Source of the DNA: Sphingomonas sp. 28-63-12
Lineage (GTDB): Bacteria; Pseudomonadota; Alphaproteobacteria; Sphingomonadales; Sphingomonadaceae
Length of the DNA stretch: 64,000 nucleotides
Direction of reading: 5' to 3'
Assembly (NCBI GenBank): GCA_002281535.1
Contig: NCGD01000017.1
Location: 62,001-126,000, forward strand
Positions 1-64,000 of the stretch are shown one piece after another. Numbering within the stretch: position 1 is the stretch's first letter; every line of letters begins with the position of its first letter. Position numbers and translations under genes: made by a program. The notes beneath the pieces are model-generated. The model did not search any database and was not told the DNA's origin. It saw only the letters and a program-made list of their open reading frames with translations.

Positions 1-618
1 GCGCATGTCGTGACGACGACGACGCACAAGACGCTGCGCGGGCCGCGCGGCGGGATGATCCTTTCCAATGACGAGGCGCTCGGCAAGAAGTTCAACTCAG
101 CGGTGTTCCCGGGCCTGCAGGGCGGGCCGCTGATGCATGTGATCGCGGCCAAGGCAGTGGCGTTCGGCGAGGCGCTCGAGCCGGGCTATAAAAGCTATAT
201 CGCCGCGGTGGTCGAAAACGCCAAGGTGCTGGCAGCGACGCTCAACGAGCGCGGCTGCAACCTGGTGGCGGGCGGCACCGATACGCATCTGGCGTTGGTC
301 GACCTGACCCCGCTTGGGGTGACCGGCAAGGATGCCGACGAAGCGCTGGAGCGCGCCGGGATCACCTGCAACAAAAACGGCATCCCCAATGATCCATTGC
401 CGCCGACCAAGACCAGCGGCATCCGCGTGGGATCGCCAGCCGGCACGACGCGCGGCTTTGGCCCTGCCGAATTTCGCGAGATCGGCCATATGGTCGCCGA
501 CGTGCTCGACGGCCTGCGCGCAAAGGGCGACCAGGGCGATGCCGCGGTCGAGGCCAATGTCCGTGCGCGGGTGCTGGCATTGTGCGCGCGCTTCCCGATC
601 TATCCTGAAGGGATGTGA
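1..618 (+). CDS. glyA: Serine hydroxymethyltransferase, C-terminal part (cut by window start)
   Basis: Cytosolic PLP enzyme that interconverts serine and glycine while charging tetrahydrofolate with a one-carbon unit. The open frame runs in from base 1 and begins [18 protein letters not shown], which contains the conserved [12 protein letters not shown] segment with the PLP-binding lysine. Only the second half of the protein (about 205 residues) is visible. Conserved downstream blocks include the [20 protein letters not shown] region and [15 protein letters not shown]. It heads an apparent operon with a small membrane protein gene 2 bases downstream, then nrdR and trmJ. The real start lies outside the window. 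Confidence 0.97.
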
Positions 619-620
619 CG

Positions 621-773
621 ATGACCGAAGAAGACAAGGCGCTGAGCAAGAAAATGGCGATTGCCGCGGCGATCGGCGCGGTCATCGCGATTCCGGTGCC
701 GTTTGTCGGGCCGATCTTTGGCGCGATGGCGGGCGCGGGCTATGCCTTTGTCCGTTCGAAGAAGCGGGGCTGA
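621..773 (+). CDS. Small glycine-rich membrane protein, unknown function
   Basis: A 50-residue frame starting ATG two bases after the glyA stop; its TGA is directly followed by the nrdR ATG (TGAATG). The product has a charged N-terminus (MTEEDKALSKK), one hydrophobic segment of about 28 residues rich in Gly and Ala (roughly residues 13-43), and a basic tail (RSKKRG), so one membrane span or a re-entrant hairpin is likely. I do not recognise the family. Tight packing between glyA and nrdR supports that it is a real translated gene. Confidence 0.6.
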   Translation: MTEEDKALSKKMAIAAAIGAVIAIPVPFVGPIFGAMAGAGYAFVRSKKRG

Positions 774-1235
774 ATGCGCTGCCCCTTTTGCGGCCATGAA
801 GACAGCCAGGTAAAGGACAGCCGCCCGACCGAAGACGGCGCCGCGATCCGCCGCCGGCGCCAGTGCGAGGGGTGTGCGGCGCGCTTCACGACGTTCGAGC
901 GAATCCAGCTGCGCGACCTGTTCGTGCTGAAAAGCGAAGACCGGCGCGAACCCTTCGAGCGCGAAAAACTGATGCGATCGGTGTCGATCGCCTGCCGCAA
1001 GCGCCCGATTGACGCGATGCGGATCGAAAAGCTCGTCACCAGCATCCAGCGCCAGCTGGAAACGCTGGGCGACAGCGACATCCCGTCGCAGCGGATCGGC
1101 GAGCTGGTGATGGATGGGCTGAAAGAGCTCGATTCGGTCGCCTATATCCGCTTTGCCAGCGTCTATAAGGATTTCCGCGAGGCGCGCGATTTCGAGGAAT
1201 TCGCCGGCAATGTGGCCGAGGTGGGCAAGGGGTGA
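774..1235 (+). CDS. nrdR: Transcriptional repressor NrdR of ribonucleotide reductase genes
   Basis: NrdR binds ATP/dATP and represses ribonucleotide reductase operons through NrdR boxes. The 153-residue product has the usual family length. The N-terminal zinc ribbon is clear: C3 and C6 ([17 protein letters not shown]) and C31 and C34 (QCEGC). The ATP-cone domain follows from about residue 49 ([14 protein letters not shown]). The start ATG abuts the stop of the preceding small gene, and the 3' end overlaps the trmJ GTG start by four bases. The glyA-nrdR order is common in proteobacteria. Confidence 0.97.
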
Positions 1236-1975
1236 CTGTGGCAGAGACCATAGCCCCGCCCCCCGTCATCGTCCTCGTCCGCCCGCAGCTTGGCGAGAAT
1301 ATCGGCAAGGCGGCGCGCGCGATGCTCAATTTCGGGCTGACCGAGCTGCGGCTGGTGACGCCGCGGGATGGCTGGCCCAATCCATCGGCCGGGCCGGCAG
1401 CATCGGGCGCGGATATCGTGCTGGAACGGGCGCAGGTTTTCGACAGCGTCGCCGCCGCCGTTGCCGATTGCGCGCAGGTCTATGCGACCACGGTGCGCAA
1501 GCGTGGTGTGACCAAGCCGGTGGTGACGCCGGCGCAAGCGGCGGTTGATATTCATGGCGCGCTAACCCGCGCCGCCATCCTGTTCGGGCCTGAGCGCGCC
1601 GGGCTGGAGACCGACGATGTCGCGCTTGCGCGCACGATCATCACGGTGCCGATCAACCCCGATTTCGCGTCGCTCAACCTGGCCCAGGCGGTGATTCTGG
1701 TCGCCTATGAATGGAGCAAGGGGGTGGCACTCGCCAGCCCGCCCGAGATCGAGATGCCGCCACCGGCGCCGCACGAAGAGCTGGAAGGGATGATCGAGCA
1801 GCTCGATGCGATGCTGAGCGCTGCCGGTTATTTCTTCCCGCCCGACCGGACAGTGACAACCAAGCGGACATTGCGCACCCTGCTGACCAAGCCCGGCTGG
1901 TCGACCCAGGAAGTGCGGACGATGCGCGGGGTGTTATCGACGCTCGACCGGCCACGACCGAGCCGGGGCGGGTGA
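1232..1975 (+). CDS. trmJ: SpoU-type tRNA 2'-O-methyltransferase, TrmJ family
   Basis: Probable tRNA (cytidine/uridine-32) 2'-O-methyltransferase of the SPOUT superfamily, using S-adenosylmethionine. The 247-residue product shows the TrmJ order of motifs: [21 protein letters not shown] near the N-terminus, YATTVRKRG in the middle, then the SAM-knot blocks [10 protein letters not shown] and [15 protein letters not shown]. It begins with GTG at 1232, overlapping the nrdR stop (GTGA), which indicates translational coupling. It converges on the chorismate mutase gene with a 16-base gap. Exact target position is inferred from family similarity. Confidence 0.9.
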
Positions 1976-1991
1976 CAAGGCCCGGCGGGGA

Positions 1992-2297
1992 TCAGCGTTG
2001 GTCGAACAAATCCAGTTCATAGGCGATCGAGGTTTCGACCAGATCCTCCCACAACGCGGCGATGGCGTCTGCGGGCAAGCCGGCGGCGGCGGCTTCGGCG
2101 CGGGCATTGGCGATGACCTGCGCCTTGCGCGGCTCGTCTCGGACATGATCGCGCTGTGGCTTGATGCGCGCGGCGGCGGCCATATAGGCGAAGCGGCGGG
2201 CGAGCAGCGCGATCAACTCGCGGTCGAGCTGGTCGACGCCGGCGCGGACTTCGGCCATGGTGGTGCAGTCCCGGCCGGCTAGGATCGTGTCGCTCAT
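1992..2297 (-). CDS. Chorismate mutase, AroQ/type II
   Basis: A 101-residue all-alpha AroQ-fold enzyme converting chorismate to prephenate for Phe/Tyr synthesis. The N-terminal helix reads MAEVRAGVDQLDRELIALLARRFAYMAAAARIKP, with the Arg and Lys positions expected to bind the substrate carboxylates. The frame extends upstream, but ATG at 2297 (MSDTILAGRDCTTM) fits family length better than the longer Arg-rich extension. PchB-type isochorismate pyruvate lyases share this fold, so that activity cannot be excluded; no salicylate or siderophore genes are nearby. Convergent with trmJ. Confidence 0.85.
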   Translation of the reverse strand: MSDTILAGRDCTTMAEVRAGVDQLDRELIALLARRFAYMAAAARIKPQRDHVRDEPRKAQVIANARAEAAAAGLPADAIAALWEDLVETSIAYELDLFDQR

Positions 2298-2506
2298 GCG
2301 CCCGGCTTTTGGCGAACCCGCGCGCCGCTGTCCAGCTTGACTCATCGGCACCGCCCGGCTACCCGCCCGCCTTCGCAAATGGCCCCGCACCCCGGTGAAG
2401 CGGTGGCCCTGTTTCGATCCTATCCGATCAGCACAGAGCGATGACCGGGATATCGCTTGTCCACCACGGATGAGCGGTCGTTGTTGGCAATTGCAAAGGA
2501 ATAATT

Positions 2507-3121
2507 ATGTCGAAGCGCCAAAGCGCCAAGTATAAGCTCGATCGCCGGATGGGCGAGAATATCTGGGGTCGTCCCAAGAGCCCGGTCAACAAGCGTGAAT
2601 ATGGCCCCGGCCAGCACGGCCAGCGCCGCAAGGGCAAGGTTTCAGACTTCGGCATCCAGTTGCGCGCCAAGCAGAAGCTCAAGGGCTATTATGGCGACGT
2701 GACCGAGAAGCAGTTCCGCGCCTGCTATCACGAAGCTGCGCGCATGAAGGGCGATACCGGCCAGAACCTGATCGGCCTGCTCGAGCAGCGGCTCGACATG
2801 ATCGTCTATCGCGCCAAGTTCGCGCCGACGGTGTTTGCCGCGCGCCAGCTGGTCAGCCATGGCCACATCAAGGTCAACGGCGTGAAGTGCAACATCGCCT
2901 CGCGGCGTTGCTTTCCCGGTGACGAGATCATGCTCGGCACCAAGGCGCAGGAAATGGCGCTGGTGATGGAAGCACAGAGCCTGGCCGAGCGCGACATTCC
3001 CGATTATGTCGCCCCCGATGGTGCGGCCAAGATCACCTTCACGCGCGTGCCGACGCTCGATGAAGTACCCTATCCGGTGAAGATGGAACCGAACCTGGTC
3101 GTCGAGTTCTACTCGCGCTGA
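2507..3121 (+). CDS. rpsD: 30S ribosomal protein S4
   Basis: Primary 16S rRNA-binding protein of the small subunit body; S4 also often controls its own synthesis. The 204-residue product starts [41 protein letters not shown], typical of alphaproteobacterial S4, and carries the S4 RNA-binding domain at about residues 94-155 ([34 protein letters not shown]). A ribosome site (AAAGGA) sits six bases before ATG. It is a single-gene unit with 209 bases upstream that hold no gene and a strong terminator downstream. Confidence 0.98.
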
Positions 3122-3171
3122 TCGGACGGGCCGGCATTGACCGGCCGTTCGGTTTCCCAGGAAACGCCAAC

Positions 3172-3205
3172 AAAGGGGCGGCCGGCGACGGCCGCCCCTT
3201 TCTTT
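3172..3205 (+). terminator. Rho-independent terminator after rpsD
   Basis: A perfect 13-bp GC-rich stem (3172-3184 with 3189-3201, arms aaaggggcggccg and its complement), a four-base loop GCGA, and a T-rich tail TTTCTTT. It begins 50 bases after the rpsD stop. The A-run on the left arm means it could also end transcription of the converging S9 peptidase gene. Confidence 0.85.
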
Positions 3206-3216
3206 ATGGCGATCCG

Positions 3217-5190
3217 TTATGGTGCCGGCGGCAGCGCCAGCGTCTGGCGCAAAAAGCCGTCCATCTTGTCGAGCATGTCGGCGCGGACCGTGCTGTCGTC
3301 GAGCTGATGGTCGAGATGGCCGAGCTCGACCAGCTCAACACGCTTGCCGGCCGATTTCAGCCGCGACGCCATTAGCCGCGATTCGCCGATCGCGACATTC
3401 TGGTCGCGGTCGCCATGGAACATCAGCACCGGCGCGACAAAGCGATCGGCGTGGCGGGCGGGTGAGCCGGCTGCCACGTGTGGACCGCGGCCGATCCGGA
3501 CATCGACATTCTTGTAGTTGCTGAACGCGGCGAATTCTTCGCGCCAGGCATCGAAATCGGTGACCGGTGCCACCGCGACGATCGCGCCGAACAGGTGCGG
3601 ATCGACGACCGCCGATTGCAGGGCGGCATAGCCGCCATAGGACCAGCCAACGATGGCGAGCTTGGTGTAGCCTTGCTGCTTCATCCAGCGGCCGCCATCA
3701 TTGATGTCGCCGACGGACGTTTCCCAGTGCTGAAAGCCGTTGCTGTTCAAAAAGGCGATGCCAAAGCCGGTCGAGCCGCGAAAATTGGGCTGGAGCACGG
3801 CATAGCCGCGATTGGCAAAGAATTGCGCAAGCCAGTCAAAACCCCATTCGTCGCGCGATTCGGGGCCGCCATGCGGCATTACGATTGCGGGCAGATTCTT
3901 GCCATCGCTGCCCGGCGGCAGTGTCAGATAGGCAGGGATCATCGTGCCATCGGCAGCGGGGTAGCTGATCGACTTGACGGTGGCGAGCGCGGTCTTGGCG
4001 AGCTGGGGGCGCGCCGGCAGCAACTCGGCCAGATGGCGGGTCGGCTTGTCGAAGATATAATAATGACCGGGATCGATATCGCTATAGGCGAACAGCAGCA
4101 ACTTGTTCTCGTCCGCACTCGCATCGATGATGGTCACCAGCGGGTGGCCGGGCAGCGCCTTCGACAGCGAGAGGGTGAGCTTTTTCAGCTCGGCATCGAA
4201 AAATTCGACCTCGGGCCGATCGGTGGTGAAGCTGACGCCGACCACGCGATCCTGCCGGCCGATCTGCACCAGGCGGCTGATGTCGACATCGGGCCGGGCA
4301 AACACCAGCTCGCGCTTCAGGCTGCCGTCGAGCGCCATTGAGAAGAGACCGGTATGGTCACCTTCGGCGTCATAGCCATAGGCGACATCCTTGTCGCGAT
4401 CGACCGCGACCGGTTCGAAGCCGACCGTATAGCTGCCCTTGTCGATCATGCTGCTGAGCGGCTTCCAGGCCCGGCTGTCCTTCGTGCGATAGAGAAAGGA
4501 GGTGCTGGCGTTCGAATAGCCCTGATTGTCGGTACCGCGCAGCCGCATGATCCGGATCGCGCCATGGCCATCACTGACATAGCCGATCGCCCCGCTGCGC
4601 GGCTGTTCGACGACGTCGCGCTTCAACGTGACGGTATTGACCCGGTCCACCCCATCGCCCTCGCGCGATGTGGTCAGCACCGTGCCGGTCGAGAATTCCG
4701 GCACATAGGTGTGGCTCATCAGGATGCTGCCATCGGCGGCATCGGCCTGCCAATCCAGCACCTGCCCGCCACCGACTACCGATTGCAGCGCATAGCCCGG
4801 GTTGCGGGCGCTGAGCACTTTCATGTTCTTGCCATCGGCGTCGAGCGTGATCAGCCGGGTATAGGTCAACAACGTCCGGCCATCGTTGATGTCGAACCCG
4901 ATCGAACAGATCAGCCGAAACGACGTCGCCCAGCGGCAGCCGCCGATATGTTCGGTGGTGCCCTGCGATGTCATCACCGGGGTTATGCTGCTGTCGTCGA
5001 GCGAGACGACGACCAGCGCGTTGCCGCGGCCGGCAACCGCCTCGACAAGGGCCACGCGCTTGCCATCGGGGGACAGGCTGATCTGCTGAATGTCCTCGCG
5101 CGCGCCAAAGCGGGTCGCCGCATCGCTGGCGGCATGCGCGGGCATGCTGGCGATCGCTGCGGCGGTTGCCAGTAAAATCTTGCGATACAT
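3217..5190 (-). CDS. Secreted S9-family prolyl oligopeptidase-like serine peptidase
   Basis: Periplasmic dipeptidyl/oligopeptidyl peptidase of the S9 family, 657 residues. The frame is open further upstream, but ATG at 5190 gives a signal peptide (MYRKILLATAAAIASMPAHA) and is preceded by a good ribosome site (AAAGGGGAGGA). An N-terminal beta-propeller-like region comes first, then an alpha/beta-hydrolase domain from about residue 430. The expected triad is visible: Ser517 in GWSYGGYAAL, Asp596 in FHGDRDQNV and His625 in LGHLDHQ. It is divergent from the M28 peptidase gene across a 130-base promoter region, so the two secreted peptidases may be co-regulated. Confidence 0.92.
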   Translation of the reverse strand: MYRKILLATAAAIASMPAHAASDAATRFGAREDIQQISLSPDGKRVALVEAVAGRGNALVVVSLDDSSITPVMTSQGTTEHIGGCRWATSFRLICSIGFDINDGRTLLTYTRLITLDADGKNMKVLSARNPGYALQSVVGGGQVLDWQADAADGSILMSHTYVPEFSTGTVLTTSREGDGVDRVNTVTLKRDVVEQPRSGAIGYVSDGHGAIRIMRLRGTDNQGYSNASTSFLYRTKDSRAWKPLSSMIDKGSYTVGFEPVAVDRDKDVAYGYDAEGDHTGLFSMALDGSLKRELVFARPDVDISRLVQIGRQDRVVGVSFTTDRPEVEFFDAELKKLTLSLSKALPGHPLVTIIDASADENKLLLFAYSDIDPGHYYIFDKPTRHLAELLPARPQLAKTALATVKSISYPAADGTMIPAYLTLPPGSDGKNLPAIVMPHGGPESRDEWGFDWLAQFFANRGYAVLQPNFRGSTGFGIAFLNSNGFQHWETSVGDINDGGRWMKQQGYTKLAIVGWSYGGYAALQSAVVDPHLFGAIVAVAPVTDFDAWREEFAAFSNYKNVDVRIGRGPHVAAGSPARHADRFVAPVLMFHGDRDQNVAIGESRLMASRLKSAGKRVELVELGHLDHQLDDSTVRADMLDKMDGFLRQTLALPPAP

Positions 5191-5320
5191 TGGAATTTTT
5201 CCTCCCCTTTGGTTGCCCCTTTGATCGCGCAGCGGGCCCGAATGCAAGGGATTTTGGCGCGGTTGCGTGCGGCTCCCCGCGCTGCCAATAAGCTTAGGAA
5301 ATAGGACGAAGGAGAGCTTG

Positions 5321-6952
5321 ATGCGCGTTGCCCTGATGGTTGGCCTGGTCGCTTGCACGACACCGGCGTTGGCGAGCGACCCCAGCCCGGCCATTTCGAT
5401 CGAGACGCTGAAGACCGTGGACAAGGAATTGTCGTCCGACGCCTATGAGGGGCGCGCGCCCGCGACGCCGGCCGAGGACAAGACGGTCGGCTATATCATC
5501 GACCGGTTCAAGGCAGCGGGCCTGCAGCCGGGCAATCATGGCAGCTGGGTGCAGGATGTGCCTTTGGTCGAGATTACCGGCAGCGATGTGTCGCCGATCA
5601 GTTTCAAGGGCGGCACGGCCCCAGTCAGCATGGCCTATCGCAGCGATATGGTGATCGCCACCTATCGCGTGACGCCCAGAATCGCGGTGCAGGACAGCCC
5701 GGTGGTGTTCGTCGGCTATGGCATCAACGCGCCCGAGCGCGGCTGGAACGATTATGCGGGCCTGGACGTGAAGGACAAGACGGTCGTCGTACTGATCAAC
5801 GACCCCGATTATCAGATGCCGACCAAGGACGGTTTGTTCGAGGGGCGGGCGATGACCTATTATGGCCGCTGGACCTACAAGTTCGAAGAAGCCGCGCGGC
5901 AGGGCGCTGCCGCCGTGCTGATCGTGCATGATACCGAGCCCGCCGCCTATGGCTGGGGCGTGGTGCAATCGAGCTGGACCGGGCCGCAGCTGGAGCTCGA
6001 CGCCAAGGGCGATCATCTCGATCAGAGCCAGGCTATCGGCTGGATGCAGCTGGCCAAGGCGAAGGAATTGTTTGCTAGCGCCGGCCAGGATTTCGAGGCG
6101 CTATCGGCTGCCGCCAAGGTGAAGGGGTTTAGGGCGGTGCCGCTGGGCGTGACCGCGTCGATGTCCTTCACCAACACTATCCGCCGTCAGGCATCGAAAA
6201 ACGTGATCGGCGTGCTGCCGGGAACGACGGCGCCCGATGATTATGTTCTCTACACCGCGCATTGGGACCATCTCGGCCGCTGCGACGCGGTGAAGGGCGA
6301 CGATATCTGCAATGGCGCGGTCGACAATGCGAGCGGCATGGCCGGGCTGGTTGCGCTGGCCGAGGCCAATCGCGCGGCAGGCCCGGCCCGGCGATCGATC
6401 GCCTTCATGGCGGTGACGGCGGAGGAATCGGGGCTGCTCGGTTCGCAATATTATGCCGAACACCCAGTCTATCCGCTGGCACATACCGTGGGTGGGGTGA
6501 ATATGGACAGCCTGAACGTGATCGGCCTGACCAGGGATTTCGTGGTGACCGGGGCGGGCAAGTCCGAGCTGGAGGACCTGATCGTTCCGCTGGTTGCGGC
6601 ACAGCACCGGGTGATCAAGCCCGAGCCGAGCCCCGAGCGCGGCGGCTATTTCCGATCCGACCATTTCAGCTTCGCCAAGCTGGGCGTGCCGATGCTCGAC
6701 GGCGGATCGGGCGAGGATCTGGTCAAGGGCGGGGTTGCCGCCGGGCATGCGGCGGCCGAGGATTATGTCACCAACCGCTATCACAAGCCACAGGACGAAT
6801 ATGACGCCCATTGGGACTGGTCGGGCGCGGTGGCCGACCTGACGCTCTATTATCAACTGGGCCGGCAGCTGGCCGCGGGCAAGACCTGGCCGGACTGGTA
6901 CAAGACCGCCGAATTCCGCGCGATCCGCGATCAGTCGCGCGCCGGGCAATAG
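5321..6952 (+). CDS. Secreted M28-family zinc aminopeptidase
   Basis: Metallopeptidase of family M28, 543 residues, with a signal peptide (MRVALMVGLVACTTPALA). ATG 5321 is preferred over the upstream in-frame start because it creates the signal peptide and follows AAGGAG. A PA-like insert occupies roughly residues 100-270. Zinc-ligand motifs follow in order: AHWDHLG (His), DNASGMAG (Asp), TAEESGLLGS (Glu pair), NMDSLN (Asp) and RSDHFSFAKLGVP (His). It is divergent from the S9 peptidase and followed 12 bases later by aguA. Likely role: trimming peptides in the periplasm. Confidence 0.92.
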   Translation: MRVALMVGLVACTTPALASDPSPAISIETLKTVDKELSSDAYEGRAPATPAEDKTVGYIIDRFKAAGLQPGNHGSWVQDVPLVEITGSDVSPISFKGGTAPVSMAYRSDMVIATYRVTPRIAVQDSPVVFVGYGINAPERGWNDYAGLDVKDKTVVVLINDPDYQMPTKDGLFEGRAMTYYGRWTYKFEEAARQGAAAVLIVHDTEPAAYGWGVVQSSWTGPQLELDAKGDHLDQSQAIGWMQLAKAKELFASAGQDFEALSAAAKVKGFRAVPLGVTASMSFTNTIRRQASKNVIGVLPGTTAPDDYVLYTAHWDHLGRCDAVKGDDICNGAVDNASGMAGLVALAEANRAAGPARRSIAFMAVTAEESGLLGSQYYAEHPVYPLAHTVGGVNMDSLNVIGLTRDFVVTGAGKSELEDLIVPLVAAQHRVIKPEPSPERGGYFRSDHFSFAKLGVPMLDGGSGEDLVKGGVAAGHAAAEDYVTNRYHKPQDEYDAHWDWSGAVADLTLYYQLGRQLAAGKTWPDWYKTAEFRAIRDQSRAGQ

Positions 6953-6964
6953 GAGCAGCTTGTC

Positions 6965-7933
6965 GTGACCAAGGAGGTCCAGCCCGCCGAATGGGCGCAG
7001 CACAAGGCGGTGTGGATCGGCTTTCCCAGCCATCCCGAATTGTGGCTTGAAGACATCCACCCCGCGCGGATCGAAGTGGCTGCCTTCGCGGCGGCGGTGC
7101 ATGCCGACGGGGCGGGCGAAAAGGTCATCCTGGTCGCCGCCAATGCCGCTGCCGGCGCGGCGGCGCAGAAACTGGCACCCTTTGCCGATGTGGTGGTCGA
7201 GCCGTTCGGCGATATCTGGTTGCGTGACACGGGGCCGATCTTCCTGTCGCGGACGATCGCGCGCGATTTCCAGTTCAATGGCTGGGGCGGCAAATATGAT
7301 CTGCCGGGAGACGACGATATCGGTGCCCGGCTGGCGCGCCGGCGGCGGATCCAGGTGGAGGCGTGCGACTGGGTGCTTGAGGGTGGCGCGATCGACGGCG
7401 ATGGCACCGGCCTGGTCGTCACCACCGAGCAATGCCTGCTCAATCCCAATCGGAACCCGGGCTTTTCACGGCCGATGATCGAGGAGTTCCTGCACCGCGA
7501 CCTGGGCTTTACCGAGGTGCTGTGGCTGGGCCAGGGGCTGTTCAACGACCATACTGACGGCCATGTCGACAATCTCGCGCGGTTCGTGGCGCCGGGCCGG
7601 CTGGCGATTCCGCAAGGATCGGACAATGATCCCAATTGGCGAATCTATCAGGTCGCGGCCGAAAAGGCGGAAGCCTTCGGGGTCGAGGTCGTCCGCGTCC
7701 CCTCGCCCGGGCGGATCATGCACGGCGATGACATCGTGCCGGCCAGCTATATGAATTTCTATATCGGCAATGCTGCCGTGGTGGTCCCGCAATATGGCGC
7801 GGAGAATGATGCAGCGGCAGTCGCTGCCTTTGCCGCGCTGTTCCCGGCGCATCAGGTCGTCGGCCAGCGCGCCGACCATATCCTGACCGGGGGCGGCAGC
7901 TTCCACTGCATCAGCCAGCAGATCCCGGGATGA
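6965..7933 (+). CDS. aguA: Agmatine deiminase
   Basis: Hydrolyses agmatine to N-carbamoylputrescine and ammonia, the first step of the agmatine route to putrescine. The 322-residue product of the peptidyl-arginine-deiminase superfamily begins with GTG. Diagnostic blocks are WLRDTGPIFL, NGWGGKY, EGGAIDGDG, NDHTDGHVDN (catalytic Asp/His region) and the C-terminal GGGSFHCISQQ with nucleophile Cys315. The stop overlaps the ATG of the DUF3147-type gene (ATGA), and aguB follows, so the two pathway enzymes form one operon. Confidence 0.95.
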   Translation: MTKEVQPAEWAQHKAVWIGFPSHPELWLEDIHPARIEVAAFAAAVHADGAGEKVILVAANAAAGAAAQKLAPFADVVVEPFGDIWLRDTGPIFLSRTIARDFQFNGWGGKYDLPGDDDIGARLARRRRIQVEACDWVLEGGAIDGDGTGLVVTTEQCLLNPNRNPGFSRPMIEEFLHRDLGFTEVLWLGQGLFNDHTDGHVDNLARFVAPGRLAIPQGSDNDPNWRIYQVAAEKAEAFGVEVVRVPSPGRIMHGDDIVPASYMNFYIGNAAVVVPQYGAENDAAAVAAFAALFPAHQVVGQRADHILTGGGSFHCISQQIPG

Positions 7934-8286
7934 GCTGGCTGGCGTTTGCTGCCCGGGCAGCGCTGGCCGGGGTGATCGTTGCCGCGGTTGCGCTGATCGC
8001 CCGGCGCAGCCCGGTGGCGGGCGCGATCGTCGCCTCGCTGCCGCTGGTATCGGTGCTGGGCATGATGTTCCTGTGGCACGACACGCATGATCCCGAGCGG
8101 CTGGCGACGCATGCCGGGGCGACATTATGGTATGTCATCCCCTCGCTGCCGATGTTCGCGCTCCTCCCTGTGCTGCTGCGCAACGGCATTTCCTTCTGGG
8201 CGAGCCTGGCGATGGGTTGCACGCTGACCGTGCTGCTCTATCTCGCAACGACATTGATCGCCGCCCGGTTTGGCGTGACGCTATAG
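7930..8286 (+). CDS. DUF3147-like small integral membrane protein
   Basis: A 118-residue protein with four predicted hydrophobic segments (about residues 5-25, 31-50, 65-85 and 92-113). It contains the RRSPVAGAIVASLPLVSVL stretch and a conserved-looking WHDT motif after helix 2. Resemblance to DUF3147 is from memory of that family. It overlaps aguA by four bases and lies 10 bases before aguB, so it is translated with the agmatine enzymes. A transport or membrane-anchoring role for this pathway is possible, but nothing in the sequence shows it. Confidence 0.75.
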   Translation: MSWLAFAARAALAGVIVAAVALIARRSPVAGAIVASLPLVSVLGMMFLWHDTHDPERLATHAGATLWYVIPSLPMFALLPVLLRNGISFWASLAMGCTLTVLLYLATTLIAARFGVTL

Positions 8287-8296
8287 GACCCTATCG

Positions 8297-9172
8297 ATGA
8301 CCGAGATCACCGTCGCCGCGCTGCAGCTTGGCTTTGGCCCCGATATCGACGTCAACATCGCGCATGTCGCGCGGCTGGTGGGCGAGGCAGCGGCGCGCGG
8401 CGCGCAAGTCGTGCTGCCGCCCGAACTGTTCGAGGGCGAATATTTCTGCCGCGTCGAGGACGAGGGCCTGTTCGCGACTGCCAGGCCGGTTGGCGAACAC
8501 AAGGCGGTGCTGGCGATGCAGGCGCTCGCCGCCGACTTGAAGATCAGCATCCCGACCAGCTTCTTCGAGGTGGACGGCCCGCACTATTACAACAGCCTCG
8601 CGATGATCGGCCCCGACGGCAAGGTCCAGGGCGTCTATCGCAAGAGCCATATCCCCGACGGGCCGGGCTATGAAGAGAAATTCTATTTTCGCCCCGGCAA
8701 TACCGGCTTCAAAGTCTGGCCCGGGCCGTCCGGCGCTGCCGACACGACATTGGGCGTCGGCATCTGCTGGGACCAATGGTATCCCGAAACCGCGCGCGCG
8801 ATGATGTTGATGGGTGCGCAGCTGCTGTTCTACCCGACCGCGATTGGCAGCGAGCCGCATGACGCGGGGCTCGACACCGCGCGGCTGTGGCGCCGTGCGA
8901 TGGTGGGGCATGCGGTGTCCAATGTGGTGCCGGTGGTGGCGGCCAATCGCGTGGGGACGGAGCCCAATGGAGAACCAGGGGGCCAGACCTTCTACGGCAC
9001 CAGCTTCATCACCGATGAGCGCGGCGACATCCTGGCCGAGCTGGGACGCGAGGAGGAAGGCGTGATCACCGCGACTCTCGACCTCGACCGGGTCAGACGC
9101 CACCGCGCCGCCTTCGGCTTCTTCCGCGATCGCCGGCCCGATCTTTATGGGCGGCTGGTGCAGGATATCTAG
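8297..9172 (+). CDS. aguB: N-carbamoylputrescine amidase
   Basis: Nitrilase-superfamily amidohydrolase, 291 residues, that converts N-carbamoylputrescine to putrescine, CO2 and ammonia, completing the pathway begun by AguA. The Glu-Lys-Cys triad is recognisable: Glu in LPPELFEGEYF, Lys in VYRKSHIPDGPGYEEKFYF and Cys157 in GVGICWDQWYPE. The IPDGPGYEEKFYF segment is characteristic of AguB rather than of generic nitrilases. The 3' end overlaps the convergent small secreted-protein gene by four bases. Confidence 0.95.
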   Translation: MTEITVAALQLGFGPDIDVNIAHVARLVGEAAARGAQVVLPPELFEGEYFCRVEDEGLFATARPVGEHKAVLAMQALAADLKISIPTSFFEVDGPHYYNSLAMIGPDGKVQGVYRKSHIPDGPGYEEKFYFRPGNTGFKVWPGPSGAADTTLGVGICWDQWYPETARAMMLMGAQLLFYPTAIGSEPHDAGLDTARLWRRAMVGHAVSNVVPVVAANRVGTEPNGEPGGQTFYGTSFITDERGDILAELGREEEGVITATLDLDRVRRHRAAFGFFRDRRPDLYGRLVQDI

Positions 9173-9450
9173 CGGCCGGGAAAGCCCCCGCGAAAACCGA
9201 CGCGTGCATTGACGACCATCGGCGTGTTGCAGCCATCAAGCGTCCGCACCACCGCCAGCAGCTGCCGGGCATCGGGTTCCTGGCCGAGCGGGCGGATACC
9301 GATCGGCCTGGCGTTGGCCGCGGTGATGACAGCATGGGCTTCGCACGCTGGACCGGCCGGCGGGGCAGCGACCGCGGCTTCGGGGGGCTGTTCTTCGGCG
9401 GCAGCAGCTGGCGCGGCCATTGCGATGGCAAGAATGAGAAAGGCGCGCAT
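9169..9450 (-). CDS. Small secreted protein, unknown function
   Basis: A 93-residue product with a signal peptide (MRAFLILAIAMAAPAAAAEE), a short Pro/Ala-rich linker, and a compact domain of about 60 residues with two cysteines (ACEAH and DGCNTP) that could form a disulfide in the periplasm. It ends VNARVGFRGGFPGR. No family is recognised. It converges on aguB with a four-base overlap and is divergent from the chlorite-dismutase-like gene; the 47-base intergenic region should carry both promoters. Confidence 0.6.
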   Translation of the reverse strand: MRAFLILAIAMAAPAAAAEEQPPEAAVAAPPAGPACEAHAVITAANARPIGIRPLGQEPDARQLLAVVRTLDGCNTPMVVNARVGFRGGFPGR

Positions 9451-9497
9451 ATCGATCTCCGGCTAAGGAGGTGCAATAGTACTAAAAACGGCCGGAT

Positions 9498-10073
9498 ATG
9501 CCAATGTCTTCAGCTGATACCGATGGCGCGGCACCGCGCTTCACGCCGTTGCCGATCACCCATTTTACCGGTGGTGACGACGGCCAATGGCGAGTCATAT
9601 CGGTGTCGGCGGTGTGCGGTGACTCCCTGCCGCCCGTGGCGGCGCTGGCGATCGATCGGGCCGGGGCAGGCGGCTGGAGGTTGCGCGGCACGGCCAGCCA
9701 TTTGCGCTACACCACCGCAAGCGAACGCACCCAGTTGCGCGCGCGACAAGAGGGGCTGGGGCGACCGGCCTCAACCCGGGCGGCGTTGCTGCCGATTCGC
9801 AAATCGGCGGCGTGGTGGGAGATGGCGCAGGACGACCGCCGCGCCGTGTATGTGCGTGGTAGCCATTTGCCGATCGGGATGGACTATCTGCCCGGGGTCG
9901 CGCGCAAGCTCTATCATTCGCGCGATCTGGGCGAGGATTTCGATTTTCTGACCTGGTTCGAATTCGCGCCCGATCAGGAAGCGGCATTCGATCAAATGCT
10001 GGCGCGGCTTCGGGGCTGTGCCGAATGGGCCTATGTCGACCGCGAAGTCGATATCAGGCTGATCAGGGCCTAG
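9498..10073 (+). CDS. Chlorite dismutase-family heme protein (short type)
   Basis: A 191-residue member of the Cld/HemQ superfamily, close in length to the short lineage-II proteins. Supporting blocks are AAWWEMAQDDRRAVYVRGSHLPIG, GMDYLPGVARKLYHSRDLGEDFDFLTWFEF and the C-terminal EWAYVDREVDIRLIR. His140 in KLYHS is the candidate proximal heme ligand. An alternative ATG lies at 9504. No perchlorate-respiration genes are nearby, so true chlorite detoxification is uncertain. The stop overlaps the convergent uracil-DNA glycosylase stop by four bases. Confidence 0.75.
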   Translation: MPMSSADTDGAAPRFTPLPITHFTGGDDGQWRVISVSAVCGDSLPPVAALAIDRAGAGGWRLRGTASHLRYTTASERTQLRARQEGLGRPASTRAALLPIRKSAAWWEMAQDDRRAVYVRGSHLPIGMDYLPGVARKLYHSRDLGEDFDFLTWFEFAPDQEAAFDQMLARLRGCAEWAYVDREVDIRLIRA

Positions 10074-10753
10074 CCCGGCGCGCGCAGCGCCAGCGCGCGT
10101 TCGAATACCGCATCGAACATCTCGGGCGTCAGCCGGCCGGTATTCTGGTTGTAGCGCGAGCAGTGATAGCTATCGATCAGCGTGGCGCCGTTGGGAAAGC
10201 GATGTTCGGCGAGATGGCCGAAACGCGCCTTGGGCAACCGGCCGCCAAGCACCTTGACCGCCGATTGATGCGCGATCTGGCCGAGGGCGATGAAGATCCG
10301 CGCTTTGGGCAAGGCGCGGACCTGGCGGTCGAGAAACGGGCGGCAGGCATGAATTTCGGTCGGGATGGGCTTGTTGCCGGGCGGCAGGCATTTGACCGCG
10401 TTGATGATGATCGCGCCGTGCAGGCTGAGCCCGTCATCGGGCGTGCCGGCATAATCGCCTGCGCTCAGACCGAATCTGGCGAGCGTCGCGAACAGCAGAT
10501 CGCCAGCGGCATCGCCGGTAAAGGGGCGGCCGGTGCGATTGGCGCCGTGCTTGCCCGGGGCAAGGCCGATAATCCCCAACCAGGCATCGGGATCGCCAAA
10601 GGCGTTGACGGGGGCGTTCCACCAGCCGGGGAATTCCACCCGCAGCGCCTCCCGAAAGGTGACGAGCCGGGGGCATGCCGGGCAATCATGCGGTGGTTCG
10701 GTATCGGGGATCGGGCTTGGCGCGAACATCGATGGGCGATAGGCCCGCGCCAT
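10070..10753 (-). CDS. Type-5 uracil-DNA glycosylase (UdgB family)
   Basis: Removes uracil, and in family 5 also hypoxanthine and other deaminated bases, from DNA to start base excision repair. The 227-residue product has LGIIGLAPGKHGANRTGRPFTGDAAG, the family-5 active-site motif, and the iron-sulfur cysteine pattern CPACPRL near residue 24, NAVKCLPP in the middle and DSYHCSRYNQNTG late. The ATG at 10753 shares three of its bases with the divergent folK start codon, so the in-frame ATG at 10729 (MFAPSPIPD) may be the true start. Neither has a clear ribosome site. Confidence 0.9.
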   Translation of the reverse strand: MARAYRPSMFAPSPIPDTEPPHDCPACPRLVTFREALRVEFPGWWNAPVNAFGDPDAWLGIIGLAPGKHGANRTGRPFTGDAAGDLLFATLARFGLSAGDYAGTPDDGLSLHGAIIINAVKCLPPGNKPIPTEIHACRPFLDRQVRALPKARIFIALGQIAHQSAVKVLGGRLPKARFGHLAEHRFPNGATLIDSYHCSRYNQNTGRLTPEMFDAVFERALALRAPG

Positions 10754-11237
10754 GGAGAAGCCAAGCTATGTGATCGCGCTGGGATCGAACCGGCCCGGGC
10801 GGCACGGGCGCCCCGCCGACGAACTCGCCGCCGCGCTGGTTGCGATTGGCGGGGTGCGGATCGTGTCGCCGCTGGTGATGACCGCGCCGATCGGGCCTGC
10901 GCTGCGCAGATTCGCCAATCAGGCCGCGATCATCGAGAGCAGCGAACCCCCCGCCGCGCTGCTCGCCCGGCTCAAGACGATCGAAGCGGCATTCGGGCGC
11001 CGCCCGGGGCAGCGCTGGGGCAGCCGGGTGATCGACTTGGATATTATCCTGTGGAGTGATGGCGTGTGGGCCGACGGCGCGCTGACGGTGCCGCATATCG
11101 GCTTTCGCACGCGACGCTTCGTGCTCGATCCGCTGCTGGCGATTGCCCCCGATTGGCGTGATCCGGTGACGGGACTGACGGTACGCCAGCTCCATTATCG
11201 GGCATGCGCGGTTGACCGCTCGGCCGCACCCTCCTAA
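10752..11237 (+). CDS. folK: 2-amino-4-hydroxy-6-hydroxymethyldihydropteridine pyrophosphokinase
   Basis: Folate pathway kinase that transfers pyrophosphate from ATP to 6-hydroxymethyl-7,8-dihydropterin, making the substrate of FolP (also in this window at 30.3 kb). The 161-residue product begins MEKPSYVIALGSNRPG and has the family blocks TAPIGPALRRFANQAAII and the metal/ATP-binding RWGSRVIDLDIILW. Its ATG overlaps the start of the oppositely oriented uracil-DNA glycosylase gene. A tRNA-Lys gene follows 27 bases downstream. Confidence 0.95.
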   Translation: MEKPSYVIALGSNRPGRHGRPADELAAALVAIGGVRIVSPLVMTAPIGPALRRFANQAAIIESSEPPAALLARLKTIEAAFGRRPGQRWGSRVIDLDIILWSDGVWADGALTVPHIGFRTRRFVLDPLLAIAPDWRDPVTGLTVRQLHYRACAVDRSAAPS

Positions 11238-11264
11238 CGGCGTCCAACGCAAAGTCCGTGGTGC

Positions 11265-11340
11265 GGGCCCGTAGCTCAGTCGGTAGAGCAACGGACTTTT
11301 AATCTGTAGGTCTCGGGTTCGAATCCCGACGGGCCCACCA
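11265..11340 (+). tRNA. tRNA-Lys (UUU)
   Basis: A 76-base cloverleaf with encoded CCA. The acceptor stem GGGCCCG (11265-11271) pairs with CGGGCCC (11330-11336), discriminator A at 11337, CCA at 11338-11340. The anticodon loop CTTTTAA carries UUU, and the T-arm GGGTTCGAATCCC is canonical. Confidence 0.97.
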
Positions 11341-11353
11341 GCCGGATGATCCT

Positions 11354-12079
11354 GTGCCAGAATCTGCGCCCCTTCCCGAAGACATCCGCCACCCGCCCTG
11401 GCTTTATTATGCCGCTGGCGCGCTGGCGCTGGCGGTGCTGACGATCGTGCTGCTGGGCGCGACGATTGCACGGGGCCACCAGTTCGCGTTCGACCGCGCG
11501 ATCATGCTGGCGATGCGCGAGCCCGAGAATATGCGCGTACCGGAAGGACCGGTCTGGCTGAAGCAGGTGATGCTCGACGTGACGGCGCTGGGCGGGGAAA
11601 CGGTGCTGACGCTGATCGTGATCGTCACCGCCGGCTTTCTGGCGCTGCGGCGGCACTGGCTGACCTTCTGGCTGGTTCTGGCCGGGACGATCAGCGGCTC
11701 CTGGGCGGTCGGCCTGGTCAAGACGATCGTGGGGCGCCCGCGCCCGGCGCTGATCGATCACCTGGTCGAGGTGTGGTCGGCAAGCTTCCCGAGCGGCCAT
11801 GCCGCCAACAGCGCGATCATCTATCTGACGGTCACGCTGCTGCTGATGCAAATCGTCGAGAGCCGGGCGGCGCGCTGGTACATGATCGCGGTGGCGATGC
11901 TGCTGGTGACGGCGATTGGCGTCAGCCGCGTCTATCTGGGCGTCCATTGGCCAAGCGACGTGCTGGCCGGGTGGAGCTTCGGCACCTTATGGGCGCTGGG
12001 CTGGTGGTCGTTCGGCAGCTGGTTGCGGCTCCGACGGCTGGCGCTTACGCCCGTGCCAGGAGTGCCTGCGCTGCCTTGA
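11354..12079 (+). CDS. PAP2-family membrane phosphatase
   Basis: Membrane lipid phosphatase of the PAP2 superfamily (undecaprenyl-diphosphate or phosphatidate type), 241 residues, GTG start. Six hydrophobic segments are visible. The three catalytic motifs are intact: KTIVGRPRP, SFPSGHA with its phosphate-binding Ser/His, and SRVYLGVHWPSDVLAGW with the nucleophile His. It begins 13 bases after tRNA-Lys, so it may be read through from upstream. Its last 35 bases overlap the convergent HpcH/CitE-type gene. Confidence 0.9.
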   Translation: MPESAPLPEDIRHPPWLYYAAGALALAVLTIVLLGATIARGHQFAFDRAIMLAMREPENMRVPEGPVWLKQVMLDVTALGGETVLTLIVIVTAGFLALRRHWLTFWLVLAGTISGSWAVGLVKTIVGRPRPALIDHLVEVWSASFPSGHAANSAIIYLTVTLLLMQIVESRAARWYMIAVAMLLVTAIGVSRVYLGVHWPSDVLAGWSFGTLWALGWWSFGSWLRLRRLALTPVPGVPALP

Positions 12080-12905
12080 GATGCGGCGCATCGATCATCT
12101 TGCCGTCCATGCTGAGCGCACCGGCGCCGGGATTGGCGGCGAACAGATCGATGATAGCCCGCGCGTGCGCTATTTCCGCCGGACTGGGCGAAAAGGCGGC
12201 ATTGATCACGGGCACCTGGGCGGGGTGGATCGCCATCATCCCCGTAAACCCGTCACGGCGCCCGCGCGCGGCATAGGCGGCCAGCCCGTCGAGATCACGA
12301 AAATCGGGATAGACGGTTTCGATCGCCGGCACGCCGGCGGCATGCGCGCCGAACAAGGTGAGCGAGCGGGCCAGCTGATAGGGCGCGGTGTAGCTGCCAT
12401 CGGCTTCCCGCGATGTCGACGCGCCGATCGCGGCGGGGAGGTCCTCCGCACCCCAGGTCAGGCCGCAGAGCCGGTCGCTGACCTGCGCATAGCTGCCCAT
12501 GCCAAAGATCGCCGCCGGGGTCTCGGTCGCGATCGGCAGGATCAACGTCGCGCCGGTCAGCCGCGCTGCCAGGGCGGCGAGCGATGCGCCACTTTCGGCC
12601 TTGGGGAGCATGATGCCATCCGGGGCGGCGGGCAGCACGGCGGCAAGATCATCGTCGATCATCCCCGAATCGAGCGGATTGACGCGGACGAACAGCAACT
12701 GGCGTCGCGGTGCGGCGAGGAAAGCCGCAATCGCCTGGCGCGCGGCGGCCTTGGCCGACAGCGCGACCGAATCCTCGAGATCGAGGATCAGCGCATCGGC
12801 ATCGAGCACCGCCGCCTTGGCCATCCGGTCGGGCCGGTCGCCGGGCACGAAAAGCAGCGAGCGAAGGCGGGGCAGAGCGGGCATCGTCGTTCCGGTGTTG
12901 TTCAT
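12045..12905 (-). CDS. HpcH/HpaI or CitE-family CoA ester lyase
   Basis: A 286-residue TIM-barrel protein of the CitE-like group, which cleaves or hydrolyses acyl-CoA esters such as citramalyl-, malyl- or citryl-CoA using Mg2+. Family features: RSLLFVPGDRPDRMAKA, ADALILDLEDSV (metal Asp/Glu), FVRVNPLDS, DGIMLPKAES and the late GFTGMMAIHPAQVPVINAAFSPS. ATG at 12884 (MPALPRLRSLLFVPGD) is an equally good start. No citrate lyase alpha or gamma genes are adjacent, so a stand-alone lyase or thioesterase is more likely than CitE. Confidence 0.85.
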   Translation of the reverse strand: MNNTGTTMPALPRLRSLLFVPGDRPDRMAKAAVLDADALILDLEDSVALSAKAAARQAIAAFLAAPRRQLLFVRVNPLDSGMIDDDLAAVLPAAPDGIMLPKAESGASLAALAARLTGATLILPIATETPAAIFGMGSYAQVSDRLCGLTWGAEDLPAAIGASTSREADGSYTAPYQLARSLTLFGAHAAGVPAIETVYPDFRDLDGLAAYAARGRRDGFTGMMAIHPAQVPVINAAFSPSPAEIAHARAIIDLFAANPGAGALSMDGKMIDAPHLKAAQALLARA

Positions 12906-13011
12906 CTTGCCGCTAGCATGGCCGAGCCGTGGCGCAAAAGCGATGAATGCGTTTGATACTTTATACCATCACCTCTATTGCGGTGCAGCAAATCATGGGA
13001 GTTAAGGCGTA

Positions 13012-15189
13012 ATGAAGCGTTCGGTCATGCTGGCTGGGGTCGCCCTTGCTTGTTTCAACGTTACCGCTGCCGTCGCCGCCCCGCCTGCATCCAATCCGCC
13101 CGCCACGCTTGCCACGCCTGCCAGCGATGCCGCTGCCGGCCAGCAGGACACCGCCAAGGACATTATCGTCAGCGCGCCGATCGCCCAGCGCGAAGCCGAT
13201 GTCCTGTCGGGCACCTCGGTGGTGAGCGGCCAGGAGCTGACCCGCTCGCTCCAGCCGACGATCGGCGAGACGCTGGCGCACCAGCCCGGCGTCTCGGCGA
13301 CATCGTTCGGCCCCAATGCATCGCGCCCGATCCTGCGCGGCTTTCAGGGCGACCGGATCCGCGTGTTAACCGACGGGATCGGCTCGATCGACGTGTCGAA
13401 CACCTCAGTCGATCATGCCGTCATTATCGATCCCTTGCTGTCCGACAAGATCGAGGTGCTGCGCGGGCCGGCCGCGTTGCTCTATGGATCATCGGCGGTC
13501 GGCGGGGTCGTCAATGTCATCGACAAGCGCATTCCGCGATCGGTGCCGAGCGACGGCTACCGGCTCGACACGATCGCCACTTATGGATCGGCTGCCAATG
13601 AGCGGACGATCGGCGGCGCCACCGACGTCAAGGTCAGCGACAAGATCGTCCTTCATGCCGATGGCTCCTATCTCAAGACCGACGATCTCCATATCGGCGG
13701 CTATGCGCTGACGCCGCAGCGCCGGGCCGAGGCGCTTGCCACCAGCCTGATCCCGCAGATTCCGGCACCGGGCGAGGACACGATCGATTTCGCCGGCAAT
13801 GCGGCGATCCGGGGCACCCTGCCCAACAGCGCGAGCACGACCTGGACGGCGGGGGTCGGCGCGGCGCTGATCACCGACAGCGGCAATCTGGGCGTCTCCT
13901 ACAGCCATTATGACAGCCTATATGGCGTGCCGATCCGCTATGCGACCCTGCCCGGCCAGGGCCAGGAATCGCCGCGGATCGACATTGTCCAGAACCGGGT
14001 CGACATCCGCGCCGCGGTGGATACCGGCGGCGAGATATTGAAGGAAATCCGCTTCCGCGCCGGCGCCGCCAATTATCGCCAATTTGAGCTGGCGCCCGAC
14101 GGCTCGATCGCCACCACCTTCCTCAACCGGGGGTTCGAGGGTCGGCTGGAAATCGTCCAGGCCAAACGGGGCCCGTGGATCGGCGTATCGGGCGTGCAAT
14201 TTTCCAACCGCGAATTCAACGTGATCGGCGACGAGGCGTTTCTGCCGCGCAACGCCACCGCGCAGACTGGCCTGTTCACCCAGCAGCAGCTCGATTTCGG
14301 CGCGTTCAAGGCTGAAGCCGGGGTGCGCTATGAGCTGACCGATGTGGATTCGCGCGCGCTGGCCGGAGATGCGCGCTTCTTTGCCGGCAAGCGCCATTTC
14401 GGCGCAGTGTCTGGCGCGATCGGCGCCTCCTACGCGCTGAGCGATACGATCCGGGTTGGCGTCAACCTGTCGCATACCGAACGCACGCCATCCGCCGAGG
14501 AGCTGTTCGCCAATGGCGGCCATGCCGGCACCCAGGCCTATGAGCTGGGCAACCCCAATTTCCGGGTGGAACGCAGCAACGGGATCGAGGGCACGCTGCA
14601 CATCCATGGCGATGGCTACAGCGTCGACGCCTCGGCCTATTATAACGACTTTGCCAATTATATCTCCGACAACCAGGTCGCGCAGAGCGTGTGCGTCGCG
14701 GCGGCCGCGCCGAGCGGGCGCACTGTTACCCTGCCGTGCTTCCAGTCGGTGCAGGCCAATGCGCGCTATTACGGGTTTGAGGCGGAAGGATCCGTCAAGC
14801 TCGCGCAATGGGGCGATTATGCGATCAATGTCGACGCGCTGGGCGATTATGTCCATGCCACGATCATCGACCAGGGTCCGGTGCCGCGCATCCCTGCCGC
14901 CCGCATCCTGGGCGGGATCGAAGGCCAGTCCGACACGCTGAGCGCGCGGATCGAGGCCGAGCATGTCTTTGCGCAGAACCGGATCACCCCGTTCGAGACG
15001 CCGACCCGTGATTATACGCTCGTCAATGCGTCGATTTCGATCAGCCCGTTTGACAACAAGAAGACGACGCTGACGTTGAGCGCGAACAATTTGTTCGACG
15101 TCGATGCCCGCCGCCATGCAAGCTTCCTGAAGGATTTCGCGCCGCTGACCGGGCGCGATATCCGCATCACCGCGCGGTTCAACCTCTAG
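13012..15189 (+). CDS. TonB-dependent outer-membrane receptor, ZnuD-like
   Basis: A 725-residue outer-membrane receptor with signal peptide (MKRSVMLAGVALACFNVTAAVAA), a plug domain at about residues 45-165 (QPTIGETLAHQPGVSATSFGPNASRPILRGFQGDRIRVLTDGIG, then LRGPAALLYGSSAVGGVVNVID), and a beta-barrel ending in the aromatic-terminated strand ITARFNL. The region after the plug (HADGSYLKTDDLHIGGYAL, His-containing) and overall length resemble ZnuD zinc receptors, but the substrate is an inference. The TAG stop lies inside the left end of a dispersed repeat. The 106 bases upstream hold no gene. Confidence 0.9.
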   Translation: MKRSVMLAGVALACFNVTAAVAAPPASNPPATLATPASDAAAGQQDTAKDIIVSAPIAQREADVLSGTSVVSGQELTRSLQPTIGETLAHQPGVSATSFGPNASRPILRGFQGDRIRVLTDGIGSIDVSNTSVDHAVIIDPLLSDKIEVLRGPAALLYGSSAVGGVVNVIDKRIPRSVPSDGYRLDTIATYGSAANERTIGGATDVKVSDKIVLHADGSYLKTDDLHIGGYALTPQRRAEALATSLIPQIPAPGEDTIDFAGNAAIRGTLPNSASTTWTAGVGAALITDSGNLGVSYSHYDSLYGVPIRYATLPGQGQESPRIDIVQNRVDIRAAVDTGGEILKEIRFRAGAANYRQFELAPDGSIATTFLNRGFEGRLEIVQAKRGPWIGVSGVQFSNREFNVIGDEAFLPRNATAQTGLFTQQQLDFGAFKAEAGVRYELTDVDSRALAGDARFFAGKRHFGAVSGAIGASYALSDTIRVGVNLSHTERTPSAEELFANGGHAGTQAYELGNPNFRVERSNGIEGTLHIHGDGYSVDASAYYNDFANYISDNQVAQSVCVAAAAPSGRTVTLPCFQSVQANARYYGFEAEGSVKLAQWGDYAINVDALGDYVHATIIDQGPVPRIPAARILGGIEGQSDTLSARIEAEHVFAQNRITPFETPTRDYTLVNASISISPFDNKKTTLTLSANNLFDVDARRHASFLKDFAPLTGRDIRITARFNL

Positions 15190-15326
15190 AGTCGATTTTC
15201 GTCAGGTTGAACCAGCGCTTGTACCCCAGCGAGGGCTGGGGTCCAGGGCCGCCGCGCACAGCAGTTCGGCCCATGGGCTCCCGCTTGCGTGGAAAAACGA
15301 TTCCATCAACAGGAAAACGGCTCTAG
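15186..15326 (+). repeat. Dispersed intergenic repeat, copy 1
   Basis: About 141 bases with inverted ends CTAGAGTCG and CGGCTCTAG and an internal hairpin CCCAGC-GAGG-GCTGGG (15225-15240 region). Related sequences occur at 23690-23830 and 37640-37777. It fills the whole space between the convergent TonB receptor and galE genes and supplies the TAG stop codons of both (15187-15189 on plus, 15323-15325 on minus). Confidence 0.8.
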
Positions 15327-16318
15327 CCGCGCTCGGCGAGCGTCCGTTCCCAGGCCAGGGCGTGGCCGACGATCGTGTCGAGATGGTCGAGCGCGGGCCG
15401 CCAGGGCAGCGTGGCAAGGATCGCGCTGTTGTCCGCCACCAGCGCATCGGGATCGCCCGCCCGCCGGCCCTGATAGCGGCGCTCGATCGTCCGGTTGGTG
15501 ACCCTGTCGACCGCATCGAGCACGTCGTTGACCGAATAGCCCCGGCCATAGCCGGCATTCATGATATGGCTGTCGCCGGGCCGGTCGATCAGCAGCGCGA
15601 GTGCATCGACATGCGCCGCAGCGAGATCGCTGACATGAATATAGTCGCGCACCCCGGTGCCGTCGGGCGTATCGAAATCAGTGCCGAAAATGCCGACATG
15701 GCCGCGCTTGCCGGTCGCCGCCTCGACCGCGACCTTGATGAGGTGGGTCGCCCCGGCGGTCGACTGGCCGGTCCGGCCGAGCGGATCGGCGCCGGCCACG
15801 TTGAAATAGCGCAGCGCGCAGAAATTCATCGGGTGGGCGGCAGCGACATCCTTCAGCATCGCCTCGGTCATCAGCTTGGACATGCCATAGGGGTTGATCG
15901 GCCGGGTCGGACTGTCTTCCCGGACGGGCACGATCTCGGGAATGCCGTAGGTGGCGGCGGTCGAGGAAAAGATGAAATGCGGGACGCCGCAGGCGACCGC
16001 GCTTTCAATCAGCGCGCGGCTGGCGACGGTGTTGTTGCGATAATATTTCAGCGGGTTGCTGACCGATTCGGGGACCACCACTGATCCAGCGAAGTGCATT
16101 ACCGCACACACATCGTGCGTACGCATCGCCGCGCGGACGGCGGCGTCATCCTCGATATTCGCCTCGACCAGGGTGGCGCGTGGATCGACCGCCCAGGCAA
16201 AGCCCGTGAAGAGATTGTCGACCACCACCACCGCCCAGCCGGCATCGAGCAGCGCCAGCACGGCGTGGCTGCCGATATAGCCGGCGCCGCCGGTGACCAG
16301 GACCGAACCCTTTTGCAT
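15323..16318 (-). CDS. galE: UDP-glucose 4-epimerase
   Basis: NAD-dependent short-chain epimerase interconverting UDP-glucose and UDP-galactose for exopolysaccharide or lipopolysaccharide sugars. The 331-residue product has the Rossmann motif VLVTGGAGYIGSHAVLALL, the SSTAATYG block and the catalytic YGMSK pair. ATG 16318 is preferred to the upstream GTG at 16327 because GGGAG lies eight bases before the ATG and overlaps the GTG. Its stop codon is provided by the end of repeat copy 1. Confidence 0.95.
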   Translation of the reverse strand: MQKGSVLVTGGAGYIGSHAVLALLDAGWAVVVVDNLFTGFAWAVDPRATLVEANIEDDAAVRAAMRTHDVCAVMHFAGSVVVPESVSNPLKYYRNNTVASRALIESAVACGVPHFIFSSTAATYGIPEIVPVREDSPTRPINPYGMSKLMTEAMLKDVAAAHPMNFCALRYFNVAGADPLGRTGQSTAGATHLIKVAVEAATGKRGHVGIFGTDFDTPDGTGVRDYIHVSDLAAAHVDALALLIDRPGDSHIMNAGYGRGYSVNDVLDAVDRVTNRTIERRYQGRRAGDPDALVADNSAILATLPWRPALDHLDTIVGHALAWERTLAERG

Positions 16319-16415
16319 CAACGCCACTCCCGATTTGTAACCTTTGCCCTAGCAACAGCGATTGTCTGAGGCGAGCCCGTGCCTATCTAGACGGGATGTT
16401 ATTGAGGAGCGCATA

Positions 16416-16964
16416 ATGACGACCGAAATCGCGACCTTTGCCGGCGGCTGCTTCTGGTGCACCGAAGCCGTGTTCAACGATGTGATCGGCGTGGAAAAGG
16501 TCGAAAGCGGCTATATCGGCGGTTCGGTGCCCAACCCGACCTATCGTCAGGTCTGCGGCGGCGATACCGGCCATGCCGAGGCGATCCGGATCACCTTTGA
16601 TGCCGAGCAGCTGCATTATGGCGACCTGCTCGACATGTTTTTTGCAACCCATGATCCGACGACGCTCAACCGCCAGGGCAATGATGTCGGCACGCAATAT
16701 CGCTCGGCGATCTTTCCGCATTCGGACGAACAGCGCGACCAGGCGATCGCCGCGATCAAGCGGGCGTCCGCCACTTGGCCCGCGCCGATCGTCACCACGA
16801 TCGAGCCGCTGACCGAATGGTATGTGGCGGAGGATTATCATCAGGAATATTGGGGCAATGACGGCCAGCGAAACCCCTATTGCCTGGCCGTGATCCCGCC
16901 CAAGCTCAACAAGCTGCGCAAGAGCTTTGCCGCCCGGTCGAAATCCGCGCAGGCGGTGGCGTGA
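16416..16964 (+). CDS. msrA: Peptide-methionine (S)-S-oxide reductase
   Basis: Repairs oxidised methionine (S-sulfoxide) in proteins. The 182-residue product begins [20 protein letters not shown], with catalytic Cys12 in the GCFW motif, and has the conserved [36 protein letters not shown] and EDYHQEY blocks. The in-frame start at 16362 is rejected because ATG 16416 follows GAGGAGC at correct spacing and gives the family N-terminus. It converges on the Sua5-type gene, three bases apart. Confidence 0.97.
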
Positions 16965-16967
16965 TCG

Positions 16968-17930
16968 TCAGCGCGTCGCTGCCCGCGCCAGCCGGTCGTT
17001 GATCGCCACGCCCAGCCCGTCATTCGGGACGGGCGCGATCGCGATGCGCGCCTTGGGGGAGGCATCGCCGCGATGCAGCGCTTCGAACAAATGGGTGGCG
17101 GCCTCGACCAAGTCACCGGCGGGGGACAGGCTGTCGTCGCCGCCGACCGCGGCAAAGCCGATCAGCCATTCGTCGGGGGCAGCCGACACGGCGTTGAGCC
17201 GGAGCGGCTTGCGCGGGGCATAATGGCTGGCGAGCTGGCCCGGGGCGATGATCGCATCGCCGGCACCGGCGAGCGACTGGCCCAACACCGATTCGATCGC
17301 CGCTACGCCGATCGGCCCGGGGCGTAACAGCCGGGGCGGTTCACCCGCCACGCGGCTGGGCATGATGATCGTCGATTCGATCCCGGCCGGGGTCGCGCCG
17401 TCATTGATGATCAGCGGGATGCGCCCGCCCAGGCTGGCCAGCACATGCGCCGCGCGGGTCGGGCTGATCGCCCCGCTGGCATTGGCCGAGGGCGCGGCGA
17501 GCGGCTTGCCGGTTGCCGCGAGCAGCGCGCGCATCGCCCGATGCTGCGGTACGCGGACCGCAATCGTTTCGAGCCCCGCCGTCACCAGCCCGGCGATCGG
17601 GCTATCGGGGCGTAGCGGCAGCACCAATGTCAGCGGCCCCGGCCAGAAGGCGGCGGCAAGCGCGCGGGCATCGTCATCGACGATCGCAAACGCCCCGACA
17701 GCGGCAAGATCGGGCACATGCACGATCAGCGGGTTGAAGCTCGGCCGGCCCTTGGCGGCATAGATGCGCGCGACCGCGGCCGAATCGGTGGCGTCGGCGG
17801 CGAGGCCATAGACCGTCTCGGTCGGCACCGCGACCGGCTGGCCGGCGAGAATCAGCCGCGCGCCTTCGGCGATCGCAGGCTCGCTATAGGGTAAGATCCG
17901 GGTCTCAAGGGCGGTATTTGGCGCGTCCAC
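16968..17930 (-). CDS. L-threonylcarbamoyladenylate synthase, Sua5 type
   Basis: Makes threonylcarbamoyl-AMP from Thr, bicarbonate and ATP for the essential t6A37 modification of ANN-decoding tRNAs. The 320-residue product has the N-terminal TsaC domain (GQPVAVPTETVYGLAADATDSAAVARIYAAKGRPSFNPLIVHV, and ISPTRAAHVLASLGGRIPLIINDG) plus a C-terminal Sua5 domain, so it is the long Sua5 form rather than short TsaC. It is divergent from an acyl-CoA dehydrogenase gene over 51 bases. Confidence 0.95.
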   Translation of the reverse strand: MDAPNTALETRILPYSEPAIAEGARLILAGQPVAVPTETVYGLAADATDSAAVARIYAAKGRPSFNPLIVHVPDLAAVGAFAIVDDDARALAAAFWPGPLTLVLPLRPDSPIAGLVTAGLETIAVRVPQHRAMRALLAATGKPLAAPSANASGAISPTRAAHVLASLGGRIPLIINDGATPAGIESTIIMPSRVAGEPPRLLRPGPIGVAAIESVLGQSLAGAGDAIIAPGQLASHYAPRKPLRLNAVSAAPDEWLIGFAAVGGDDSLSPAGDLVEAATHLFEALHRGDASPKARIAIAPVPNDGLGVAINDRLARAATR

Positions 17931-17981
17931 CCAGTGGCGCTATAGCGCCCGGGACTTTAGAACAAGAAGAGGTTGCCCCCC

Positions 17982-19700
17982 GTGTTCACCCCCGCCGTCA
18001 CCGACCAGCGATTCGTGCTCGATCATATCGTCAAATTTGACGAGCTTGCCGCGAGCGACCGCTTCGCTTCCGCGTCGAGCGATGTCGTCGATGCGGTGCT
18101 CGAGGGTGTCGGCGCACTGGCCGCAGGCGAATGGGCGCCGCTCAGCCGGCTGGGCGATACGAACGGGCCAAAATGGACGCCCGAGGGCGTGAAGATGCCC
18201 GCCGGCTTTGCCGCGGCGTACCAGGCCTATGTCGAGGGCGGCTGGGGCACGATCGGCGTTGGCGAGGCGTTTGGCGGGCAGGGCATGCCCTTTGTGATCC
18301 AGACGGCAGTGCTCGATACGCTGGGCGGTGCCAATCTGGGCTTCGCGCTGGCGCCGACGCTGACCGTCGGCGCGATCGAGGCGCTGTCGCATCATGGCAA
18401 CCCCGAACAACAGGCGCTGTATCTGCCGCACCTCGCCACCGGTGCCTGGACCGGCACGATGAACCTGACCGAGCCGCAAGCGGGTTCCGATGTCGGTGCG
18501 GTCCGCGCCAAGGCCGAGCCGCGCGCCGATGGCAAATGGTCGATCAGCGGGACGAAAATCTATATCTCGTTCGGCGACCATGACATGGCCGAGAATATCA
18601 TCCACCTCGTGCTAGCCCGTACCCCCGACGCGCCACCGGGCACCAAGGGGCTGTCGCTGTTCCTCGTCCCCAAATACCGGCTCGATGCCGATGGCAATCC
18701 GGGCGATTTCAACGATGTCCGCGTCGTGTCGATCGAGCATAAGCTGGGGCTGCACGCGTCGCCGACCTGCGTGCTGAGCTTTGGCGACAATGGTGATTGC
18801 GTCGGCGAGCTGATCGGCGCGGAACTGGGCGGCATGCGCGGCATGTTTACGATGATGAACAATGCGCGGTTGAATGTCGGCCTGCAGGGTGTGCAGGTGG
18901 CCGAGCGTGCGACGCAGCTGGCGGTCGCTTATGCGCGCGATCGGGTGCAGTCGGCGCGGGCCGGTGGCGGGCGCGAACCGGTCGCGATCATCGAGCATCC
19001 CGATGTCCGCCGCATGCTGATGCGGATGAAGGCGCAAACCCAGGCCGCGCGGGCGTTGGTCTATCTGGCGGCGAGCCAGGTCGATCGCGCGACGCTGGGT
19101 GAGGCGGGCGCGCAGGCGCGGCTCGACCTGCTCACCCCGCTGGCCAAGGCGCATGGCACCGATATCGGCTGCGAGGTCAGCTCGATCGCGATCCAGGTGC
19201 ATGGCGGCATGGGCTATATCGAGGAAACCGGCGTGGCCCAGGGCTTTCGCGATGCCCGGATCACCCCGATCTATGAAGGCACCAACGGTATCCAGGCCGC
19301 CGATCTGGTGGGGCGCAAGCTCAGCACCGACAATGGTGGCGTGCTGAATGCGCTGATCGCCGACATGCGTGCCGAGGCCGAGGATGTCGGGCTGCGCGGT
19401 CTGATCGATGCCTGCGAGGAGGTTGCCCGGCGTTTGCTGACCGTCGATATCGATGACCGGCTGGCGGCGAGCTATCCTTTCCTGACGATGCTGTCGACGG
19501 CGGTGTGTGGCTGGCTAATGGAGCGGCAGGGCCGAATCGCCGCGACGGTGGACGGCGATGGCGCATTCCTCAAAATGAAGCGCGCGGTCGCCGATTTCTA
19601 CGTCGCGCAGATCGTGCCCGAGGCGATGGGGCTAAAGGCGGCGGCGATGGCGCCGGCGGCGATCCTCTATGCGCTCGAATCGTCCGCCTTCGCGGCCTGA
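17982..19700 (+). CDS. Acyl-CoA dehydrogenase (long, ~570-residue type)
   Basis: FAD-dependent acyl-CoA dehydrogenase of the long subfamily with an extra N-terminal segment, 572 residues. Conserved blocks: TMNLTEPQAGSDVGAV (flavin/substrate binding), GTKIYISFGDHDMAENIIHLVLAR, HKLGLHASPTCVLSF and the C-terminal HGGMGYIEETGVAQGFRDARITPIYEGTNGIQAADLVGRKL with catalytic Glu in YEGTNGIQ. GTG 17982 is chosen over TTG 17973 because the AGAGG ribosome site abuts the TTG. Likely beta-oxidation; chain-length preference is not evident. Confidence 0.93.
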   Translation: MFTPAVTDQRFVLDHIVKFDELAASDRFASASSDVVDAVLEGVGALAAGEWAPLSRLGDTNGPKWTPEGVKMPAGFAAAYQAYVEGGWGTIGVGEAFGGQGMPFVIQTAVLDTLGGANLGFALAPTLTVGAIEALSHHGNPEQQALYLPHLATGAWTGTMNLTEPQAGSDVGAVRAKAEPRADGKWSISGTKIYISFGDHDMAENIIHLVLARTPDAPPGTKGLSLFLVPKYRLDADGNPGDFNDVRVVSIEHKLGLHASPTCVLSFGDNGDCVGELIGAELGGMRGMFTMMNNARLNVGLQGVQVAERATQLAVAYARDRVQSARAGGGREPVAIIEHPDVRRMLMRMKAQTQAARALVYLAASQVDRATLGEAGAQARLDLLTPLAKAHGTDIGCEVSSIAIQVHGGMGYIEETGVAQGFRDARITPIYEGTNGIQAADLVGRKLSTDNGGVLNALIADMRAEAEDVGLRGLIDACEEVARRLLTVDIDDRLAASYPFLTMLSTAVCGWLMERQGRIAATVDGDGAFLKMKRAVADFYVAQIVPEAMGLKAAAMAPAAILYALESSAFAA

Positions 19701-19731
19701 GCGGTCGGCGTAGCGCGCCTGTCGGGGCGCG

Positions 19732-19923
19732 TTACGCGGCCTGTGGCACAGGGCGATGGCTCTCGTGCGCGATTGGCAGCGCGGCGCCGCAAAAGGCGCA
19801 TTCGGCCATGATCCGACCGACCAGCCAGTGCGACCGCGCGCAACTGGGGCAATTATTGACGTTATTCACCTGGTAGGTTGGCCGATAGCCGGTCGAGCCC
19901 AGGATGATCGGTGAATGCAGCAT
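19732..19923 (-). CDS. Small zinc-ribbon-like protein, unknown function
   Basis: A 63-residue product with two Cys pairs, NNCPSCARSHW and MAECAFCGA, spaced like a zinc ribbon. ATG 19923 is preferred over an upstream in-frame start because GAAGGAGGG precedes it by seven bases. No family is recognised. It stands alone between the acyl-CoA dehydrogenase and a GntR regulator. The 118 bases upstream are AT-richer than average and probably hold its promoter. Confidence 0.65.
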   Translation of the reverse strand: MLHSPIILGSTGYRPTYQVNNVNNCPSCARSHWLVGRIMAECAFCGAALPIAHESHRPVPQAA

Positions 19924-20041
19924 CGCGATTCCCTCCTTCACGCCACCTTATAGCGCGACGAAGCGTTGTTTGTTCCCGACGAAAGATGGTTAACGACCAA
20001 ATTTGCTGCAAAATTGCCGCTCTGGCGCGGCCAAGCGAGGC

Positions 20042-20398
20042 TCAGGCGCCTTCGCGTTCCAGCAGATCGGCGGCATCGAGGCCGAGCAATTTGATGTGAT
20101 CGCGAATCCGCGGCCAGCTGCTGGTCATGAAGTGATGGCGTTCGGCGATGCGCAGCTTTTCGGCCGCCCCGGCGAGCACGAACATGCCGACGCCGCGCCG
20201 CACCTCGACATAGCCATCGTCCTGAAAACTCTGATAGGCCTTGGCGACGGTCAGCGGGTTGGCGCCATGTTCGGCAGCGAGCGCGCGGACCGACGGCAGC
20301 TGATCACCGGCGCGAAAATCGCCGCGCAGGATTGCCGCGGAAATCGTGCCGCGCAGCTTGATGTAGACGGGGCTGTCTTCGCTGTTGAGCGCTGTCAT
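20042..20398 (-). CDS. GntR-family regulator, YtrA-like
   Basis: A short 118-residue GntR protein: an N-terminal winged helix-turn-helix (SPVYIKLRGTISAAILRGDFRAGDQLPSVRALAAEHGANPLTVAKAYQSFQDDGYVEVRRGVGMFV) followed by only about 45 residues, matching the small YtrA-type architecture without a large ligand domain. YtrA-type regulators usually sit with transporter genes and respond to cell-envelope stress. Here a nitroreductase gene lies 38 bases upstream on the same strand. Confidence 0.9.
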   Translation of the reverse strand: MTALNSEDSPVYIKLRGTISAAILRGDFRAGDQLPSVRALAAEHGANPLTVAKAYQSFQDDGYVEVRRGVGMFVLAGAAEKLRIAERHHFMTSSWPRIRDHIKLLGLDAADLLEREGA

Positions 20399-20436
20399 GC
20401 TGCCTTAATACAGCAATCGCCTGAGTCGTCCACCCC

Positions 20437-21015
20437 TTAAGGTGCCCAGGTCGAGACAACGCTGCCCGGATCGGGGCGCGGGCGTTCTTCCAGATCGCGC
20501 GCCGGCGAGCCGATGAAGATAAAGCCGGCAATGCGTTCGGGCGCCGTGCCGAAGGCGTCGCGCACCGCATCGGCATAGGCCGGCCAGCCGGTCAGCCAGC
20601 CGCCGACAAAGCCTTGCGCATGCGCGGCATGGAGCAGGTTCATGCAGGCGGCACCGGCCGACAATTCCTGTTCCCACAGCGGAATCTTGCTTGCGGCGCG
20701 CGGGCTGGACAGCACCACCACCAGCGTCGGGGCCTGGGCGGCGAACGCCTCAAGCGCCTCGATCTCGAGCCGCGCGGCCTGGGGCCGCTCGGCGCGATAG
20801 GCGCCGGTGATCAGCGCGGCGAGCGCCGGCCGCGCGTCACTTGGCACGATGACGAAGCGCCAGGGGTTGAGCTTGCCATGATCGGGCGTGCGGGTGGCGA
20901 TGGCGAGCATCGCTGCGAGTTGCGCCGCGTCGGGGCCGGGGGCGATCATGTCGCGCGGCTTGCCCGATCGGCGGGTGGCGAGCAACGCGAGCGGGTTGGT
21001 GCGATCATTGAACAT
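20437..21015 (-). CDS. Nitroreductase-family FMN oxidoreductase
   Basis: FMN-dependent NAD(P)H reductase fold, 192 residues. The frame runs open far upstream, but ATG 21015 (MFNDRTNPLALLATRRSGKPRDM) gives the family N-terminus with the FMN-contacting RRS. Other conserved parts are ATRTPDHGKLNPWRFVIV, AGAACMNLLHAAHAQGFVGGWLTGW and FIFIGSPARDLEERPRP. It is most like the single-domain HadB/RutE group. Divergent from the POT transporter over 126 bases. Confidence 0.9.
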   Translation of the reverse strand: MFNDRTNPLALLATRRSGKPRDMIAPGPDAAQLAAMLAIATRTPDHGKLNPWRFVIVPSDARPALAALITGAYRAERPQAARLEIEALEAFAAQAPTLVVVLSSPRAASKIPLWEQELSAGAACMNLLHAAHAQGFVGGWLTGWPAYADAVRDAFGTAPERIAGFIFIGSPARDLEERPRPDPGSVVSTWAP

Positions 21016-21141
21016 GGCGGGGGCTGTAGCGACCCGCGATGCTGCCGCCAACCGCCCCCTGTTTACAGCCGAACATTTGCCGCTACTCTCCCGCCGCAAT
21101 CGCCGCCGTCCGAGTGGCATGCCAGTATCAGGGAGCGTATT

Positions 21142-22950
21142 ATGGAAACCCCCACCGCCGATTCCCCCGGGGAACCGGATATCAGCCATGTGAACCCCGC
21201 CAGCGGCGAAACCTGGTTCGGCCATCCCCGCCAGCTGGCGCGGCTGTTTTCGACCGAGGCGATGGAGCGCTTTGGCTATTATGGCATGCGCGCGCTGCTC
21301 ACCTTGTACCTGGCGCAACATTTCCTGTTCAGCGATACCACGACGACCGGGATCTATGGCGGCTTTACCGCTTTGGTCTATCTGACGCCGCTGATCGGCG
21401 GCCTGATGGCTGACCGTTTCCTGGGATCGAAGCGATCGGTCAAATTCGGCGCGATCATGATGTCGTTGGGCTATCTGACATTGTGCTTCGGCGGCCAGCC
21501 GGCCAAGCCGGTCGCGACGATTGACGGCCAGCGTTATGAAGTGACGGTGCAGGGCAGTGGCGATGCGCGCCGCCAGTTCGTCGTCGATGGCGACCGCCAG
21601 TTGCTGATCAAGGGCAATGAGGACAAGACCGTCTCGTTGCTCGACGGCGATGGCAAGGAAGCGCGGCGCATTGCCGAGGGCGGCTTCGTCGCATCGGGCG
21701 AGCGTTCGTCGGTGGCGGTGTTCCTGCTGCTGATCGGGCTGGCGCTGATCACGATCGGCAACGGCTTTTTCAAGCCCAATATATCGACGATGGTGGGCGC
21801 GCTTTATGCGCAGGGCGACCGTCGCCGCGATGCCGGCTTCACGATCTTTTACATGGGCATCAATCTTGGCTCGCTGTTCTCGCAGATCCTGTGTCCGCTG
21901 CTCGCGGTCGGCATGGGCAGCTGGGGCGGGCTTGGCTGGTGGGCCGGCTTTGCACTGGCCGCGGTCGGCATGCTGGTATCGTGGTGCCTGATCCAGTTCG
22001 ATGGCGGCAAGCTCGACGGCATTGGCGATCGCCCGGCTGACGCGCCGGTCAATCGCGACTGGCTGGTCTATATCGGCGCGATCCTGGCGATCCCGGTGGC
22101 GTGGTTCCTGTTCACTAACCTGATGAATTACGTGCCGCCGGCGGCGGGATCGGGGATTATCGGCTATTTTCTGGGCCTGCCGGTGATGGGCAAGATCATG
22201 TTCGGGACGTTTCTGATCAGCGTGCCCGGCATCCTGATCTGGTCCTATTTCAATGGCTCGCGCCAGGAATTCCAGATGATGCTGGCGGCGATGGTGCTGA
22301 TCACCTTCAACACCGTATTCTGGACGCTGTTCGAACAGGCCGGTTCGTCGCTGACCCTGTTTGCCGATCGCAATACCGATTTGTCGGTGTTCGGCCTGTT
22401 CTCGATCTCGGCGGGGCAGACGCAGTTCTTCAATGCGCTGTTCATCGTGCTGCTGGCGCCGGTGTTCAGCGTGATGTGGAACGGCATGGCCAAACGCGGA
22501 ATCGAGCCGACCATCCCGATCAAATTCGGCATCGCGTTGATGGGGGTGGGCGTCGGCTTCCTGATCCTGGTCTGGGGATCGCAATTTGCCGGCGCGGATT
22601 ACAAGGTGGGCCTGTGGTGGCTGGCAGGGCTGTACCTCGTCCATTCGATGGCCGAATTGTGCATCTCGCCGGTCGGGCTGTCGATGGTCACCAAGCTGTC
22701 GATTGCACGGATTGTTGGCATGATGATGGGGGTATGGTTCCTGTCGATTGCGGTAGCGCAATATGTCGCCGGCATTGTCGCGCAGTTCGCCAGCGTTGAG
22801 ACGGTTGGCGGGCAGGTGACCAACTTGAAGGTCAGCCTCGATACCTATGTCGGCGTGTTCACCACGATCGCCGAGATCTCAATCGTGCTCGGCGTGGTGC
22901 TGCTCCTGCTTTCCTTCCCGCTCAAGAAGTGGATGCACGGCGTCCAGTGA
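21142..22950 (+). CDS. POT-family proton-coupled oligopeptide transporter
   Basis: Inner-membrane H+-driven di/tripeptide importer of the POT/PTR2 branch of the major facilitator superfamily, 602 residues with about 14 hydrophobic segments. ATG 21142 follows GGGAG and gives METPTADSPGEPDISH. Family signatures: FSTEAMERFGYYGMRALLTLYLA (contains the ExxERFxYY proton-coupling motif), GGLMADRFLGSKRSVKFGAI and FTIFYMGINLGSLFSQIL. A soluble insert of about 65 residues after helix 3 (KPVATIDGQRYEVTVQG...) is unusual for bacterial members. Works with the secreted peptidases in peptide use (inference). Confidence 0.95.
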   Translation: METPTADSPGEPDISHVNPASGETWFGHPRQLARLFSTEAMERFGYYGMRALLTLYLAQHFLFSDTTTTGIYGGFTALVYLTPLIGGLMADRFLGSKRSVKFGAIMMSLGYLTLCFGGQPAKPVATIDGQRYEVTVQGSGDARRQFVVDGDRQLLIKGNEDKTVSLLDGDGKEARRIAEGGFVASGERSSVAVFLLLIGLALITIGNGFFKPNISTMVGALYAQGDRRRDAGFTIFYMGINLGSLFSQILCPLLAVGMGSWGGLGWWAGFALAAVGMLVSWCLIQFDGGKLDGIGDRPADAPVNRDWLVYIGAILAIPVAWFLFTNLMNYVPPAAGSGIIGYFLGLPVMGKIMFGTFLISVPGILIWSYFNGSRQEFQMMLAAMVLITFNTVFWTLFEQAGSSLTLFADRNTDLSVFGLFSISAGQTQFFNALFIVLLAPVFSVMWNGMAKRGIEPTIPIKFGIALMGVGVGFLILVWGSQFAGADYKVGLWWLAGLYLVHSMAELCISPVGLSMVTKLSIARIVGMMMGVWFLSIAVAQYVAGIVAQFASVETVGGQVTNLKVSLDTYVGVFTTIAEISIVLGVVLLLLSFPLKKWMHGVQ

Positions 22951-22989
22951 TGGTCTAGGCTCCCCGGCATTGGGCTGGGGAGCAAGACA

Positions 22990-23679
22990 ATGGACGGAAC
23001 GATGACGGTCGCGATAGCGGCGACGAGCTTTGTTGGCAGCCATTTCCTGCTGTCGCACCCGTTGCGCGCGCCGCTCGTCAAGGCGCTCGGCAATCTGGGC
23101 TTCACGCTGGTCTATGCCGTCGTCGCCTTCGCGACATTGGGCTGGATGGCCAATGCCTATAAGGCGGCGCCGATCACCGCGCCCTTATGGCCGGTCGGTG
23201 ACGTGCTCTGGGCGGTGTCGAGCCTGATCATGCTGCTGGCGAGCGTGCTGCTGATGGGTTCGCTGATCGGCAATCCGGCGTTGCCCGGCCCGGCCGCCGC
23301 TGCGCCGGCCAAGGCGCGCGGCGCGTTTGCGATCACCCGGCATCCGATGATGTGGTCCTTCGCGCTGTGGAGCCTCGCCCATGTCCTGGTCTTTCCGGTC
23401 GAGGCGAACATCATCCTGGCTGTCGCCATTGCCATCCTGGCGCTGGTCGGCGCCGCGCTGCAGGATGCCAAGAAGCGGACCCTGGTGCCCGAGGTCTGGC
23501 ATGTCTGGGAACAGCGTACCGGCTATTGGCCCTTTGCCGCGATTGCGGCGGGCAAGGCCAAGTTCGGCGGCTTCCGCCCGCATGACATCGCCGGCGGGGC
23601 GGTGATCTGGCTGGCGGCGACCTGGGCGCATCTTCCGATGGCCGGGATTGCTGCCGGCATCTGGCGCTGGGTGAGCTGA
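22990..23679 (+). CDS. NnrU-family membrane protein
   Basis: A 229-residue protein with about six hydrophobic segments and NnrU signatures near the start (TSFVGSHFLLSHPLRAPLVKALGNLGFTLVYAVVAFATLGWM) and the ITRHPMMWSFALWSLAHVL block shared with isoprenylcysteine methyltransferase-like proteins. NnrU genes were first linked to nitric oxide reductase clusters, but many alphaproteobacteria carry one without denitrification genes, as here. It follows the POT transporter by 39 bases, and repeat copy 2 begins just after it. Confidence 0.88.
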   Translation: MDGTMTVAIAATSFVGSHFLLSHPLRAPLVKALGNLGFTLVYAVVAFATLGWMANAYKAAPITAPLWPVGDVLWAVSSLIMLLASVLLMGSLIGNPALPGPAAAAPAKARGAFAITRHPMMWSFALWSLAHVLVFPVEANIILAVAIAILALVGAALQDAKKRTLVPEVWHVWEQRTGYWPFAAIAAGKAKFGGFRPHDIAGGAVIWLAATWAHLPMAGIAAGIWRWVS

Positions 23680-23689
23680 ATCGGCAGAG

Positions 23690-23830
23690 CCAGAGTCGAT
23701 TTCGGTTAGAGCGGACCAGTGCCTGCACCCCAGCGAAAGCGCGGATTCAGGGCAGCCGAGCACGGCGCGGGGAACGCTGGGCTCGCGCTTTAGCCTGAGA
23801 GCGATTCCATCACGAGGAAAACGACTCTAG
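23690..23830 (+). repeat. Dispersed intergenic repeat, copy 2
   Basis: About 140 bases, left end CCAGAGTCG and right end CGACTCTAG in inverted orientation. It shares with copies 1 and 3 the order GTCGATTT..., CCCAGCGAAAGC, ...GGGCTC(G/C)CGCTT, GCGATTCCATCA and GAAAACGACTCTA. It fills the gap between the nnrU-type gene and the convergent symporter gene, whose own TGA lies 12 bases beyond the repeat. Confidence 0.78.
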
Positions 23831-23841
23831 CGAGGCGCTGG

Positions 23842-25107
23842 TCAGGCGTCGGGCGCCGCGATCAGCAGGTCTTCGGGGGTGACCGGCACCGGCGCGGCCC
23901 GGGCCGACAGCGTCGCCGTCACCGCCAGATCCATCGTGACATTGCCCAATGTCCGCATGATATCGGGGAAAGTCTCGATCGCGACGAGCAGGCCGAGCGG
24001 CGCAATCGGCACGCCCATGGCGGCCGCGATCGGCGCGATCGAGCTGACAAAGGTGATCGATCCGGGCAGGCTGACCGCACCCAGGGTGGTGATCGAGGCC
24101 ACAGCCACCCCTGCTGCCAGATTCTGCCATGTCAGCGGTACGCCGAACAGCATCGCGATATAGATGGCGACGGCCAGGTTCATCGCCGGTCCCGTCGCCC
24201 GGAACACCGCGACGGCAAGCGGCAGGATGATGCCCGAATGCCGCGTGTGCACGCCGATCTGTCCGGCGCCGCGCAGCATCGCGGGGAGCGAGGCGAGCGA
24301 GGATTGCGTACTGATCGCCACCGCCTGCGCCGATGCCGTCGCGCGGGCAAAGGCGACGATCGACACCCGCCCGCCAATCGCGCCGAGGAAGAACGAGAAT
24401 ATCCACAACACCGTGCCCACGCCGGTGACGATCAGCACATAATGGAGCAGGGCGCCGAATGCCTCGCCCCCGGCTTTGGCCCCGACCAGAAAGGCGAGCG
24501 CCCCCACGCCGATCGGCCCCAGCCACAGCACCCAGCCGATCACCACGATCATCGCATCGGCCACCGCGCGAAAGAACGCGACGAGCAGGTCGCGCTGTTC
24601 GGCGGCCAGCCGGGTGATCGCAAAGGCAAAGGCCAGCGTGAACACGATCAGTGGCAAGAACGCGTTGTTTGCCGCTGCGCTCACCGGGTTATTCGGCACG
24701 ATCGCGGCCAGGAAATCGCCGAATGGCGGCACCTTGCCGACCGGCCCGACATTGCTCAGCGACGCTTTTAGCGCAGCCCCGGCGACCGGGTCGATCGGCC
24801 AAAGATCGAGCAGCACCGGCGTGACGAAGGCGGCCATGATCGCGCCGGACCAGAGCAGCACCATGAACAGGATCATCGCCCGGCCCGCCAGCTGGCCGGC
24901 CCGGGCGGCATCGGCCGTAGCCGCAATGCCGATCACCAGCAGCGAGACGACCAGCGGCACGATCGTCATCTGCAGCCCGTTCAGCCAGGCGGTGCCGATC
25001 GGCTGAGCGATCAGAATGCCGATGGGCGCAAAACCCTGGCCGGCGGCCACGATGCCCAGCGCCAGCCCGGCCACCAGCGCGAGTAAAATCCGGGTTGCTT
25101 GCGACAT
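23842..25107 (-). CDS. Dicarboxylate/amino acid:cation symporter (DAACS family)
   Basis: A GltP/DctA-type secondary transporter, 421 residues, importing a C4-dicarboxylate or acidic amino acid with Na+ or H+. Visible signatures: AWLNGLQMTIVPLVVSLLVIG in helix 2, the re-entrant hairpin AVAISTQSSLASLPAML with its Ser-rich tip, then AVFRATGPAMNLAVAIYIAMLFG and SLPGSITFVSSIAPIAAAMGVPI. The family NMDGT-type motif appears as ATGPAMN, so substrate choice is unclear. Divergent from glmM. Confidence 0.93.
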   Translation of the reverse strand: MSQATRILLALVAGLALGIVAAGQGFAPIGILIAQPIGTAWLNGLQMTIVPLVVSLLVIGIAATADAARAGQLAGRAMILFMVLLWSGAIMAAFVTPVLLDLWPIDPVAGAALKASLSNVGPVGKVPPFGDFLAAIVPNNPVSAAANNAFLPLIVFTLAFAFAITRLAAEQRDLLVAFFRAVADAMIVVIGWVLWLGPIGVGALAFLVGAKAGGEAFGALLHYVLIVTGVGTVLWIFSFFLGAIGGRVSIVAFARATASAQAVAISTQSSLASLPAMLRGAGQIGVHTRHSGIILPLAVAVFRATGPAMNLAVAIYIAMLFGVPLTWQNLAAGVAVASITTLGAVSLPGSITFVSSIAPIAAAMGVPIAPLGLLVAIETFPDIMRTLGNVTMDLAVTATLSARAAPVPVTPEDLLIAAPDA

Positions 25108-25168
25108 GCTCGATTATCTCTCCTGGCGGCGCTACAGCGATGGTCAATAACCGATTGGGCGCGAACGC

Positions 25169-26506
25169 ATGGCAAGAAAATATTTCGGCACCGATGGCAT
25201 TCGCGGCAAGACCAACCAGCTGCCGATGACGGCGGCGATGGCGATGAAGGTCGGCATGGCGGCGGGCGCGCATTTCCGTCGCGGCGATCACCGCCACCGG
25301 GTGGTGATCGGCAAGGACACCCGCCTGTCGGGTTATATGATCGAATCGGCGATGGTGGCGGGCTTCACCAGCGTGGGGATGGACGTGGTGCTGGTCGGCC
25401 CGATGCCGACGCCTGCCGTCGCCATGCTCACCCATTCGATGCGCGCCGATATGGGCGTGATGATCTCCGCCAGCCACAACCCCTATGACGATAACGGCAT
25501 CAAGCTGTTCGGGCCCGATGGCTATAAGCTTTCCGATGCCGATGAACTGGCGATTGAGGCGCTGATCGACGGCGATGTCGCGCTGAGCGCCGCGCCCGAT
25601 ATCGGCCGGGCACGCCGCGTCGAGGATGCGCGCGGCCGCTATATCCATTTCGCCAAATCGACCTTCCCGAGCGAACTCAGGCTCGATGGGATGCGGATCG
25701 TGATTGATTGCGCCAATGGCGCTGCCTATCAGGTCGCGCCCTCGGCGCTGTGGGAACTGGGCGCCGATGTCGTGGCGATCGGGGTTGAGCCCAATGGCAA
25801 GAATATCAACAAGGGCGTCGGTTCGACCGACCCGGACCTGCTCTGCGAAACCGTTGTCGCGAGCGGCGCGGCCTTGGGAATTGCGCTCGATGGCGATGCC
25901 GACCGGCTGATCGTCGTCGATGAAAAGGGCCGGATCGTCGATGGCGATCAACTGATGGCGGTGATCGCCAGCGGCTGGGCGCGGCAGGGCAAATTGGTCG
26001 GCGGCGCGCTGGTGACGACGGTGATGTCGAACCTGGGGCTGGAGCGGCATCTGGCCGCGCAGGGCATCGGCATGCTGCGCACCAAGGTTGGTGATCGCTA
26101 TGTGCTAGAGGCAATGCGCGAGCACGGGCATAATGTCGGCGGCGAGCAATCGGGGCATATCATCCTGTCCGATTATGCGACTACCGGCGACGGGCTGGTC
26201 GCAGCGCTGCAGGTGCTGGGCGAGCTGGTGACGGCGGGCGCGCCGGCGAGCGATTTCCTCCACCGCTTCGAGCCGCTGCCGCAATTGTTGAAGAATGTCC
26301 GCTTCGCGGGCGGCAGGCCGCTCGAGGCGGACAGCGTCAAGGAGGTGATCGCTGCCGCCGAAGCCGAACTGGACGGAATCGGCCGGCTGGTCATCCGCCC
26401 GTCGGGCACCGAACCGGTGATCCGGGTAATGGCGGAAGGCGATGATGCCGCGCAAGTGACGGCCGTGGTTGACCGGATCTGCGCGGCGGTGCAGGCGGCA
26501 GCGTGA
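25169..26506 (+). CDS. glmM: Phosphoglucosamine mutase
   Basis: Interconverts glucosamine-6-phosphate and glucosamine-1-phosphate on the way to UDP-GlcNAc for peptidoglycan and lipopolysaccharide. The 445-residue product starts [16 protein letters not shown], carries the phosphoserine loop [17 protein letters not shown] with Ser102, the metal loop [12 protein letters not shown], the sugar-binding GGEQSGHII and the phosphate-binding [12 protein letters not shown] near the end. Length and motifs are those of canonical GlmM. Confidence 0.98.
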
Positions 26507-26569
26507 CGGTATCACCCGGCTGACGATCCCGATATCATTCAAGCGGATAACAATGGCAGGAGCAGGCAG

Positions 26570-26995
26570 ATGAAAGCATTATACACCGCAGTGGCCACCG
26601 CCCATGGCGGCCGTCAGGGCCATGTCACCAGCGACGATCAGATGCTCGATCTCGATACCGTGACCCCGAAATCGATGGGCGGACCGGGCGGCACTGGCAC
26701 CAACCCCGAGCAAATGTTCGCCGCGGGCTATGCCGCCTGCTTCCAGAGCGCGATGTCCTATGTCGCCGGCATGCAGAAGATCGATGCAAGCGGATCGACC
26801 GTGACCGGCCATGTCTCGATCGGGCCCAACGACAATGGTCCCGGCTTCATGCTGGCGGTGAAGCATGTCGTTACCCTGCCCAAGCTCGATCAGGCAGCAG
26901 CCGAAAAGCTGGTGCACGATGCCCATCAGGTCTGCCCCTATTCGAACGCGACGCGCGGCAACATCGCGGTCGATTTCGACGTGCACGGGGGCTGA
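26570..26995 (+). CDS. ohr: Organic hydroperoxide resistance protein Ohr
   Basis: Thiol peroxidase of the OsmC/Ohr family that reduces organic hydroperoxides, 141 residues. It starts MKALYTAVATAHGGRQGHV and has PGGTGTNPEQMFAAGYAACFQSA with peroxidatic Cys57 and HQVCPYSNATRGN with resolving Cys122, the Ohr-type pair. No OhrR gene is adjacent. Ribosome site AGGAGCAGGCAG precedes ATG. A DUF1272 gene starts five bases after its stop. Confidence 0.95.
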   Translation: MKALYTAVATAHGGRQGHVTSDDQMLDLDTVTPKSMGGPGGTGTNPEQMFAAGYAACFQSAMSYVAGMQKIDASGSTVTGHVSIGPNDNGPGFMLAVKHVVTLPKLDQAAAEKLVHDAHQVCPYSNATRGNIAVDFDVHGG

Positions 26996-27000
26996 TCGCG

Positions 27001-27225
27001 ATGCTCGAGATGCGCCCGGATTGCGAACGCTGCGGGGCCGACCTGCCCGCCGACGCGCCGGGCGCGTTTATCTGCTCGTTCGAATGCACTTTTTGCGCCG
27101 ACTGCGCCGATGGGGTTGATGAACGTTGCCCCAATTGCGGCGGCGAATTGATGGACCGCCCGACCCGGACGGGCGCATCGCTGAAGAAATATCCGGCGAG
27201 CACGGCGCGCAAGTTCCAGTCGTGA
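27001..27225 (+). CDS. DUF1272 domain protein, zinc-binding
   Basis: A 74-residue protein with cysteine pairs [16 protein letters not shown] and CPNCGGEL, and the start [32 protein letters not shown], typical of DUF1272. Probably a small zinc-binding protein of unknown role. Its TGA overlaps the GTG start of the thiD-VOC fusion gene (GTGA), so the two are translationally coupled. Confidence 0.88.
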
Positions 27226-28382
27226 CGCCGCGCATCCTGATCATCGCCGGCTCCGATTCGGGCGGCGGCGCGGGCATCCAGGCGGATATCAAGACGGTGA
27301 CGATGCTGGGCGGCCATGCCATGACCGCGATCACCGCGATCACCGCGCAGAACACCTTGGGGGTGCAGGCGGTCCATCCGGTGCCGGCCGAGATGGTGAT
27401 TGCGCAGATCGAGTCGGTAGTCAGCGACATCGGCGTCGATGCCGTCAAGATCGGGATGCTCGGCTCGGCCGCGACGGCGCATGCCGTGGCTGATTATCTC
27501 GACAAACTTTCCTCCAGCCCGTCCCCTCACTTGAACGGGCGTGGCCTGCCATTGCCGATCGTGTTCGACCCGGTGATGGTCGCGACCAGCGGCGATGCAT
27601 TGGCCGACGGCGCTACGGTCGCCGCGTTCGAGCGGTTGATGGCGATCGCGACGCTGGTGACGCCGAACCGCCCCGAGCTCGACATCTTGGGCGGTGCCGA
27701 GCGGCTGCTGAGCCATGCAAAGGTGGTGCTGGCCAAAGGTGGCCATGATGATGGCGACAGCCTGACCGACGCACTGATCGATCGCGCCGGCGCGCGCGCG
27801 CGCTGGTCCGCGCCGCGCATCGACTCCACCAGCACGCACGGCACGGGCTGCACCCTGGCGTCGGCGATCGCCACCTATCTCGCCTATGGCTATCCGATCG
27901 ACCGCGCGATTGGCGAGGCGCGCGCCTTTGTGCGGATTGCGATCAAGGACGCGCCCGGGCTGGGCGGCGGGCATGGCCCGATGGGGCACGGCCGAGTACG
28001 GCTCGATGCCCGGCCGGGCGCGCGGCTCAATCAGGTGACGGTAGCGATGGCGGCAGGGTCGGCCGAATTTTACCGACTCCTTGGCCTCATCCAGATCGTC
28101 GATACCGCAGACGGCCATTATGCCCGTTTCGAGGCTACGGGCGGGGCGACTTTGTCGGTCGAGACCGGTGCTGCCGCGACGGTGTTTTTCGAATGCGACG
28201 ATCTGGATGGCGAGGTCGCGCGGTTGCAGGCGGCGGGGATCGTGGTTGATCAACTGCCGACCGACCAGTCCTGGCTCTGGCGCGAGGCGCGGCTGCGCGA
28301 TCCGGCAGGCAATGCGATCTGCCTTTACCAGGCCGGCGAAAATCGCCGCTTTCCGCCTTGGCGGCTGGTGGACGGTTCTTGA
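27222..28382 (+). CDS. thiD: Fusion of HMP-phosphate kinase (ThiD) with a C-terminal VOC domain
   Basis: The N-terminal ~262 residues are a ribokinase-fold hydroxymethylpyrimidine/HMP-phosphate kinase of thiamine synthesis: [66 protein letters not shown] and the catalytic [14 protein letters not shown]. After [11 protein letters not shown] the frame continues without a stop into about 118 residues of glyoxalase/VOC type ([26 protein letters not shown], then [24 protein letters not shown]). GTG 27222 is used, overlapping the DUF1272 stop; the upstream extension is a shadow of that gene. The 3' end overlaps rnhB. Role of the VOC part is unknown. Confidence 0.9.
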
Positions 28383-28936
28383 TCGCCGGGGTTGACGAGG
28401 CCGGGCGCGGGCCGCTGGCCGGGCCGGTGGTGGCTGCCGCCGTCATCCTGTGTGCGGGCGGGATTGCGGGGCTGGACGACAGCAAGAAATTGAGCGCCGC
28501 CCGACGCGAGGGGCTATTTGCCGAGATCAGCGCCCGCTGCACCTTCGGCATCGGCATGGCCAGCGTTGAGGAGATCGATTCGCTCAACATCCTGTGGGCG
28601 ACGATGCTGGCGATGGAGCGCGCGGTCGCGGCGTTGGGGGTCGATCCGCGCGAGGTGCTGGTCGACGGCAATCGCTGCCCGGCGTGGCGCTGGCGATCGC
28701 GCGCGATCATCGGCGGGGATGCGATCGAACCCTGTATCTCGGCGGCCTCGATCATCGCCAAGGTGACGCGGGATCGGATCATGATTGCCGCCGATCGCGA
28801 CCATCCCGGCTATGGCTGGGCGGCGAACAAGGGCTATGGCGCGCGCGTTCACCTCGACGCGCTCGACCGATTGGGGCCAACTCCGCTGCACCGGCGCAGT
28901 TTTGCGCCGGTCGCCCGGGCATATCTCAACCAGTGA
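28358..28936 (+). CDS. rnhB: Ribonuclease HII
   Basis: Cleaves the RNA strand of RNA-DNA hybrids and removes single ribonucleotides from DNA. The 192-residue product has the family motif [22 protein letters not shown] (catalytic Asp-Glu), [10 protein letters not shown], the Asp in VLVDGNRCP and [12 protein letters not shown] with the last acidic residue. The start is a TTG: 28358 gives seven residues before [14 protein letters not shown] 28379 overlaps the preceding stop (TTGA) and is an alternative. The 3' end lies next to GANTC sites of the ccrM promoter. Confidence 0.93.
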
Positions 28937-29060
28937 GTCTTTTGAGTCACACCACCATTACTTGCGATAGTGCCGGCGAGCAGACTCAATATGTCGTTTT
29001 GATCGTGAAATGTTCCCCGGCGTTAACCATTTACTAATTGGAATCGTTAACCATTGTTTT
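28935..29060 (+). promoter_or_regulatory. ccrM promoter region with GANTC sites and CtrA-like boxes
   Basis: Four GANTC methylation sites lie within about 110 bases: GAGTC at 28935-28939 and 28944-28948, GACTC at 28983-28987 and GAATC at 29041-29045. Two TTAACCAT octamers start at 29023 and 29047, 24 bases apart. The first continues as TTAA-N7-CTAA, one base off the CtrA consensus TTAA-N7-TTAA. This matches the Caulobacter layout in which CtrA activates ccrM and GANTC methylation state tunes it. Site positions are seen; function is inferred. Confidence 0.75.
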
Positions 29061-29092
29061 CTTGACGGCGGGCATGACTTGCGTGCGGATAG

Positions 29093-30244
<1,152 letters not shown>

Positions 30245-30282
30245 CACTGCACCTTCGCCCGATCCAATTCGTCGATTCGCCG

Positions 30283-31302
30283 GTGGGGCGCGATGGGGAG
30301 GTCGCGCGGCTGGCCGGCGGGATGCTGTGGTTCACGGCCTATGAGGTGATCGAACCGGGCATTCGGCGCACCGTGCCGATTGCTGACTTTACGCGCCTTT
30401 TGGGTGACAGCGGCCGCGCGGCGGCGCTGCATGCCGCGATCACCGCGCCGCGCGCGCCGCTGACCCTGGGCGCGCGGATATTGCGGCTCGATCAGCCGCA
30501 CGTCGCGGCGATCCTGAACGTGACGCCCGACAGTTTTTCGGACGGCGGCCAGCTTGAAGATGATCCGGTGGCCGCTGCCCATGCCGGCTTCGACATGGTG
30601 GCCAGAGGCGCAAGTATCGTCGACCTGGGCGGTGAATCGACCCGTCCGGGCGCGAAGATGGTCTGGGAAGGCGATGAGGTGAAGCGCGTCGTGCCGGTGG
30701 TCGAGCGGCTGGTGAAGAGCGGGGCGATCGTCTCGGTCGATACGCGCAAGGCCGCGGTGATGGATGCGGCGATCGCGGCGGGTGCCCATATTATCAACGA
30801 TGTCTCGGCGCTGCTTTGGGACGACCGCGCGCTTGAGGTGGTGGCGAAGGCCGATTGCCCGGTGATCCTGATGCACTCGCCCGATCCGGCCAAGGGGCCG
30901 CATGGCGGCAGCGGCTATGGCAATGTGGTGATCGAGGTGTTCGACTGGCTGGAGGCCCGGATCGCGGCGGTGGTCGCCGCCGGCGTCGATCATGGGCGAA
31001 TCATGGTCGATCCCGGCATCGGCTTCGGCAAGGGGCTGGCCGACAATCTGGCGCTGCTGAACGGACTCGCCATGTTTCACGGGCTCGGCTGCCCGATCAT
31101 GCTGGGCGCGAGCCGCAAGCGGATGATCGGCGCGCTGTCGAACGAAGCGCCGGTGGGGGAGCGGCTCGGCGGGTCGCTGGCGCTGGCGCTGAAGGGGGCC
31201 GAAGCGGGCGTGCACTTGTTGCGTGTGCATGATGTGGCCGAGACGGTGCAGGCGCTGCGCGTGTGGCGCGGATTCAAGGATCAGGCGCTGGTCGGGCGTT
31301 AA
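30283..31302 (+). CDS. folP: Dihydropteroate synthase
   Basis: Condenses p-aminobenzoate with dihydropterin pyrophosphate (product of FolK). The frame has the classic blocks HVAAILNVTPDSFSDGG, DLGGESTRPGA, VSVDTRKAAVMDAA, HIINDVSAL, DPGIGFGKGLADN and GASRKRM. The first canonical start is GTG 30283 (339 residues), but the same frame stays open upstream to a CTG at 30241 that overlaps the ccrM TGA (CTGA) and reads [14 protein letters not shown], which resembles the N-terminus of related long FolP proteins. The true start may therefore be the CTG. An ABM-domain gene overlaps its stop. Confidence 0.93.
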   Translation: MGRDGEVARLAGGMLWFTAYEVIEPGIRRTVPIADFTRLLGDSGRAAALHAAITAPRAPLTLGARILRLDQPHVAAILNVTPDSFSDGGQLEDDPVAAAHAGFDMVARGASIVDLGGESTRPGAKMVWEGDEVKRVVPVVERLVKSGAIVSVDTRKAAVMDAAIAAGAHIINDVSALLWDDRALEVVAKADCPVILMHSPDPAKGPHGGSGYGNVVIEVFDWLEARIAAVVAAGVDHGRIMVDPGIGFGKGLADNLALLNGLAMFHGLGCPIMLGASRKRMIGALSNEAPVGERLGGSLALALKGAEAGVHLLRVHDVAETVQALRVWRGFKDQALVGR

Positions 31303-31613
31303 TGGGGGCGGCGATGCTGGTGGTGATCGGGACGATTCGCCTGGCGGCAGGCAGCATCAATCGCGCACGCCCGGCGATGGCCCAGATGGTGGCGGCCAGC
31401 CGGGCCGAGGATGGCTGCATCGGCTATAGCTATGCCGAGGATATCGTCGACGCCGGCCTGATTCGCGTGACAGAACTGTGGCGCGATCAGGCGGCGCTCG
31501 ATCGGCATTTCACCCTGCCGCATCTCGCCGTTTGGCGGGCAGCGTGGCCGGTGTTGGGCATCTCCGACCGGCAGTTGCGCGTTTATGAGGTTAGCGCTGC
31601 GCGCGAGACCTGA
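31302..31613 (+). CDS. ABM-domain putative quinol monooxygenase
   Basis: A 103-residue ferredoxin-like fold protein of the antibiotic biosynthesis monooxygenase (ABM) superfamily. Typical features: RPAMAQMVAASRAEDGCIGYSYAEDIVDAGLIRVTELWRDQAALDRHFTLPHLAVW. The ATG overlaps the folP TAA (TAATG); a second ATG at 31314 is possible. Members act on quinols or as small accessory proteins; no substrate can be named here. It converges on the NtrC-type regulator, five bases apart. Confidence 0.85.
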   Translation: MGAAMLVVIGTIRLAAGSINRARPAMAQMVAASRAEDGCIGYSYAEDIVDAGLIRVTELWRDQAALDRHFTLPHLAVWRAAWPVLGISDRQLRVYEVSAARET

Positions 31614-31617
31614 TCGC

Positions 31618-33045
31618 TCAGGCCGCCGCGTTATCGATCCCAAGCTCGCCCAGCTTGCGGTAGAGCGTTGATCGCCCGATCCCCAGCCGGCGGGCGACCT
31701 CGGTCATGCGGCCGCGATAATGGCCGATGGCGAGGCGGATGACATCGGCTTCGATCTCCTCGAGCGCGCGCATATTGCCGTCGGGGCGAAACAGCGTGAC
31801 GCCGCCGCTGGCGGGGGTTGCCGAGGTCGTGCTCGATCCGGCAAGCCGCTTGGCGCCGAGCGCAGCGATCTGCGGAAAGTCGTTGCGGTTAAGCGCATTG
31901 GCGTCGCACAGCACGGCGGCGCGGAACAGCGCGTTCTGGAGCTGGCGGACATTGCCCGGCCAATCATAATTGACCAGCAATTGCAGCGCATCGTCGGTGA
32001 TGCCGATCGGCCGGAGTCCCGGCTGCTGCGCGATGCGAGCGAGCAGATGGCGGGCAAGCGCGGGGATATCGCCGGTGCGTTCGCGCAGCGGCGGGATCGT
32101 GACCTGGACGACGTTGAGCCGGTAATAGAGATCTTCGCGGAAGCGCCCGCCCTCAACCTCATCGAGCAGCCTTTTGTTGGTGGCCGCGATCACGCGGACA
32201 TCGACTTCGCGGGTATGGCGCGCGCCGATCGGCTGGATTTCGCCCGATTGCAGGACGCGCAGCAATTTGACCTGCGCGTCGAGCGGCATCTCGCCGACCT
32301 CGTCGAGGAAGATCGTGCCGCCATCGGCTTCCATGAAGCGCCCCAGCTTGCGTTCGAAGGCGCCGGTGAATGCGCCCTTTTCATGGCCGAACAGTTCCGA
32401 TTCGACCAGATTGGCGGGGATTGCGCCGCAGTTAACCGTGATCATCGCCTTTTTGGCGCGCGGGCTGGCGGCATGGATCGCTTCTGCAACCACTTCCTTG
32501 CCGACGCCGCTTTCACCTTCGAGCAGCACGGCGACGCGGGCGCGGGCGGCCTTGGCGGCGATGGCGAGCGCGGCGCGGAACATCGGTTCCGACCCGACAA
32601 TCTCGTCAAAGGCGAGCAGCGCCGGGATCTTCTCGGTCAGCGGGCGGAGTTCGCCGGCGCTGGTGCTGGCGACCGCCGCTTCGAGTGCGCAGAGCAAGCG
32701 TTCAGGCGCGAGCGGCTTGACCAGAAAATCGGTTGCCCCCGCGCGCATCGCAGCGACGGCATGCGCCACCGAACCATTGGCGGTGAGCATCAGGATCGGT
32801 AGCGACGGGCGCCGCAACCGCAATTCGGTGATCAGCGCGGCGGCATCAGCCTCCGGCGCCCAATGATCGAGCAGGATGGCATCGAGCTGCATCCCGTCCT
32901 GCGTGCCGAGCGTCGCGATCGCCATTTCGCCGTCGCAGGCAAAGACCGAGCGCCACCCGCCCCGGGCGGCAAGCGCCGCTACCAGCCGGCGCTGGGCCGG
33001 CTCGTCATCGATCAACATCAGCAGGCGCTGGCCATTGCGCGTCAT
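31618..33045 (-). CDS. Sigma-54-dependent response regulator, NtrC family
   Basis: A 475-residue three-domain activator: receiver (about residues 8-125, phospho-acceptor Asp in AILLDHW, Lys in FLVKPL), AAA+ domain ([18 protein letters not shown] Walker [13 protein letters not shown] with the sigma-54-contacting GAFTGA loop, [23 protein letters not shown] Walker B), and a C-terminal Fis-type helix-turn-helix ([31 protein letters not shown]). No sensor kinase gene is adjacent, so it is an orphan here. Flagellar or nitrogen control roles are known in the family; none is shown by the neighbours. Confidence 0.95.
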
Positions 33046-33186
33046 ATAGCCGTCCCCAATCGTCCCTGTTTCAGCCGGTAACCTTAACGACAGGGGGTAA
33101 AGGCGGGCTTAAAGCCGGGGCTTGAGGTGTGAGCGGCCCCCGGTTAAGGGCAGAGCGAGTATTTTTTGGCTGTGGGGTGAAGGCTA

Positions 33187-33312
33187 ATGACCGGTAACGG
33201 TGACATCGAGACGCAGCAGGCGACCTATGGCAAGGTGATGGGCCTGATGAAATGGGGCGCTATCGCGTCGTTCGCGCTTGCGGCTTTCGTCGTCTGGCTG
33301 ATCGCGGGCTGA
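33187..33312 (+). CDS. Small aa3-type cytochrome oxidase subunit IV-like protein
   Basis: A 41-residue frame: a polar start (MTGNGDIETQQATYGKVMGLMKWG) then one transmembrane helix (AIASFALAAFVVWLIAG). This matches the short bacterial aa3-type oxidase subunit IV family in length and layout. It ends eight bases before pntA1 and is likely co-transcribed with the transhydrogenase genes. Oxidase subunits themselves are not in the window, so function is inferred from resemblance. Confidence 0.7.
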   Translation: MTGNGDIETQQATYGKVMGLMKWGAIASFALAAFVVWLIAG

Positions 33313-33319
33313 CCCGGCG

Positions 33320-34441
33320 GTGAAGATTGCCCTTTTGAAGGAGCAGGCCGCCGGCGAAAACCGTGTCGCCGGAACGCCGGAAACGGTCAAGAAATTCATC
33401 GCGCTTGGCGCGACCGTGGCGGTCGAGGCCGGCGCCGGTGCCGGTGCGACGATTGCCGATGCGCAATATGCCGATGCCGGGGCGACGCTGGGATCGCGCG
33501 CAGAGACGCTTGCCGGTGCAGCGATCGTGCTGGGCGTGCAAGGGCCCGATCCGGCGAGCCTCGCCGGTGCCGCGCCCGGGGCCTGGATCGTCGCCAGCCT
33601 CAACCCGTTTGGCGAACGCGCCCGTGTCGATGGCTATGCGGCGGCAGGCTATGAAGCACTGGCCATGGAATTCATGCCGCGAATCACGCGCGCTCAATCG
33701 ATGGATATATTGTCGTCCCAGTCGAATCTGGCCGGATACAAGGCGGTGCTCGACGCGGCGGCGGAATATGGCCGCGCCTTCCCGATGATGATGACGGCGG
33801 CGGGCACAGTATCTGCCGCGCGTGTCTTCGTCATGGGCGTGGGCGTTGCGGGCCTGCAGGCGATCGCGACCGCGCGACGGCTCGGCGCGCAGGTTTCGGC
33901 GACCGATGTCCGCTCGGCGACCAAGGAGCAGATCCAGTCGCTCGGCGCTAAACCGATCTTTGTCGAGAATGTCAAAGGCATCGAGGGTGAAGGCGCGGGC
34001 GGCTATGCCGGCGAGATGAGCCCCGAATATCAGGCGGCACAGGCCGAACTGGTCTCCGCTCATATCGCCAAGCAGGATATCGTTATCACCACGGCGCTGA
34101 TTCCGGGGCGGCCGGCACCGCGCCTGATCAGCGATGCGCAAATTGCCTCAATGCGGCCGGGGTCGGTGATCATCGACCTTGCCGTCGAAAGCGGCGGCAA
34201 TGTCGAAGGCGCGGTTGCCGGTGAAGTGGTGACGGTGCACGGTGTCAAGATCGTCGGCCACCGCAATGTTGCCGGGCGGCTGGCGGCGGATGCCTCGGCA
34301 TTGTTCGGGCGCAACCTGTTCAACTTCCTGTCTGCCTTTTGGGACAAGGAAGCCGGCAAGCCGGTGCTCGACGAAGAGATTGGCGACGCCATCCGGCTGA
34401 CCCAGGGCGGCAAGGTCGTCAACGCACGGCTCTTGGGCTGA
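33320..34441 (+). CDS. pntA: NAD(P) transhydrogenase alpha subunit part 1 (NAD-binding)
   Basis: Soluble domain I of the proton-translocating transhydrogenase, which uses the proton gradient to drive NADPH formation from NADH. The 373-residue product (GTG start) begins MKIALLKEQAAGENRVAGTPETVKKF and has the RITRAQSMDILSSQSNLAGYKAVL loop, the NAD-binding fold VMGVGVAGLQAIATARRLGAQVSATDVR and ITTALIPGRPAPRLI. The alpha chain is split in two genes, as in Rhodospirillum. It is followed 16 bases later by the second alpha gene. Confidence 0.96.
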   Translation: MKIALLKEQAAGENRVAGTPETVKKFIALGATVAVEAGAGAGATIADAQYADAGATLGSRAETLAGAAIVLGVQGPDPASLAGAAPGAWIVASLNPFGERARVDGYAAAGYEALAMEFMPRITRAQSMDILSSQSNLAGYKAVLDAAAEYGRAFPMMMTAAGTVSAARVFVMGVGVAGLQAIATARRLGAQVSATDVRSATKEQIQSLGAKPIFVENVKGIEGEGAGGYAGEMSPEYQAAQAELVSAHIAKQDIVITTALIPGRPAPRLISDAQIASMRPGSVIIDLAVESGGNVEGAVAGEVVTVHGVKIVGHRNVAGRLAADASALFGRNLFNFLSAFWDKEAGKPVLDEEIGDAIRLTQGGKVVNARLLG

Positions 34442-34457
34442 TATCAGGGGACTATCG

Positions 34458-34769
34458 ATGGACTTTGTCTCAACCCTTTCGATCTTCGTGATGGCGTGTT
34501 TCGTGGGCTATTATGTCGTCTGGTCGGTCACGCCGGCGCTGCACACGCCGCTGATGGCGGTGACCAATGCTATTTCGAGCGTGATCATCGTCGGGGCACT
34601 GATTGCGAGCGCCGCGATTGGCCTGGGCGGTACTGGGGCGGCATCCAAATGGCTGGGGCTGCTCGCGGTGGTGCTGGCGAGCGTCAACATTTTCGGCGGT
34701 TTTGCGGTCACGGCGCGGATGCTGGCGATGTACAAGAAAAAAGAACGGCCGGCTGCGGCCAAGCATTGA
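34458..34769 (+). CDS. NAD(P) transhydrogenase alpha subunit part 2 (membrane)
   Basis: The 103-residue membrane part of the split alpha chain, with three to four hydrophobic helices. It begins MDFVSTLSIFVMACFVGYYVVWSVTPALHTPLMAVTNAISSVIIVGAL, the conserved domain II segment including HTPLMxxTNAISS, and ends VNIFGGFAVTARMLAMYKKK. Ribosome site GGGGA precedes ATG. Commonly named pntAB or pntA2. A REP-like repeat pair lies between it and pntB. Confidence 0.95.
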   Translation: MDFVSTLSIFVMACFVGYYVVWSVTPALHTPLMAVTNAISSVIIVGALIASAAIGLGGTGAASKWLGLLAVVLASVNIFGGFAVTARMLAMYKKKERPAAAKH

Positions 34770-34784
34770 ACGAGCAATTTACTA

Positions 34785-34865
34785 CGTCGCCCCGGCGCAC
34801 GCCGGGGTCTCGTGCCGCAAGCGCGGCGCGCGTGGAGGGAGACCCCGGCTTTTGCCGGGGTGACG
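34785..34865 (+). repeat. REP-like inverted repeat pair inside the pnt operon
   Basis: Two GC-rich hairpins facing each other: GCCCCGGCGCACGCCGGGG at 34789-34807 and CCCCGGCTTTTGCCGGGG at 34843-34860. The whole 81 bases is also an imperfect palindrome, starting CGTCGCCCCGGC and ending GCCGGGGTGACG, with TCTC and GAGA flanking the centre. It resembles the paired REP (BIME-like) layout and sits in the 118-base gap between the second alpha gene and pntB. Confidence 0.75.
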
Positions 34866-34887
34866 CAGAAGCAGGACTGGGGACAGA

Positions 34888-36321
34888 ATGGAACATATAG
34901 CGGGTAATCCCTGGGCATCTTTGGCCTATCTGGTCGCGGGTGTTTGCTTCATCCTGGCGCTGCGCGGGCTGTCCAGCCCGGCAACCAGCCAGCGCGGCAA
35001 CCGCATGGGCATTATCGGCATGGCGATTGCTGTGGTGACGACGCTGGTGACGCATGTGCCGCAGCTTGACGCAACTGCGCTCGATACCGTCACGGTCGTT
35101 GAAATTCTGGCCGCGATCGGCATCGGCGCCGCGATCGGCATTGTCACTGCGCGCCGCATTGCGATGACCGACATGCCGCAGCTCGTGGCCGCTTTCCACT
35201 CGTTGGTGGGCCTCGCTGCGGTGCTGGTGGGCGCTGCGGCGTATCTCAATCCCGACGCCTTCGGCATCGCCGAGGCGGGCGAGATTTTCACCCAGAGCCG
35301 AATCGAACTCGGCCTCGGCGTTGCAATCGGCGCGATCACCTTCTCGGGCTCGGTGATTGCCTTTGCCAAGTTGAACGGCAATATGAGCGGCAAGCCGATT
35401 ATCCTGCCCGCCCGCCACATCATCAACCTCGGCACGCTGGCGGCGATCCTGGGGCTGGTGGGCTATTTCCTGACCGATCAGAGCCCCTGGGTGTTCTTCA
35501 CCATCACGGTGCTCAGCTTCATCATCGGCTTCCTGCTGATCATCCCGATCGGCGGCGCGGACATGCCGGTCGTGGTGTCGATGCTCAACAGCTATTCGGG
35601 CTGGGCCGCCGCGGCGATGGGCTTCACGCTGCACAATACTGCGATGATCATCACCGGCGCGCTGGTCGGCTCGTCGGGCGCGATCCTCTCCTACATCATG
35701 TGCAAGGCGATGAACCGCAGCTTCATCAGCGTGATCGCGGGCGGCTTCGGCGCGGTCGCCGATGCCGGCGGCGGCGAGGCGAAGGAACAGCGCCCATGGA
35801 AACGCGGATCGGCTGAGGATGCGGCCTTCCTGATGGGCCAGGCCGAACAGGTCATTATCGTTCCCGGCTATGGCATGGCGGTGGCGCAGGCCCAGCATGT
35901 CCTGCGCGAGATGACCGACAAATTGCGCGAGCACGGCGTGAAGGTGAAGTTCGCGATCCATCCGGTCGCTGGCCGCATGCCGGGGCATATGAACGTGCTG
36001 CTCGCCGAGGCCAATGTGCCCTATGACGATGTGTTCGAGCTGGAGGACATCAACAGCGAATTCGCGCAGACCGATGTCGCCTTTGTCATCGGCGCGAACG
36101 ACGTGACCAACCCGGCCGCCAAGACCGACAAGACATCGCCGATCTACGGCATGCCGGTGCTCGACGTCGAAAAGGCCAAGACCGTGTTGTTCATCAAGCG
36201 ATCAATGGGCGGTGTCGGCTATGCCGGTGTCGACAATGATGTGTTCTACATGGATAATACCATGATGCTGCTCGCCGATGCCAAGAAGATGGTCGAGGAT
36301 ATCGTCAAGGCACTCGATTGA
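34888..36321 (+). CDS. pntB: NAD(P) transhydrogenase beta subunit
   Basis: Carries the proton channel helices of domain II and the NADP-binding domain III. The 477-residue product has about nine N-terminal hydrophobic segments (residues 10-270), conserved TARRIAMTDMPQLVAAFHSLVGLAAVLV and MPVVVSMLNSYSGWAAAAMGF, then the soluble domain with IIVPGYGMAVAQAQHVLREM, FAIHPVAGRMPGHMNVLLAEA and SMGGVGYAGVDNDVFY. Complete by family length. Downstream, a long-loop inverted repeat GGCTGGGG/CCCCAGCC (36332-36368) could terminate the operon, but it lacks a T-run. Confidence 0.97.
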   Translation: MEHIAGNPWASLAYLVAGVCFILALRGLSSPATSQRGNRMGIIGMAIAVVTTLVTHVPQLDATALDTVTVVEILAAIGIGAAIGIVTARRIAMTDMPQLVAAFHSLVGLAAVLVGAAAYLNPDAFGIAEAGEIFTQSRIELGLGVAIGAITFSGSVIAFAKLNGNMSGKPIILPARHIINLGTLAAILGLVGYFLTDQSPWVFFTITVLSFIIGFLLIIPIGGADMPVVVSMLNSYSGWAAAAMGFTLHNTAMIITGALVGSSGAILSYIMCKAMNRSFISVIAGGFGAVADAGGGEAKEQRPWKRGSAEDAAFLMGQAEQVIIVPGYGMAVAQAQHVLREMTDKLREHGVKVKFAIHPVAGRMPGHMNVLLAEANVPYDDVFELEDINSEFAQTDVAFVIGANDVTNPAAKTDKTSPIYGMPVLDVEKAKTVLFIKRSMGGVGYAGVDNDVFYMDNTMMLLADAKKMVEDIVKALD

Positions 36322-36510
36322 TTAGGGGACTGGCTGGGGCCCCGGTTGGGCAAGTAGCGACCCCAGCCGGGCGCGATGCCCGGTAATTGTCTCCATTTTG
36401 GCGGCATTCCCCGCTGCTATTGAGCGCAAACCCGCCATTTTGGCGCGTTCTGTGCGCAGTTTTCCGCTGCAGCTTCGTAAGACGGGCTGCAGAACGAGCG
36501 GAGAACGGGC

Positions 36511-37458
36511 GTGGAGGAAGCCGGCACAGGCTGGGAGTTTAAGGTGCTGCCCAAGATCCTGCTGATTGCTGATGATGGCCTTGGCGCGCGCGAGGGCGAA
36601 TCGGCACTGGCGCTAGCCGGCGCGCGCGCGGTTGGCCCGGTGGCGATGGCCGTGGCGCCAGCGGCGCTTGCCCATGCCGATTCTATCGATGGCGTGCTCA
36701 TCGAAGCGGCCGGCAGCGACGACGGCGCGCTGACACTGGCGCTCGACGCCGCCGCGATCCTGGTCGCCGGCAGCACCTTGCCCGTGGTGATCGTATTGGA
36801 AGATAGCCAGATCGATCAGGTCGCCTCCCGGTTGCTTACCGGCCGGGTCCAGCTTTTATGCTCCCCGACCCTCGCCGAACGAGTGACGGCGCTGGTGATC
36901 GCGCTGACCGGCAAGATCGGCAATCGGGTGCGGGAGAGCGGCGACAGCCATGATCGCGATGCGGAGCGCTTCAACCAGCTCAATGCCGAAGTTGCGCGCA
37001 TTGCCGAAACGCTGGCGCGGCTCGCCAAAGCCGATCCCAGTAGCGCCCGGCCGATGCTGCTCGGCGACCGGACGACGGGCTATCGCGGGCCGGGTGCGGG
37101 CGACGGCGCGGGCATCTCCCCTGGCGACGTCCGCCAGGTGATCCGGGGGCGGCGGCTGCGCGACCAATATTTTGGTACCGGGCTGTTCGAAGACCCGGCC
37201 TGGGACATGCTGCTCGATCTGTTCGCTGCCGACCTGGAGCGGGCACGCGTCTCGGTATCGAGCCTGTGCATCGCCGCCGCTGTTGCCCCGACCACTGCGC
37301 TGCGCTGGATCAGCCGGATGACCGAAGCGGGGCTGTTCGAGCGCGAGGCGGACCCGTTCGACCGGCGGCGCGCCTTCATGCAGTTGTCCACTCAGGCGCG
37401 CGACGGGATGCGCGATTATTGGCTGTCAGTGAAGCGTGCGGGGGGCGTGATCGGGTGA
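36511..37458 (+). CDS. MarR-like winged-helix protein with a degenerate receiver-like N-terminus
   Basis: A 315-residue protein (GTG start). The first ~125 residues form an alternating hydrophobic pattern like a response-regulator receiver (ILLIADDGL, IDGVLIEAA, LPVVIVLEDSQID, RVQLLCSP) but without a clear phosphorylatable Asp/Lys set. A charged middle (GDSHDRDAERFNQLNAEVARIAETLARLAK) looks like a coiled coil. The C-terminal ~110 residues are a MarR-type winged helix (RLRDQYFGTGLFEDPAWDMLLDLFAADLERARVSVSSLCIAAAVAPTTALRWISRMTEAGLFERE). Target genes are unknown. It precedes tRNA-Val. Confidence 0.75.
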   Translation: MEEAGTGWEFKVLPKILLIADDGLGAREGESALALAGARAVGPVAMAVAPAALAHADSIDGVLIEAAGSDDGALTLALDAAAILVAGSTLPVVIVLEDSQIDQVASRLLTGRVQLLCSPTLAERVTALVIALTGKIGNRVRESGDSHDRDAERFNQLNAEVARIAETLARLAKADPSSARPMLLGDRTTGYRGPGAGDGAGISPGDVRQVIRGRRLRDQYFGTGLFEDPAWDMLLDLFAADLERARVSVSSLCIAAAVAPTTALRWISRMTEAGLFEREADPFDRRRAFMQLSTQARDGMRDYWLSVKRAGGVIG

Positions 37459-37545
37459 TTCGGCGGTTCAGCAGGCGATCAGTGCGTGACGGGGCTTGCG
37501 AAATATCGCGGGCTTTGGCACGGGAACGTCTGGCCGTGATGGGGC

Positions 37546-37621
37546 GGGCGATTAGCTCAGTTGGTAGAGCGTCTCGTTTACACCGAGAATGTCGGCGGTT
37601 CGAGCCCGTCATCGCCCACCA
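37546..37621 (+). tRNA. tRNA-Val (UAC)
   Basis: A 76-base cloverleaf with encoded CCA. Acceptor GGGCGAT (37546-37552) pairs with ATCGCCC (37611-37617), discriminator A, CCA 37619-37621. The anticodon arm TCTCG-TTTACAC-CGAGA gives UAC. D-arm GCTCAGTTGGTAGAGC is standard. Confidence 0.97.
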
Positions 37622-37639
37622 TCGCCGCGCGCGGGCGGG

Positions 37640-37777
37640 CCAGAATCGATTTCAGTTGGCTTGAGCCAGCGCTTCCATCCCAGCGAAAGCTGGGGTCCAG
37701 GGCCGCCGGGCACGGCGCTTGGGAGTGTGGGCTCCCGCTTTCGCCGGAGAGCGATCCATCAACGAAAAACGAGTCTA
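37640..37777 (+). repeat. Dispersed intergenic repeat, copy 3
   Basis: About 138 bases, left end CCAGAATCG and right end CGAGTCTAA (inverted, diverged). It has the cleanest internal hairpin, CCCAGC-GAAA-GCTGGG, with a GNRA-like loop, followed by GTCCAGGGCCGCCGGGCACGGCGC as in copy 1. It lies between tRNA-Val and the convergent XRE-type gene, whose TAG stop (37775-37777) is formed by the repeat end. Confidence 0.78.
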
Positions 37778-38359
37778 AAGCGCGCGGATCAGCCGGACCG
37801 CACGGGCGATCCAGGCGGGATCGGATATAATTTGCTGCCGGTGGCCGGCACCAGGCGGCAATAAATGCACTTTGCCTGGGGTGCCGTCCGCGCCAGGGGC
37901 TTCGCGGCCGATCAGGCGACCGAACACAAAGCGGCCGGCGGCGCGCGGCACCAGAATGTCGCGATTCAGCGCCTGGGTGAAATCGTCGGGGGCCAATGTT
38001 TCGCACCAGATCTCGTCACCCGCCCGGTAATCGCCAAGGCTTGCACTGACGGTGACGGCGACCAATCCAGGTGTTGGCTGTGGTGGCGCGAGCATGGCGG
38101 GTCGGCGCGGTGCGTGCGCGCCATTGGCGTCGAGGATGGCGGCGACGGCAATGTCGCTGCGTTCGGGCAGTTTGACGAGATCTGCTGCCGTCACGCCAAG
38201 CGCTGCGGCAATCCGATTGAGCCAGCCGACCGACACCGTGCGCGTGCCGGTTTCGAGGCGGCCGATCGTCTGGGCGGTGGTCGGCGGCAGGCAGGCGCGC
38301 GCGACATCGTCAAGCGTCATCCCTTTGGCCCGGCGAATTTCGCGGATTGCGGTGATCAT
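37775..38359 (-). CDS. XRE-family helix-turn-helix regulator with C-terminal extension
   Basis: A 194-residue protein: N-terminal Cro/C1-type HTH (MITAIREIRRAKGMTLDDVARACLPPTTAQTIGRLETGTRTVSVGWLNRIAAALGV, residues 1-57) and a C-terminal ~115-residue beta-rich part (AVTVSASLGDYRAGDEIWCETLAPDDFTQALNRDILVPRAAGRFVFGRLIGRE) reminiscent of LexA/S24-like repressor folds but without an evident Ser-Lys dyad. ATG 38359 is preferred to the upstream TTG. It is divergent from the DUF6456 gene over 90 bases. Confidence 0.85.
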   Translation of the reverse strand: MITAIREIRRAKGMTLDDVARACLPPTTAQTIGRLETGTRTVSVGWLNRIAAALGVTAADLVKLPERSDIAVAAILDANGAHAPRRPAMLAPPQPTPGLVAVTVSASLGDYRAGDEIWCETLAPDDFTQALNRDILVPRAAGRFVFGRLIGREAPGADGTPGKVHLLPPGAGHRQQIISDPAWIARAVRLIRAL

Positions 38360-38449
38360 TGCACCCTCATTGATAACCAAACCGGTTTTTTCTTTCCTAC
38401 AAAATATCCCTTATGGCAAGGCGTGGCGTGACTCGAAGGAGAAGGGCCG

Positions 38450-38938
38450 ATGGCGATGCGGGAATGGGTTGAGCGCGAGATCGACACTGACGGGGTTGTC
38501 TCCAACCGGTCCGTCGTGACCCGGCGGCGGCGTAGCGTGACCGTCAACCTCGCTGAATCGCCGCTATCCTGGTTGCGCGCGCGCGGGATGGTCGATGCGC
38601 GCCAGTTCGAGGCCGGGGAACGGTTGCGGGCCGATTATGAACGGGCATCGCTTGGACCGCACGTGACGATGCGCTGGGAATCGAGCCCGGTGGCGCGGGG
38701 ACGGCGCGGCGCCAGCGACGCAATCGACCCGACGCTGGCGCAACTTGCGGCGAAGCGGCGGTTCGACGCCGCAATGGCCGCGGCCGGCACTGGCTTAAGC
38801 GATGTGGCATGGCGCGTGATCTGTGCTGGGGATGCGCTGCCGATGGTCGAAAAGGCGTTGGGCTGGCCGGCACGGGCGGGCAAATTGGTGCTGTGCCTGG
38901 CGCTGGACCGGATCGCGGCGCATTATCAACTGCCGTGA
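38450..38938 (+). CDS. DUF6456 domain protein
   Basis: A 162-residue basic protein resembling the DUF6456 family of alphaproteobacteria. The characteristic part is SPLSWLRARGMVDARQFEAGERLRADYERASLGPHVTMRWE, followed by a helical segment (DVAWRVICAGDALPMVEKALGWPARAGKLVLCLALDRIAAHY) that may be DNA-binding-like. Function is unknown; the family often accompanies HTH genes, as with the divergent XRE regulator here. The 123 bases after it hold no gene. Confidence 0.8.
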   Translation: MAMREWVEREIDTDGVVSNRSVVTRRRRSVTVNLAESPLSWLRARGMVDARQFEAGERLRADYERASLGPHVTMRWESSPVARGRRGASDAIDPTLAQLAAKRRFDAAMAAAGTGLSDVAWRVICAGDALPMVEKALGWPARAGKLVLCLALDRIAAHYQLP

Positions 38939-39061
38939 TAACCGAGCTGATTTTCACCCTCCTGGATCGCCAGGAAAGACAGTAGCGATCTGCAACTGAA
39001 CGCGCTAAAGACGACGCCGATCAAGGCCAATATTGCTGGCCGGCAGAAGAGGAGAGTCGCC

Positions 39062-39724
39062 GTGATCGTCTATGGTTCGACCATTTCGCCCTTTGTTCGC
39101 AAGGTGATGGCATTTGCCGCTGAAAAAGGTCTGACGCTGCGCGTCGAAGCTGCCGGACTTGGCCAGGGTGGGCCTGACTTTGTCGAGGCCAGCCCATTTG
39201 GCAAGATCCCGGGCTTTCGCGATCCCGGCGCGGACGGCGGCATGGATTTCTGCATTTCAGATTCGACGGCGATTTGTGCCTATCTCGAAGCGAAATATCC
39301 CGAACCCAACATGATTCCGGTGGCGCCGATCGCGCGGGCACGGACGGTGTGGTTCGAGGAATATGCCGACACGATCTTCTTCGCGAGTGCGGCCAAGATT
39401 TTCGCCAACCGCGTGCTGCTGCCCAAGATCCTCAAGCGCCCATTTGACGAGGCGATTGCTGCCGCTGCCGAAAGCGTCGAGCTGCCGCCGCTGCTCGATT
39501 ATCTGGAGCGGGTGATCCCGGCGAGCGGATTTTTGGTCGAGGACCGGATCACGCTGGCCGATATCGCCGTGTGCAGCCCGTTCGTGAACCTGGCGCATAC
39601 CGAAATGGTGATCGATCCGGTACGCTGGCCGATCACCGCTGCCTATGTCGCGGCGGTCTTGGCGCGGCCGAGCTTTGCGCCGATGGTGGCGGCAGAACGC
39701 GCGATCGTCGCGGCGATGGGCTGA
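39062..39724 (+). CDS. Glutathione S-transferase family protein
   Basis: A 220-residue GST-fold protein (GTG start). The N-terminal thioredoxin-like domain has STISPFVRKVMAFAAEKGL with a Ser in the catalytic region, ASPFGKIPGFRD with the cis-Pro, and DSTAICAYLEAKYPE that contacts the glutathione gamma-Glu. The all-alpha C-terminal domain ends LADIAVCSPFVNLAHTEM. Substrate unknown. A VOC-family gene follows 29 bases later, and the two may act together on electrophiles. Confidence 0.92.
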   Translation: MIVYGSTISPFVRKVMAFAAEKGLTLRVEAAGLGQGGPDFVEASPFGKIPGFRDPGADGGMDFCISDSTAICAYLEAKYPEPNMIPVAPIARARTVWFEEYADTIFFASAAKIFANRVLLPKILKRPFDEAIAAAAESVELPPLLDYLERVIPASGFLVEDRITLADIAVCSPFVNLAHTEMVIDPVRWPITAAYVAAVLARPSFAPMVAAERAIVAAMG

Positions 39725-39753
39725 CCACATTTTCGACCTGAGAGGAAATTTCC

Positions 39754-40146
39754 ATGCTGAATTATGCAACCGTTGGATCGAACGATCTGCCCAAGGCTAT
39801 GGCATTTTACGATACGCTGCTCGAGACGATCGGGATGAAGACATTTTTCAATCACCCCAGCGGCGGACGGCTCTATGGCCGCCCGGGCAAGAGCCTGTTC
39901 GGCGTACTTGGGCCCTATGATGGCAATGAGGCGACAATCGGCAACGGCACATTGGCAGGATTTGGCCTCGACAGCCGAGAAGCGGTCGCCGCGTTCCACG
40001 CCAAGGCGCTTGACCTGGGTGCGACCAATGAGGGCGATCCCGGCCCGCGCGGTGGTGACGACTCGCCGGCCTATTTTGCGTATTTCCGCGATCCAGATGG
40101 CAATAAGCTGTGCGCCTATCATTTCCTCATGCCAGCGGTCGGCTGA
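39754..40146 (+). CDS. VOC-family (glyoxalase-like) protein
   Basis: A 130-residue vicinal-oxygen-chelate fold protein with two beta-alpha-beta3 units: LNYATVGSNDLPKAMAFYDTLLETIGM and GFGLDSREAVAAFHAKALDLGATNEGDPG, ending YFAYFRDPDGNKLCAYHF. Candidate metal-binding His/Glu positions are not complete, so it could be a lyase, isomerase or binding protein. Sits between a glutathione transferase and the DapF-like gene; the latter's earliest possible start directly follows its stop. Confidence 0.88.
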   Translation: MLNYATVGSNDLPKAMAFYDTLLETIGMKTFFNHPSGGRLYGRPGKSLFGVLGPYDGNEATIGNGTLAGFGLDSREAVAAFHAKALDLGATNEGDPGPRGGDDSPAYFAYFRDPDGNKLCAYHFLMPAVG

Positions 40147-40176
40147 TTGGCGCTGGCGGCGATAAGCAGCGGACCG

Positions 40177-41121
40177 ATGCGCTTCGAGATCGTGAAATGC
40201 CATGGGTCGGGCAACGACTTCCCGCTGATCGACGCGCGCGCCCTGACATTGACCGACGACCAATGGTCGATCGTCGCGCGCGCGCTGGCCGACCGGTCGG
40301 GACCGGTTGGCGGTGACGGTTTACTGCTGATCGAAAATAGGACCGATACGGACCTATTTTCGATGCGGATGATGAATGTTGACGGGTCGGAGGCGGAGAC
40401 GTGCCTGAACGGGCTGCGGTGCGTAGCGCGGGCGGGGTTTGAGGCGCTGGGGGTGAACGAAGCGACGGTGGGGCTGAAGACCAGCCGCGCCGACGTCCGG
40501 CTCGACCCACCGCTCGCGCCGGGCGTGGTGACGGTGCGCGAAACGGTGGGCCCCGCCGATCTCGACGTCTCCCGCTGGCCGCTGGCGGGCGCCAGCCGGA
40601 TCGTCGAGGCGGCGATACCGGCGCTGGTGAGCGCCCGACTGTTCACCGCCATCGCCATGCCCAATCCGCATCTGGTGAGCTTTGTCGACGCCGTCGACGA
40701 TGCCGAGCTGAGCGCGGTCGGCGCCTTGTGCGAGGACGCCCCGGCCTGGCTGCCGAATCGCGCCAATGTCTCCTTCATCGAGCAGCGCGGCGCCGACCTG
40801 TTCGTGCGGACCTTCGAGCGCGGCGTCGGGCTGACCAATAGCTGTGGCAGCGCGATGGCCGCATCGACCTTTGCCGCCTGTCTGACCGGGCGGCTGGCCT
40901 TCGATACGGCGCTGCGTGTGTTCAACCGCGGCGGAATGGTGCGGGCGATGGCGACGTCGGCGGGGATGGTGACGCTGTCGGGCAACGCGACATTCGAATG
41001 GCGCGGATCGGTGGCGGTGGACCTGGTAACGGGCCAGGCCAGCGACCTGATCATCACCGAGCGGCGGGACGACGAGATTGCCGCCTGGGCAGCGGTGATC
41101 GCCGGGCTGGCCGCCGGCTGA
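40177..41121 (+). CDS. Diaminopimelate epimerase-like protein with altered active site
   Basis: A 314-residue DapF-fold protein starting MRFEIVKCHGSGNDFPLIDAR (a TTG at 40147 would add ten residues). Both epimerase cysteines are kept: Cys76 in SEAETCLNGLRCVA and Cys223 in GVGLTNSCGSAMAAS. But the residue after the first Cys is Leu instead of the usual Gly (CGNG), and the usual Glu of the GVGET segment before the second Cys is Leu. These are substrate-binding positions in DapF, so it may be a divergent DapF or an epimerase/racemase for another substrate. Confidence 0.75.
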   Translation: MRFEIVKCHGSGNDFPLIDARALTLTDDQWSIVARALADRSGPVGGDGLLLIENRTDTDLFSMRMMNVDGSEAETCLNGLRCVARAGFEALGVNEATVGLKTSRADVRLDPPLAPGVVTVRETVGPADLDVSRWPLAGASRIVEAAIPALVSARLFTAIAMPNPHLVSFVDAVDDAELSAVGALCEDAPAWLPNRANVSFIEQRGADLFVRTFERGVGLTNSCGSAMAASTFAACLTGRLAFDTALRVFNRGGMVRAMATSAGMVTLSGNATFEWRGSVAVDLVTGQASDLIITERRDDEIAAWAAVIAGLAAG

Positions 41122-41303
41122 GCGCGGTTTACCGCAGCGATCGTGATGGCTTGCTGTCCCCGCAGGGACGCCTGATCCCGCCGGTTGGTTATCCTGGCGT
41201 TGGCGAGTGGACTGCCCCGTATGAGTGCCGGTGTTGCGCTTCTGACACGCTGTGAGCCCGATAACTGCCGGGCTATAAGATATCCCAAATAGGTTAAAAT
41301 GGC

Positions 41304-41332
41304 TTGACATCGTCACGCTGTTTCGGTACATA
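41304..41332 (+). promoter_or_regulatory. Putative sigma-70 promoter upstream of the HTH remnant
   Basis: A perfect -35 TTGACA (41304-41309), a 17-base spacer, and a weak -10 TACATA (41327-41332). It stands in a 300-base stretch after the DapF-like gene (41122-41428) in which I see no gene, and about 100 bases before the small HTH gene. Confidence 0.45.
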
Positions 41333-41428
41333 TCAGGAACGCTGAGGAATTGCGAGTCGGGGCGGTCGGGCGAAAGCCGGGCTGCCCCTTTGCATTGGCG
41401 GCGAGCGGCGCAAGCGCGGAGGATGGGT

Positions 41429-41674
41429 GTGCCGAGTAAAACCCACAAGCGGCCGGCAACCCCGACGGTGACTCGCCCGACCGCGTTTACCGGGCGCAAA
41501 TGGGTGCGCTGGACCGCCAAGAAAAAGGCGGCGTTCCTCGATCATCTGGCCGCGACCTGCAATGTGAAGGAATCGGCGGCAGTGATCGGTGTCGATCCCG
41601 GCAGCGTCTATGCGCTGCGTCGGCATGATCTGGCGTTTTCCGCAGCCTGGCTGGATGCGCTCGAGGCCGGTTAG
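41429..41674 (+). CDS. Truncated HTH protein resembling phage small-terminase-type proteins
   Basis: An 81-residue frame; GTG 41429 lies six bases after GGAGG, while ATG 41423 abuts it. The basic N-terminus leads into WTAKKKAAFLDHLAATCNVKESAAVIGVDPGSVYALRRHDLAFSAAWLDALEAG, a homeodomain-like HTH of the kind found ahead of terminase genes in phages and gene transfer agents. Relatives that I recall continue with ...GYxRLE and a further helical part; here the frame hits TAG right after ALEAG. It therefore appears cut short by a deletion or frameshift (inference). Confidence 0.5.
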   Translation: MPSKTHKRPATPTVTRPTAFTGRKWVRWTAKKKAAFLDHLAATCNVKESAAVIGVDPGSVYALRRHDLAFSAAWLDALEAG

Positions 41675-41831
41675 CCGAACGGTCGATACCGCTGTCTCCT
41701 CCTACGTCATCGCTGGCGACGAGGCGGCGAACGGGACGGTGATCGCGGTTCGGCAGCGTGGCGCGGTCGGCGAATCACCCGCAGCGCACATTAGCTTGGT
41801 AGGAACCGAAGGAGGACCGGATGAGGGATGA
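41664..41831 (+). pseudogene. 3' fragment of an unknown gene, possibly a tail/host-specificity protein
   Basis: In another frame than the HTH gene, codons read VDTAVSSYVIAGDEAANGTVIAVRQRGAVGESPAAHISLVGTEGGPDEG and stop at 41831, overlapping the DUF2793 start by 11 bases, as neighbouring operon genes do. No convincing start precedes it. The composition suits a beta-rich C-terminus. I infer the 3' end of a large phage-tail or GTA gene whose body was deleted. Confidence 0.4.
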
Positions 41832-42324
41832 TTTAACGCCCAGATTGGCGCTGCCGCTGCTGCAACCTGGCCAGGCACAAAAGGAATTGTACCATAATGA
41901 AGCGCTGGTGCTGATCGATCTGGCGATACAGGCAAGCGTGAATCGCGTCGGCGAGAACACCCCGCCGGAAGCGCCGACGGCGGGCGCGAGCTGGATCGTC
42001 GGGAGCGCGCCAACCGGTGCCTGGGTCGGTGCCGCAAGCCATCTCGCGAGCTGGACGGCAGGGGGCTGGCGCTTCGTCGCGCCGTTCGATGGCATGACCG
42101 CCTGGAGCCTCGAACATACGGCACAAGCACGATTTGCGGCGGGAATATGGACGATTGGCGAGGCGCGCTGCGCGTCCGTCATGATCGATGGCGTCCAAGT
42201 GGTCGGGCCACGGCGGCCTGCGATTGCGCCACCGGCCGGCGGGGCGGTCATCGACAGCGAAGCTCGGCTGAGTATCGAGGCGATGCTGGCGGCGCTGATT
42301 GCTCATGGCCTGATCGCTGGCTAG
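41821..42324 (+). CDS. DUF2793 domain protein (phage tail/GTA-associated)
   Basis: A 167-residue product with the DUF2793 start TPRLALPLLQPGQAQKELYHNEALVLIDLAIQASV and the repeated WIVG/GAW segments (GASWIVGSAPTGAWVGAASHLASWTAGGWRFVAPFDGMTAW). The family is found at the ends of prophage tail or gene-transfer-agent clusters in sphingomonads. Here the rest of such a cluster is missing. The C-terminal ~30 residues form a separate helix (SEARLSIEAMLAALIAHGLI). Confidence 0.85.
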   Translation: MRDDLTPRLALPLLQPGQAQKELYHNEALVLIDLAIQASVNRVGENTPPEAPTAGASWIVGSAPTGAWVGAASHLASWTAGGWRFVAPFDGMTAWSLEHTAQARFAAGIWTIGEARCASVMIDGVQVVGPRRPAIAPPAGGAVIDSEARLSIEAMLAALIAHGLIAG

Positions 42325-42445
42325 GCCGATCCGACAGCAATTGTGGCCTTTTCATCACACTTGCGGGTATTTGCATGCTTGCGTGGAAACTAAGCTTTGA
42401 GTAGGGAGTTGGGGCTGTCCGTAGTGACACTCAAGAAAGGGGATT

Positions 42446-43576
42446 ATGATGCGGAAGCTAGCCGTTTCACTGGCACTTGCCTCCACCGCGCTTGCCACGC
42501 CTGCATTTGCTCGCGATAACTCGTGGTATGTTGGCGTCGATGCCGGCGGTATGATCGTCGAAAATATCAAGTTCGATATTGGCGGCGTTCCGAATGCTGC
42601 AAATGTTCACAGCTATATCGGCTACGACGTCGATGGTAATATCGGCTATGATTTCGGTAGCTTCCGGGTTGAAGCCGAAGTCGCCTATCGTCGGGCTGCA
42701 GCTGATCGTTACGACTCGACGCAGCCTACACCTTATTACAACGACCGCGGCGCGCTGGTTCGCACGCCGGCCGGCAGCTACAGCAACTTCGGTGGCTCGA
42801 CCTCCGCGCTGAGCTTCATGGTCAACGGCTTGCTCGATTTCGGCTCGGATGATGGTCTTCAGGGCTTCGTCGGTGGCGGTGTCGGCGTCGCACGCGTCAA
42901 GGCGTCCAAGTATCGCTTCAACAACAATGGCTCGACCCTCGACGATTCGGACACGGGCTTCGCCTATCAGGGCCTCGCCGGCGTTCGTATGCCGATCACC
43001 AGCCATATTGATGCTTCGCTGAAGTATCGCTATTTCGTGGCGATCAAGAAGGCGTTTGTCGACGTTTCCGGCCGCACCTATAGCGGCCAGATCAAGACGC
43101 ACAGCCTGCTCGCTGGTCTGACCTACAACTTCGGTGAACCGGCTGCACCGCCGCCACCACCGCCACCGCCACCGCCGCCTCCTCCACCCCCGCCGCCGCC
43201 TCCGCCGCCGCCGGTGGAAGTGGTTTGCTCGCCTGGTCCATTCATCGTGTTCTTCGAATGGGATAAGTCGACGATCACGCCGGAAGCAGCTGGCATTCTC
43301 GATAACGCCATCACGGCTTATCAGAATTGCGGCAATGCACAGGTTATGCTCGCAGGTCACGCTGACCGTTCGGGTACGGCCACGTACAATATCGGCCTGT
43401 CGCAGCGTCGCGCTGATGCGGTGAAGGCATATATGTCGTCGCATGCAATTCCAGAGGGTGTCATCACGACCCAGGCGTTCGGCGAAGGCCGTCCGCTGGT
43501 CGAAACCGCCGACGGTGTTCGCGAACTGCAGAACCGCCGCGTGGAAGTGACTTATGGTCCGGGTTCGGGCCAGTAA
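42446..43576 (+). CDS. OmpA-family outer-membrane protein with beta-barrel and Pro linker
   Basis: A 376-residue porin-like protein: signal peptide (MMRKLAVSLALASTALATPAFA), an eight-stranded barrel region (about residues 25-228), a run of 22 prolines (235-256), and a C-terminal OmpA peptidoglycan-binding domain (FFEWDKSTITPEAAGILDNAI, VMLAGHADRSGTATYNIGLSQRRADAVKAYM, RRVEVTYGPG). Third codon positions use more T (GGT, CGT, GTT) than neighbouring genes, which suggests adaptation to high expression. Strong terminator downstream. Start 42449 is equally possible. Confidence 0.93.
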   Translation: MMRKLAVSLALASTALATPAFARDNSWYVGVDAGGMIVENIKFDIGGVPNAANVHSYIGYDVDGNIGYDFGSFRVEAEVAYRRAAADRYDSTQPTPYYNDRGALVRTPAGSYSNFGGSTSALSFMVNGLLDFGSDDGLQGFVGGGVGVARVKASKYRFNNNGSTLDDSDTGFAYQGLAGVRMPITSHIDASLKYRYFVAIKKAFVDVSGRTYSGQIKTHSLLAGLTYNFGEPAAPPPPPPPPPPPPPPPPPPPPPPVEVVCSPGPFIVFFEWDKSTITPEAAGILDNAITAYQNCGNAQVMLAGHADRSGTATYNIGLSQRRADAVKAYMSSHAIPEGVITTQAFGEGRPLVETADGVRELQNRRVEVTYGPGSGQ

Positions 43577-43602
43577 GTCTCGATCCTAACGGATTAAAAT
43601 TG

Positions 43603-43636
43603 GGGAGGTCGGCCATGTGCCGGCCTCCCTTTTTTT
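43603..43636 (+). terminator. Rho-independent terminator after the OmpA-type gene
   Basis: Stem of 11 bp (43603-43613 GGGAGGTCGGC with 43619-43629 GCCGGCCTCCC, one T-G pair), loop CATGT, then seven T residues. It starts 27 bases after the stop. The ~200 bases beyond it, up to the end of ygfZ, hold nothing I can recognise. Confidence 0.88.
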
Positions 43637-43840
43637 GTGCCTTTTGCTTCCGGGGTGTTTGAGGCGGCAGACTGGATGGCTGCGATCGGAATCGCCGATA
43701 CAGATCCAGCGACCTTGCGGCAGACCGGTCCCGCCCTACCGCCGGCGCCGACCTTGCGGTGAGACCTGCGGACGCTTTCTCGTGGCTTTTCTGTTCAAAA
43801 CCGCCGGCACCCGCGACGGCGAGCGCTGTGCCCTTGATGG

Positions 43841-44572
43841 TCAGCCGGTCGGCATCTCACCGGACAACGCCGCCGCCAGCCAGGCCGGCATCAGCGCGTC
43901 GCCCAGCGCCTCAACCCGACGTAGCTCGACCATTAGGCCCAGTTCTTCATAGCAGATCCGCGTCCGATCTCCGGCCGCCGCCAGCGGCGCCACGACCAGC
44001 CGGCGATTGACCTTGGCGCGGTGGTGCATCCGGGCAGTATTTTCCTGCCCGACATAGCAGCCTTTGGTGAAGCTGACGCCGCCGAGTTCGCGGGCATTGC
44101 ATTCGAGCCACAAAGTTTCGCCGCTGCCGAGTTCGGCGATGCCCTCGACCACCCCATAGGACAAGCGATGGGCCAGCCAGCCATCAACCGGCGGCGCCGA
44201 CGGGCCGATCCACCGATAACCGAGCGCCGCCAATCGTGGATCGGCGACGCCCCGCCCCGGATCCGTCGACCAATGAACGGCCAGATCAACCGGCTCAATC
44301 GTGATAGCCCGGCGCAATCGATATAGCGCAAGCCGCCGGGCGAGCGCCGCAGCCTGGGATGCCTCGCAATCGATCAGCACCGCATCCCCATCGGGCCAGA
44401 GCAGAAAATCAAACAATGTCTTGCCCTGCGGTGTCAGCAGGCCGCTCCACAGCGGCGTTGAGCCGAGCGCTGACAGATCCTGGGTCACCAGCCCCTGCAG
44501 AAATCCACGAACATCGTCGCCCGTCAGGCGAAGGAGGGCGCGATCGGCGAGCATGGTGGCGTGCTGGGTCAT
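43841..44572 (-). CDS. ygfZ: Folate-binding YgfZ/GcvT-like protein
   Basis: A 243-residue GcvT-fold protein that uses tetrahydrofolate to help assemble or repair certain iron-sulfur enzymes. The signature KGCYVGQENTARMHHRAKVNRRLV is intact, including the conserved Cys. The N-terminus (ADRALLRLTGDDVRGFLQGLVTQDLS, LLTPQGKTLFDFLLWPDGDAVLIDC) is typical. The 123 bases upstream, before the end of the EipA-type gene, hold no further gene. Confidence 0.92.
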   Translation of the reverse strand: MTQHATMLADRALLRLTGDDVRGFLQGLVTQDLSALGSTPLWSGLLTPQGKTLFDFLLWPDGDAVLIDCEASQAAALARRLALYRLRRAITIEPVDLAVHWSTDPGRGVADPRLAALGYRWIGPSAPPVDGWLAHRLSYGVVEGIAELGSGETLWLECNARELGGVSFTKGCYVGQENTARMHHRAKVNRRLVVAPLAAAGDRTRICYEELGLMVELRRVEALGDALMPAWLAAALSGEMPTG

Positions 44573-44695
44573 TCCCCTGAATTAGGGCTGTCGTAGCGGA
44601 TTGAAAGAGCGCACGGCGATTCGCGCACCCCTATTCTGCTCACGAACAACTGATGCGCTGTGGCGTGTCGTCGGCCCTTGCGGCCGCTCAGTCCC

Positions 44696-45463
44696 TCAAA
44701 ACGGCAGCCAGCGCTGCTTTTTGCGGAACTTCATATAGCCGATATTGACGCCTGCACGGACGCCAATGCCGAGCCGGATGGGGATGAGAACGATGTCCCC
44801 GCGCCGCAAATAGGTCGCCGAAAAGCCACCGACGAAATACAAATGGCCCTCGCCCTCGGGGAAGCGCCGGTAGAGATCCTCGGTGTCATACAGATTATAG
44901 ACCAGCACGAAGACCTTGGAGGCGTTGCCGCCCAGATCGAAGCCGATTGACGGACCGGTCCAGAAGACCGGGCGTTCGCCCTCGATTCGGTGCGATAGCG
45001 TGCCCGAGCCATAGCGAAGGCCAACCACGACAGCACCCGACGCTTCGCGGCCGGCGATATAGGCATTGGGCTCGCCCTGATCCTTCAGGATCCGTTCGAG
45101 AATCCCGCCAAGGCCTTCGGCGCCCTTGCCGAAGACGCGTTCGCCGGCACTGAACAGGTCGTTGCGCTGATAGGTCGTGCCGGCAGCAGCCGTTGGCGTT
45201 GCCCCCTGGCCGGCGGGCGGGGGTGATGCGACTGCTGCATTTACACCAGTGTCTGGCTCAGCAGGCACCAGCTCGCCTCGGGGATCATCGTCAGCGCGTG
45301 ACACGGATGGTGAGGGCGGTGTGGTCTGCGCCGGCGGCCTGCTCGACAAATCGCTGTCGATCGCCTGATTGGGATCGATGGTGCGGACCTGGGCGGAAAC
45401 CGGGGTGATGCCCGTCAAGCCCAGCGCCAGCGCCAGCCCGATTAGCTTCCATCTGTTGTGCAC
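44696..45463 (-). CDS. EipA/DUF1134-family periplasmic protein
   Basis: A 255-residue exported protein: signal peptide (HNRWKLIGLALALGLTGITPVSAQ), a Pro-rich disordered stretch, then the DUF1134 domain (LFSAGERVFGKGAEGLGGILERILKDQGEPNAYIAGREASGAVVVGLRYGSGTL, WTGPSIGFDLGGNASKVFVLVYNL, FVGGFSATYLRRGDIVLIPIRLGIGVRAGVNIGYMKF). In Brucella EipA supports envelope integrity. GTG 45463 is chosen because GGAAGG precedes it by seven bases and it yields a clean signal peptide; the frame is open upstream. Confidence 0.88.
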   Translation of the reverse strand: MHNRWKLIGLALALGLTGITPVSAQVRTIDPNQAIDSDLSSRPPAQTTPPSPSVSRADDDPRGELVPAEPDTGVNAAVASPPPAGQGATPTAAAGTTYQRNDLFSAGERVFGKGAEGLGGILERILKDQGEPNAYIAGREASGAVVVGLRYGSGTLSHRIEGERPVFWTGPSIGFDLGGNASKVFVLVYNLYDTEDLYRRFPEGEGHLYFVGGFSATYLRRGDIVLIPIRLGIGVRAGVNIGYMKFRKKQRWLPF

Positions 45464-45635
45464 TAATCGACCTTCCACCTGCTGCGCCTGAGGGTGGATA
45501 GCGACGCCGGCGATGACCATGCAATGAACAGGCGGTGATCCGAGTCGGATTTGCGCCCGGTCGCATGAATTGGGGTGTACGACGACGGTTGAACACTGGC
45601 GCTTGCCCGTCTATAGCCGCCGCTTGCCGCCAGCT

Positions 45636-45730
45636 GGAGACGTGGGTGAGTGGCTGAAACCAGCGGTTTGCTAAACCGCCGTACCGGGTTTACTGGTACC
45701 GAGGGTTCCCATACCCATCCACGTCCACCA
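45636..45730 (+). tRNA. tRNA-Ser (GCU)-like gene, probably damaged 3' half
   Basis: The 5' part is a normal class II tRNA-Ser: GGAGACG, D-arm GGTGAGTGGCTGAAA, anticodon arm CGGTTTGCTAAACCG (GCU) and long variable arm GTACC...GGTAC. The 3' part is wrong: the acceptor strand before ACCA reads CACGTCC, giving only four of seven pairs with GGAGACG, and the T-arm GGGTTCCCATACCC lacks the GTTCGA pattern. An integrase remnant follows at once, so the 3' half may be an altered attachment site. A functional copy is probably elsewhere. Confidence 0.5.
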
Positions 45731-45795
45731 CCCCTCTGGAGGTTCGTAATCGCGATACCTCCGGCCGGAAATCGTGGTATTTTGGGAGACCAAAA

Positions 45796-46563
45796 ATGCT
45801 CAGCGATGCGAAGGTTCGCGCCGCTAAGGCGCGGGATCGATCCGACAAGATTTCCAATACCAACCGGCTCTTTCTGCTCGTCACGCCCAGCGGCGGCAAG
45901 CTGTAGCGCCGGAACTATTATTACGACGGCAAGCAGAAGAGCATGGCGTTTGGTGCCTATCCGCTCGTCTCGTTGGCCACCGCCCGCGAGAAGGGGAACG
46001 AAGCCTATACTGTCCTCTGCGAAGGGCGGGACCCCGCGGTATTGAAGCGGCTCAAGGTCGAGGTGAACATCAAATCTGGCCGACAGACATTCAAGGGCAC
46101 CGCGCGTGCCTGGCACGAGAATTCGCGGCCGCAATGCGCAAAAGTCCATGCCGCGGATATCATCCGAAGCCTTGAGCGCGACGTTTCCCCGTCGATCGGG
46201 ACCCGGCAGATCGGCCAACTTACCCCGCCGCTGGGGCTCGGCGTCTTGCGCGCGATCGAGGCCGCGGGTCCGATCGCGACCGCCAAGCTGGTCCGGCAGC
46301 GAATTTCCGCCGTATTCGTCTATGTTATTGCCGAAGGCATCGCGCAGACTGATCGGGCCGAGAAGCGCGGCGCAATACGTAAGCGGCTCCACAACGGGCG
46401 CCAGTCCGCGATCGTCGATCTCGTGCCGCTGCGAACGATGATCATCACGGCGGGAGTGTATTATGCCCGCACGATCACGCGGCTGGCAATGCGTTTCCTG
46501 GTGCTGACCGCGGTGTGCCCAAGCGGACTACGCGGTGCAGTATGGGCTGGCCGGAAGTGCTGA
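45796..46563 (+). pseudogene. Tyrosine integrase pseudogene (DUF4102/P4-type)
   Basis: From ATG 45796 the frame reads MLSDAKVRAAKARDRSDKISNTNRLFLLVTPSGGKL, then TAG at 45904-45906 where relatives have Trp, then RRNYYYDGKQKSMAFGAYPLVSLATAREKGNEA, the DUF4102 N-terminal domain of P4-like integrases. The core-binding region follows (ARAWHENSRPQCAKVHAADIIRSLERDVSPSIG). The protein ends soon after LTAVCPSGLRGA, which holds the first catalytic Arg; the His-x-x-Arg and Tyr motifs are gone. It lies next to the tRNA-Ser-like sequence, the usual target of such integrases. Confidence 0.8.
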
Positions 46564-46578
46564 TATGCGCGCCGGGCG

Positions 46579-46716
46579 TTGGCGCTTATTTGCCCTTGGG
46601 CATCCCGCCAGCGGGGGACCCGGCGGCGCTGGGGCATCGTTGCACTTGTTGTCGGCACGGCGCTGACTCTCGGGATCACCATAATGGTTGGTAGAGGCGG
46701 CTGCGCACCCGCCTGA
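46579..46716 (+). CDS. Possible small membrane peptide or remnant
   Basis: Same frame as the integrase remnant just after its stop; a TTG start would give about 45 residues with one hydrophobic segment (WGIVALVVGTALTLGITIMVG) after a basic stretch (RQRGTRRR). No ribosome site is obvious. It may be part of the decayed element rather than a working gene. The rest of 46564-46743 shows nothing recognisable. Confidence 0.25.
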   Translation: MALICPWASRQRGTRRRWGIVALVVGTALTLGITIMVGRGGCAPA

Positions 46717-46743
46717 TTCTGTTCGCTCGTAGCGCGGCAGAAA

Positions 46744-47280
46744 CTACCGGCCAACCAGCGCGGCAACCCCGAAAAATGGATCGGGATTGTAGAGTGCTTG
46801 CCAGATCGACAGATAGAGCCCTGCAAAGGCCCCCCAGCAGGTCAGCGGCACCATCAGCCATGCCGATTGGCGGTCGTGACGCCACAGTAACAACACCTCG
46901 GCTAGCGCCAGGGCGAAGATCAGCAGGGTCAACAGACCGCCGAGGATCGGGCTCGACGCGCCGAAAAAGGCGGCGGGAAAAACAAGGAAATCCAGCCAGA
47001 ACGCAGTCTGCAGGCCGATATGCAGAGATCGCCGTGGCAATGCTGCGGCGTTGAGGATCCGCAACCCTGCCCAGATGGTGCAGATGTTGAGGAACATCCA
47101 TACGATCGGAAAGACAAAACCCGGCGGGCGCAGCGGTGGCACCAGAAAGCCGGGGAATAATTCTTCGCGCCAGCCGATCATCAGACCAGGCAGGTTGACG
47201 ACCAGCAGAAACAGCGCACCGATCCACCAGGCAAAGCGGGCGCGGTGTGGGGTAGCGCGCGCGCCTGTTGTCGATATCAT
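46744..47280 (-). CDS. TspO/MBR-family membrane protein
   Basis: A 178-residue protein with five hydrophobic helices, of the tryptophan-rich sensory protein/peripheral benzodiazepine receptor family, which binds porphyrins and related ligands. Key segment: LRPPGFVFPIVWMFLNICTIWAGLRIL, corresponding to the family PPGWVFPIVW motif, and VPLTCWGAFAGLYLSIWQALYNPD at the end. It is divergent from a TetR gene with a perfect inverted repeat between them, so local repression by that regulator is likely. Confidence 0.85.
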   Translation of the reverse strand: MISTTGARATPHRARFAWWIGALFLLVVNLPGLMIGWREELFPGFLVPPLRPPGFVFPIVWMFLNICTIWAGLRILNAAALPRRSLHIGLQTAFWLDFLVFPAAFFGASSPILGGLLTLLIFALALAEVLLLWRHDRQSAWLMVPLTCWGAFAGLYLSIWQALYNPDPFFGVAALVGR

Positions 47281-47304
47281 GATAGCCTCTTAGATGACAT
47301 TAAC

Positions 47305-47320
47305 TGGTACATACGTACCA
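47305..47320. promoter_or_regulatory. Perfect inverted repeat, likely TetR operator
   Basis: TGGTAC-ATAC-GTACCA, six-base arms with a four-base spacer, in the 108-base divergent region between the TspO-type gene (start 47280) and the TetR gene (start 47389). It lies 24 bases before the TspO start. Position and symmetry suggest an operator for the neighbouring TetR protein. Confidence 0.6.
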
Positions 47321-47388
47321 CGATATATGGTCAAGTCAACCTGTCCCGATCGGATAGATCGGACTGAAACGATGGAAACGATACGACA

Positions 47389-48033
47389 ATGGGGCGCGCC
47401 ATCGGGGCAGTCGGCAAAAACCACGCAGCGAAGCGGCTTGAGCTATTGGCGCGCCTGACGACCAGGCTAACCGAGGCCGAGGCGATGCACGCCTCCTATC
47501 GCGAGCTTGCAGCGTCGGCGGGCGTGTCGCTGTCGACTCTGCAGCATTATTTCGGCAAACGCGACGATATCGTGGCCGCAGTGCTGCAACAGGCGCATCA
47601 AGATGCCGCCCCCTATATCGCCGCATTGGCAACGCCGCAGGCGACGCTTGACGCCACGGTCCACCTCGCGCTGGCCCAATTGAATCTTGGCTTTACCGCA
47701 TTTGGCGTCGGCGCGATTCATGCACTTGCGCTGGTCGAGGGCCTGCGCAACGCGGTAATCGGGCCGGTCACGGTCGACGCCGTGCTCGAGCCGTCGATCG
47801 CCGCGCTAGCCACCAGCCTGGCGGGCCACCAGCAGCGCGGCGAGATGCGGCCGGACATTGCGCCGCGCCACGCCGCGATCATGCTGATCGCGCCGCCATT
47901 GCTGTTGCTCCTGCACCAGCACGAACTGGGTGGCGCACGCGACCATCCGGTCGAGATCGACGCGTTCCTTACCGCCCATGCCAGCACATTTCTGCGCGCG
48001 CATGCTGCAACGCCTGCCACATCGGGAGATTGA
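47389..48033 (+). CDS. TetR/AcrR-family regulator 1
   Basis: A 214-residue TetR protein. The N-terminal HTH is RLELLARLTTRLTEAEAMHASYRELAASAGVSLSTLQHYFGKRDDIVAAVLQQA; the C-terminal ligand domain is all-helical with a hydrophobic stretch (IMLIAPPLLLLLHQHELGGARDH). It is divergent from the TspO-type gene and converges on a serine hydrolase gene, 13 bases apart. Probable autorepressor acting at the inverted repeat 47305-47320. Confidence 0.9.
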   Translation: MGRAIGAVGKNHAAKRLELLARLTTRLTEAEAMHASYRELAASAGVSLSTLQHYFGKRDDIVAAVLQQAHQDAAPYIAALATPQATLDATVHLALAQLNLGFTAFGVGAIHALALVEGLRNAVIGPVTVDAVLEPSIAALATSLAGHQQRGEMRPDIAPRHAAIMLIAPPLLLLLHQHELGGARDHPVEIDAFLTAHASTFLRAHAATPATSGD

Positions 48034-48046
48034 TCTGGCCGCCCAG

Positions 48047-49231
48047 TCAGGGGCGCTGCGCGATCGCCAGGTCGCCGGCTATTGCCATGATCGCACGCGC
48101 GCGCTGGTGCGCCACTGCGCCGGCGGCGTTGATCGAGACGACGAAGCCGGCCTTTGCGGCCGGGCACCAAAAGGCTGCCGTCCCCCAATGGCCTTTATGC
48201 CCCCAGCACCGCGTCTTGCCGACCGCGATTGGTTCTATGCCAAGGCCATAGCCGATGCCTTCCTCGGGGGGCACCGGCCGGGTAGCCGGCGCCAGCATTA
48301 GCGCCAGCGTCTTGGGGCTATCGAAGACGCGTCCATCGAGCAGAGCCTGGAAGAAGGTCATGACGTCGCCAGCAGTGGCGACGAGACCGCCACCACCATG
48401 GATGTCGAAACTGGGGTTGATTGCGGCGGTGTCGACCCCATCCTGATAGGCATGCGCCCGGTTGGATGGGATTGCCGTGACGATGCCGTCGGGCACCGGC
48501 TCCCAATAGCTGTGATTGATCCCCAGTCGCGCAAAGCCGATCAGGGCCGGTACGGCGTCGCCCAATGACTGGCCGGTGCTGCGCTCTATAATCTCGCCGA
48601 TCAGCACATAGCCGGCATCACTATAGGCATAACTGGTATCGGGTGCGGCCAGCGGCGGGCCGTCTTCCATCGTCATCGCGATCTGTTCGGCCGGCGTCCA
48701 GCGATGGCCAGGGTCACTACCAACCGCCGTGTAATATGCGGCGGTCGTCGCATAATCGCGCAGCCCGGCGCGGTGAGTCAGCAAATTGGCAATCGTGATC
48801 CCGTCCGGATCATAGCCACCGCGCCGCAGCAGCGCAATCATTGGCGGGGACAGCCGATCAGCGATGCGATCGCCGAGATTGAGCCGGTGCTGCTCGACCA
48901 GCCGCAGCAGCGCGGCCGCGACATAGGTTTTGGTCACGCTGGCAATCCGGAATTCGTCGGCCGTGGCCAGCGCCGAGCCGCCCTTCGCGCGAACCCCAAT
49001 AACATGAGTCCAGTCGGGCTTGCCGGCATGGCGGACCAGCACGATCGCGCCCGGCACTTCGGGGCTGTTCGTCGCAACCGAATCGATTCGATCGGTCGCG
49101 GTGGTTGCTGGATGCGCATAAGCGCCAATCGAGGCGGACGCCGCCGCAACCGACAGCAGCAGCCACCGAACGCCGGGGGCCAGCATTCCTTGGCCAGCCT
49201 GTCGCTGATAGGCATTTTGCCGCTTGGTCAT
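48047..49231 (-). CDS. Secreted serine hydrolase, class C beta-lactamase fold
   Basis: A 394-residue exported hydrolase (hydrophobic leader WLLLSVAAASASIGAYAHP after a basic start; ATG for Met16 is an alternative). The active-site set is visible: S98-V-T-K101 in FRIASVTKTY, Y203-S-D in YAYSDAGYVL, and HKGHWG near residue 360 at the place of the third motif. Such proteins are esterases, D-aminopeptidases or D,D-peptidases more often than true beta-lactamases. A probable TetR operator lies 22 bases upstream, linking it to the acyl-CoA ligase operon. Confidence 0.9.
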   Translation of the reverse strand: MTKRQNAYQRQAGQGMLAPGVRWLLLSVAAASASIGAYAHPATTATDRIDSVATNSPEVPGAIVLVRHAGKPDWTHVIGVRAKGGSALATADEFRIASVTKTYVAAALLRLVEQHRLNLGDRIADRLSPPMIALLRRGGYDPDGITIANLLTHRAGLRDYATTAAYYTAVGSDPGHRWTPAEQIAMTMEDGPPLAAPDTSYAYSDAGYVLIGEIIERSTGQSLGDAVPALIGFARLGINHSYWEPVPDGIVTAIPSNRAHAYQDGVDTAAINPSFDIHGGGGLVATAGDVMTFFQALLDGRVFDSPKTLALMLAPATRPVPPEEGIGYGLGIEPIAVGKTRCWGHKGHWGTAAFWCPAAKAGFVVSINAAGAVAHQRARAIMAIAGDLAIAQRP

Positions 49232-49253
49232 CTGGCTCGCTCCACTCCGAAAT

Positions 49254-49273
49254 TTATGAACTCCACGTCATAA
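49254..49273. promoter_or_regulatory. TetR operator candidate, site A
   Basis: TTATGAACTCCACGTCATAA: six-base inverted arms TTATGA/TCATAA with an eight-base spacer, upstream of the serine hydrolase start. It matches site B (50123-50142) at 14 of 20 positions, including the whole TATGAA and CGTCATAA ends. Confidence 0.65.
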
Positions 49274-49318
49274 TTAAATATCGGCCGCGGGGATGCAAGC
49301 GCGTTCAAGATCGGGAAA

Positions 49319-50038
49319 TCAGCCCGCAGGCAGGAAATCCAGCGCCAACGGGGCTTCGGAGGGATCGGGGGAGGCGCCGTAGAGCAGCCGATACCACAGG
49401 ACCGACAGCGTCTGGGCCAGGCGTTCACGACTGCGGGCCATGTCGCGCAAGTCGGCATTGTCATAGGAGACAATGCTCAGCAGCATCGAATCGATCATTG
49501 CCTGTGCGGCATGAGCGGTGATGATCCGGGCGGCGTCACTGCGCATGTCATCAGGCGCGCGGTGTGCCATGCCGACGGCGATGCGCCGGGCGACGAGACT
49601 GTTCATGTCGAGCCAGATGGCGCGCGCATCGGGCAGTTGATCGAGGATCTGAACGACCGCCCGGATCATGCCACCACTGTCGAGCATGATGTCGATATAG
49701 CGCCTAAGCGTATGTAAAACAGCGGCGAAATCACCAGCGGGTGCGCGCTCGGCGTAGATGGTGCCGATCGCCTCCTTGCACGCGGTGCGGAAGAGTTCGA
49801 TGGCCAGCTCGTCCTTGTCGCGGAAATAAATGTAGAAAACCCCGCTCGACAGCCCGGCCTGAGCGGCCACATCGCTGACCCGTATGGCGTGATAGCCGTC
49901 TCGTTCAAGCAGGATCCGACCGCTATCGAGCAGCCGCTGGCGCGTCCGCTCGCCCTTTGACAGCCCAGCATCGGGATTGTCGGTGGCCAGCCTACCGGGG
50001 GCAATGGCCTTGCGTCGTCCTTTGGTCAACGTCGCCAA
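49319..50038 (-). CDS. TetR/AcrR-family regulator 2
   Basis: A 239-residue TetR protein with a ~25-residue basic N-terminal extension. HTH: RTRQRLLDSGRILLERDGYHAIRVSDVAAQAGLSSGVFYIYFRDKDELAIELF. The C-terminal ligand domain is helical (YIDIMLDSGGMIRAVVQILDQLPDARAIWLDMNS). The gene lies between two near-identical inverted repeats: site A before the serine hydrolase and site B before the divergent MaoC operon. It is thus a good candidate to control both units and itself, perhaps in response to an acyl-CoA or acyl compound. Confidence 0.92.
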   Translation of the reverse strand: MATLTKGRRKAIAPGRLATDNPDAGLSKGERTRQRLLDSGRILLERDGYHAIRVSDVAAQAGLSSGVFYIYFRDKDELAIELFRTACKEAIGTIYAERAPAGDFAAVLHTLRRYIDIMLDSGGMIRAVVQILDQLPDARAIWLDMNSLVARRIAVGMAHRAPDDMRSDAARIITAHAAQAMIDSMLLSIVSYDNADLRDMARSRERLAQTLSVLWYRLLYGASPDPSEAPLALDFLPAG

Positions 50039-50122
50039 GGAGGTCCTTTCTGAAGCTCGTTGCGGCAGCTTACCGGAAGTTGGCGGCGAAGTTCAACGCC
50101 TACTCTTGCGGCAGCATAAAAA

Positions 50123-50142
50123 ATATGAATATGGCGTCATAA
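50123..50142. promoter_or_regulatory. TetR operator candidate, site B
   Basis: ATATGAATATGGCGTCATAA: arms TATGA/TCATA with eight-base spacer, 24 bases before the MaoC start and 84 bases before the tetR start on the other strand, in their shared promoter region. Pairs with site A. Confidence 0.65.
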
Positions 50143-50166
50143 AGATAGTATAAAGCGGAGCACTTG

Positions 50167-50649
50167 ATGGACGCCGGAATTCCTTTTGCAATCGGCGCGC
50201 CGATTGGGCCATCGGCCTGGGTGCAGCTGACCCAGGCGATGATCGATCGCTTTGGCGAAGTGACGCTCGATCCCGATCCGATGCACATCGATCCCGATTG
50301 GGCGCGGGCGCACAGCCCGTTCGGCGGGACGATCGCCTATGGCTTTCAAACGATGTCAATGCTCACCCATCTGCTTTACAGCGCCGCCGGCGAGGCCAAG
50401 AAGGACGATCCCGCCCGCTTCGGATCGTTCATCAACTATGGCATGAATCGGGTCAGGCTGATCAACCCGGTGCCTGCTGACAGCCGGATTCGCGCGACCT
50501 TCACCCCGGCCTCAACCCGCAGCGATGACCGTGGCCGCCAGATCGTGGTGTTCGACTGCGTCGTCGAGCGCGAGAATAGCGATCGTCCGGCGCTGGTAGG
50601 GGAATGGGTGTCGCTGTGGCTTCCGCCCGAAAGCAAGGTCGGCCAGTGA
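50167..50649 (+). CDS. MaoC-family (R)-specific enoyl-CoA hydratase-like protein
   Basis: A 160-residue single-hotdog protein. It has the MaoC active-site region LTQAMIDRFGEVTLDPDPMHIDPDWARAHSPFGGTIAYGFQTMSML, with the catalytic Asp/His placed as in the D-x4-H hydratase motif. It probably hydrates or dehydrates an acyl-CoA. ATG 50167 follows CGGAG. It is the first gene of an overlapping operon: its stop overlaps the transporter GTG (GTGA), and the acyl-CoA ligase follows, which suits a short acyl-CoA pathway. Site B precedes it. Confidence 0.88.
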   Translation: MDAGIPFAIGAPIGPSAWVQLTQAMIDRFGEVTLDPDPMHIDPDWARAHSPFGGTIAYGFQTMSMLTHLLYSAAGEAKKDDPARFGSFINYGMNRVRLINPVPADSRIRATFTPASTRSDDRGRQIVVFDCVVERENSDRPALVGEWVSLWLPPESKVGQ

Positions 50650-51917
50650 GTCGTTCGCGCGACCTGCAATATGCCCTTGGGGGCGCGGCCAGCGGACTGG
50701 CCTCGACCGTGCCGAGCGCGCTGCTGCTCTATTTCAGCACATCGGTGCTCGGGCTGGCGCCGGCGATCGTCGCGCTCATCCTGTTGCTGCCCAAGTTGCT
50801 CGCGATCATCGGTGATCCGCTTTGTGGCCAGTTGTTTGATCGCCTCGGTCAACGCCCGACGGCGCGGGCGATGCTGCTGGCGGCGGGCGGTACCGTAATG
50901 ATCGCCGGGCTGGCCTTGGTGTTTGCGCCGCCCGTGCTGGCAACGCTAGAAGCGACCGCATGGTGGCTCGCGATCGCCTATCTGGTGTTTTGCGGCGGCT
51001 ATTCGGCTTTCTCGGTGGCGCATATCGCGGGGCCGGCGGTTCTTTCCCGCAGCGCGGTGCACCGCGCCCGGTTGGTGGGCTGGCGCATGACGTCGGTGTT
51101 AATCGGCATCCTGATTGGTGCCGCGGGGGCGCCTTTGATCGTATCGGCAAGCGGCGGCGGGCGCTTTGGCTATGCCGTGATGGCCTTTGTGTCGGGTTGC
51201 GTGATCGCCCTGCTGATGATCGGCCCGGCGCGCGTTTATGAGCGCCGCCGTTTTGCATCATCACCGCGATCCGATGTCACAGCGCCGCTATGGGCGGCAT
51301 TCGGCGTTCCCGACTTTCGCAGGCTGGCGATGGGCTATGCCTTGATGATGGCGGCCGTGTCGGCCTTGACCGCAGCCACTCCTTATTGGGTGATCCAGCG
51401 CGGCGGCGAAGGCGATGTCGGCGTGTTGCTCGGACTGTTGTTGCTGACGAGTATCGCCACGGCACCGTTGTGGAGCCTGATCTGTCGATGGCGCGGCGAA
51501 CGCTTCGGCTATCGGTTGATGTTGTCGGGGTATCTGGGGCTGCCGGTGCTGCTCGGCTATGTGCTGGCAACGGGCGGCGCATGGCTGGGGCTGACAATCA
51601 GCTATGTCGGGCTGGGCGCTGCCTTTGGCGGGCTGCAGGTCGTGTCGTTTACGATGCTCGCCGGCCTGTCGAGCGCCGCCACGGTCGCTGCCGGCCAGCC
51701 GATGGACGGTGTCATCACCGGCGGCTGGACCGCGATGGAAAAGCTCGGGCTGGCGGTTGGCCCCGCGCTTGCGGCTGGATTGCTGGCGTTGACGGGCGGG
51801 CAAGCCGATCTGACCTTCAGCTTTGGCATTGCCGGCCTGCTCGCGCTCGCGGCTGGCATCGGCTGGGTGATTGAGTTGGGCCCGGTTTCACGCCACTCGC
51901 GCAGGATCATGGCATGA
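50646..51917 (+). CDS. MFS transporter, GPH (sugar-cation symporter)-like
   Basis: A 423-residue inner-membrane transporter with 12 predicted helices, resembling the glycoside-pentoside-hexuronide branch: SRSRDLQYALGGAASGLASTVPSALLLYFSTSVLGLAPAIVALILLLPKLLAIIGDPLCGQLFDRLG (GPH-type Asp in helix 2 region) and a second-half VPDFRRLAMGYALMMAAVSALTAATPYWVI. GTG 50646 overlaps the MaoC stop; the stop overlaps the ligase ATG. Substrate is probably the compound, or an acid derived from it, used by this cluster (inference). Confidence 0.88.
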   Translation: MSRSRDLQYALGGAASGLASTVPSALLLYFSTSVLGLAPAIVALILLLPKLLAIIGDPLCGQLFDRLGQRPTARAMLLAAGGTVMIAGLALVFAPPVLATLEATAWWLAIAYLVFCGGYSAFSVAHIAGPAVLSRSAVHRARLVGWRMTSVLIGILIGAAGAPLIVSASGGGRFGYAVMAFVSGCVIALLMIGPARVYERRRFASSPRSDVTAPLWAAFGVPDFRRLAMGYALMMAAVSALTAATPYWVIQRGGEGDVGVLLGLLLLTSIATAPLWSLICRWRGERFGYRLMLSGYLGLPVLLGYVLATGGAWLGLTISYVGLGAAFGGLQVVSFTMLAGLSSAATVAAGQPMDGVITGGWTAMEKLGLAVGPALAAGLLALTGGQADLTFSFGIAGLLALAAGIGWVIELGPVSRHSRRIMA

Positions 51918-53476
51918 CCGCGCAGCTCGATCCCGATCGTGCCTATCGACTGCACGATCTGGTGGCGCATTACGCTGTTGTCACGCCGCTGGCGGAAGCG
52001 TTGGTGCTCGGCGACCGCCGGTTCGACTATGCCGGGCAGGCGGCTGCGATCGATGCCCTTGCTGCGGCAATGATCGCCGCCGGGGTCGCCCGGGGGGACC
52101 GCGTTGCTGCACTTGAGCCGCCAGGGATCGATGCCTGGTTGAGCTTCTTGGCCTGCGCCTCGATCGGGGCGATCTGGGTCGGTCTCAACCCGCGCTATCG
52201 CTGGACCGAATTGCGCCATGTGCTTGGCGATGCTGATCCGACATTGGTGTTCGTTCGGCACGGCTACGCCGATGCGATTGATCCATATGGGCCTGAACTG
52301 GCGGGCAAGCCGCTGGTATGGACTGGCAGTGGCCGGACAGTGTCGCGCGGCTTATTGCTCGATGACTTTCTGGCGATTGGCCGAGCTATAGCGCCGGGCA
52401 TGCTGGCCGCGCGCCGCGCCGCGGTTGCGCCGCGCGACGCTTGTCTGCTGGTCTATACATCGGGCTCGACCGGCACGCCCAAGGGCGCGCTGCTACACCA
52501 TGAGGGGATTGTTGCCTTCGCGCTGCACCAGAATGCAATGTGGCCGGTCGATCCGTTTCGCGTGCTCAACTATCTGCCTGTCAATCATATCGGCTGTATT
52601 GTCGATATCGGCGCGGCGGCACTGGCGGCCGGCGGAGCCATGGTATTTCTTGAACAATTCGATCCGGCGACTTCGCTGGGGCTCATGGCCGCCGAACGGA
52701 TATCAGTCTGGGGATCGGTCCCAAGCGTCTTCCGCATGCAACTTGACGACCCGAGCTTCGTGACGACCAATCTGTCGGCGGTGCAGCTGATCGTCTGGGG
52801 AGGGGCGGCGATGGGGATCGACCTGATCGACACGCTGGCGCGGTTCTGCCCCCGGCTCGCCACCAATTACGGCATGACCGAAACGTCGAGCGCGATTACG
52901 GCACTGGCGCCGACCGATGACCGCGAGCTGCTCGCCGGATCGGTGGGCGAACCATTGTCTGGTGTCGAGGTCAGGCTGGCCGGCGAAGCAGGACCAGTCG
53001 AACAGCCTGAAGTGCCGGGGGAGGTGCTGACCCGGTCGCGGCTCAATTTCCTTGGCTATTGGCGCAATCCGGCAGCGACGGCGGCTGCTTTTGATGCAGA
53101 CGGCTATTTCCGCACCGGCGATGTCGGCATGTGGCGCGAGGATGGCCGGCTGGCATTGGTCGGGCGGACCAAGGAGATGTTTAAATCGGGCGGCTATAAT
53201 GTCTATCCGCTTGAAATCGAGCAGGTGATCGAGGCGCATCCAGCGGTGGCGATGGTGGCCGTGGTCGGCAAGCCCGATCCGCTCTGGCAGGAGGTCGGCT
53301 GCGCCTTTGTCATGCCGCGAGACACCGTTACCGTTGATGGGCTGCTTGACTGGTGCCGCACACGGCTGGCGAATTACAAGATCCCCAAGCAGGTGGTGAT
53401 CGTCGAGATGATGCCGCTGTTGCCGATCGGCAAGATCGACAAGGCAGCGCTCAAACGCCGCGCCGCCTTGTGCTAG
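51914..53476 (+). CDS. AMP-dependent acyl-CoA synthetase/ligase
   Basis: Activates a carboxylic acid to its CoA thioester using ATP. The 520-residue ANL-superfamily product has the P-loop LLVYTSGSTGTPKGALLHHEG, the ATP-binding NYGMTETSSAITAL, YFRTGDVGMWREDGRLALVGRTKEMFKSGGYNVYPLEIEQVI, and the catalytic Lys of LPIGKIDK near the end. It is translationally coupled to the transporter (ATGA). Resembles fatty-acid or aromatic-acid ligases; the specific acid cannot be read from the sequence. Confidence 0.94.
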   Translation: MTAQLDPDRAYRLHDLVAHYAVVTPLAEALVLGDRRFDYAGQAAAIDALAAAMIAAGVARGDRVAALEPPGIDAWLSFLACASIGAIWVGLNPRYRWTELRHVLGDADPTLVFVRHGYADAIDPYGPELAGKPLVWTGSGRTVSRGLLLDDFLAIGRAIAPGMLAARRAAVAPRDACLLVYTSGSTGTPKGALLHHEGIVAFALHQNAMWPVDPFRVLNYLPVNHIGCIVDIGAAALAAGGAMVFLEQFDPATSLGLMAAERISVWGSVPSVFRMQLDDPSFVTTNLSAVQLIVWGGAAMGIDLIDTLARFCPRLATNYGMTETSSAITALAPTDDRELLAGSVGEPLSGVEVRLAGEAGPVEQPEVPGEVLTRSRLNFLGYWRNPAATAAAFDADGYFRTGDVGMWREDGRLALVGRTKEMFKSGGYNVYPLEIEQVIEAHPAVAMVAVVGKPDPLWQEVGCAFVMPRDTVTVDGLLDWCRTRLANYKIPKQVVIVEMMPLLPIGKIDKAALKRRAALC

Positions 53477-53489
53477 GATAGCAGCCATC

Positions 53490-54533
53490 ATGTCTGTCCA
53501 GTCTGAGCCGGTTGCCCGGGCCGCTATTCGCGTGCGTCTGACTGTGCCTGGCGACGCGGCGGCGGTGCTTGCGCTCGCGCGCAAGGCTGGCAGCGGCTTT
53601 ACCAGCCTGCCCGCGGACCCCGACGCCGTCGCCGCCCGCATTGCAGCCTCGCAGTACGCCGCGACATCATCGCTGCCAACCAGCGACGGCCAATATTGGT
53701 TTGTCGCCGAGCAGATTTCGAGCGGCGCCATTCTCGGTTGCGCGGCGATTTTTGCGCAGACCGGCCAACCCTGGCCCTTTTACAGCTTTCGCCGCAGCGT
53801 GCTGCATCACGCTTGTCCCGAGCTCAATATCGCGACCCAGGTGGGCCTCCTGACGATGGTCAATGATCTCGGCGGGTCGACCGAAGTTGGTGGCTTGCTG
53901 GTCGATCCGGCGGCGCGCGGGATGCAGGTGGGGGCGCTGCTGGCGCGAGCGCGCTATATGTTCATGGCGGCATCGCCTGATCGCTTTGCGCACCGCGTCT
54001 TCGCCGAAATGCGGGGCTGGCAGGATGAATCGGGCACATCGCCCTTCTGGGAATCGCTCAGCGGTCGCTTCATCCCGATGCGTTTTGCCGAGGCTGATGC
54101 TTATGGCGGCATCCACGGCAACCGCTTCATCGCTGATCTGCTGCCCAAGCTGCCCATCTATGAAACGATGCTGACCGAACAAGCCCGCGCCGCGATTGGC
54201 AGGCCGCACCGCGACAGCGCGCGCGCGGTGGCGCTGCTCGAACAAGAGGGGTTCCGCCATGACGGGCTGGTCGATGTGTTCGACGCCGGGCCGTGCATGA
54301 CCTGCGCCTTTGCCGATATCGCCACGATTCGCGATCGCCGGGTTGGCCTTGCTAAAGCGGGTGGCGACGATGTGCCAGCGATGCTGATCGCGTGCGGGGC
54401 GCTGGTCGATTTCATGGCGACGATCGCGCCGGGCAGGATCGACGGGCGCGATATCGATATTGCCGCGTGCCATCTCGCCACGATCGGCGCCGTAGCAGGT
54501 GACGAGATCGCTGCATCGCCGTGGCAGCGTTGA
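53490..54533 (+). CDS. Arginine N-succinyltransferase (AstA)-family acyltransferase
   Basis: A 347-residue AstA-family protein, GNAT-like fold, which in the known pathway transfers succinyl from succinyl-CoA to arginine. Family blocks: AIRVRLTVPGDAAAVLALARKAGSGFTSLPADPDAVAARI, CPELNIATQVGLLTMVNDLGGSTEVGGLLVDPAARGMQVGALLARARYMFMAA, FAEMRGWQDESGTSPFWESLSGRFIPMRFAEAD, ending DVFDAGPCMTCAFADIATIRD. No other ast genes are nearby, so another amine or amino acid is probably acylated. It starts 13 bases after the ligase and converges on the acylase gene. Confidence 0.88.
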   Translation: MSVQSEPVARAAIRVRLTVPGDAAAVLALARKAGSGFTSLPADPDAVAARIAASQYAATSSLPTSDGQYWFVAEQISSGAILGCAAIFAQTGQPWPFYSFRRSVLHHACPELNIATQVGLLTMVNDLGGSTEVGGLLVDPAARGMQVGALLARARYMFMAASPDRFAHRVFAEMRGWQDESGTSPFWESLSGRFIPMRFAEADAYGGIHGNRFIADLLPKLPIYETMLTEQARAAIGRPHRDSARAVALLEQEGFRHDGLVDVFDAGPCMTCAFADIATIRDRRVGLAKAGGDDVPAMLIACGALVDFMATIAPGRIDGRDIDIAACHLATIGAVAGDEIAASPWQR

Positions 54534-54536
54534 GGA

Positions 54537-56834
54537 TCAGTGGCGTCCATCGGTGTTCAGCACCAGCGTGGATTCGATATGGTGCCGGAGATCCTCGAAA
54601 CTGAGCCAGTTCGGGCGCAGCTTGCGATCGGAAAGCAGTTGGAACTGATCCATGCCGTGGCGCGAGGCCGGGTCTTCGCTGATGCCATAAGCGAGCGCCG
54701 AATAGCTGCTGCCGCTACCATAATCGACGACATAGAGCCGGGTTTGCGCGAACAGTGTGTATTTGCGGCCATCGGCATCGGGCTGCGGCGAAAAGCCGTT
54801 GAGCATCAGCGTCTGTTCCGACGAACTGAACCCCAGGCCGCCGATATCCGCCCAGAACCGGTCGGGCAGGTCGAAGCCGGCCAGGAACGCTGCGCCATTG
54901 GCCGGGAGCGAGTGGCCCGGCGTGCCCAGCCGATAGAGCGCGCCATAGCCATGATCAATTCCCCCCAGCACCTTGACCAGATTGTCGCGTACGCTGGCCA
55001 AACATTCTACCAGCAGGGCGGTATCCGGCGCGGATAGCGCTTCACCGTGATCGATCGCAATGACGATCCGGTCGACATCGGCGGGATGAGTGAGCGCGAG
55101 CATCTGTCGAAACTCAGCGAAGTAAAGCGCGGCCCGGGAGTCGCGATTGAAGTCGCCATTGAACTCGCCAAGTGCGGCGAGCATTTTGACCAGATCGGCC
55201 GGTGCGTCGGTCGGCAGGTCGTTGGCCAGTCGTGCGAATACCGGCTGCCAGCGATCGGTGCCGACAAGATGGGTATCGAGCGCGACCTTGACGGCGTCAT
55301 CGATCGTGAAACCAGTCGATCCCGCAAGCAATTCAAGCGCGCGGCGCTGGCGCGTGTTATTGCGCTGATAGACGTTGAACCCGAAATAACGCGGATAGCG
55401 TGCCCAACGGCGATCGTCATCGTCGGGCCAGAAGCTGGGCGGCGGGATATTCGAGAGCGAGAAATATTGCTGCGGGGGCCGCTCGACAAAGGGCAGGTCG
55501 CGGAGCGGGTGGATGCCGCGCCATAATGTGGCGCTGCTGTTGCCCGGCGACGGGGCGGCCGGATCGGCGGTACCGTCTCGGAGCGGCTGGCGCGCGGGCC
55601 TGAGCCAGAACGATCCCTCGTCAGGCGTGGAGACCAGATAATTGTCCCAGGCATACCAGTTGTTACCGGCGAACCCGGCCTTCAGCCCCGCGAGCGTGCG
55701 CTGAACCGCCAGATTGCGTTCGGGATCGAGCGACAGACCCTGACGGCCGGCCATCGCCCAGCTCCAAGCATAGGCGGTGTTGCCTTGGCGCGCCATGACG
55801 GGGGTACGGACGCCATTATGGTGGGTCAGCTCGACATCGTAAGCGATGGGCGTTTCGCCGCGGACGGGAATCTCATAATGCTCCACCGTCATGCGGCGGC
55901 GCGTGCCGTCGAAGCGATAGGCGCGGGGATCATCAGGCTCGGTGGTCACGGCGTAGCAGGTCGCATTGACGTCGTCCGACGTCGTCGCCCCCCACGCGGC
56001 ATGCGGGGTGAATCCCTCGCCGTAAATCTGCGAGGGCAGGGTGAAGTTGAGATAGTCGAGCGCGCCCGCTTTGAGGTGAACGGCATAATAGCTCGGCCCG
56101 AGCGTGAACGGGTCCCAATGCGGATCGCTCAGGTGGATCGTTTTGCCACTGGCGGTATGGCGGCCCCAGACCGACCAGAGATTGGACTGGCTCGGCGTGG
56201 CTGCGGCCGGCGTCTCTGCGCCATGACATCCGCGCGCCGATTGCGCTTCGCCGGCGCGCCACGCCATCAGCAGGGCTGGTTCGATTTGATCCGGGCGCAG
56301 CCCCCAGGCTGGGCGCTCGGCGGGATGCTCGATCAGATAGTGACGAAACCCGGCGACGAATGCGGACAGATTGGCCCGATTTTGCGGGCTGAGCCTGGCA
56401 AAATTGGCGCGGGCAGCCGGCAGCCAGGCCATCGCGCGGGCAAGCTTGTCTGAAGCGATCGGATCGGTGATGAAATGCGAGGCCCAGGAGCGTTCGACCT
56501 GGCCGATAAAGCTGTCATCAAAGCCATTGGCGCGGGTGACCACCTTGCGACCGAAGGTGGCTGCAAGGTCGCCCCGGATCATTACCCAGTGGAGCATCGT
56601 CTGACGCATCCGATCATGCGCCAGCGCATAACCGAAACCGAAAAAGCCATCGGCTTCGCGGGCGGCATAGACATGCGGCATGCCATAGTCGTCGCGGATG
56701 ATGGTCACCTTGCCATTGGTGAGGCGCGGTGGTGCCCCGTCGGCGTTCGAGCGGGGCGCCGCGACGGCAAGGCTGCTGCTGCAGACGATGATGGCGGTCC
56801 AGCCGGCAACCCCGCGCATACTGGCATTTGGCAT
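54537..56834 (-). CDS. Penicillin acylase-family N-terminal-nucleophile amidohydrolase
   Basis: A 765-residue secreted Ntn-hydrolase that cleaves N-acyl bonds (relatives: penicillin G acylase, AHL acylases, cephalosporin acylases). Signal peptide GVAGWTAIIVCSSSLAVAAP; alpha part starts VTIIRDDYGMPHVYAAREADGFFGFGYALAHDRM; the predicted autocleavage nucleophile is Ser217 in SQSNLWSVWGRHTASGKTIHLSDPH. Beta-chain Asn in FAGNNWYAWDNY region and the C-terminal DYGSGSSYSALAYG/SYSALAYGISEDPASRHG block follow. Proform is complete. It is divergent from the tautomerase operon across a perfect 18-bp palindrome. Confidence 0.92.
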   Translation of the reverse strand: MPNASMRGVAGWTAIIVCSSSLAVAAPRSNADGAPPRLTNGKVTIIRDDYGMPHVYAAREADGFFGFGYALAHDRMRQTMLHWVMIRGDLAATFGRKVVTRANGFDDSFIGQVERSWASHFITDPIASDKLARAMAWLPAARANFARLSPQNRANLSAFVAGFRHYLIEHPAERPAWGLRPDQIEPALLMAWRAGEAQSARGCHGAETPAAATPSQSNLWSVWGRHTASGKTIHLSDPHWDPFTLGPSYYAVHLKAGALDYLNFTLPSQIYGEGFTPHAAWGATTSDDVNATCYAVTTEPDDPRAYRFDGTRRRMTVEHYEIPVRGETPIAYDVELTHHNGVRTPVMARQGNTAYAWSWAMAGRQGLSLDPERNLAVQRTLAGLKAGFAGNNWYAWDNYLVSTPDEGSFWLRPARQPLRDGTADPAAPSPGNSSATLWRGIHPLRDLPFVERPPQQYFSLSNIPPPSFWPDDDDRRWARYPRYFGFNVYQRNNTRQRRALELLAGSTGFTIDDAVKVALDTHLVGTDRWQPVFARLANDLPTDAPADLVKMLAALGEFNGDFNRDSRAALYFAEFRQMLALTHPADVDRIVIAIDHGEALSAPDTALLVECLASVRDNLVKVLGGIDHGYGALYRLGTPGHSLPANGAAFLAGFDLPDRFWADIGGLGFSSSEQTLMLNGFSPQPDADGRKYTLFAQTRLYVVDYGSGSSYSALAYGISEDPASRHGMDQFQLLSDRKLRPNWLSFEDLRHHIESTLVLNTDGRH

Positions 56835-56910
56835 CGTCGCTTGCTCTCCCCATGTCAGCCGGGGGCGCCGCGCCCCGCCACCATGATCTCGTCGTCATCG
56901 TAACGAATGT

Positions 56911-56928
56911 TACTTGTGATCACAAGTA
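56911..56928. promoter_or_regulatory. Perfect 18-bp palindrome in divergent acylase/tautomerase promoter
   Basis: TACTTGTGATCACAAGTA reads the same on both strands, with a central GATC. It lies 77 bases before the acylase start and 94 before the tautomerase start. Length and centre resemble lux/tra-type boxes bound by LuxR-family proteins; GntR-type operators are another possibility. The LuxR-type gene at 60337 is a candidate binder. Confidence 0.65.
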
Positions 56929-57021
56929 TTGAGACCTATGCAATCCCGATCGCATGCCGGTGGTGTCGGGGAGCCGTCGTCGCCATGATGCGACGACTGG
57001 GTCGACGAAACGGAGTTTGCC

Positions 57022-57474
57022 ATGCCCCTTCTCCAGATCCGGCTGACGCCGGGCTGCTTTGACAACGCCCAGCGGGATCGTTTTGTCGCGGCAGTTTCTG
57101 CCGCTGCGGCAGCGGCGGAATCGCTAGCCGATACGCCGGTCGCGCGGCTGCGGACGGTGGCGCTGGTCGAGCAACTCGCGCCTGGTCATTTCTATCTGGG
57201 CGGACAATCGGGCGATCAGCTGGCGCGTGGGGCCTTCGTCCTGTGGCAAGTCAGCGCGGGGGTGCTCGACGGTGCCCGCAAGGCACGCTTTGCCGCCGCT
57301 TTGCAGGCCGCCGCCGACGCCGAAGGCGGCGATGATCCGCGCACGTTGATTACCTCCTGCGTGATCGACGAGGTGCCCGAGGGACAATGGGCACAGAACG
57401 GCACGATCCGGCGGCTGCCCGAAGCGGCAGCGCTGGCCGGCTTCACCCATCTTGCCGATATCGCCCTGCCATGA
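57022..57474 (+). CDS. Tautomerase-superfamily protein
   Basis: A 150-residue protein beginning Met-Pro (MPLLQIRLTPGCFDNAQRDRFVAAVSAAAAAAESL), so removal of Met would expose the N-terminal Pro that serves as catalytic base in 4-oxalocrotonate tautomerases. The length and the second beta-alpha-beta unit (GAFVLWQVSAGVLDGARKARFAAALQAAADAEGG) suit a fused-repeat tautomerase rather than the ~62-residue form. Its TGA overlaps the ATG of the PLP enzyme gene (ATGA). Likely isomerises a keto/enol intermediate made by that operon (inference). Confidence 0.75.
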   Translation: MPLLQIRLTPGCFDNAQRDRFVAAVSAAAAAAESLADTPVARLRTVALVEQLAPGHFYLGGQSGDQLARGAFVLWQVSAGVLDGARKARFAAALQAAADAEGGDDPRTLITSCVIDEVPEGQWAQNGTIRRLPEAAALAGFTHLADIALP

Positions 57475-58607
57475 GCCCGACCGAAGCGCAGGCCCGCGCG
57501 CTGATCGGCGAGCCGCGATCGCGATGGCGGCTGCCAACGCCCGCGCTGATCCTCGATCTCGATCGGCTCGAGGCCAATATTCGCCAGTTGGGCAAGTTGA
57601 CCGCCGGCCATCCGGTCCAGCTGCGCCCCCACGCCAAGTCGCACAAATCGAGCCTGATCGCGGCGGCCCAGATTGCTGCCGGTGCGGTCGGGATCTGCTG
57701 CGCCAAGCTTGGCGAGGCCGAGGCATTAGCGGCGGCAGGGATCGGCGATATCCTGGTGACATCGCCGATTGCGAGCGATGATGTCGCCTGGCGGGCGGCA
57801 GCGCTGGCGCATGATTGCCGGGCGCTCGCGGTGGTCGTCGATCATGAGATCGGTCTCACCGCATTGATTGCCGCCGCAGAGGCCCAAGGGGTGGCGATCG
57901 ACGTGCTGATCGACGTCGATGTCGGGCTTGGCCGAACCGGCGTATCGAGCGCCGCCGCCGCGCTGGCGCTCGCAAGGGTGATCGCGCAATCGCCGATGTT
58001 GCGGCTGCGCGGGGTGCAGGGCTATGGCGGCCATTGGCAGCATCTTCGGGGCGCGGACGCGCGGCTTGATGCCGTGCGGGCGGGCATGGATCGATTGACT
58101 GACATCGTCTTTGCCTTGCGGCTGGCCGGTCATCCGTGCCCGGTGATCAGCGGCGGCGGGACCGGGACGCTCGCCGCCGATCTCGCGATTGGCGTGCTGA
58201 CCGAGCTTCAGCCCGGCTCCTATATCTTCATGGACGCCCAATATACCGATGCTCTCGCCGCCGATTCGGTGTTTTCGACCAGCCTGTTCGTCCAGGCCCA
58301 GGTGGTCAGCGTCAACGCGCCGGCCTGGGTCACGGTCGATGCCGGGCTAAAGGCTTTCGCCGCCGACGGGCCGATGCCGCGTGCTGTTGGGCCGCTTTTC
58401 GGCGATACCAGCTATCTCTTTTTTGGCGATGAGCATGGGATGGTATCGCGTCCGCAAGGGGACTTTAGCACTCGCCCGGGCGAGCGGATCGAATTCGTCA
58501 CCCCGCACTGCGATCCGACCGTCGATCGCTATGATTTTTTTCATATTGTCCGGGGCGACACGCTGGTAGCCATCGAACCGATCGATGCCGCGCGCCGATC
58601 GCAGTGA
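57471..58607 (+). CDS. DSD1-family PLP enzyme (D-threonine aldolase/D-serine dehydratase-like)
   Basis: A 378-residue fold-III (alanine racemase-like) PLP enzyme acting on D-amino acids. Features: RLPTPALILDLDRLEANIRQLG, the PLP-lysine segment LRPHAKSHKS (Lys56 or Lys59), GICCAKLGEAEALAAAG, ISGGGTGT (phosphate loop), LQPGSYIFMDAQY, and the metal-ligand segment TPHCDPTVDRYD near the C-terminus. Relatives cleave D-threonine-type beta-hydroxy amino acids or dehydrate D-serine. Coupled to the tautomerase gene; its presence suggests the pathway handles a D- or beta-hydroxy amino acid. Confidence 0.9.
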   Translation: MSPTEAQARALIGEPRSRWRLPTPALILDLDRLEANIRQLGKLTAGHPVQLRPHAKSHKSSLIAAAQIAAGAVGICCAKLGEAEALAAAGIGDILVTSPIASDDVAWRAAALAHDCRALAVVVDHEIGLTALIAAAEAQGVAIDVLIDVDVGLGRTGVSSAAAALALARVIAQSPMLRLRGVQGYGGHWQHLRGADARLDAVRAGMDRLTDIVFALRLAGHPCPVISGGGTGTLAADLAIGVLTELQPGSYIFMDAQYTDALAADSVFSTSLFVQAQVVSVNAPAWVTVDAGLKAFAADGPMPRAVGPLFGDTSYLFFGDEHGMVSRPQGDFSTRPGERIEFVTPHCDPTVDRYDFFHIVRGDTLVAIEPIDAARRSQ

Positions 58608-58630
58608 GGCGTGGCCAACACATGACGCGA

Positions 58631-60259
58631 TCAGCCGCGCGGCGCAAACCGCCGGGCAGCACCGCGCTTGTCGCGGAGGTCGCGCAGAATTTCATGCGCG
58701 GCATTGTGCCCCGGCATGCCGGTCACGCCGCCGCCGGGGTGGGTGCCGGACCCACACATATAGAGTCCAGCGACCGGGCTGCGATAATCAGCATAACCCA
58801 GTGCCGGGCGCGCGCTATAGAGCTGATCCAGCGACAGCGCGCCGTGGAAGATATCGCCGCCGACCAGCGCCAGCTTGCGCTCAAGATCGAGCGGCGACAG
58901 GATCATCCGGCCTTCGATCGCACCTTTGAAATTGGGGGCGTAGTTGGCGACGGTATCGATCACCAGATCGGCGACTTTTTCACGGTGATCGTCCCAGCTC
59001 GATCCGTCGGGCAGGGTCGGGGCGAATTGCTGGCAGAACAGGCTGGCGACATGCTTGCCGGGCGGGGCAAGGCTGTCATCGAGCACGCTTGGCACGTGCA
59101 TCTCGATCGCCGGCCGCGCCGACCAGCCATCGCGCCGGGCGTCGCTATAGGCCGTGTCGAGATAGTCGAGCGAGGGCGCAATAACGATGCTGGCGCCGTG
59201 GTGCTCGGCGGCGCCGTTGCTCGGCAGGCACGAGAAATTGGGCAATTCGCTGAGCGCGACATTCATCCGAAAGGTGCCGGATCCGCAGCGCCAGCCTTCC
59301 ATCCGCTCGATCAGCCGGGGCGGCAGATGCGCGTCATCGACGAGCTTGCCGAACAGCAGCTTGGGATTGACGTTCGAAATGACGGTTTTGGCATCGATCT
59401 GCTGGCCATTATCGAGGATGATGCCCTGTGCCCGGCCGCGGATGATTTTCACCTCGCGCACCGCCGCTTCGGTATGGATCGTCACCCCGGCGGCGATGCA
59501 GGCGCGGCCCATCGCGCGGGTAATCGCGCCCATCCCGCCAATCGCATGACCCCAGGCGCCGCGAATGCCGTTGACCTCGCCAAAAACATGGTGGAGCAGC
59601 ACATAGGCAGAGCCCGGGTGATAGGGGCTGGCATAATTGCCGATCACCGAATCGAAGCCGAGCAGGCCTTTCAGCGCGTCGGTCTCGAACCATTGGTCGA
59701 GAATGTCGCCGGCCGAGCGGCCGAACATTTCGAGCAGGTCGCTTTGCGCCTGGATGCCGAGCTTGCGGGCGCGGTTGCCGAGCGTGATTGCGCCGATCAG
59801 GTCACTGATGCCGCCATTCACTTCGGGCGGGGTTTCCAGCAGAATCGAGCGGACGAAATCGACCATCGCGTCGAGCCGGTGGTGGAATTCGGGCAGCCGT
59901 TCGGCATCGCGCGCCGACCAGCGTGCCACTTCGCGGGCCGAGCGATCGGCGTCGCGATCGAGGATCAGATAACGCTGGTCGTCGACCGGCGAGAAATAGG
60001 ACAGCGGCCGCAGCACGATGCGCAGCCCGTGTTCGGCGAGCCGCAGATCGGCCATCACCTTGGGGTTGAGCAGGCTGACCGAATAGCTCGCCACCGAATT
60101 GCGAAAGCCGGGATGAAATTCCTCGGTGATCGCCGCGCCGCCGACGATTTCGCGGCGTTCGAATATGCCGACGCGGAAGCCGGCACGCGCGAGATAATAA
60201 GCGCAGACCAGCCCATTATGGCCGCCACCGATGATCACTGCATCATAATCGACCGCCAT
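58631..60259 (-). CDS. FAD-dependent oxidoreductase, PYROXD2/phytoene-desaturase-like
   Basis: A 542-residue amine-oxidase-superfamily flavoprotein. It has the N-terminal FAD dinucleotide fold DAVIIGGGHNGLVCAYYLARAGFRVGIFERREIVGGAA, the mid MGAITRAMGRACIAAGVTIHTEAAVREV block, and the C-terminal LYMCGSGTHPGGGVTGMPGHNAAHEIL that closes the FAD site. The GGGHNGL...GGGVTG pattern is that of the PYROXD2-like group, not carotenoid desaturases, and no carotenoid genes are near. It converges on the PLP-enzyme gene and is divergent from the LuxR-type regulator. Confidence 0.9.
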   Translation of the reverse strand: MAVDYDAVIIGGGHNGLVCAYYLARAGFRVGIFERREIVGGAAITEEFHPGFRNSVASYSVSLLNPKVMADLRLAEHGLRIVLRPLSYFSPVDDQRYLILDRDADRSAREVARWSARDAERLPEFHHRLDAMVDFVRSILLETPPEVNGGISDLIGAITLGNRARKLGIQAQSDLLEMFGRSAGDILDQWFETDALKGLLGFDSVIGNYASPYHPGSAYVLLHHVFGEVNGIRGAWGHAIGGMGAITRAMGRACIAAGVTIHTEAAVREVKIIRGRAQGIILDNGQQIDAKTVISNVNPKLLFGKLVDDAHLPPRLIERMEGWRCGSGTFRMNVALSELPNFSCLPSNGAAEHHGASIVIAPSLDYLDTAYSDARRDGWSARPAIEMHVPSVLDDSLAPPGKHVASLFCQQFAPTLPDGSSWDDHREKVADLVIDTVANYAPNFKGAIEGRMILSPLDLERKLALVGGDIFHGALSLDQLYSARPALGYADYRSPVAGLYMCGSGTHPGGGVTGMPGHNAAHEILRDLRDKRGAARRFAPRG

Positions 60260-60336
60260 GTGCTTTCCCCCTCCAGTGCCTGTTCGCGGGATAGCGAGCG
60301 CCGGGCGGGGCGAAAATACCCCCAGGGGAGGAGGCG

Positions 60337-61149
60337 TTGAGTGCTATCCATGCCTCCATCGCCACATTGGCGATCCCGATCATCCAGCAGGTTGCAACGC
60401 CGCATTTCTATCGCGCGCTGGCGAGCGGTTTGCGGGCTGCGTTCGATGGCGATGGGGTCACAATTCTTCATCATCAGCGGCACCGCCTGCCACGGATTAT
60501 TTTCGATGACTTTGCGCCAGAGGCGCGCGCTGGGCTCGCCCGCTATGTCCACTCGACGCATCGCCATGACCCGTTTGTGGCGGCGCTGGACTGGCGCAAG
60601 CCAGCCTGGGTGTACCGGTTGGGTGCATTGCCGCGCTTTTCAGTCGCCGGCGGGGCTGGGTTGTTGATCGACCCGCGCGAGGAGATTGGCTATCGCACGG
60701 TCGGCTGGCCATGTCGGCAATCGGAAATCGGCGCGGCCATCCCCGTCGGCAGCAACGACCTGCTGCAGATCGCGCTTTACCGGCAGGGCGCCTTCGAGGG
60801 CGAAGTCGTGCAGGCGCTTGCCGCCTGTTTGCCGATGCTCAGCGCAGCAATCGGCCGGCACCGCGGCTGGTGTGCGCCGGGATTGCCTTCTGCCCGGGCG
60901 GCCGGGCTGACGCGCCGCGAACGCCAGGTCATCGCGCAGGTACTTCGCGGCAATTCGTCAACGGCAATCGCCGAATTGCTGGGAATCTCGTGCCTGACGG
61001 TGAAAGCGCATCGCAAGAATGCCTACCGCAAGCTGGGGGTAGACACACTTGCCGGACTGTTCGCGCTGTTCAGTGGCCCCGGCGATACCGAACGATCGTT
61101 GCTCCACCCCCGCGACCCAGGAAGAGACGATGCAGTACAGCCCCTTTGA
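60337..61149 (+). CDS. LuxR-type HTH regulator without an AHL-binding signature
   Basis: A 270-residue regulator starting TTG at 60337, after GGGAGGAGG. The C-terminal HTH is a clear LuxR/GerE domain (GLTRRERQVIAQVLRGNSSTAIAELLGISCLTVKAHRKNAYRKLGVDTLAGLFALF, about residues 190-245). The N-terminal ~180 residues (ATPHFYRALASGLRAAFDGDGVTILHH...) lack the Trp/Tyr/Asp set of autoinducer domains and may be a GAF-like sensor. Its last 20 bases overlap the next gene. Candidate controller of the acylase/PLP genes. Confidence 0.85.
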   Translation: MSAIHASIATLAIPIIQQVATPHFYRALASGLRAAFDGDGVTILHHQRHRLPRIIFDDFAPEARAGLARYVHSTHRHDPFVAALDWRKPAWVYRLGALPRFSVAGGAGLLIDPREEIGYRTVGWPCRQSEIGAAIPVGSNDLLQIALYRQGAFEGEVVQALAACLPMLSAAIGRHRGWCAPGLPSARAAGLTRRERQVIAQVLRGNSSTAIAELLGISCLTVKAHRKNAYRKLGVDTLAGLFALFSGPGDTERSLLHPRDPGRDDAVQPL

Positions 61150-62095
61150 TTCGGTAATCGATGCAATCGGATCAACCCCGCTTGTCCGGTTGGATCGGCT
61201 TGTCGCCGCGCATGGCCTGAAGGGCACGATCCTGGCCAAACTCGATTATCTCAATCCGGGATCGTCGAAAAAGGACCGGGCGGCGCGCGCGATCATTGAG
61301 GCGGCCGAACGAGAGGGTGAGTTGCAGCCGGGCCAGACCGTGGTTGAGCTGACATCGGGCAATATGGGGACCGGGCTGGCGATCGTCTGCGCAGTGAAGG
61401 GCTATCGCTTCGTCGCGGTGATGTCGAAGGGCAATTCGCCCGAGCGCGCGCGAATGATGCGGGCGCTTGGCGCCGAAGTCGTGCTGGTCGATCAGCAGCC
61501 GGGATCGGTGCCGGGGCAGGTGTCGGGCGATGATCTGGCGCTGGTCGAGGCCGAAGCGGTCCGGCTGACCCGCGAACGCAGCGCCTTCCGCGCCGACCAG
61601 TTTCACCGTGAAGCGAGCTGGCGCGGGCATTTTGAAACGACCGGGCCCGAACTCTGGACGCAGAGCGGCGGTGCAATTGATGCCTTTGCCGATTTCCTCG
61701 GCTCGGGTGGCACCTATGCGGGGGTGACGCTTGCGCTAAAGGCTCGCGACCCGGCAATTGCCTGTTATGTCGTCGAGCCGGTCGGGGCGGCGGTGGTGGC
61801 GGGCGAGGGGGTGACCGCGCCGGACCATCCGATTCAGGGCGGGGGCTATGCGATGCCCGATCTGGCGCTGCTGCGCGGCGTGCCGATCAATGGCTTTGTC
61901 CAGGTCACGGGCGCGGACGCGATGGGCACCGCGCGCCGGCTCGCCGCGATCGAGGGGATTTTCGGCGGCTTTTCGGGCGGCGCCAATGTCGCCGCTGCTT
62001 TGCAGCTGCTTGCCGGACCGCTGAGCGGCACGACGATCGCGGTGCTGATCTGCGATTCGGGAATGAAATATCTCTCGACGGATTTGTGGGGCTGA
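61130..62095 (+). CDS. Cysteine synthase-like fold-II PLP enzyme
   Basis: A 321-residue beta-family PLP enzyme (cysteine synthase, cystathionine beta-synthase and relatives). Features: IGSTPLVRLDRLV, LAKLDYLNPGSSKKDRAARAIIEAAE with the PLP Lys, ELTSGNMGTGLAIVCAVKGY (Asn contacts PLP), GSGGTYAGVTLAL (phosphate loop) and the later GGFSGGANVAA. The LDYLNPGSSKKDR reading differs from typical CysK (LEFFNPxxSVKDR), so beta-replacement or beta-elimination on another substrate is likely. ATG 61130 lies inside the end of the LuxR gene, so they form one unit. Confidence 0.88.
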   Translation: MQYSPFDSVIDAIGSTPLVRLDRLVAAHGLKGTILAKLDYLNPGSSKKDRAARAIIEAAEREGELQPGQTVVELTSGNMGTGLAIVCAVKGYRFVAVMSKGNSPERARMMRALGAEVVLVDQQPGSVPGQVSGDDLALVEAEAVRLTRERSAFRADQFHREASWRGHFETTGPELWTQSGGAIDAFADFLGSGGTYAGVTLALKARDPAIACYVVEPVGAAVVAGEGVTAPDHPIQGGGYAMPDLALLRGVPINGFVQVTGADAMGTARRLAAIEGIFGGFSGGANVAAALQLLAGPLSGTTIAVLICDSGMKYLSTDLWG

Positions 62096-62191
62096 GCCCA
62101 TGGCGGCGCTGCACCGACTACTGACGGTCGCTCCACACTGGCTCCACGCAATGTCTTCAGCTTCGGCCCATCAACAGCCGGAGTATCAACT

Positions 62192-62644
62192 ATGTATAAG
62201 CTGCCAAAATATTTCCTGATCCTTGCCACGCTCGCGTCGAGCGCGACCGCTGCTTCTGCGGCTGCGACGCCCGTTGTGCCCGGCCAAGTCTGGGCGCTTG
62301 ACGATGCGCGCGGGCCGATCGTCAAATTCACCGACTGCGATGGCAAATTATGCGCCTCGCTGGTGGCGCTTGGCCCCGATGAGGTGTCGCCTCGCGACAT
62401 CCGCAACCCCAATCCGGCGTTGCGCAACCGGGTGGTGTGTGGGCTCAACATCATCACCGGGCTGACCCGATCGAGCAAGGGCCTGATCGGCGGCACCATC
62501 TATGATCCGCAGACCGGGCAAAGCCACCCGATGCGGATCGACGATCGCACCGCGCGGCCCAAAATCCTGATCCCCTTTGGTCCGTTCTCGGCATCGATGG
62601 CAATGCTGGCGCCCGCTGGTGCGATGGGAAAATGCCCGGCCTGA
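62192..62644 (+). CDS. DUF2147 family secreted protein
   Basis: A 150-residue exported protein: signal peptide (MYKLPKYFLILATLASSATAASAA), then the DUF2147 lipocalin-like domain with GQVWALDDARGPIVKFTDCDGKLCASLVAL, NPNPALRNRVVCGLNIITGLTRSSKGLIGGTIYDPQTGQ and a C-terminal FGPFSASMAMLAP. Three cysteines may form a disulfide. Function unknown. It stands alone: 96 bases after the PLP enzyme gene and 131 bases before the last hydrolase. Confidence 0.85.
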   Translation: MYKLPKYFLILATLASSATAASAAATPVVPGQVWALDDARGPIVKFTDCDGKLCASLVALGPDEVSPRDIRNPNPALRNRVVCGLNIITGLTRSSKGLIGGTIYDPQTGQSHPMRIDDRTARPKILIPFGPFSASMAMLAPAGAMGKCPA

Positions 62645-62775
62645 ACTGCGCCGGACCGGTCGCTTTGGGGAGCGCGTGATGATCGGCGTCGCTCCCCAAA
62701 GCTCTGTCGGAAATTATTATAGCCATAATGATAATGATGCGGCATCATTGCTGCGCGTGAATGGGGGAAGGCGAT

Positions 62776-64000
62776 ATGAAAAGGCTGGCGGCAGCGATCG
62801 GGGCAGTCTGGTTGGTGATAGGCGCGGGAATCGCCGCGCCACCGCCACCCGCCGACCGCGCGCCGCCTGAATCCATGCCAGCACTGATCGATGGCATGAT
62901 TGCGTCGCAACTGGCGGAACATCATATCGCCGGCGCGACCGTCTCGGTCGTGCAGGACGGCAAGCTGATCTTCGCCAAGGGCTATGGATTTGCCGATATC
63001 GACAAGCGCGTGCCGGTGGTCGCCGATCGCACGCTGTTCCGGATTGGATCGATCAGCAAGGTATTCACGACGATCGGCACGATGCAGCTCGCCGAAGCCG
63101 GCAAGGTCAAACTCGACGCCGATGTCAGCCGCTATCTCGATTTCAGCTTTCCGCGCGTTTCCAAGGCACCGCTCACGCTCGCTCATTTGATGACGCATAC
63201 TGCTGGCTTTGCCGAGAGCCTCAATGGCCTGCTCGTCCAGTCACCCAAGAACGTGCTGCCGATCGGCGACATGATCAAGCGGACGCTGCCGCCGCTGGTG
63301 CGCGCGCCCGGCACCGCGCCGAGCTACTCCAATCACGGCATTGCGCTCGAAGGCTATATCATCGAGCGCGCCGCGGGCGAGCCGTTCGACGATTATATGG
63401 ACCGCCACGTTTTCACCCCGCTTGGCATGCTGCATTCGAGCTTTCGGGAGCCGTTGCCGCCCGCGCTTGCTGCCAACCTTTCGCACGGACACCGCGAAGA
63501 AAATGGCCGGCTGGTGCCGCAGCCTTTCGAACTTACCAATATCGCGCCCGCCGGATCGATCAGCGCCACCGCCACCGACATGGCGCGCTTCATGATCGCC
63601 AACCTCCAGCTCGGCACGATCGACGCCGCGCAAATCCTGCGCCCCGAGACGGCAAAGACGATGCAGGCCTGCCATTATCGCACCGATCCGCGCGCAGCCT
63701 GCATGGCATATGGCTTTTACCACCAGAAAATGGCCGGGCATGACGTGATCGCGCATGACGGCGGCACCAATTTGTTCCTGAGCAACATGGTGCTGGTGCC
63801 TGACGAGCAGTTCGGCGTGTTCGTTTCCTATAACTCACCCGGCGGCGGCAAGGTGCTTGATGAACTCCCGCGTGCGTTGATCGCGCAGCGCTTCGGAACG
63901 ATTGCGCCGCCTACGGTGAAGGCGACCAATTTTGGCGACGATATCGCTGATTATGCCGGTGCCTATCGAACCACACGCCGAATGGCGCAGGGTTGGCTGA
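62776..64000 (+). CDS. Secreted serine hydrolase, class C beta-lactamase fold (cut by window end)
   Basis: The frame is open from ATG 62776 (after GGGGGAAGG) to the last base, 408 codons, so the 3' end is outside the window. Signal peptide MKRLAAAIGAVWLVIGAGIAAP; active-site motifs S92-I-S-K95 in FRIGSISKVF, Y184-S-N186 in PSYSNHGIALEGYIIE, and HDGGT around residue 328 in VIAHDGGTNLF. Many relatives continue with a lipocalin-like or membrane C-terminal part. Together with the hydrolase at 48-49 kb it brackets the acylase cluster. Probably an esterase or D-amino-acid amidase type enzyme. Confidence 0.92.
   Translation, partial: MKRLAAAIGAVWLVIGAGIAAPPPPADRAPPESMPALIDGMIASQLAEHHIAGATVSVVQDGKLIFAKGYGFADIDKRVPVVADRTLFRIGSISKVFTTIGTMQLAEAGKVKLDADVSRYLDFSFPRVSKAPLTLAHLMTHTAGFAESLNGLLVQSPKNVLPIGDMIKRTLPPLVRAPGTAPSYSNHGIALEGYIIERAAGEPFDDYMDRHVFTPLGMLHSSFREPLPPALAANLSHGHREENGRLVPQPFELTNIAPAGSISATATDMARFMIANLQLGTIDAAQILRPETAKTMQACHYRTDPRAACMAYGFYHQKMAGHDVIAHDGGTNLFLSNMVLVPDEQFGVFVSYNSPGGGKVLDELPRALIAQRFGTIAPPTVKATNFGDDIADYAGAYRTTRRMAQGWL

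Follow-up and report, generated by a model that had tools for sequence, protein, structure and literature searches.

The window, which is the whole stretch of 64,000 nucleotides that was analyzed, contains a tRNA-Ser (GCT) gene at 45636-45730 (forward strand; ARAGORN). By eye, the first 45 kb of the window comprise core genes, and accessory-looking genes run from this tRNA and an adjacent integrase remnant to the end of the contig. The remnant (45796-46563, forward strand) derives from a tyrosine integrase that has decayed and is interrupted by a stop codon; its arm-binding and central domains were matched, its catalytic domain was not, and the frame at 45943-46560 gave Pfam hits to Phage_int_M (4.2e-23) and Arm-DNA-bind_3 (1.3e-5). 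The tRNA gene is the probable insertion point of an accessory block in which, apparently, all eleven genes of the interval 49254-62095 sit, 3' of the tRNA and the decayed integrase. A search rightward to the contig end for a repeat of the tRNA 3' end, of at least 14 bp, found none. The original prediction had treated these eleven genes as one system; all of them are open frames where expected, with the expected domains and, for the most part, under the right names.

The interval starts on the first copy of a palindrome (palindrome 1, below) yet omits the gene behind that copy. This gene (48047-49231, reverse strand; Pfam Beta-lactamase, 1e-49) encodes a D-peptidase-like S12 serine hydrolase with, by eye, a signal-like N-terminus, and its best PDB matches are a D-Ala-D-Ala carboxypeptidase, an alkaline D-peptidase, and an S12 peptidase. 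Next come a TetR regulator (A; 49319-50038, reverse strand; Pfam TetR_N 6.9e-12 and alignment) and four genes on the forward strand. The first of the four encodes an Rv0130-like MaoC hydratase (B; 50167-50649; domain search and alignment) in which the Asp and His of the hydratase motif are aligned. The others encode an MFS_2/GPH-type transporter (C; 50646-51917; Pfam MFS_2 1.6e-32), an AMP-binding acyl-CoA ligase whose best solved match is FadD13 (D; 51914-53476), and a strongly diverged AstA-family acyltransferase (E; 53490-54533; profile searches and tree). E scores above the AOST subfamily cut-off (315 against 284.35), in likeness to AstA, but falls under the AstA equivalog cut-off (271.7 against 391), sits on a very long branch, and does not lie in an ast operon; a separate AstA elsewhere in the genome adjoins a gene that is AstB-like by eye. 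The best orthologs of E are 49% identical among 249 family genomes and 43% identical among 11 contig loci.

A penicillin-acylase-family Ntn hydrolase (F; 54537-56834, reverse strand) converges on the ligase operon, from which it is separated by 3 bp. F matches Penicil_amidase and carries Ser217 at the position of the beta-chain start, features that it has in common with cephalosporin acylase and PvdQ, and its nearest relative among solved structures is a cephalosporin acylase; its score of 62.8 bits is, however, far under the PvdQ equivalog cut-off of 950, which sets it apart from PvdQ and the AHL acylases. The best near-full-length relative of F outside its own genome is 28% identical (298 family genomes, E <= 1e-22). 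Matches among 61 relatives are mostly partial, with at most 34% identity over 356 residues and higher values in short pieces only. Of 48 plasmid records, 2 match F over 80% of its length, with 25.8% and 23.7% identity. The predicted splitting of an N-acyl compound outside the cytoplasm agrees with the signal-like N-terminus that F displays by eye.

The divergent forward-strand pair that follows encodes a tautomerase-superfamily protein with Pro after Met (G; 57022-57474; a weak Pfam match of 4.8e-6 and a best PDB match of 4.9e-4) and a PLP enzyme (H; 57471-58607; Ala_racemase_N and D-ser_dehydrat). A search of 150 other genomes of the genus at 1e-6 gave no relative of G, and plasmids gave no match. 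H, previously called DSD1-type, resembles D-threonine aldolase and D-3-hydroxyaspartate aldolase more than it does D-serine dehydratase, and most of its sequence can be aligned with the former two; the alignment with 4v15 retains the Lys of HAKxHK and an HxD pair, which we take to be the PLP lysine and the metal pair, respectively. H is far under the equivalog cut-off for BhcC (268.6 against 690 bits), and other bhc genes were not recognized in the interval. Three further genes have no link to the others that could be found: a CrtO-like FAD oxidoreductase (I; 58631-60259, reverse strand; domain searches), a LuxR-type regulator (J; 60337-61149, forward strand; GerE domain), and a beta-cyanoalanine/cysteine-synthase-like PLP enzyme (K; 61130-62095, forward strand; PALP domain) that is nearest a beta-cyanoalanine synthase. 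In a 149-genome family sample, the best relative of K adjoins a frame that is ArdC-like by eye and may therefore be on a mobile element. The expectation that a D- or beta-hydroxy amino acid is handled by PLP enzymes is supported by the presence of H, which is of the D-beta-hydroxy-amino-acid type. The tight operons are evident in the sequence, where B and C (GTGA, C starting at 50646), C and D (ATGA), G and H (ATGA), and J and K overlap and where 13 bp separate D from E.

Two palindromes and the downstream D-glutamate genes

Within the window, the exact palindrome TATGA-N8-TCATA (palindrome 1) occurs twice, with the TetR gene between the copies: copy a (49255-49272) is 23 bp 5' of the S12 start codon and copy b (50124-50141) is 25 bp 5' of the MaoC ATG at 50167. 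Palindrome 1 was spotted by eye and counted afterwards; allowing one mismatch, the window has 3 sites where 0.31 are expected, and none of 100 shuffles reaches 3. In the whole genome (3.48 Mb), the relaxed form WATGA-N8-TCATW occurs at 7 sites, 3 of which are exact TATGA/TCATA and 2 of these are the ones described here; of the 5 W-form sites elsewhere, two that were inspected (L242 and L245) adjoin genes without evident relation. These placements suggest that the copies are TetR operators. No TonB gene with palindrome 1 was seen at this locus, unlike in some relatives (below). The promoter region between F and G holds only a two-mismatch match to palindrome 1, and the I-J, downstream TonB, and second-acylase promoters hold none.

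The region between F and G carries instead an 18-bp perfect palindrome, TACTTGTGATCACAAGTA (palindrome 2; 56911-56928), with the core TGTGATCACA. This core occurs once in the window (0.02 expected) and a second time within the 31 kb next to it, where it lies 46 bp 5' of a gene row encoding BKACE, DgcN, DgcA, and a TonB protein. These two are all the copies in the 95,014 bases counted on this contig; 2,102,454 bases from other loci hold 2 as well. It should be noted that the two copies have only the 10-bp core in common; both are putative operators. The DgcN and DgcA genes are adjacent and lie 20 kb downstream. DgcA passes its NCBIfam equivalog cut-off (407.6 against 400), DgcN has a near full-length match just under its own (449 against 480), and a GntR protein adjoins them. 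Also in this stretch are the gene for another acylase, with 31% identity to F, and three additional frames that carry S12 domains, the first codons of one being inside the window. Of the 13 S12 matches in the genome, 4 lie within 23 kb, a clustering with a chance probability of 0.0007 by simulation, or 0.03 when a tandem pair is counted once. Shared promoters had been noted at the outset; they exist in the sense, not made explicit then, that two kinds of palindrome each connect separate promoters.

These observations bear on the possibility that the interval is a gathering of unrelated accessory genes at a tRNA hotspot, in which the TetR-linked module would be the sole real unit. The integrase remnant at the tRNA-Ser, the lack of relatives of G in 150 other genomes of the genus, and the ArdC-like neighbor of the best K relative, perhaps part of a mobile element, all fit such a history. 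The sharing of TGTGATCACA between the F-G promoter region and the dgc row and the clustering of S12 genes argue against it, and we regard it as a possible but rather unlikely account.

Recurrence of the MaoC-MFS-ligase module

Using C as the query, relatives were found in 3 of 200 other genomes in a genus sample (E <= 1e-40) and in 9 of 297 other genomes, at 12 places, in a family sample (E <= 1e-35). All 15 places were read over up to 20 kb each, co-occurrence was scored by BLAST at 1e-12, 19 neighborhoods at fixed, chosen offsets served as controls, and the S12 and TonB reference proteins were verified with Pfam. Relatives of MaoC and the ligase lie beside the MFS_2 relative in 12 of these 15 neighborhoods, which include several per genome (three from G301, two from G145) or close relatives. 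MaoC, MFS, ligase, and TetR are all present in 10, with the TetR gene about 7 kb away in L160. S12 genes lie near the module in 12 of 15 neighborhoods versus 3 of 19 controls (Fisher 0.0002) and TonB genes in 12 of 15 versus 4 of 19 (Fisher 0.0008); L098-L100 gave reference proteins yet count among the 15, and without them both proportions are 9 of 12. S15 hydrolases were found in 5 of 15 neighborhoods and in none of the 19 controls. Neither penicillin acylases (3 of 15 versus 1 of 19) nor D-aminoacylase-like proteins (3 of 15 versus 0 of 19, or 1 of 19 controls under a looser grouping) were significantly enriched, and one of the three module-side acylases, when compared with F, was 28% identical. 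An H-type enzyme occurs in 2 of the 15 module neighborhoods, an M55 protein in 2, and DgcA with DgcN in 1. One member of this set, L099, combines the module with an H-type gene, an M55 D-aminopeptidase, and an M81/MlrC-like gene; a search for MlrC (M81) in the genome under study gave no match, and 14 control genomes gave none either.

Relatives of the AstA-like protein, the tautomerase, the CrtO-like protein, the LuxR regulator, and the PALP enzyme were present near the module in 0 of the 15 neighborhoods, and the complete eleven-gene set was in none of the neighborhoods read. Conversely, the module was in 0 of 28 neighborhoods of H-type genes, taken from 77 distinct places listed outside the genome under study (a split gene counting as two). 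Conserved co-occurrence, proposed as the check on the original prediction, therefore holds for the MaoC/ligase core, kept in 12 of 15 cases, and fails for the whole set. We reject a single conserved eleven-gene system on the evidence of these neighborhoods and of the lack of G in 150 other genomes of the genus.

In the pathway as first proposed, one N-acyl compound would be processed in turn by the acylase, the ligase, MaoC, and the PLP enzymes. The genes are adjacent and tightly packed, with acylase F convergent on the ligase operon, as such a pathway might have them. The two halves are nevertheless fronted by different palindromes, relatives of most of the genes are not found together, and I, J, and K are without link, and we consider a single pathway unlikely.

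Palindrome 1 accompanies the module in part of its range. The module promoter carries the W form in L099, L152, L154, L160, and L224, and L098 has it there with one mismatch. Other W-form sites are 5' of S12 in L099 and 17 bp 5' of a TonB frame in L160; one-mismatch sites are 5' of TonB in both L099 and L098, and L224 has a further site about 550 bp 5' of a TonB frame. Outside the module loci, the W form was found at 1 site in 1,657,133 bases of other retrieved loci, a background count from which short copies of module loci had been removed. A second module group (L155, L157, L159, and L161) has TTGAATTTAAATTCAA at the equivalent place and related, mismatched sites 5' of a TonB gene, and the L100 and L158 modules have a third palindrome. 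In three of the module groups, either a different palindrome or none was found. By eye, the recognition helices of the TetR proteins group in parallel with the palindrome types.

Two candidate regulons and described systems

The interpretation that we favor, and to which we give an even chance, is that two catabolic regulons, each under its own control, contribute genes to the interval, which also has three unlinked genes (I, J, and K) and lies in an accessory block by a tRNA-Ser, and that together the regulons degrade acylated compounds with D-amino acids. For both regulons, the reactions, which way control runs, and what kind of substrate is used are our inference. In the first, TetR would act through TATGA-N8-TCATA on two targets, the S12 hydrolase and the MaoC-MFS-ligase-AstA-like operon. 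The D-peptidase-like S12 hydrolase would free an acid, the MFS protein would import it, the ligase would make the CoA ester, MaoC would hydrate or dehydrate it, and general beta-oxidation would complete the breakdown. The predicted activation and oxidation of an acid is supported in its first part by the presence of the CoA ligase and MaoC hydratase. No acyl-CoA dehydrogenase, thiolase, or monooxygenase was matched in the interval, and a scan of genes between 46 and 64 kb gave no match to an Scd4AB-type acyl-CoA dehydrogenase; oxidation would therefore need enzymes from elsewhere. In the second regulon, a regulator, perhaps the GntR protein encoded next to the D-glutamate genes, would act through palindromes with the TGTGATCACA core on acylase F, the tautomerase/aldolase pair, and the BKACE-DgcN-DgcA-TonB row. 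Acylated D-residue substrates are suggested because the S12 hydrolase is nearest D-peptidases and because of acylase F, aldolase H, the D-glutamate genes, and the pairing of D with an Rv0130-like MaoC.

In a more specific and bolder version, which seems to us improbable as it stands, the block would be an island for lipopeptide degradation, where N-(3-hydroxyacyl) peptides with D-residues are split by S12 D-peptidases and acylases. The ligase and MaoC would then process the (R)-3-hydroxy acids, the aldolase any D-allo-threonine or D-serine-like residues, and DgcN/DgcA the D-glutamate, under two palindrome-defined regulons. In its boldest part, the AstA-like E would N-acylate a freed D-amino acid for racemase turnover, as is thought for DgcN with D-glutamate.

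The locus appears to be a new combination of known enzyme families. Keyword searches, in a literature scope that left most subscription journals and preprints outside, returned no description of this gene combination. To our knowledge, the DgcN/DgcA pathway, which the locus resembles in its adjacent genes 20 kb downstream and in the palindrome core common to them and the acylase promoter, and from which it differs in a DgcN slightly under the cut-off, includes neither an acylase nor an aldolase. dgcN is described as the key gene of a racemization pathway for D-acidic amino acids (PMC12363236).

The nearest described cluster found is bsd I of Caenibius tardaugens, a cluster for bile salts that includes a TetR regulator, an amidohydrolase, a CoA ligase, a MaoC-like hydratase, and an esterase-like hydrolase, with palindromes proposed as TetR sites (PMC12882949). 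On this model, the locus would degrade conjugates, a hydrolase freeing a bulky acid (a steroid or similar) for CoA activation and beta-oxidation under TetR control. Both are sphingomonad clusters with a TetR regulator, a CoA ligase, a MaoC-like hydratase, and hydrolases, and D scores on the FadD3 and CasG models. Those scores are under the cut-offs, the S12 hydrolase resembles a D-peptidase, and the acyl-CoA dehydrogenase pair and monooxygenase of bsd I, a cluster that also has other palindromes, are without match in the interval. The window has, for its part, an S12 hydrolase, an MFS_2 transporter, and an AstA-like protein. A bsd I-like function is, on balance, not probable.

Beta-lactam catabolism proceeds from ring opening through release of the side chain to its activation with CoA, and the gene content could be read in the same way, with lactamase-fold hydrolases opening the ring, the acylase freeing the side chain, and the ligase activating it. 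A penicillin-acylase-family protein beside S12 proteins, nearest cephalosporin acylase among solved structures, invites this reading. The likeness of the S12 hydrolase at 48047-49231 to D-Ala carboxypeptidase and D-peptidases, and the lack of a phenylacetate-CoA ligase model among the matches listed for D (25 of 105), make it very unlikely.

If the two-regulon reading is correct, an orphan acylase would be tied to the use of D-amino acids, and the question of its substrate would be open to induction assays. Further, WATGA-N8-TCATW before the MaoC/MFS/ligase module, S12, and TonB genes would be a DNA signature of uncharacterized catabolic regulons in the family to which the window belongs. One such regulon would be on a plasmid of Novosphingobium sp. 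THN1, a strain termed a microcystin degrader in an abstract (PMC6167471). On that plasmid, relatives of all four module genes lie within 11 kb, the MFS relative being in two pieces.

Relationships of the terminal PLP enzyme gene

The product of the last gene of the interval (61130..62095, + strand), a cysteine-synthase-like PLP enzyme, matched the beta-cyanoalanine synthase 6pmu with 264 bits, whereas the next cysteine synthase scored far lower, at 197 bits. A frame named by eye as ArdC-like adjoins its top relative in the family sample.

Another palindrome among module relatives

The perfect palindrome TTGAATTTAAATTCAA was found in four relatives of the TetR/MaoC/MFS/ligase module from other genomes (L155, L157, L159 and L161). 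Genes that appear by eye to be thiolase- or dehydrogenase-like adjoin some of these modules, and such neighbors perhaps serve bulky acids.

Loci downstream on the contig

Consecutive genes for BKACE, DgcN, and DgcA lie at L021:11481-14523 (window coordinates 73481-76523), downstream of the window. This BKACE scored above the cut-off for 3,5-dioxohexanoate:acetyl-CoA acetone transferase, an unexpected companion of the D-glutamate genes DgcN/DgcA. The same locus encodes an S12 hydrolase fused to a VanX-like D-Ala-D-Ala dipeptidase domain (L021:6813-9161). Further along (L022:4600-6845), a zinc-type dehydrogenase gene adjoins one of class I/II aminotransferase fold; judged by eye, the pair encodes a threonine dehydrogenase and a 2-amino-3-ketobutyrate ligase. 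Close to the contig end is a 1430-aa repeat protein of calcium-binding/FG-GAP appearance, as judged by eye (L022:8416-12708).
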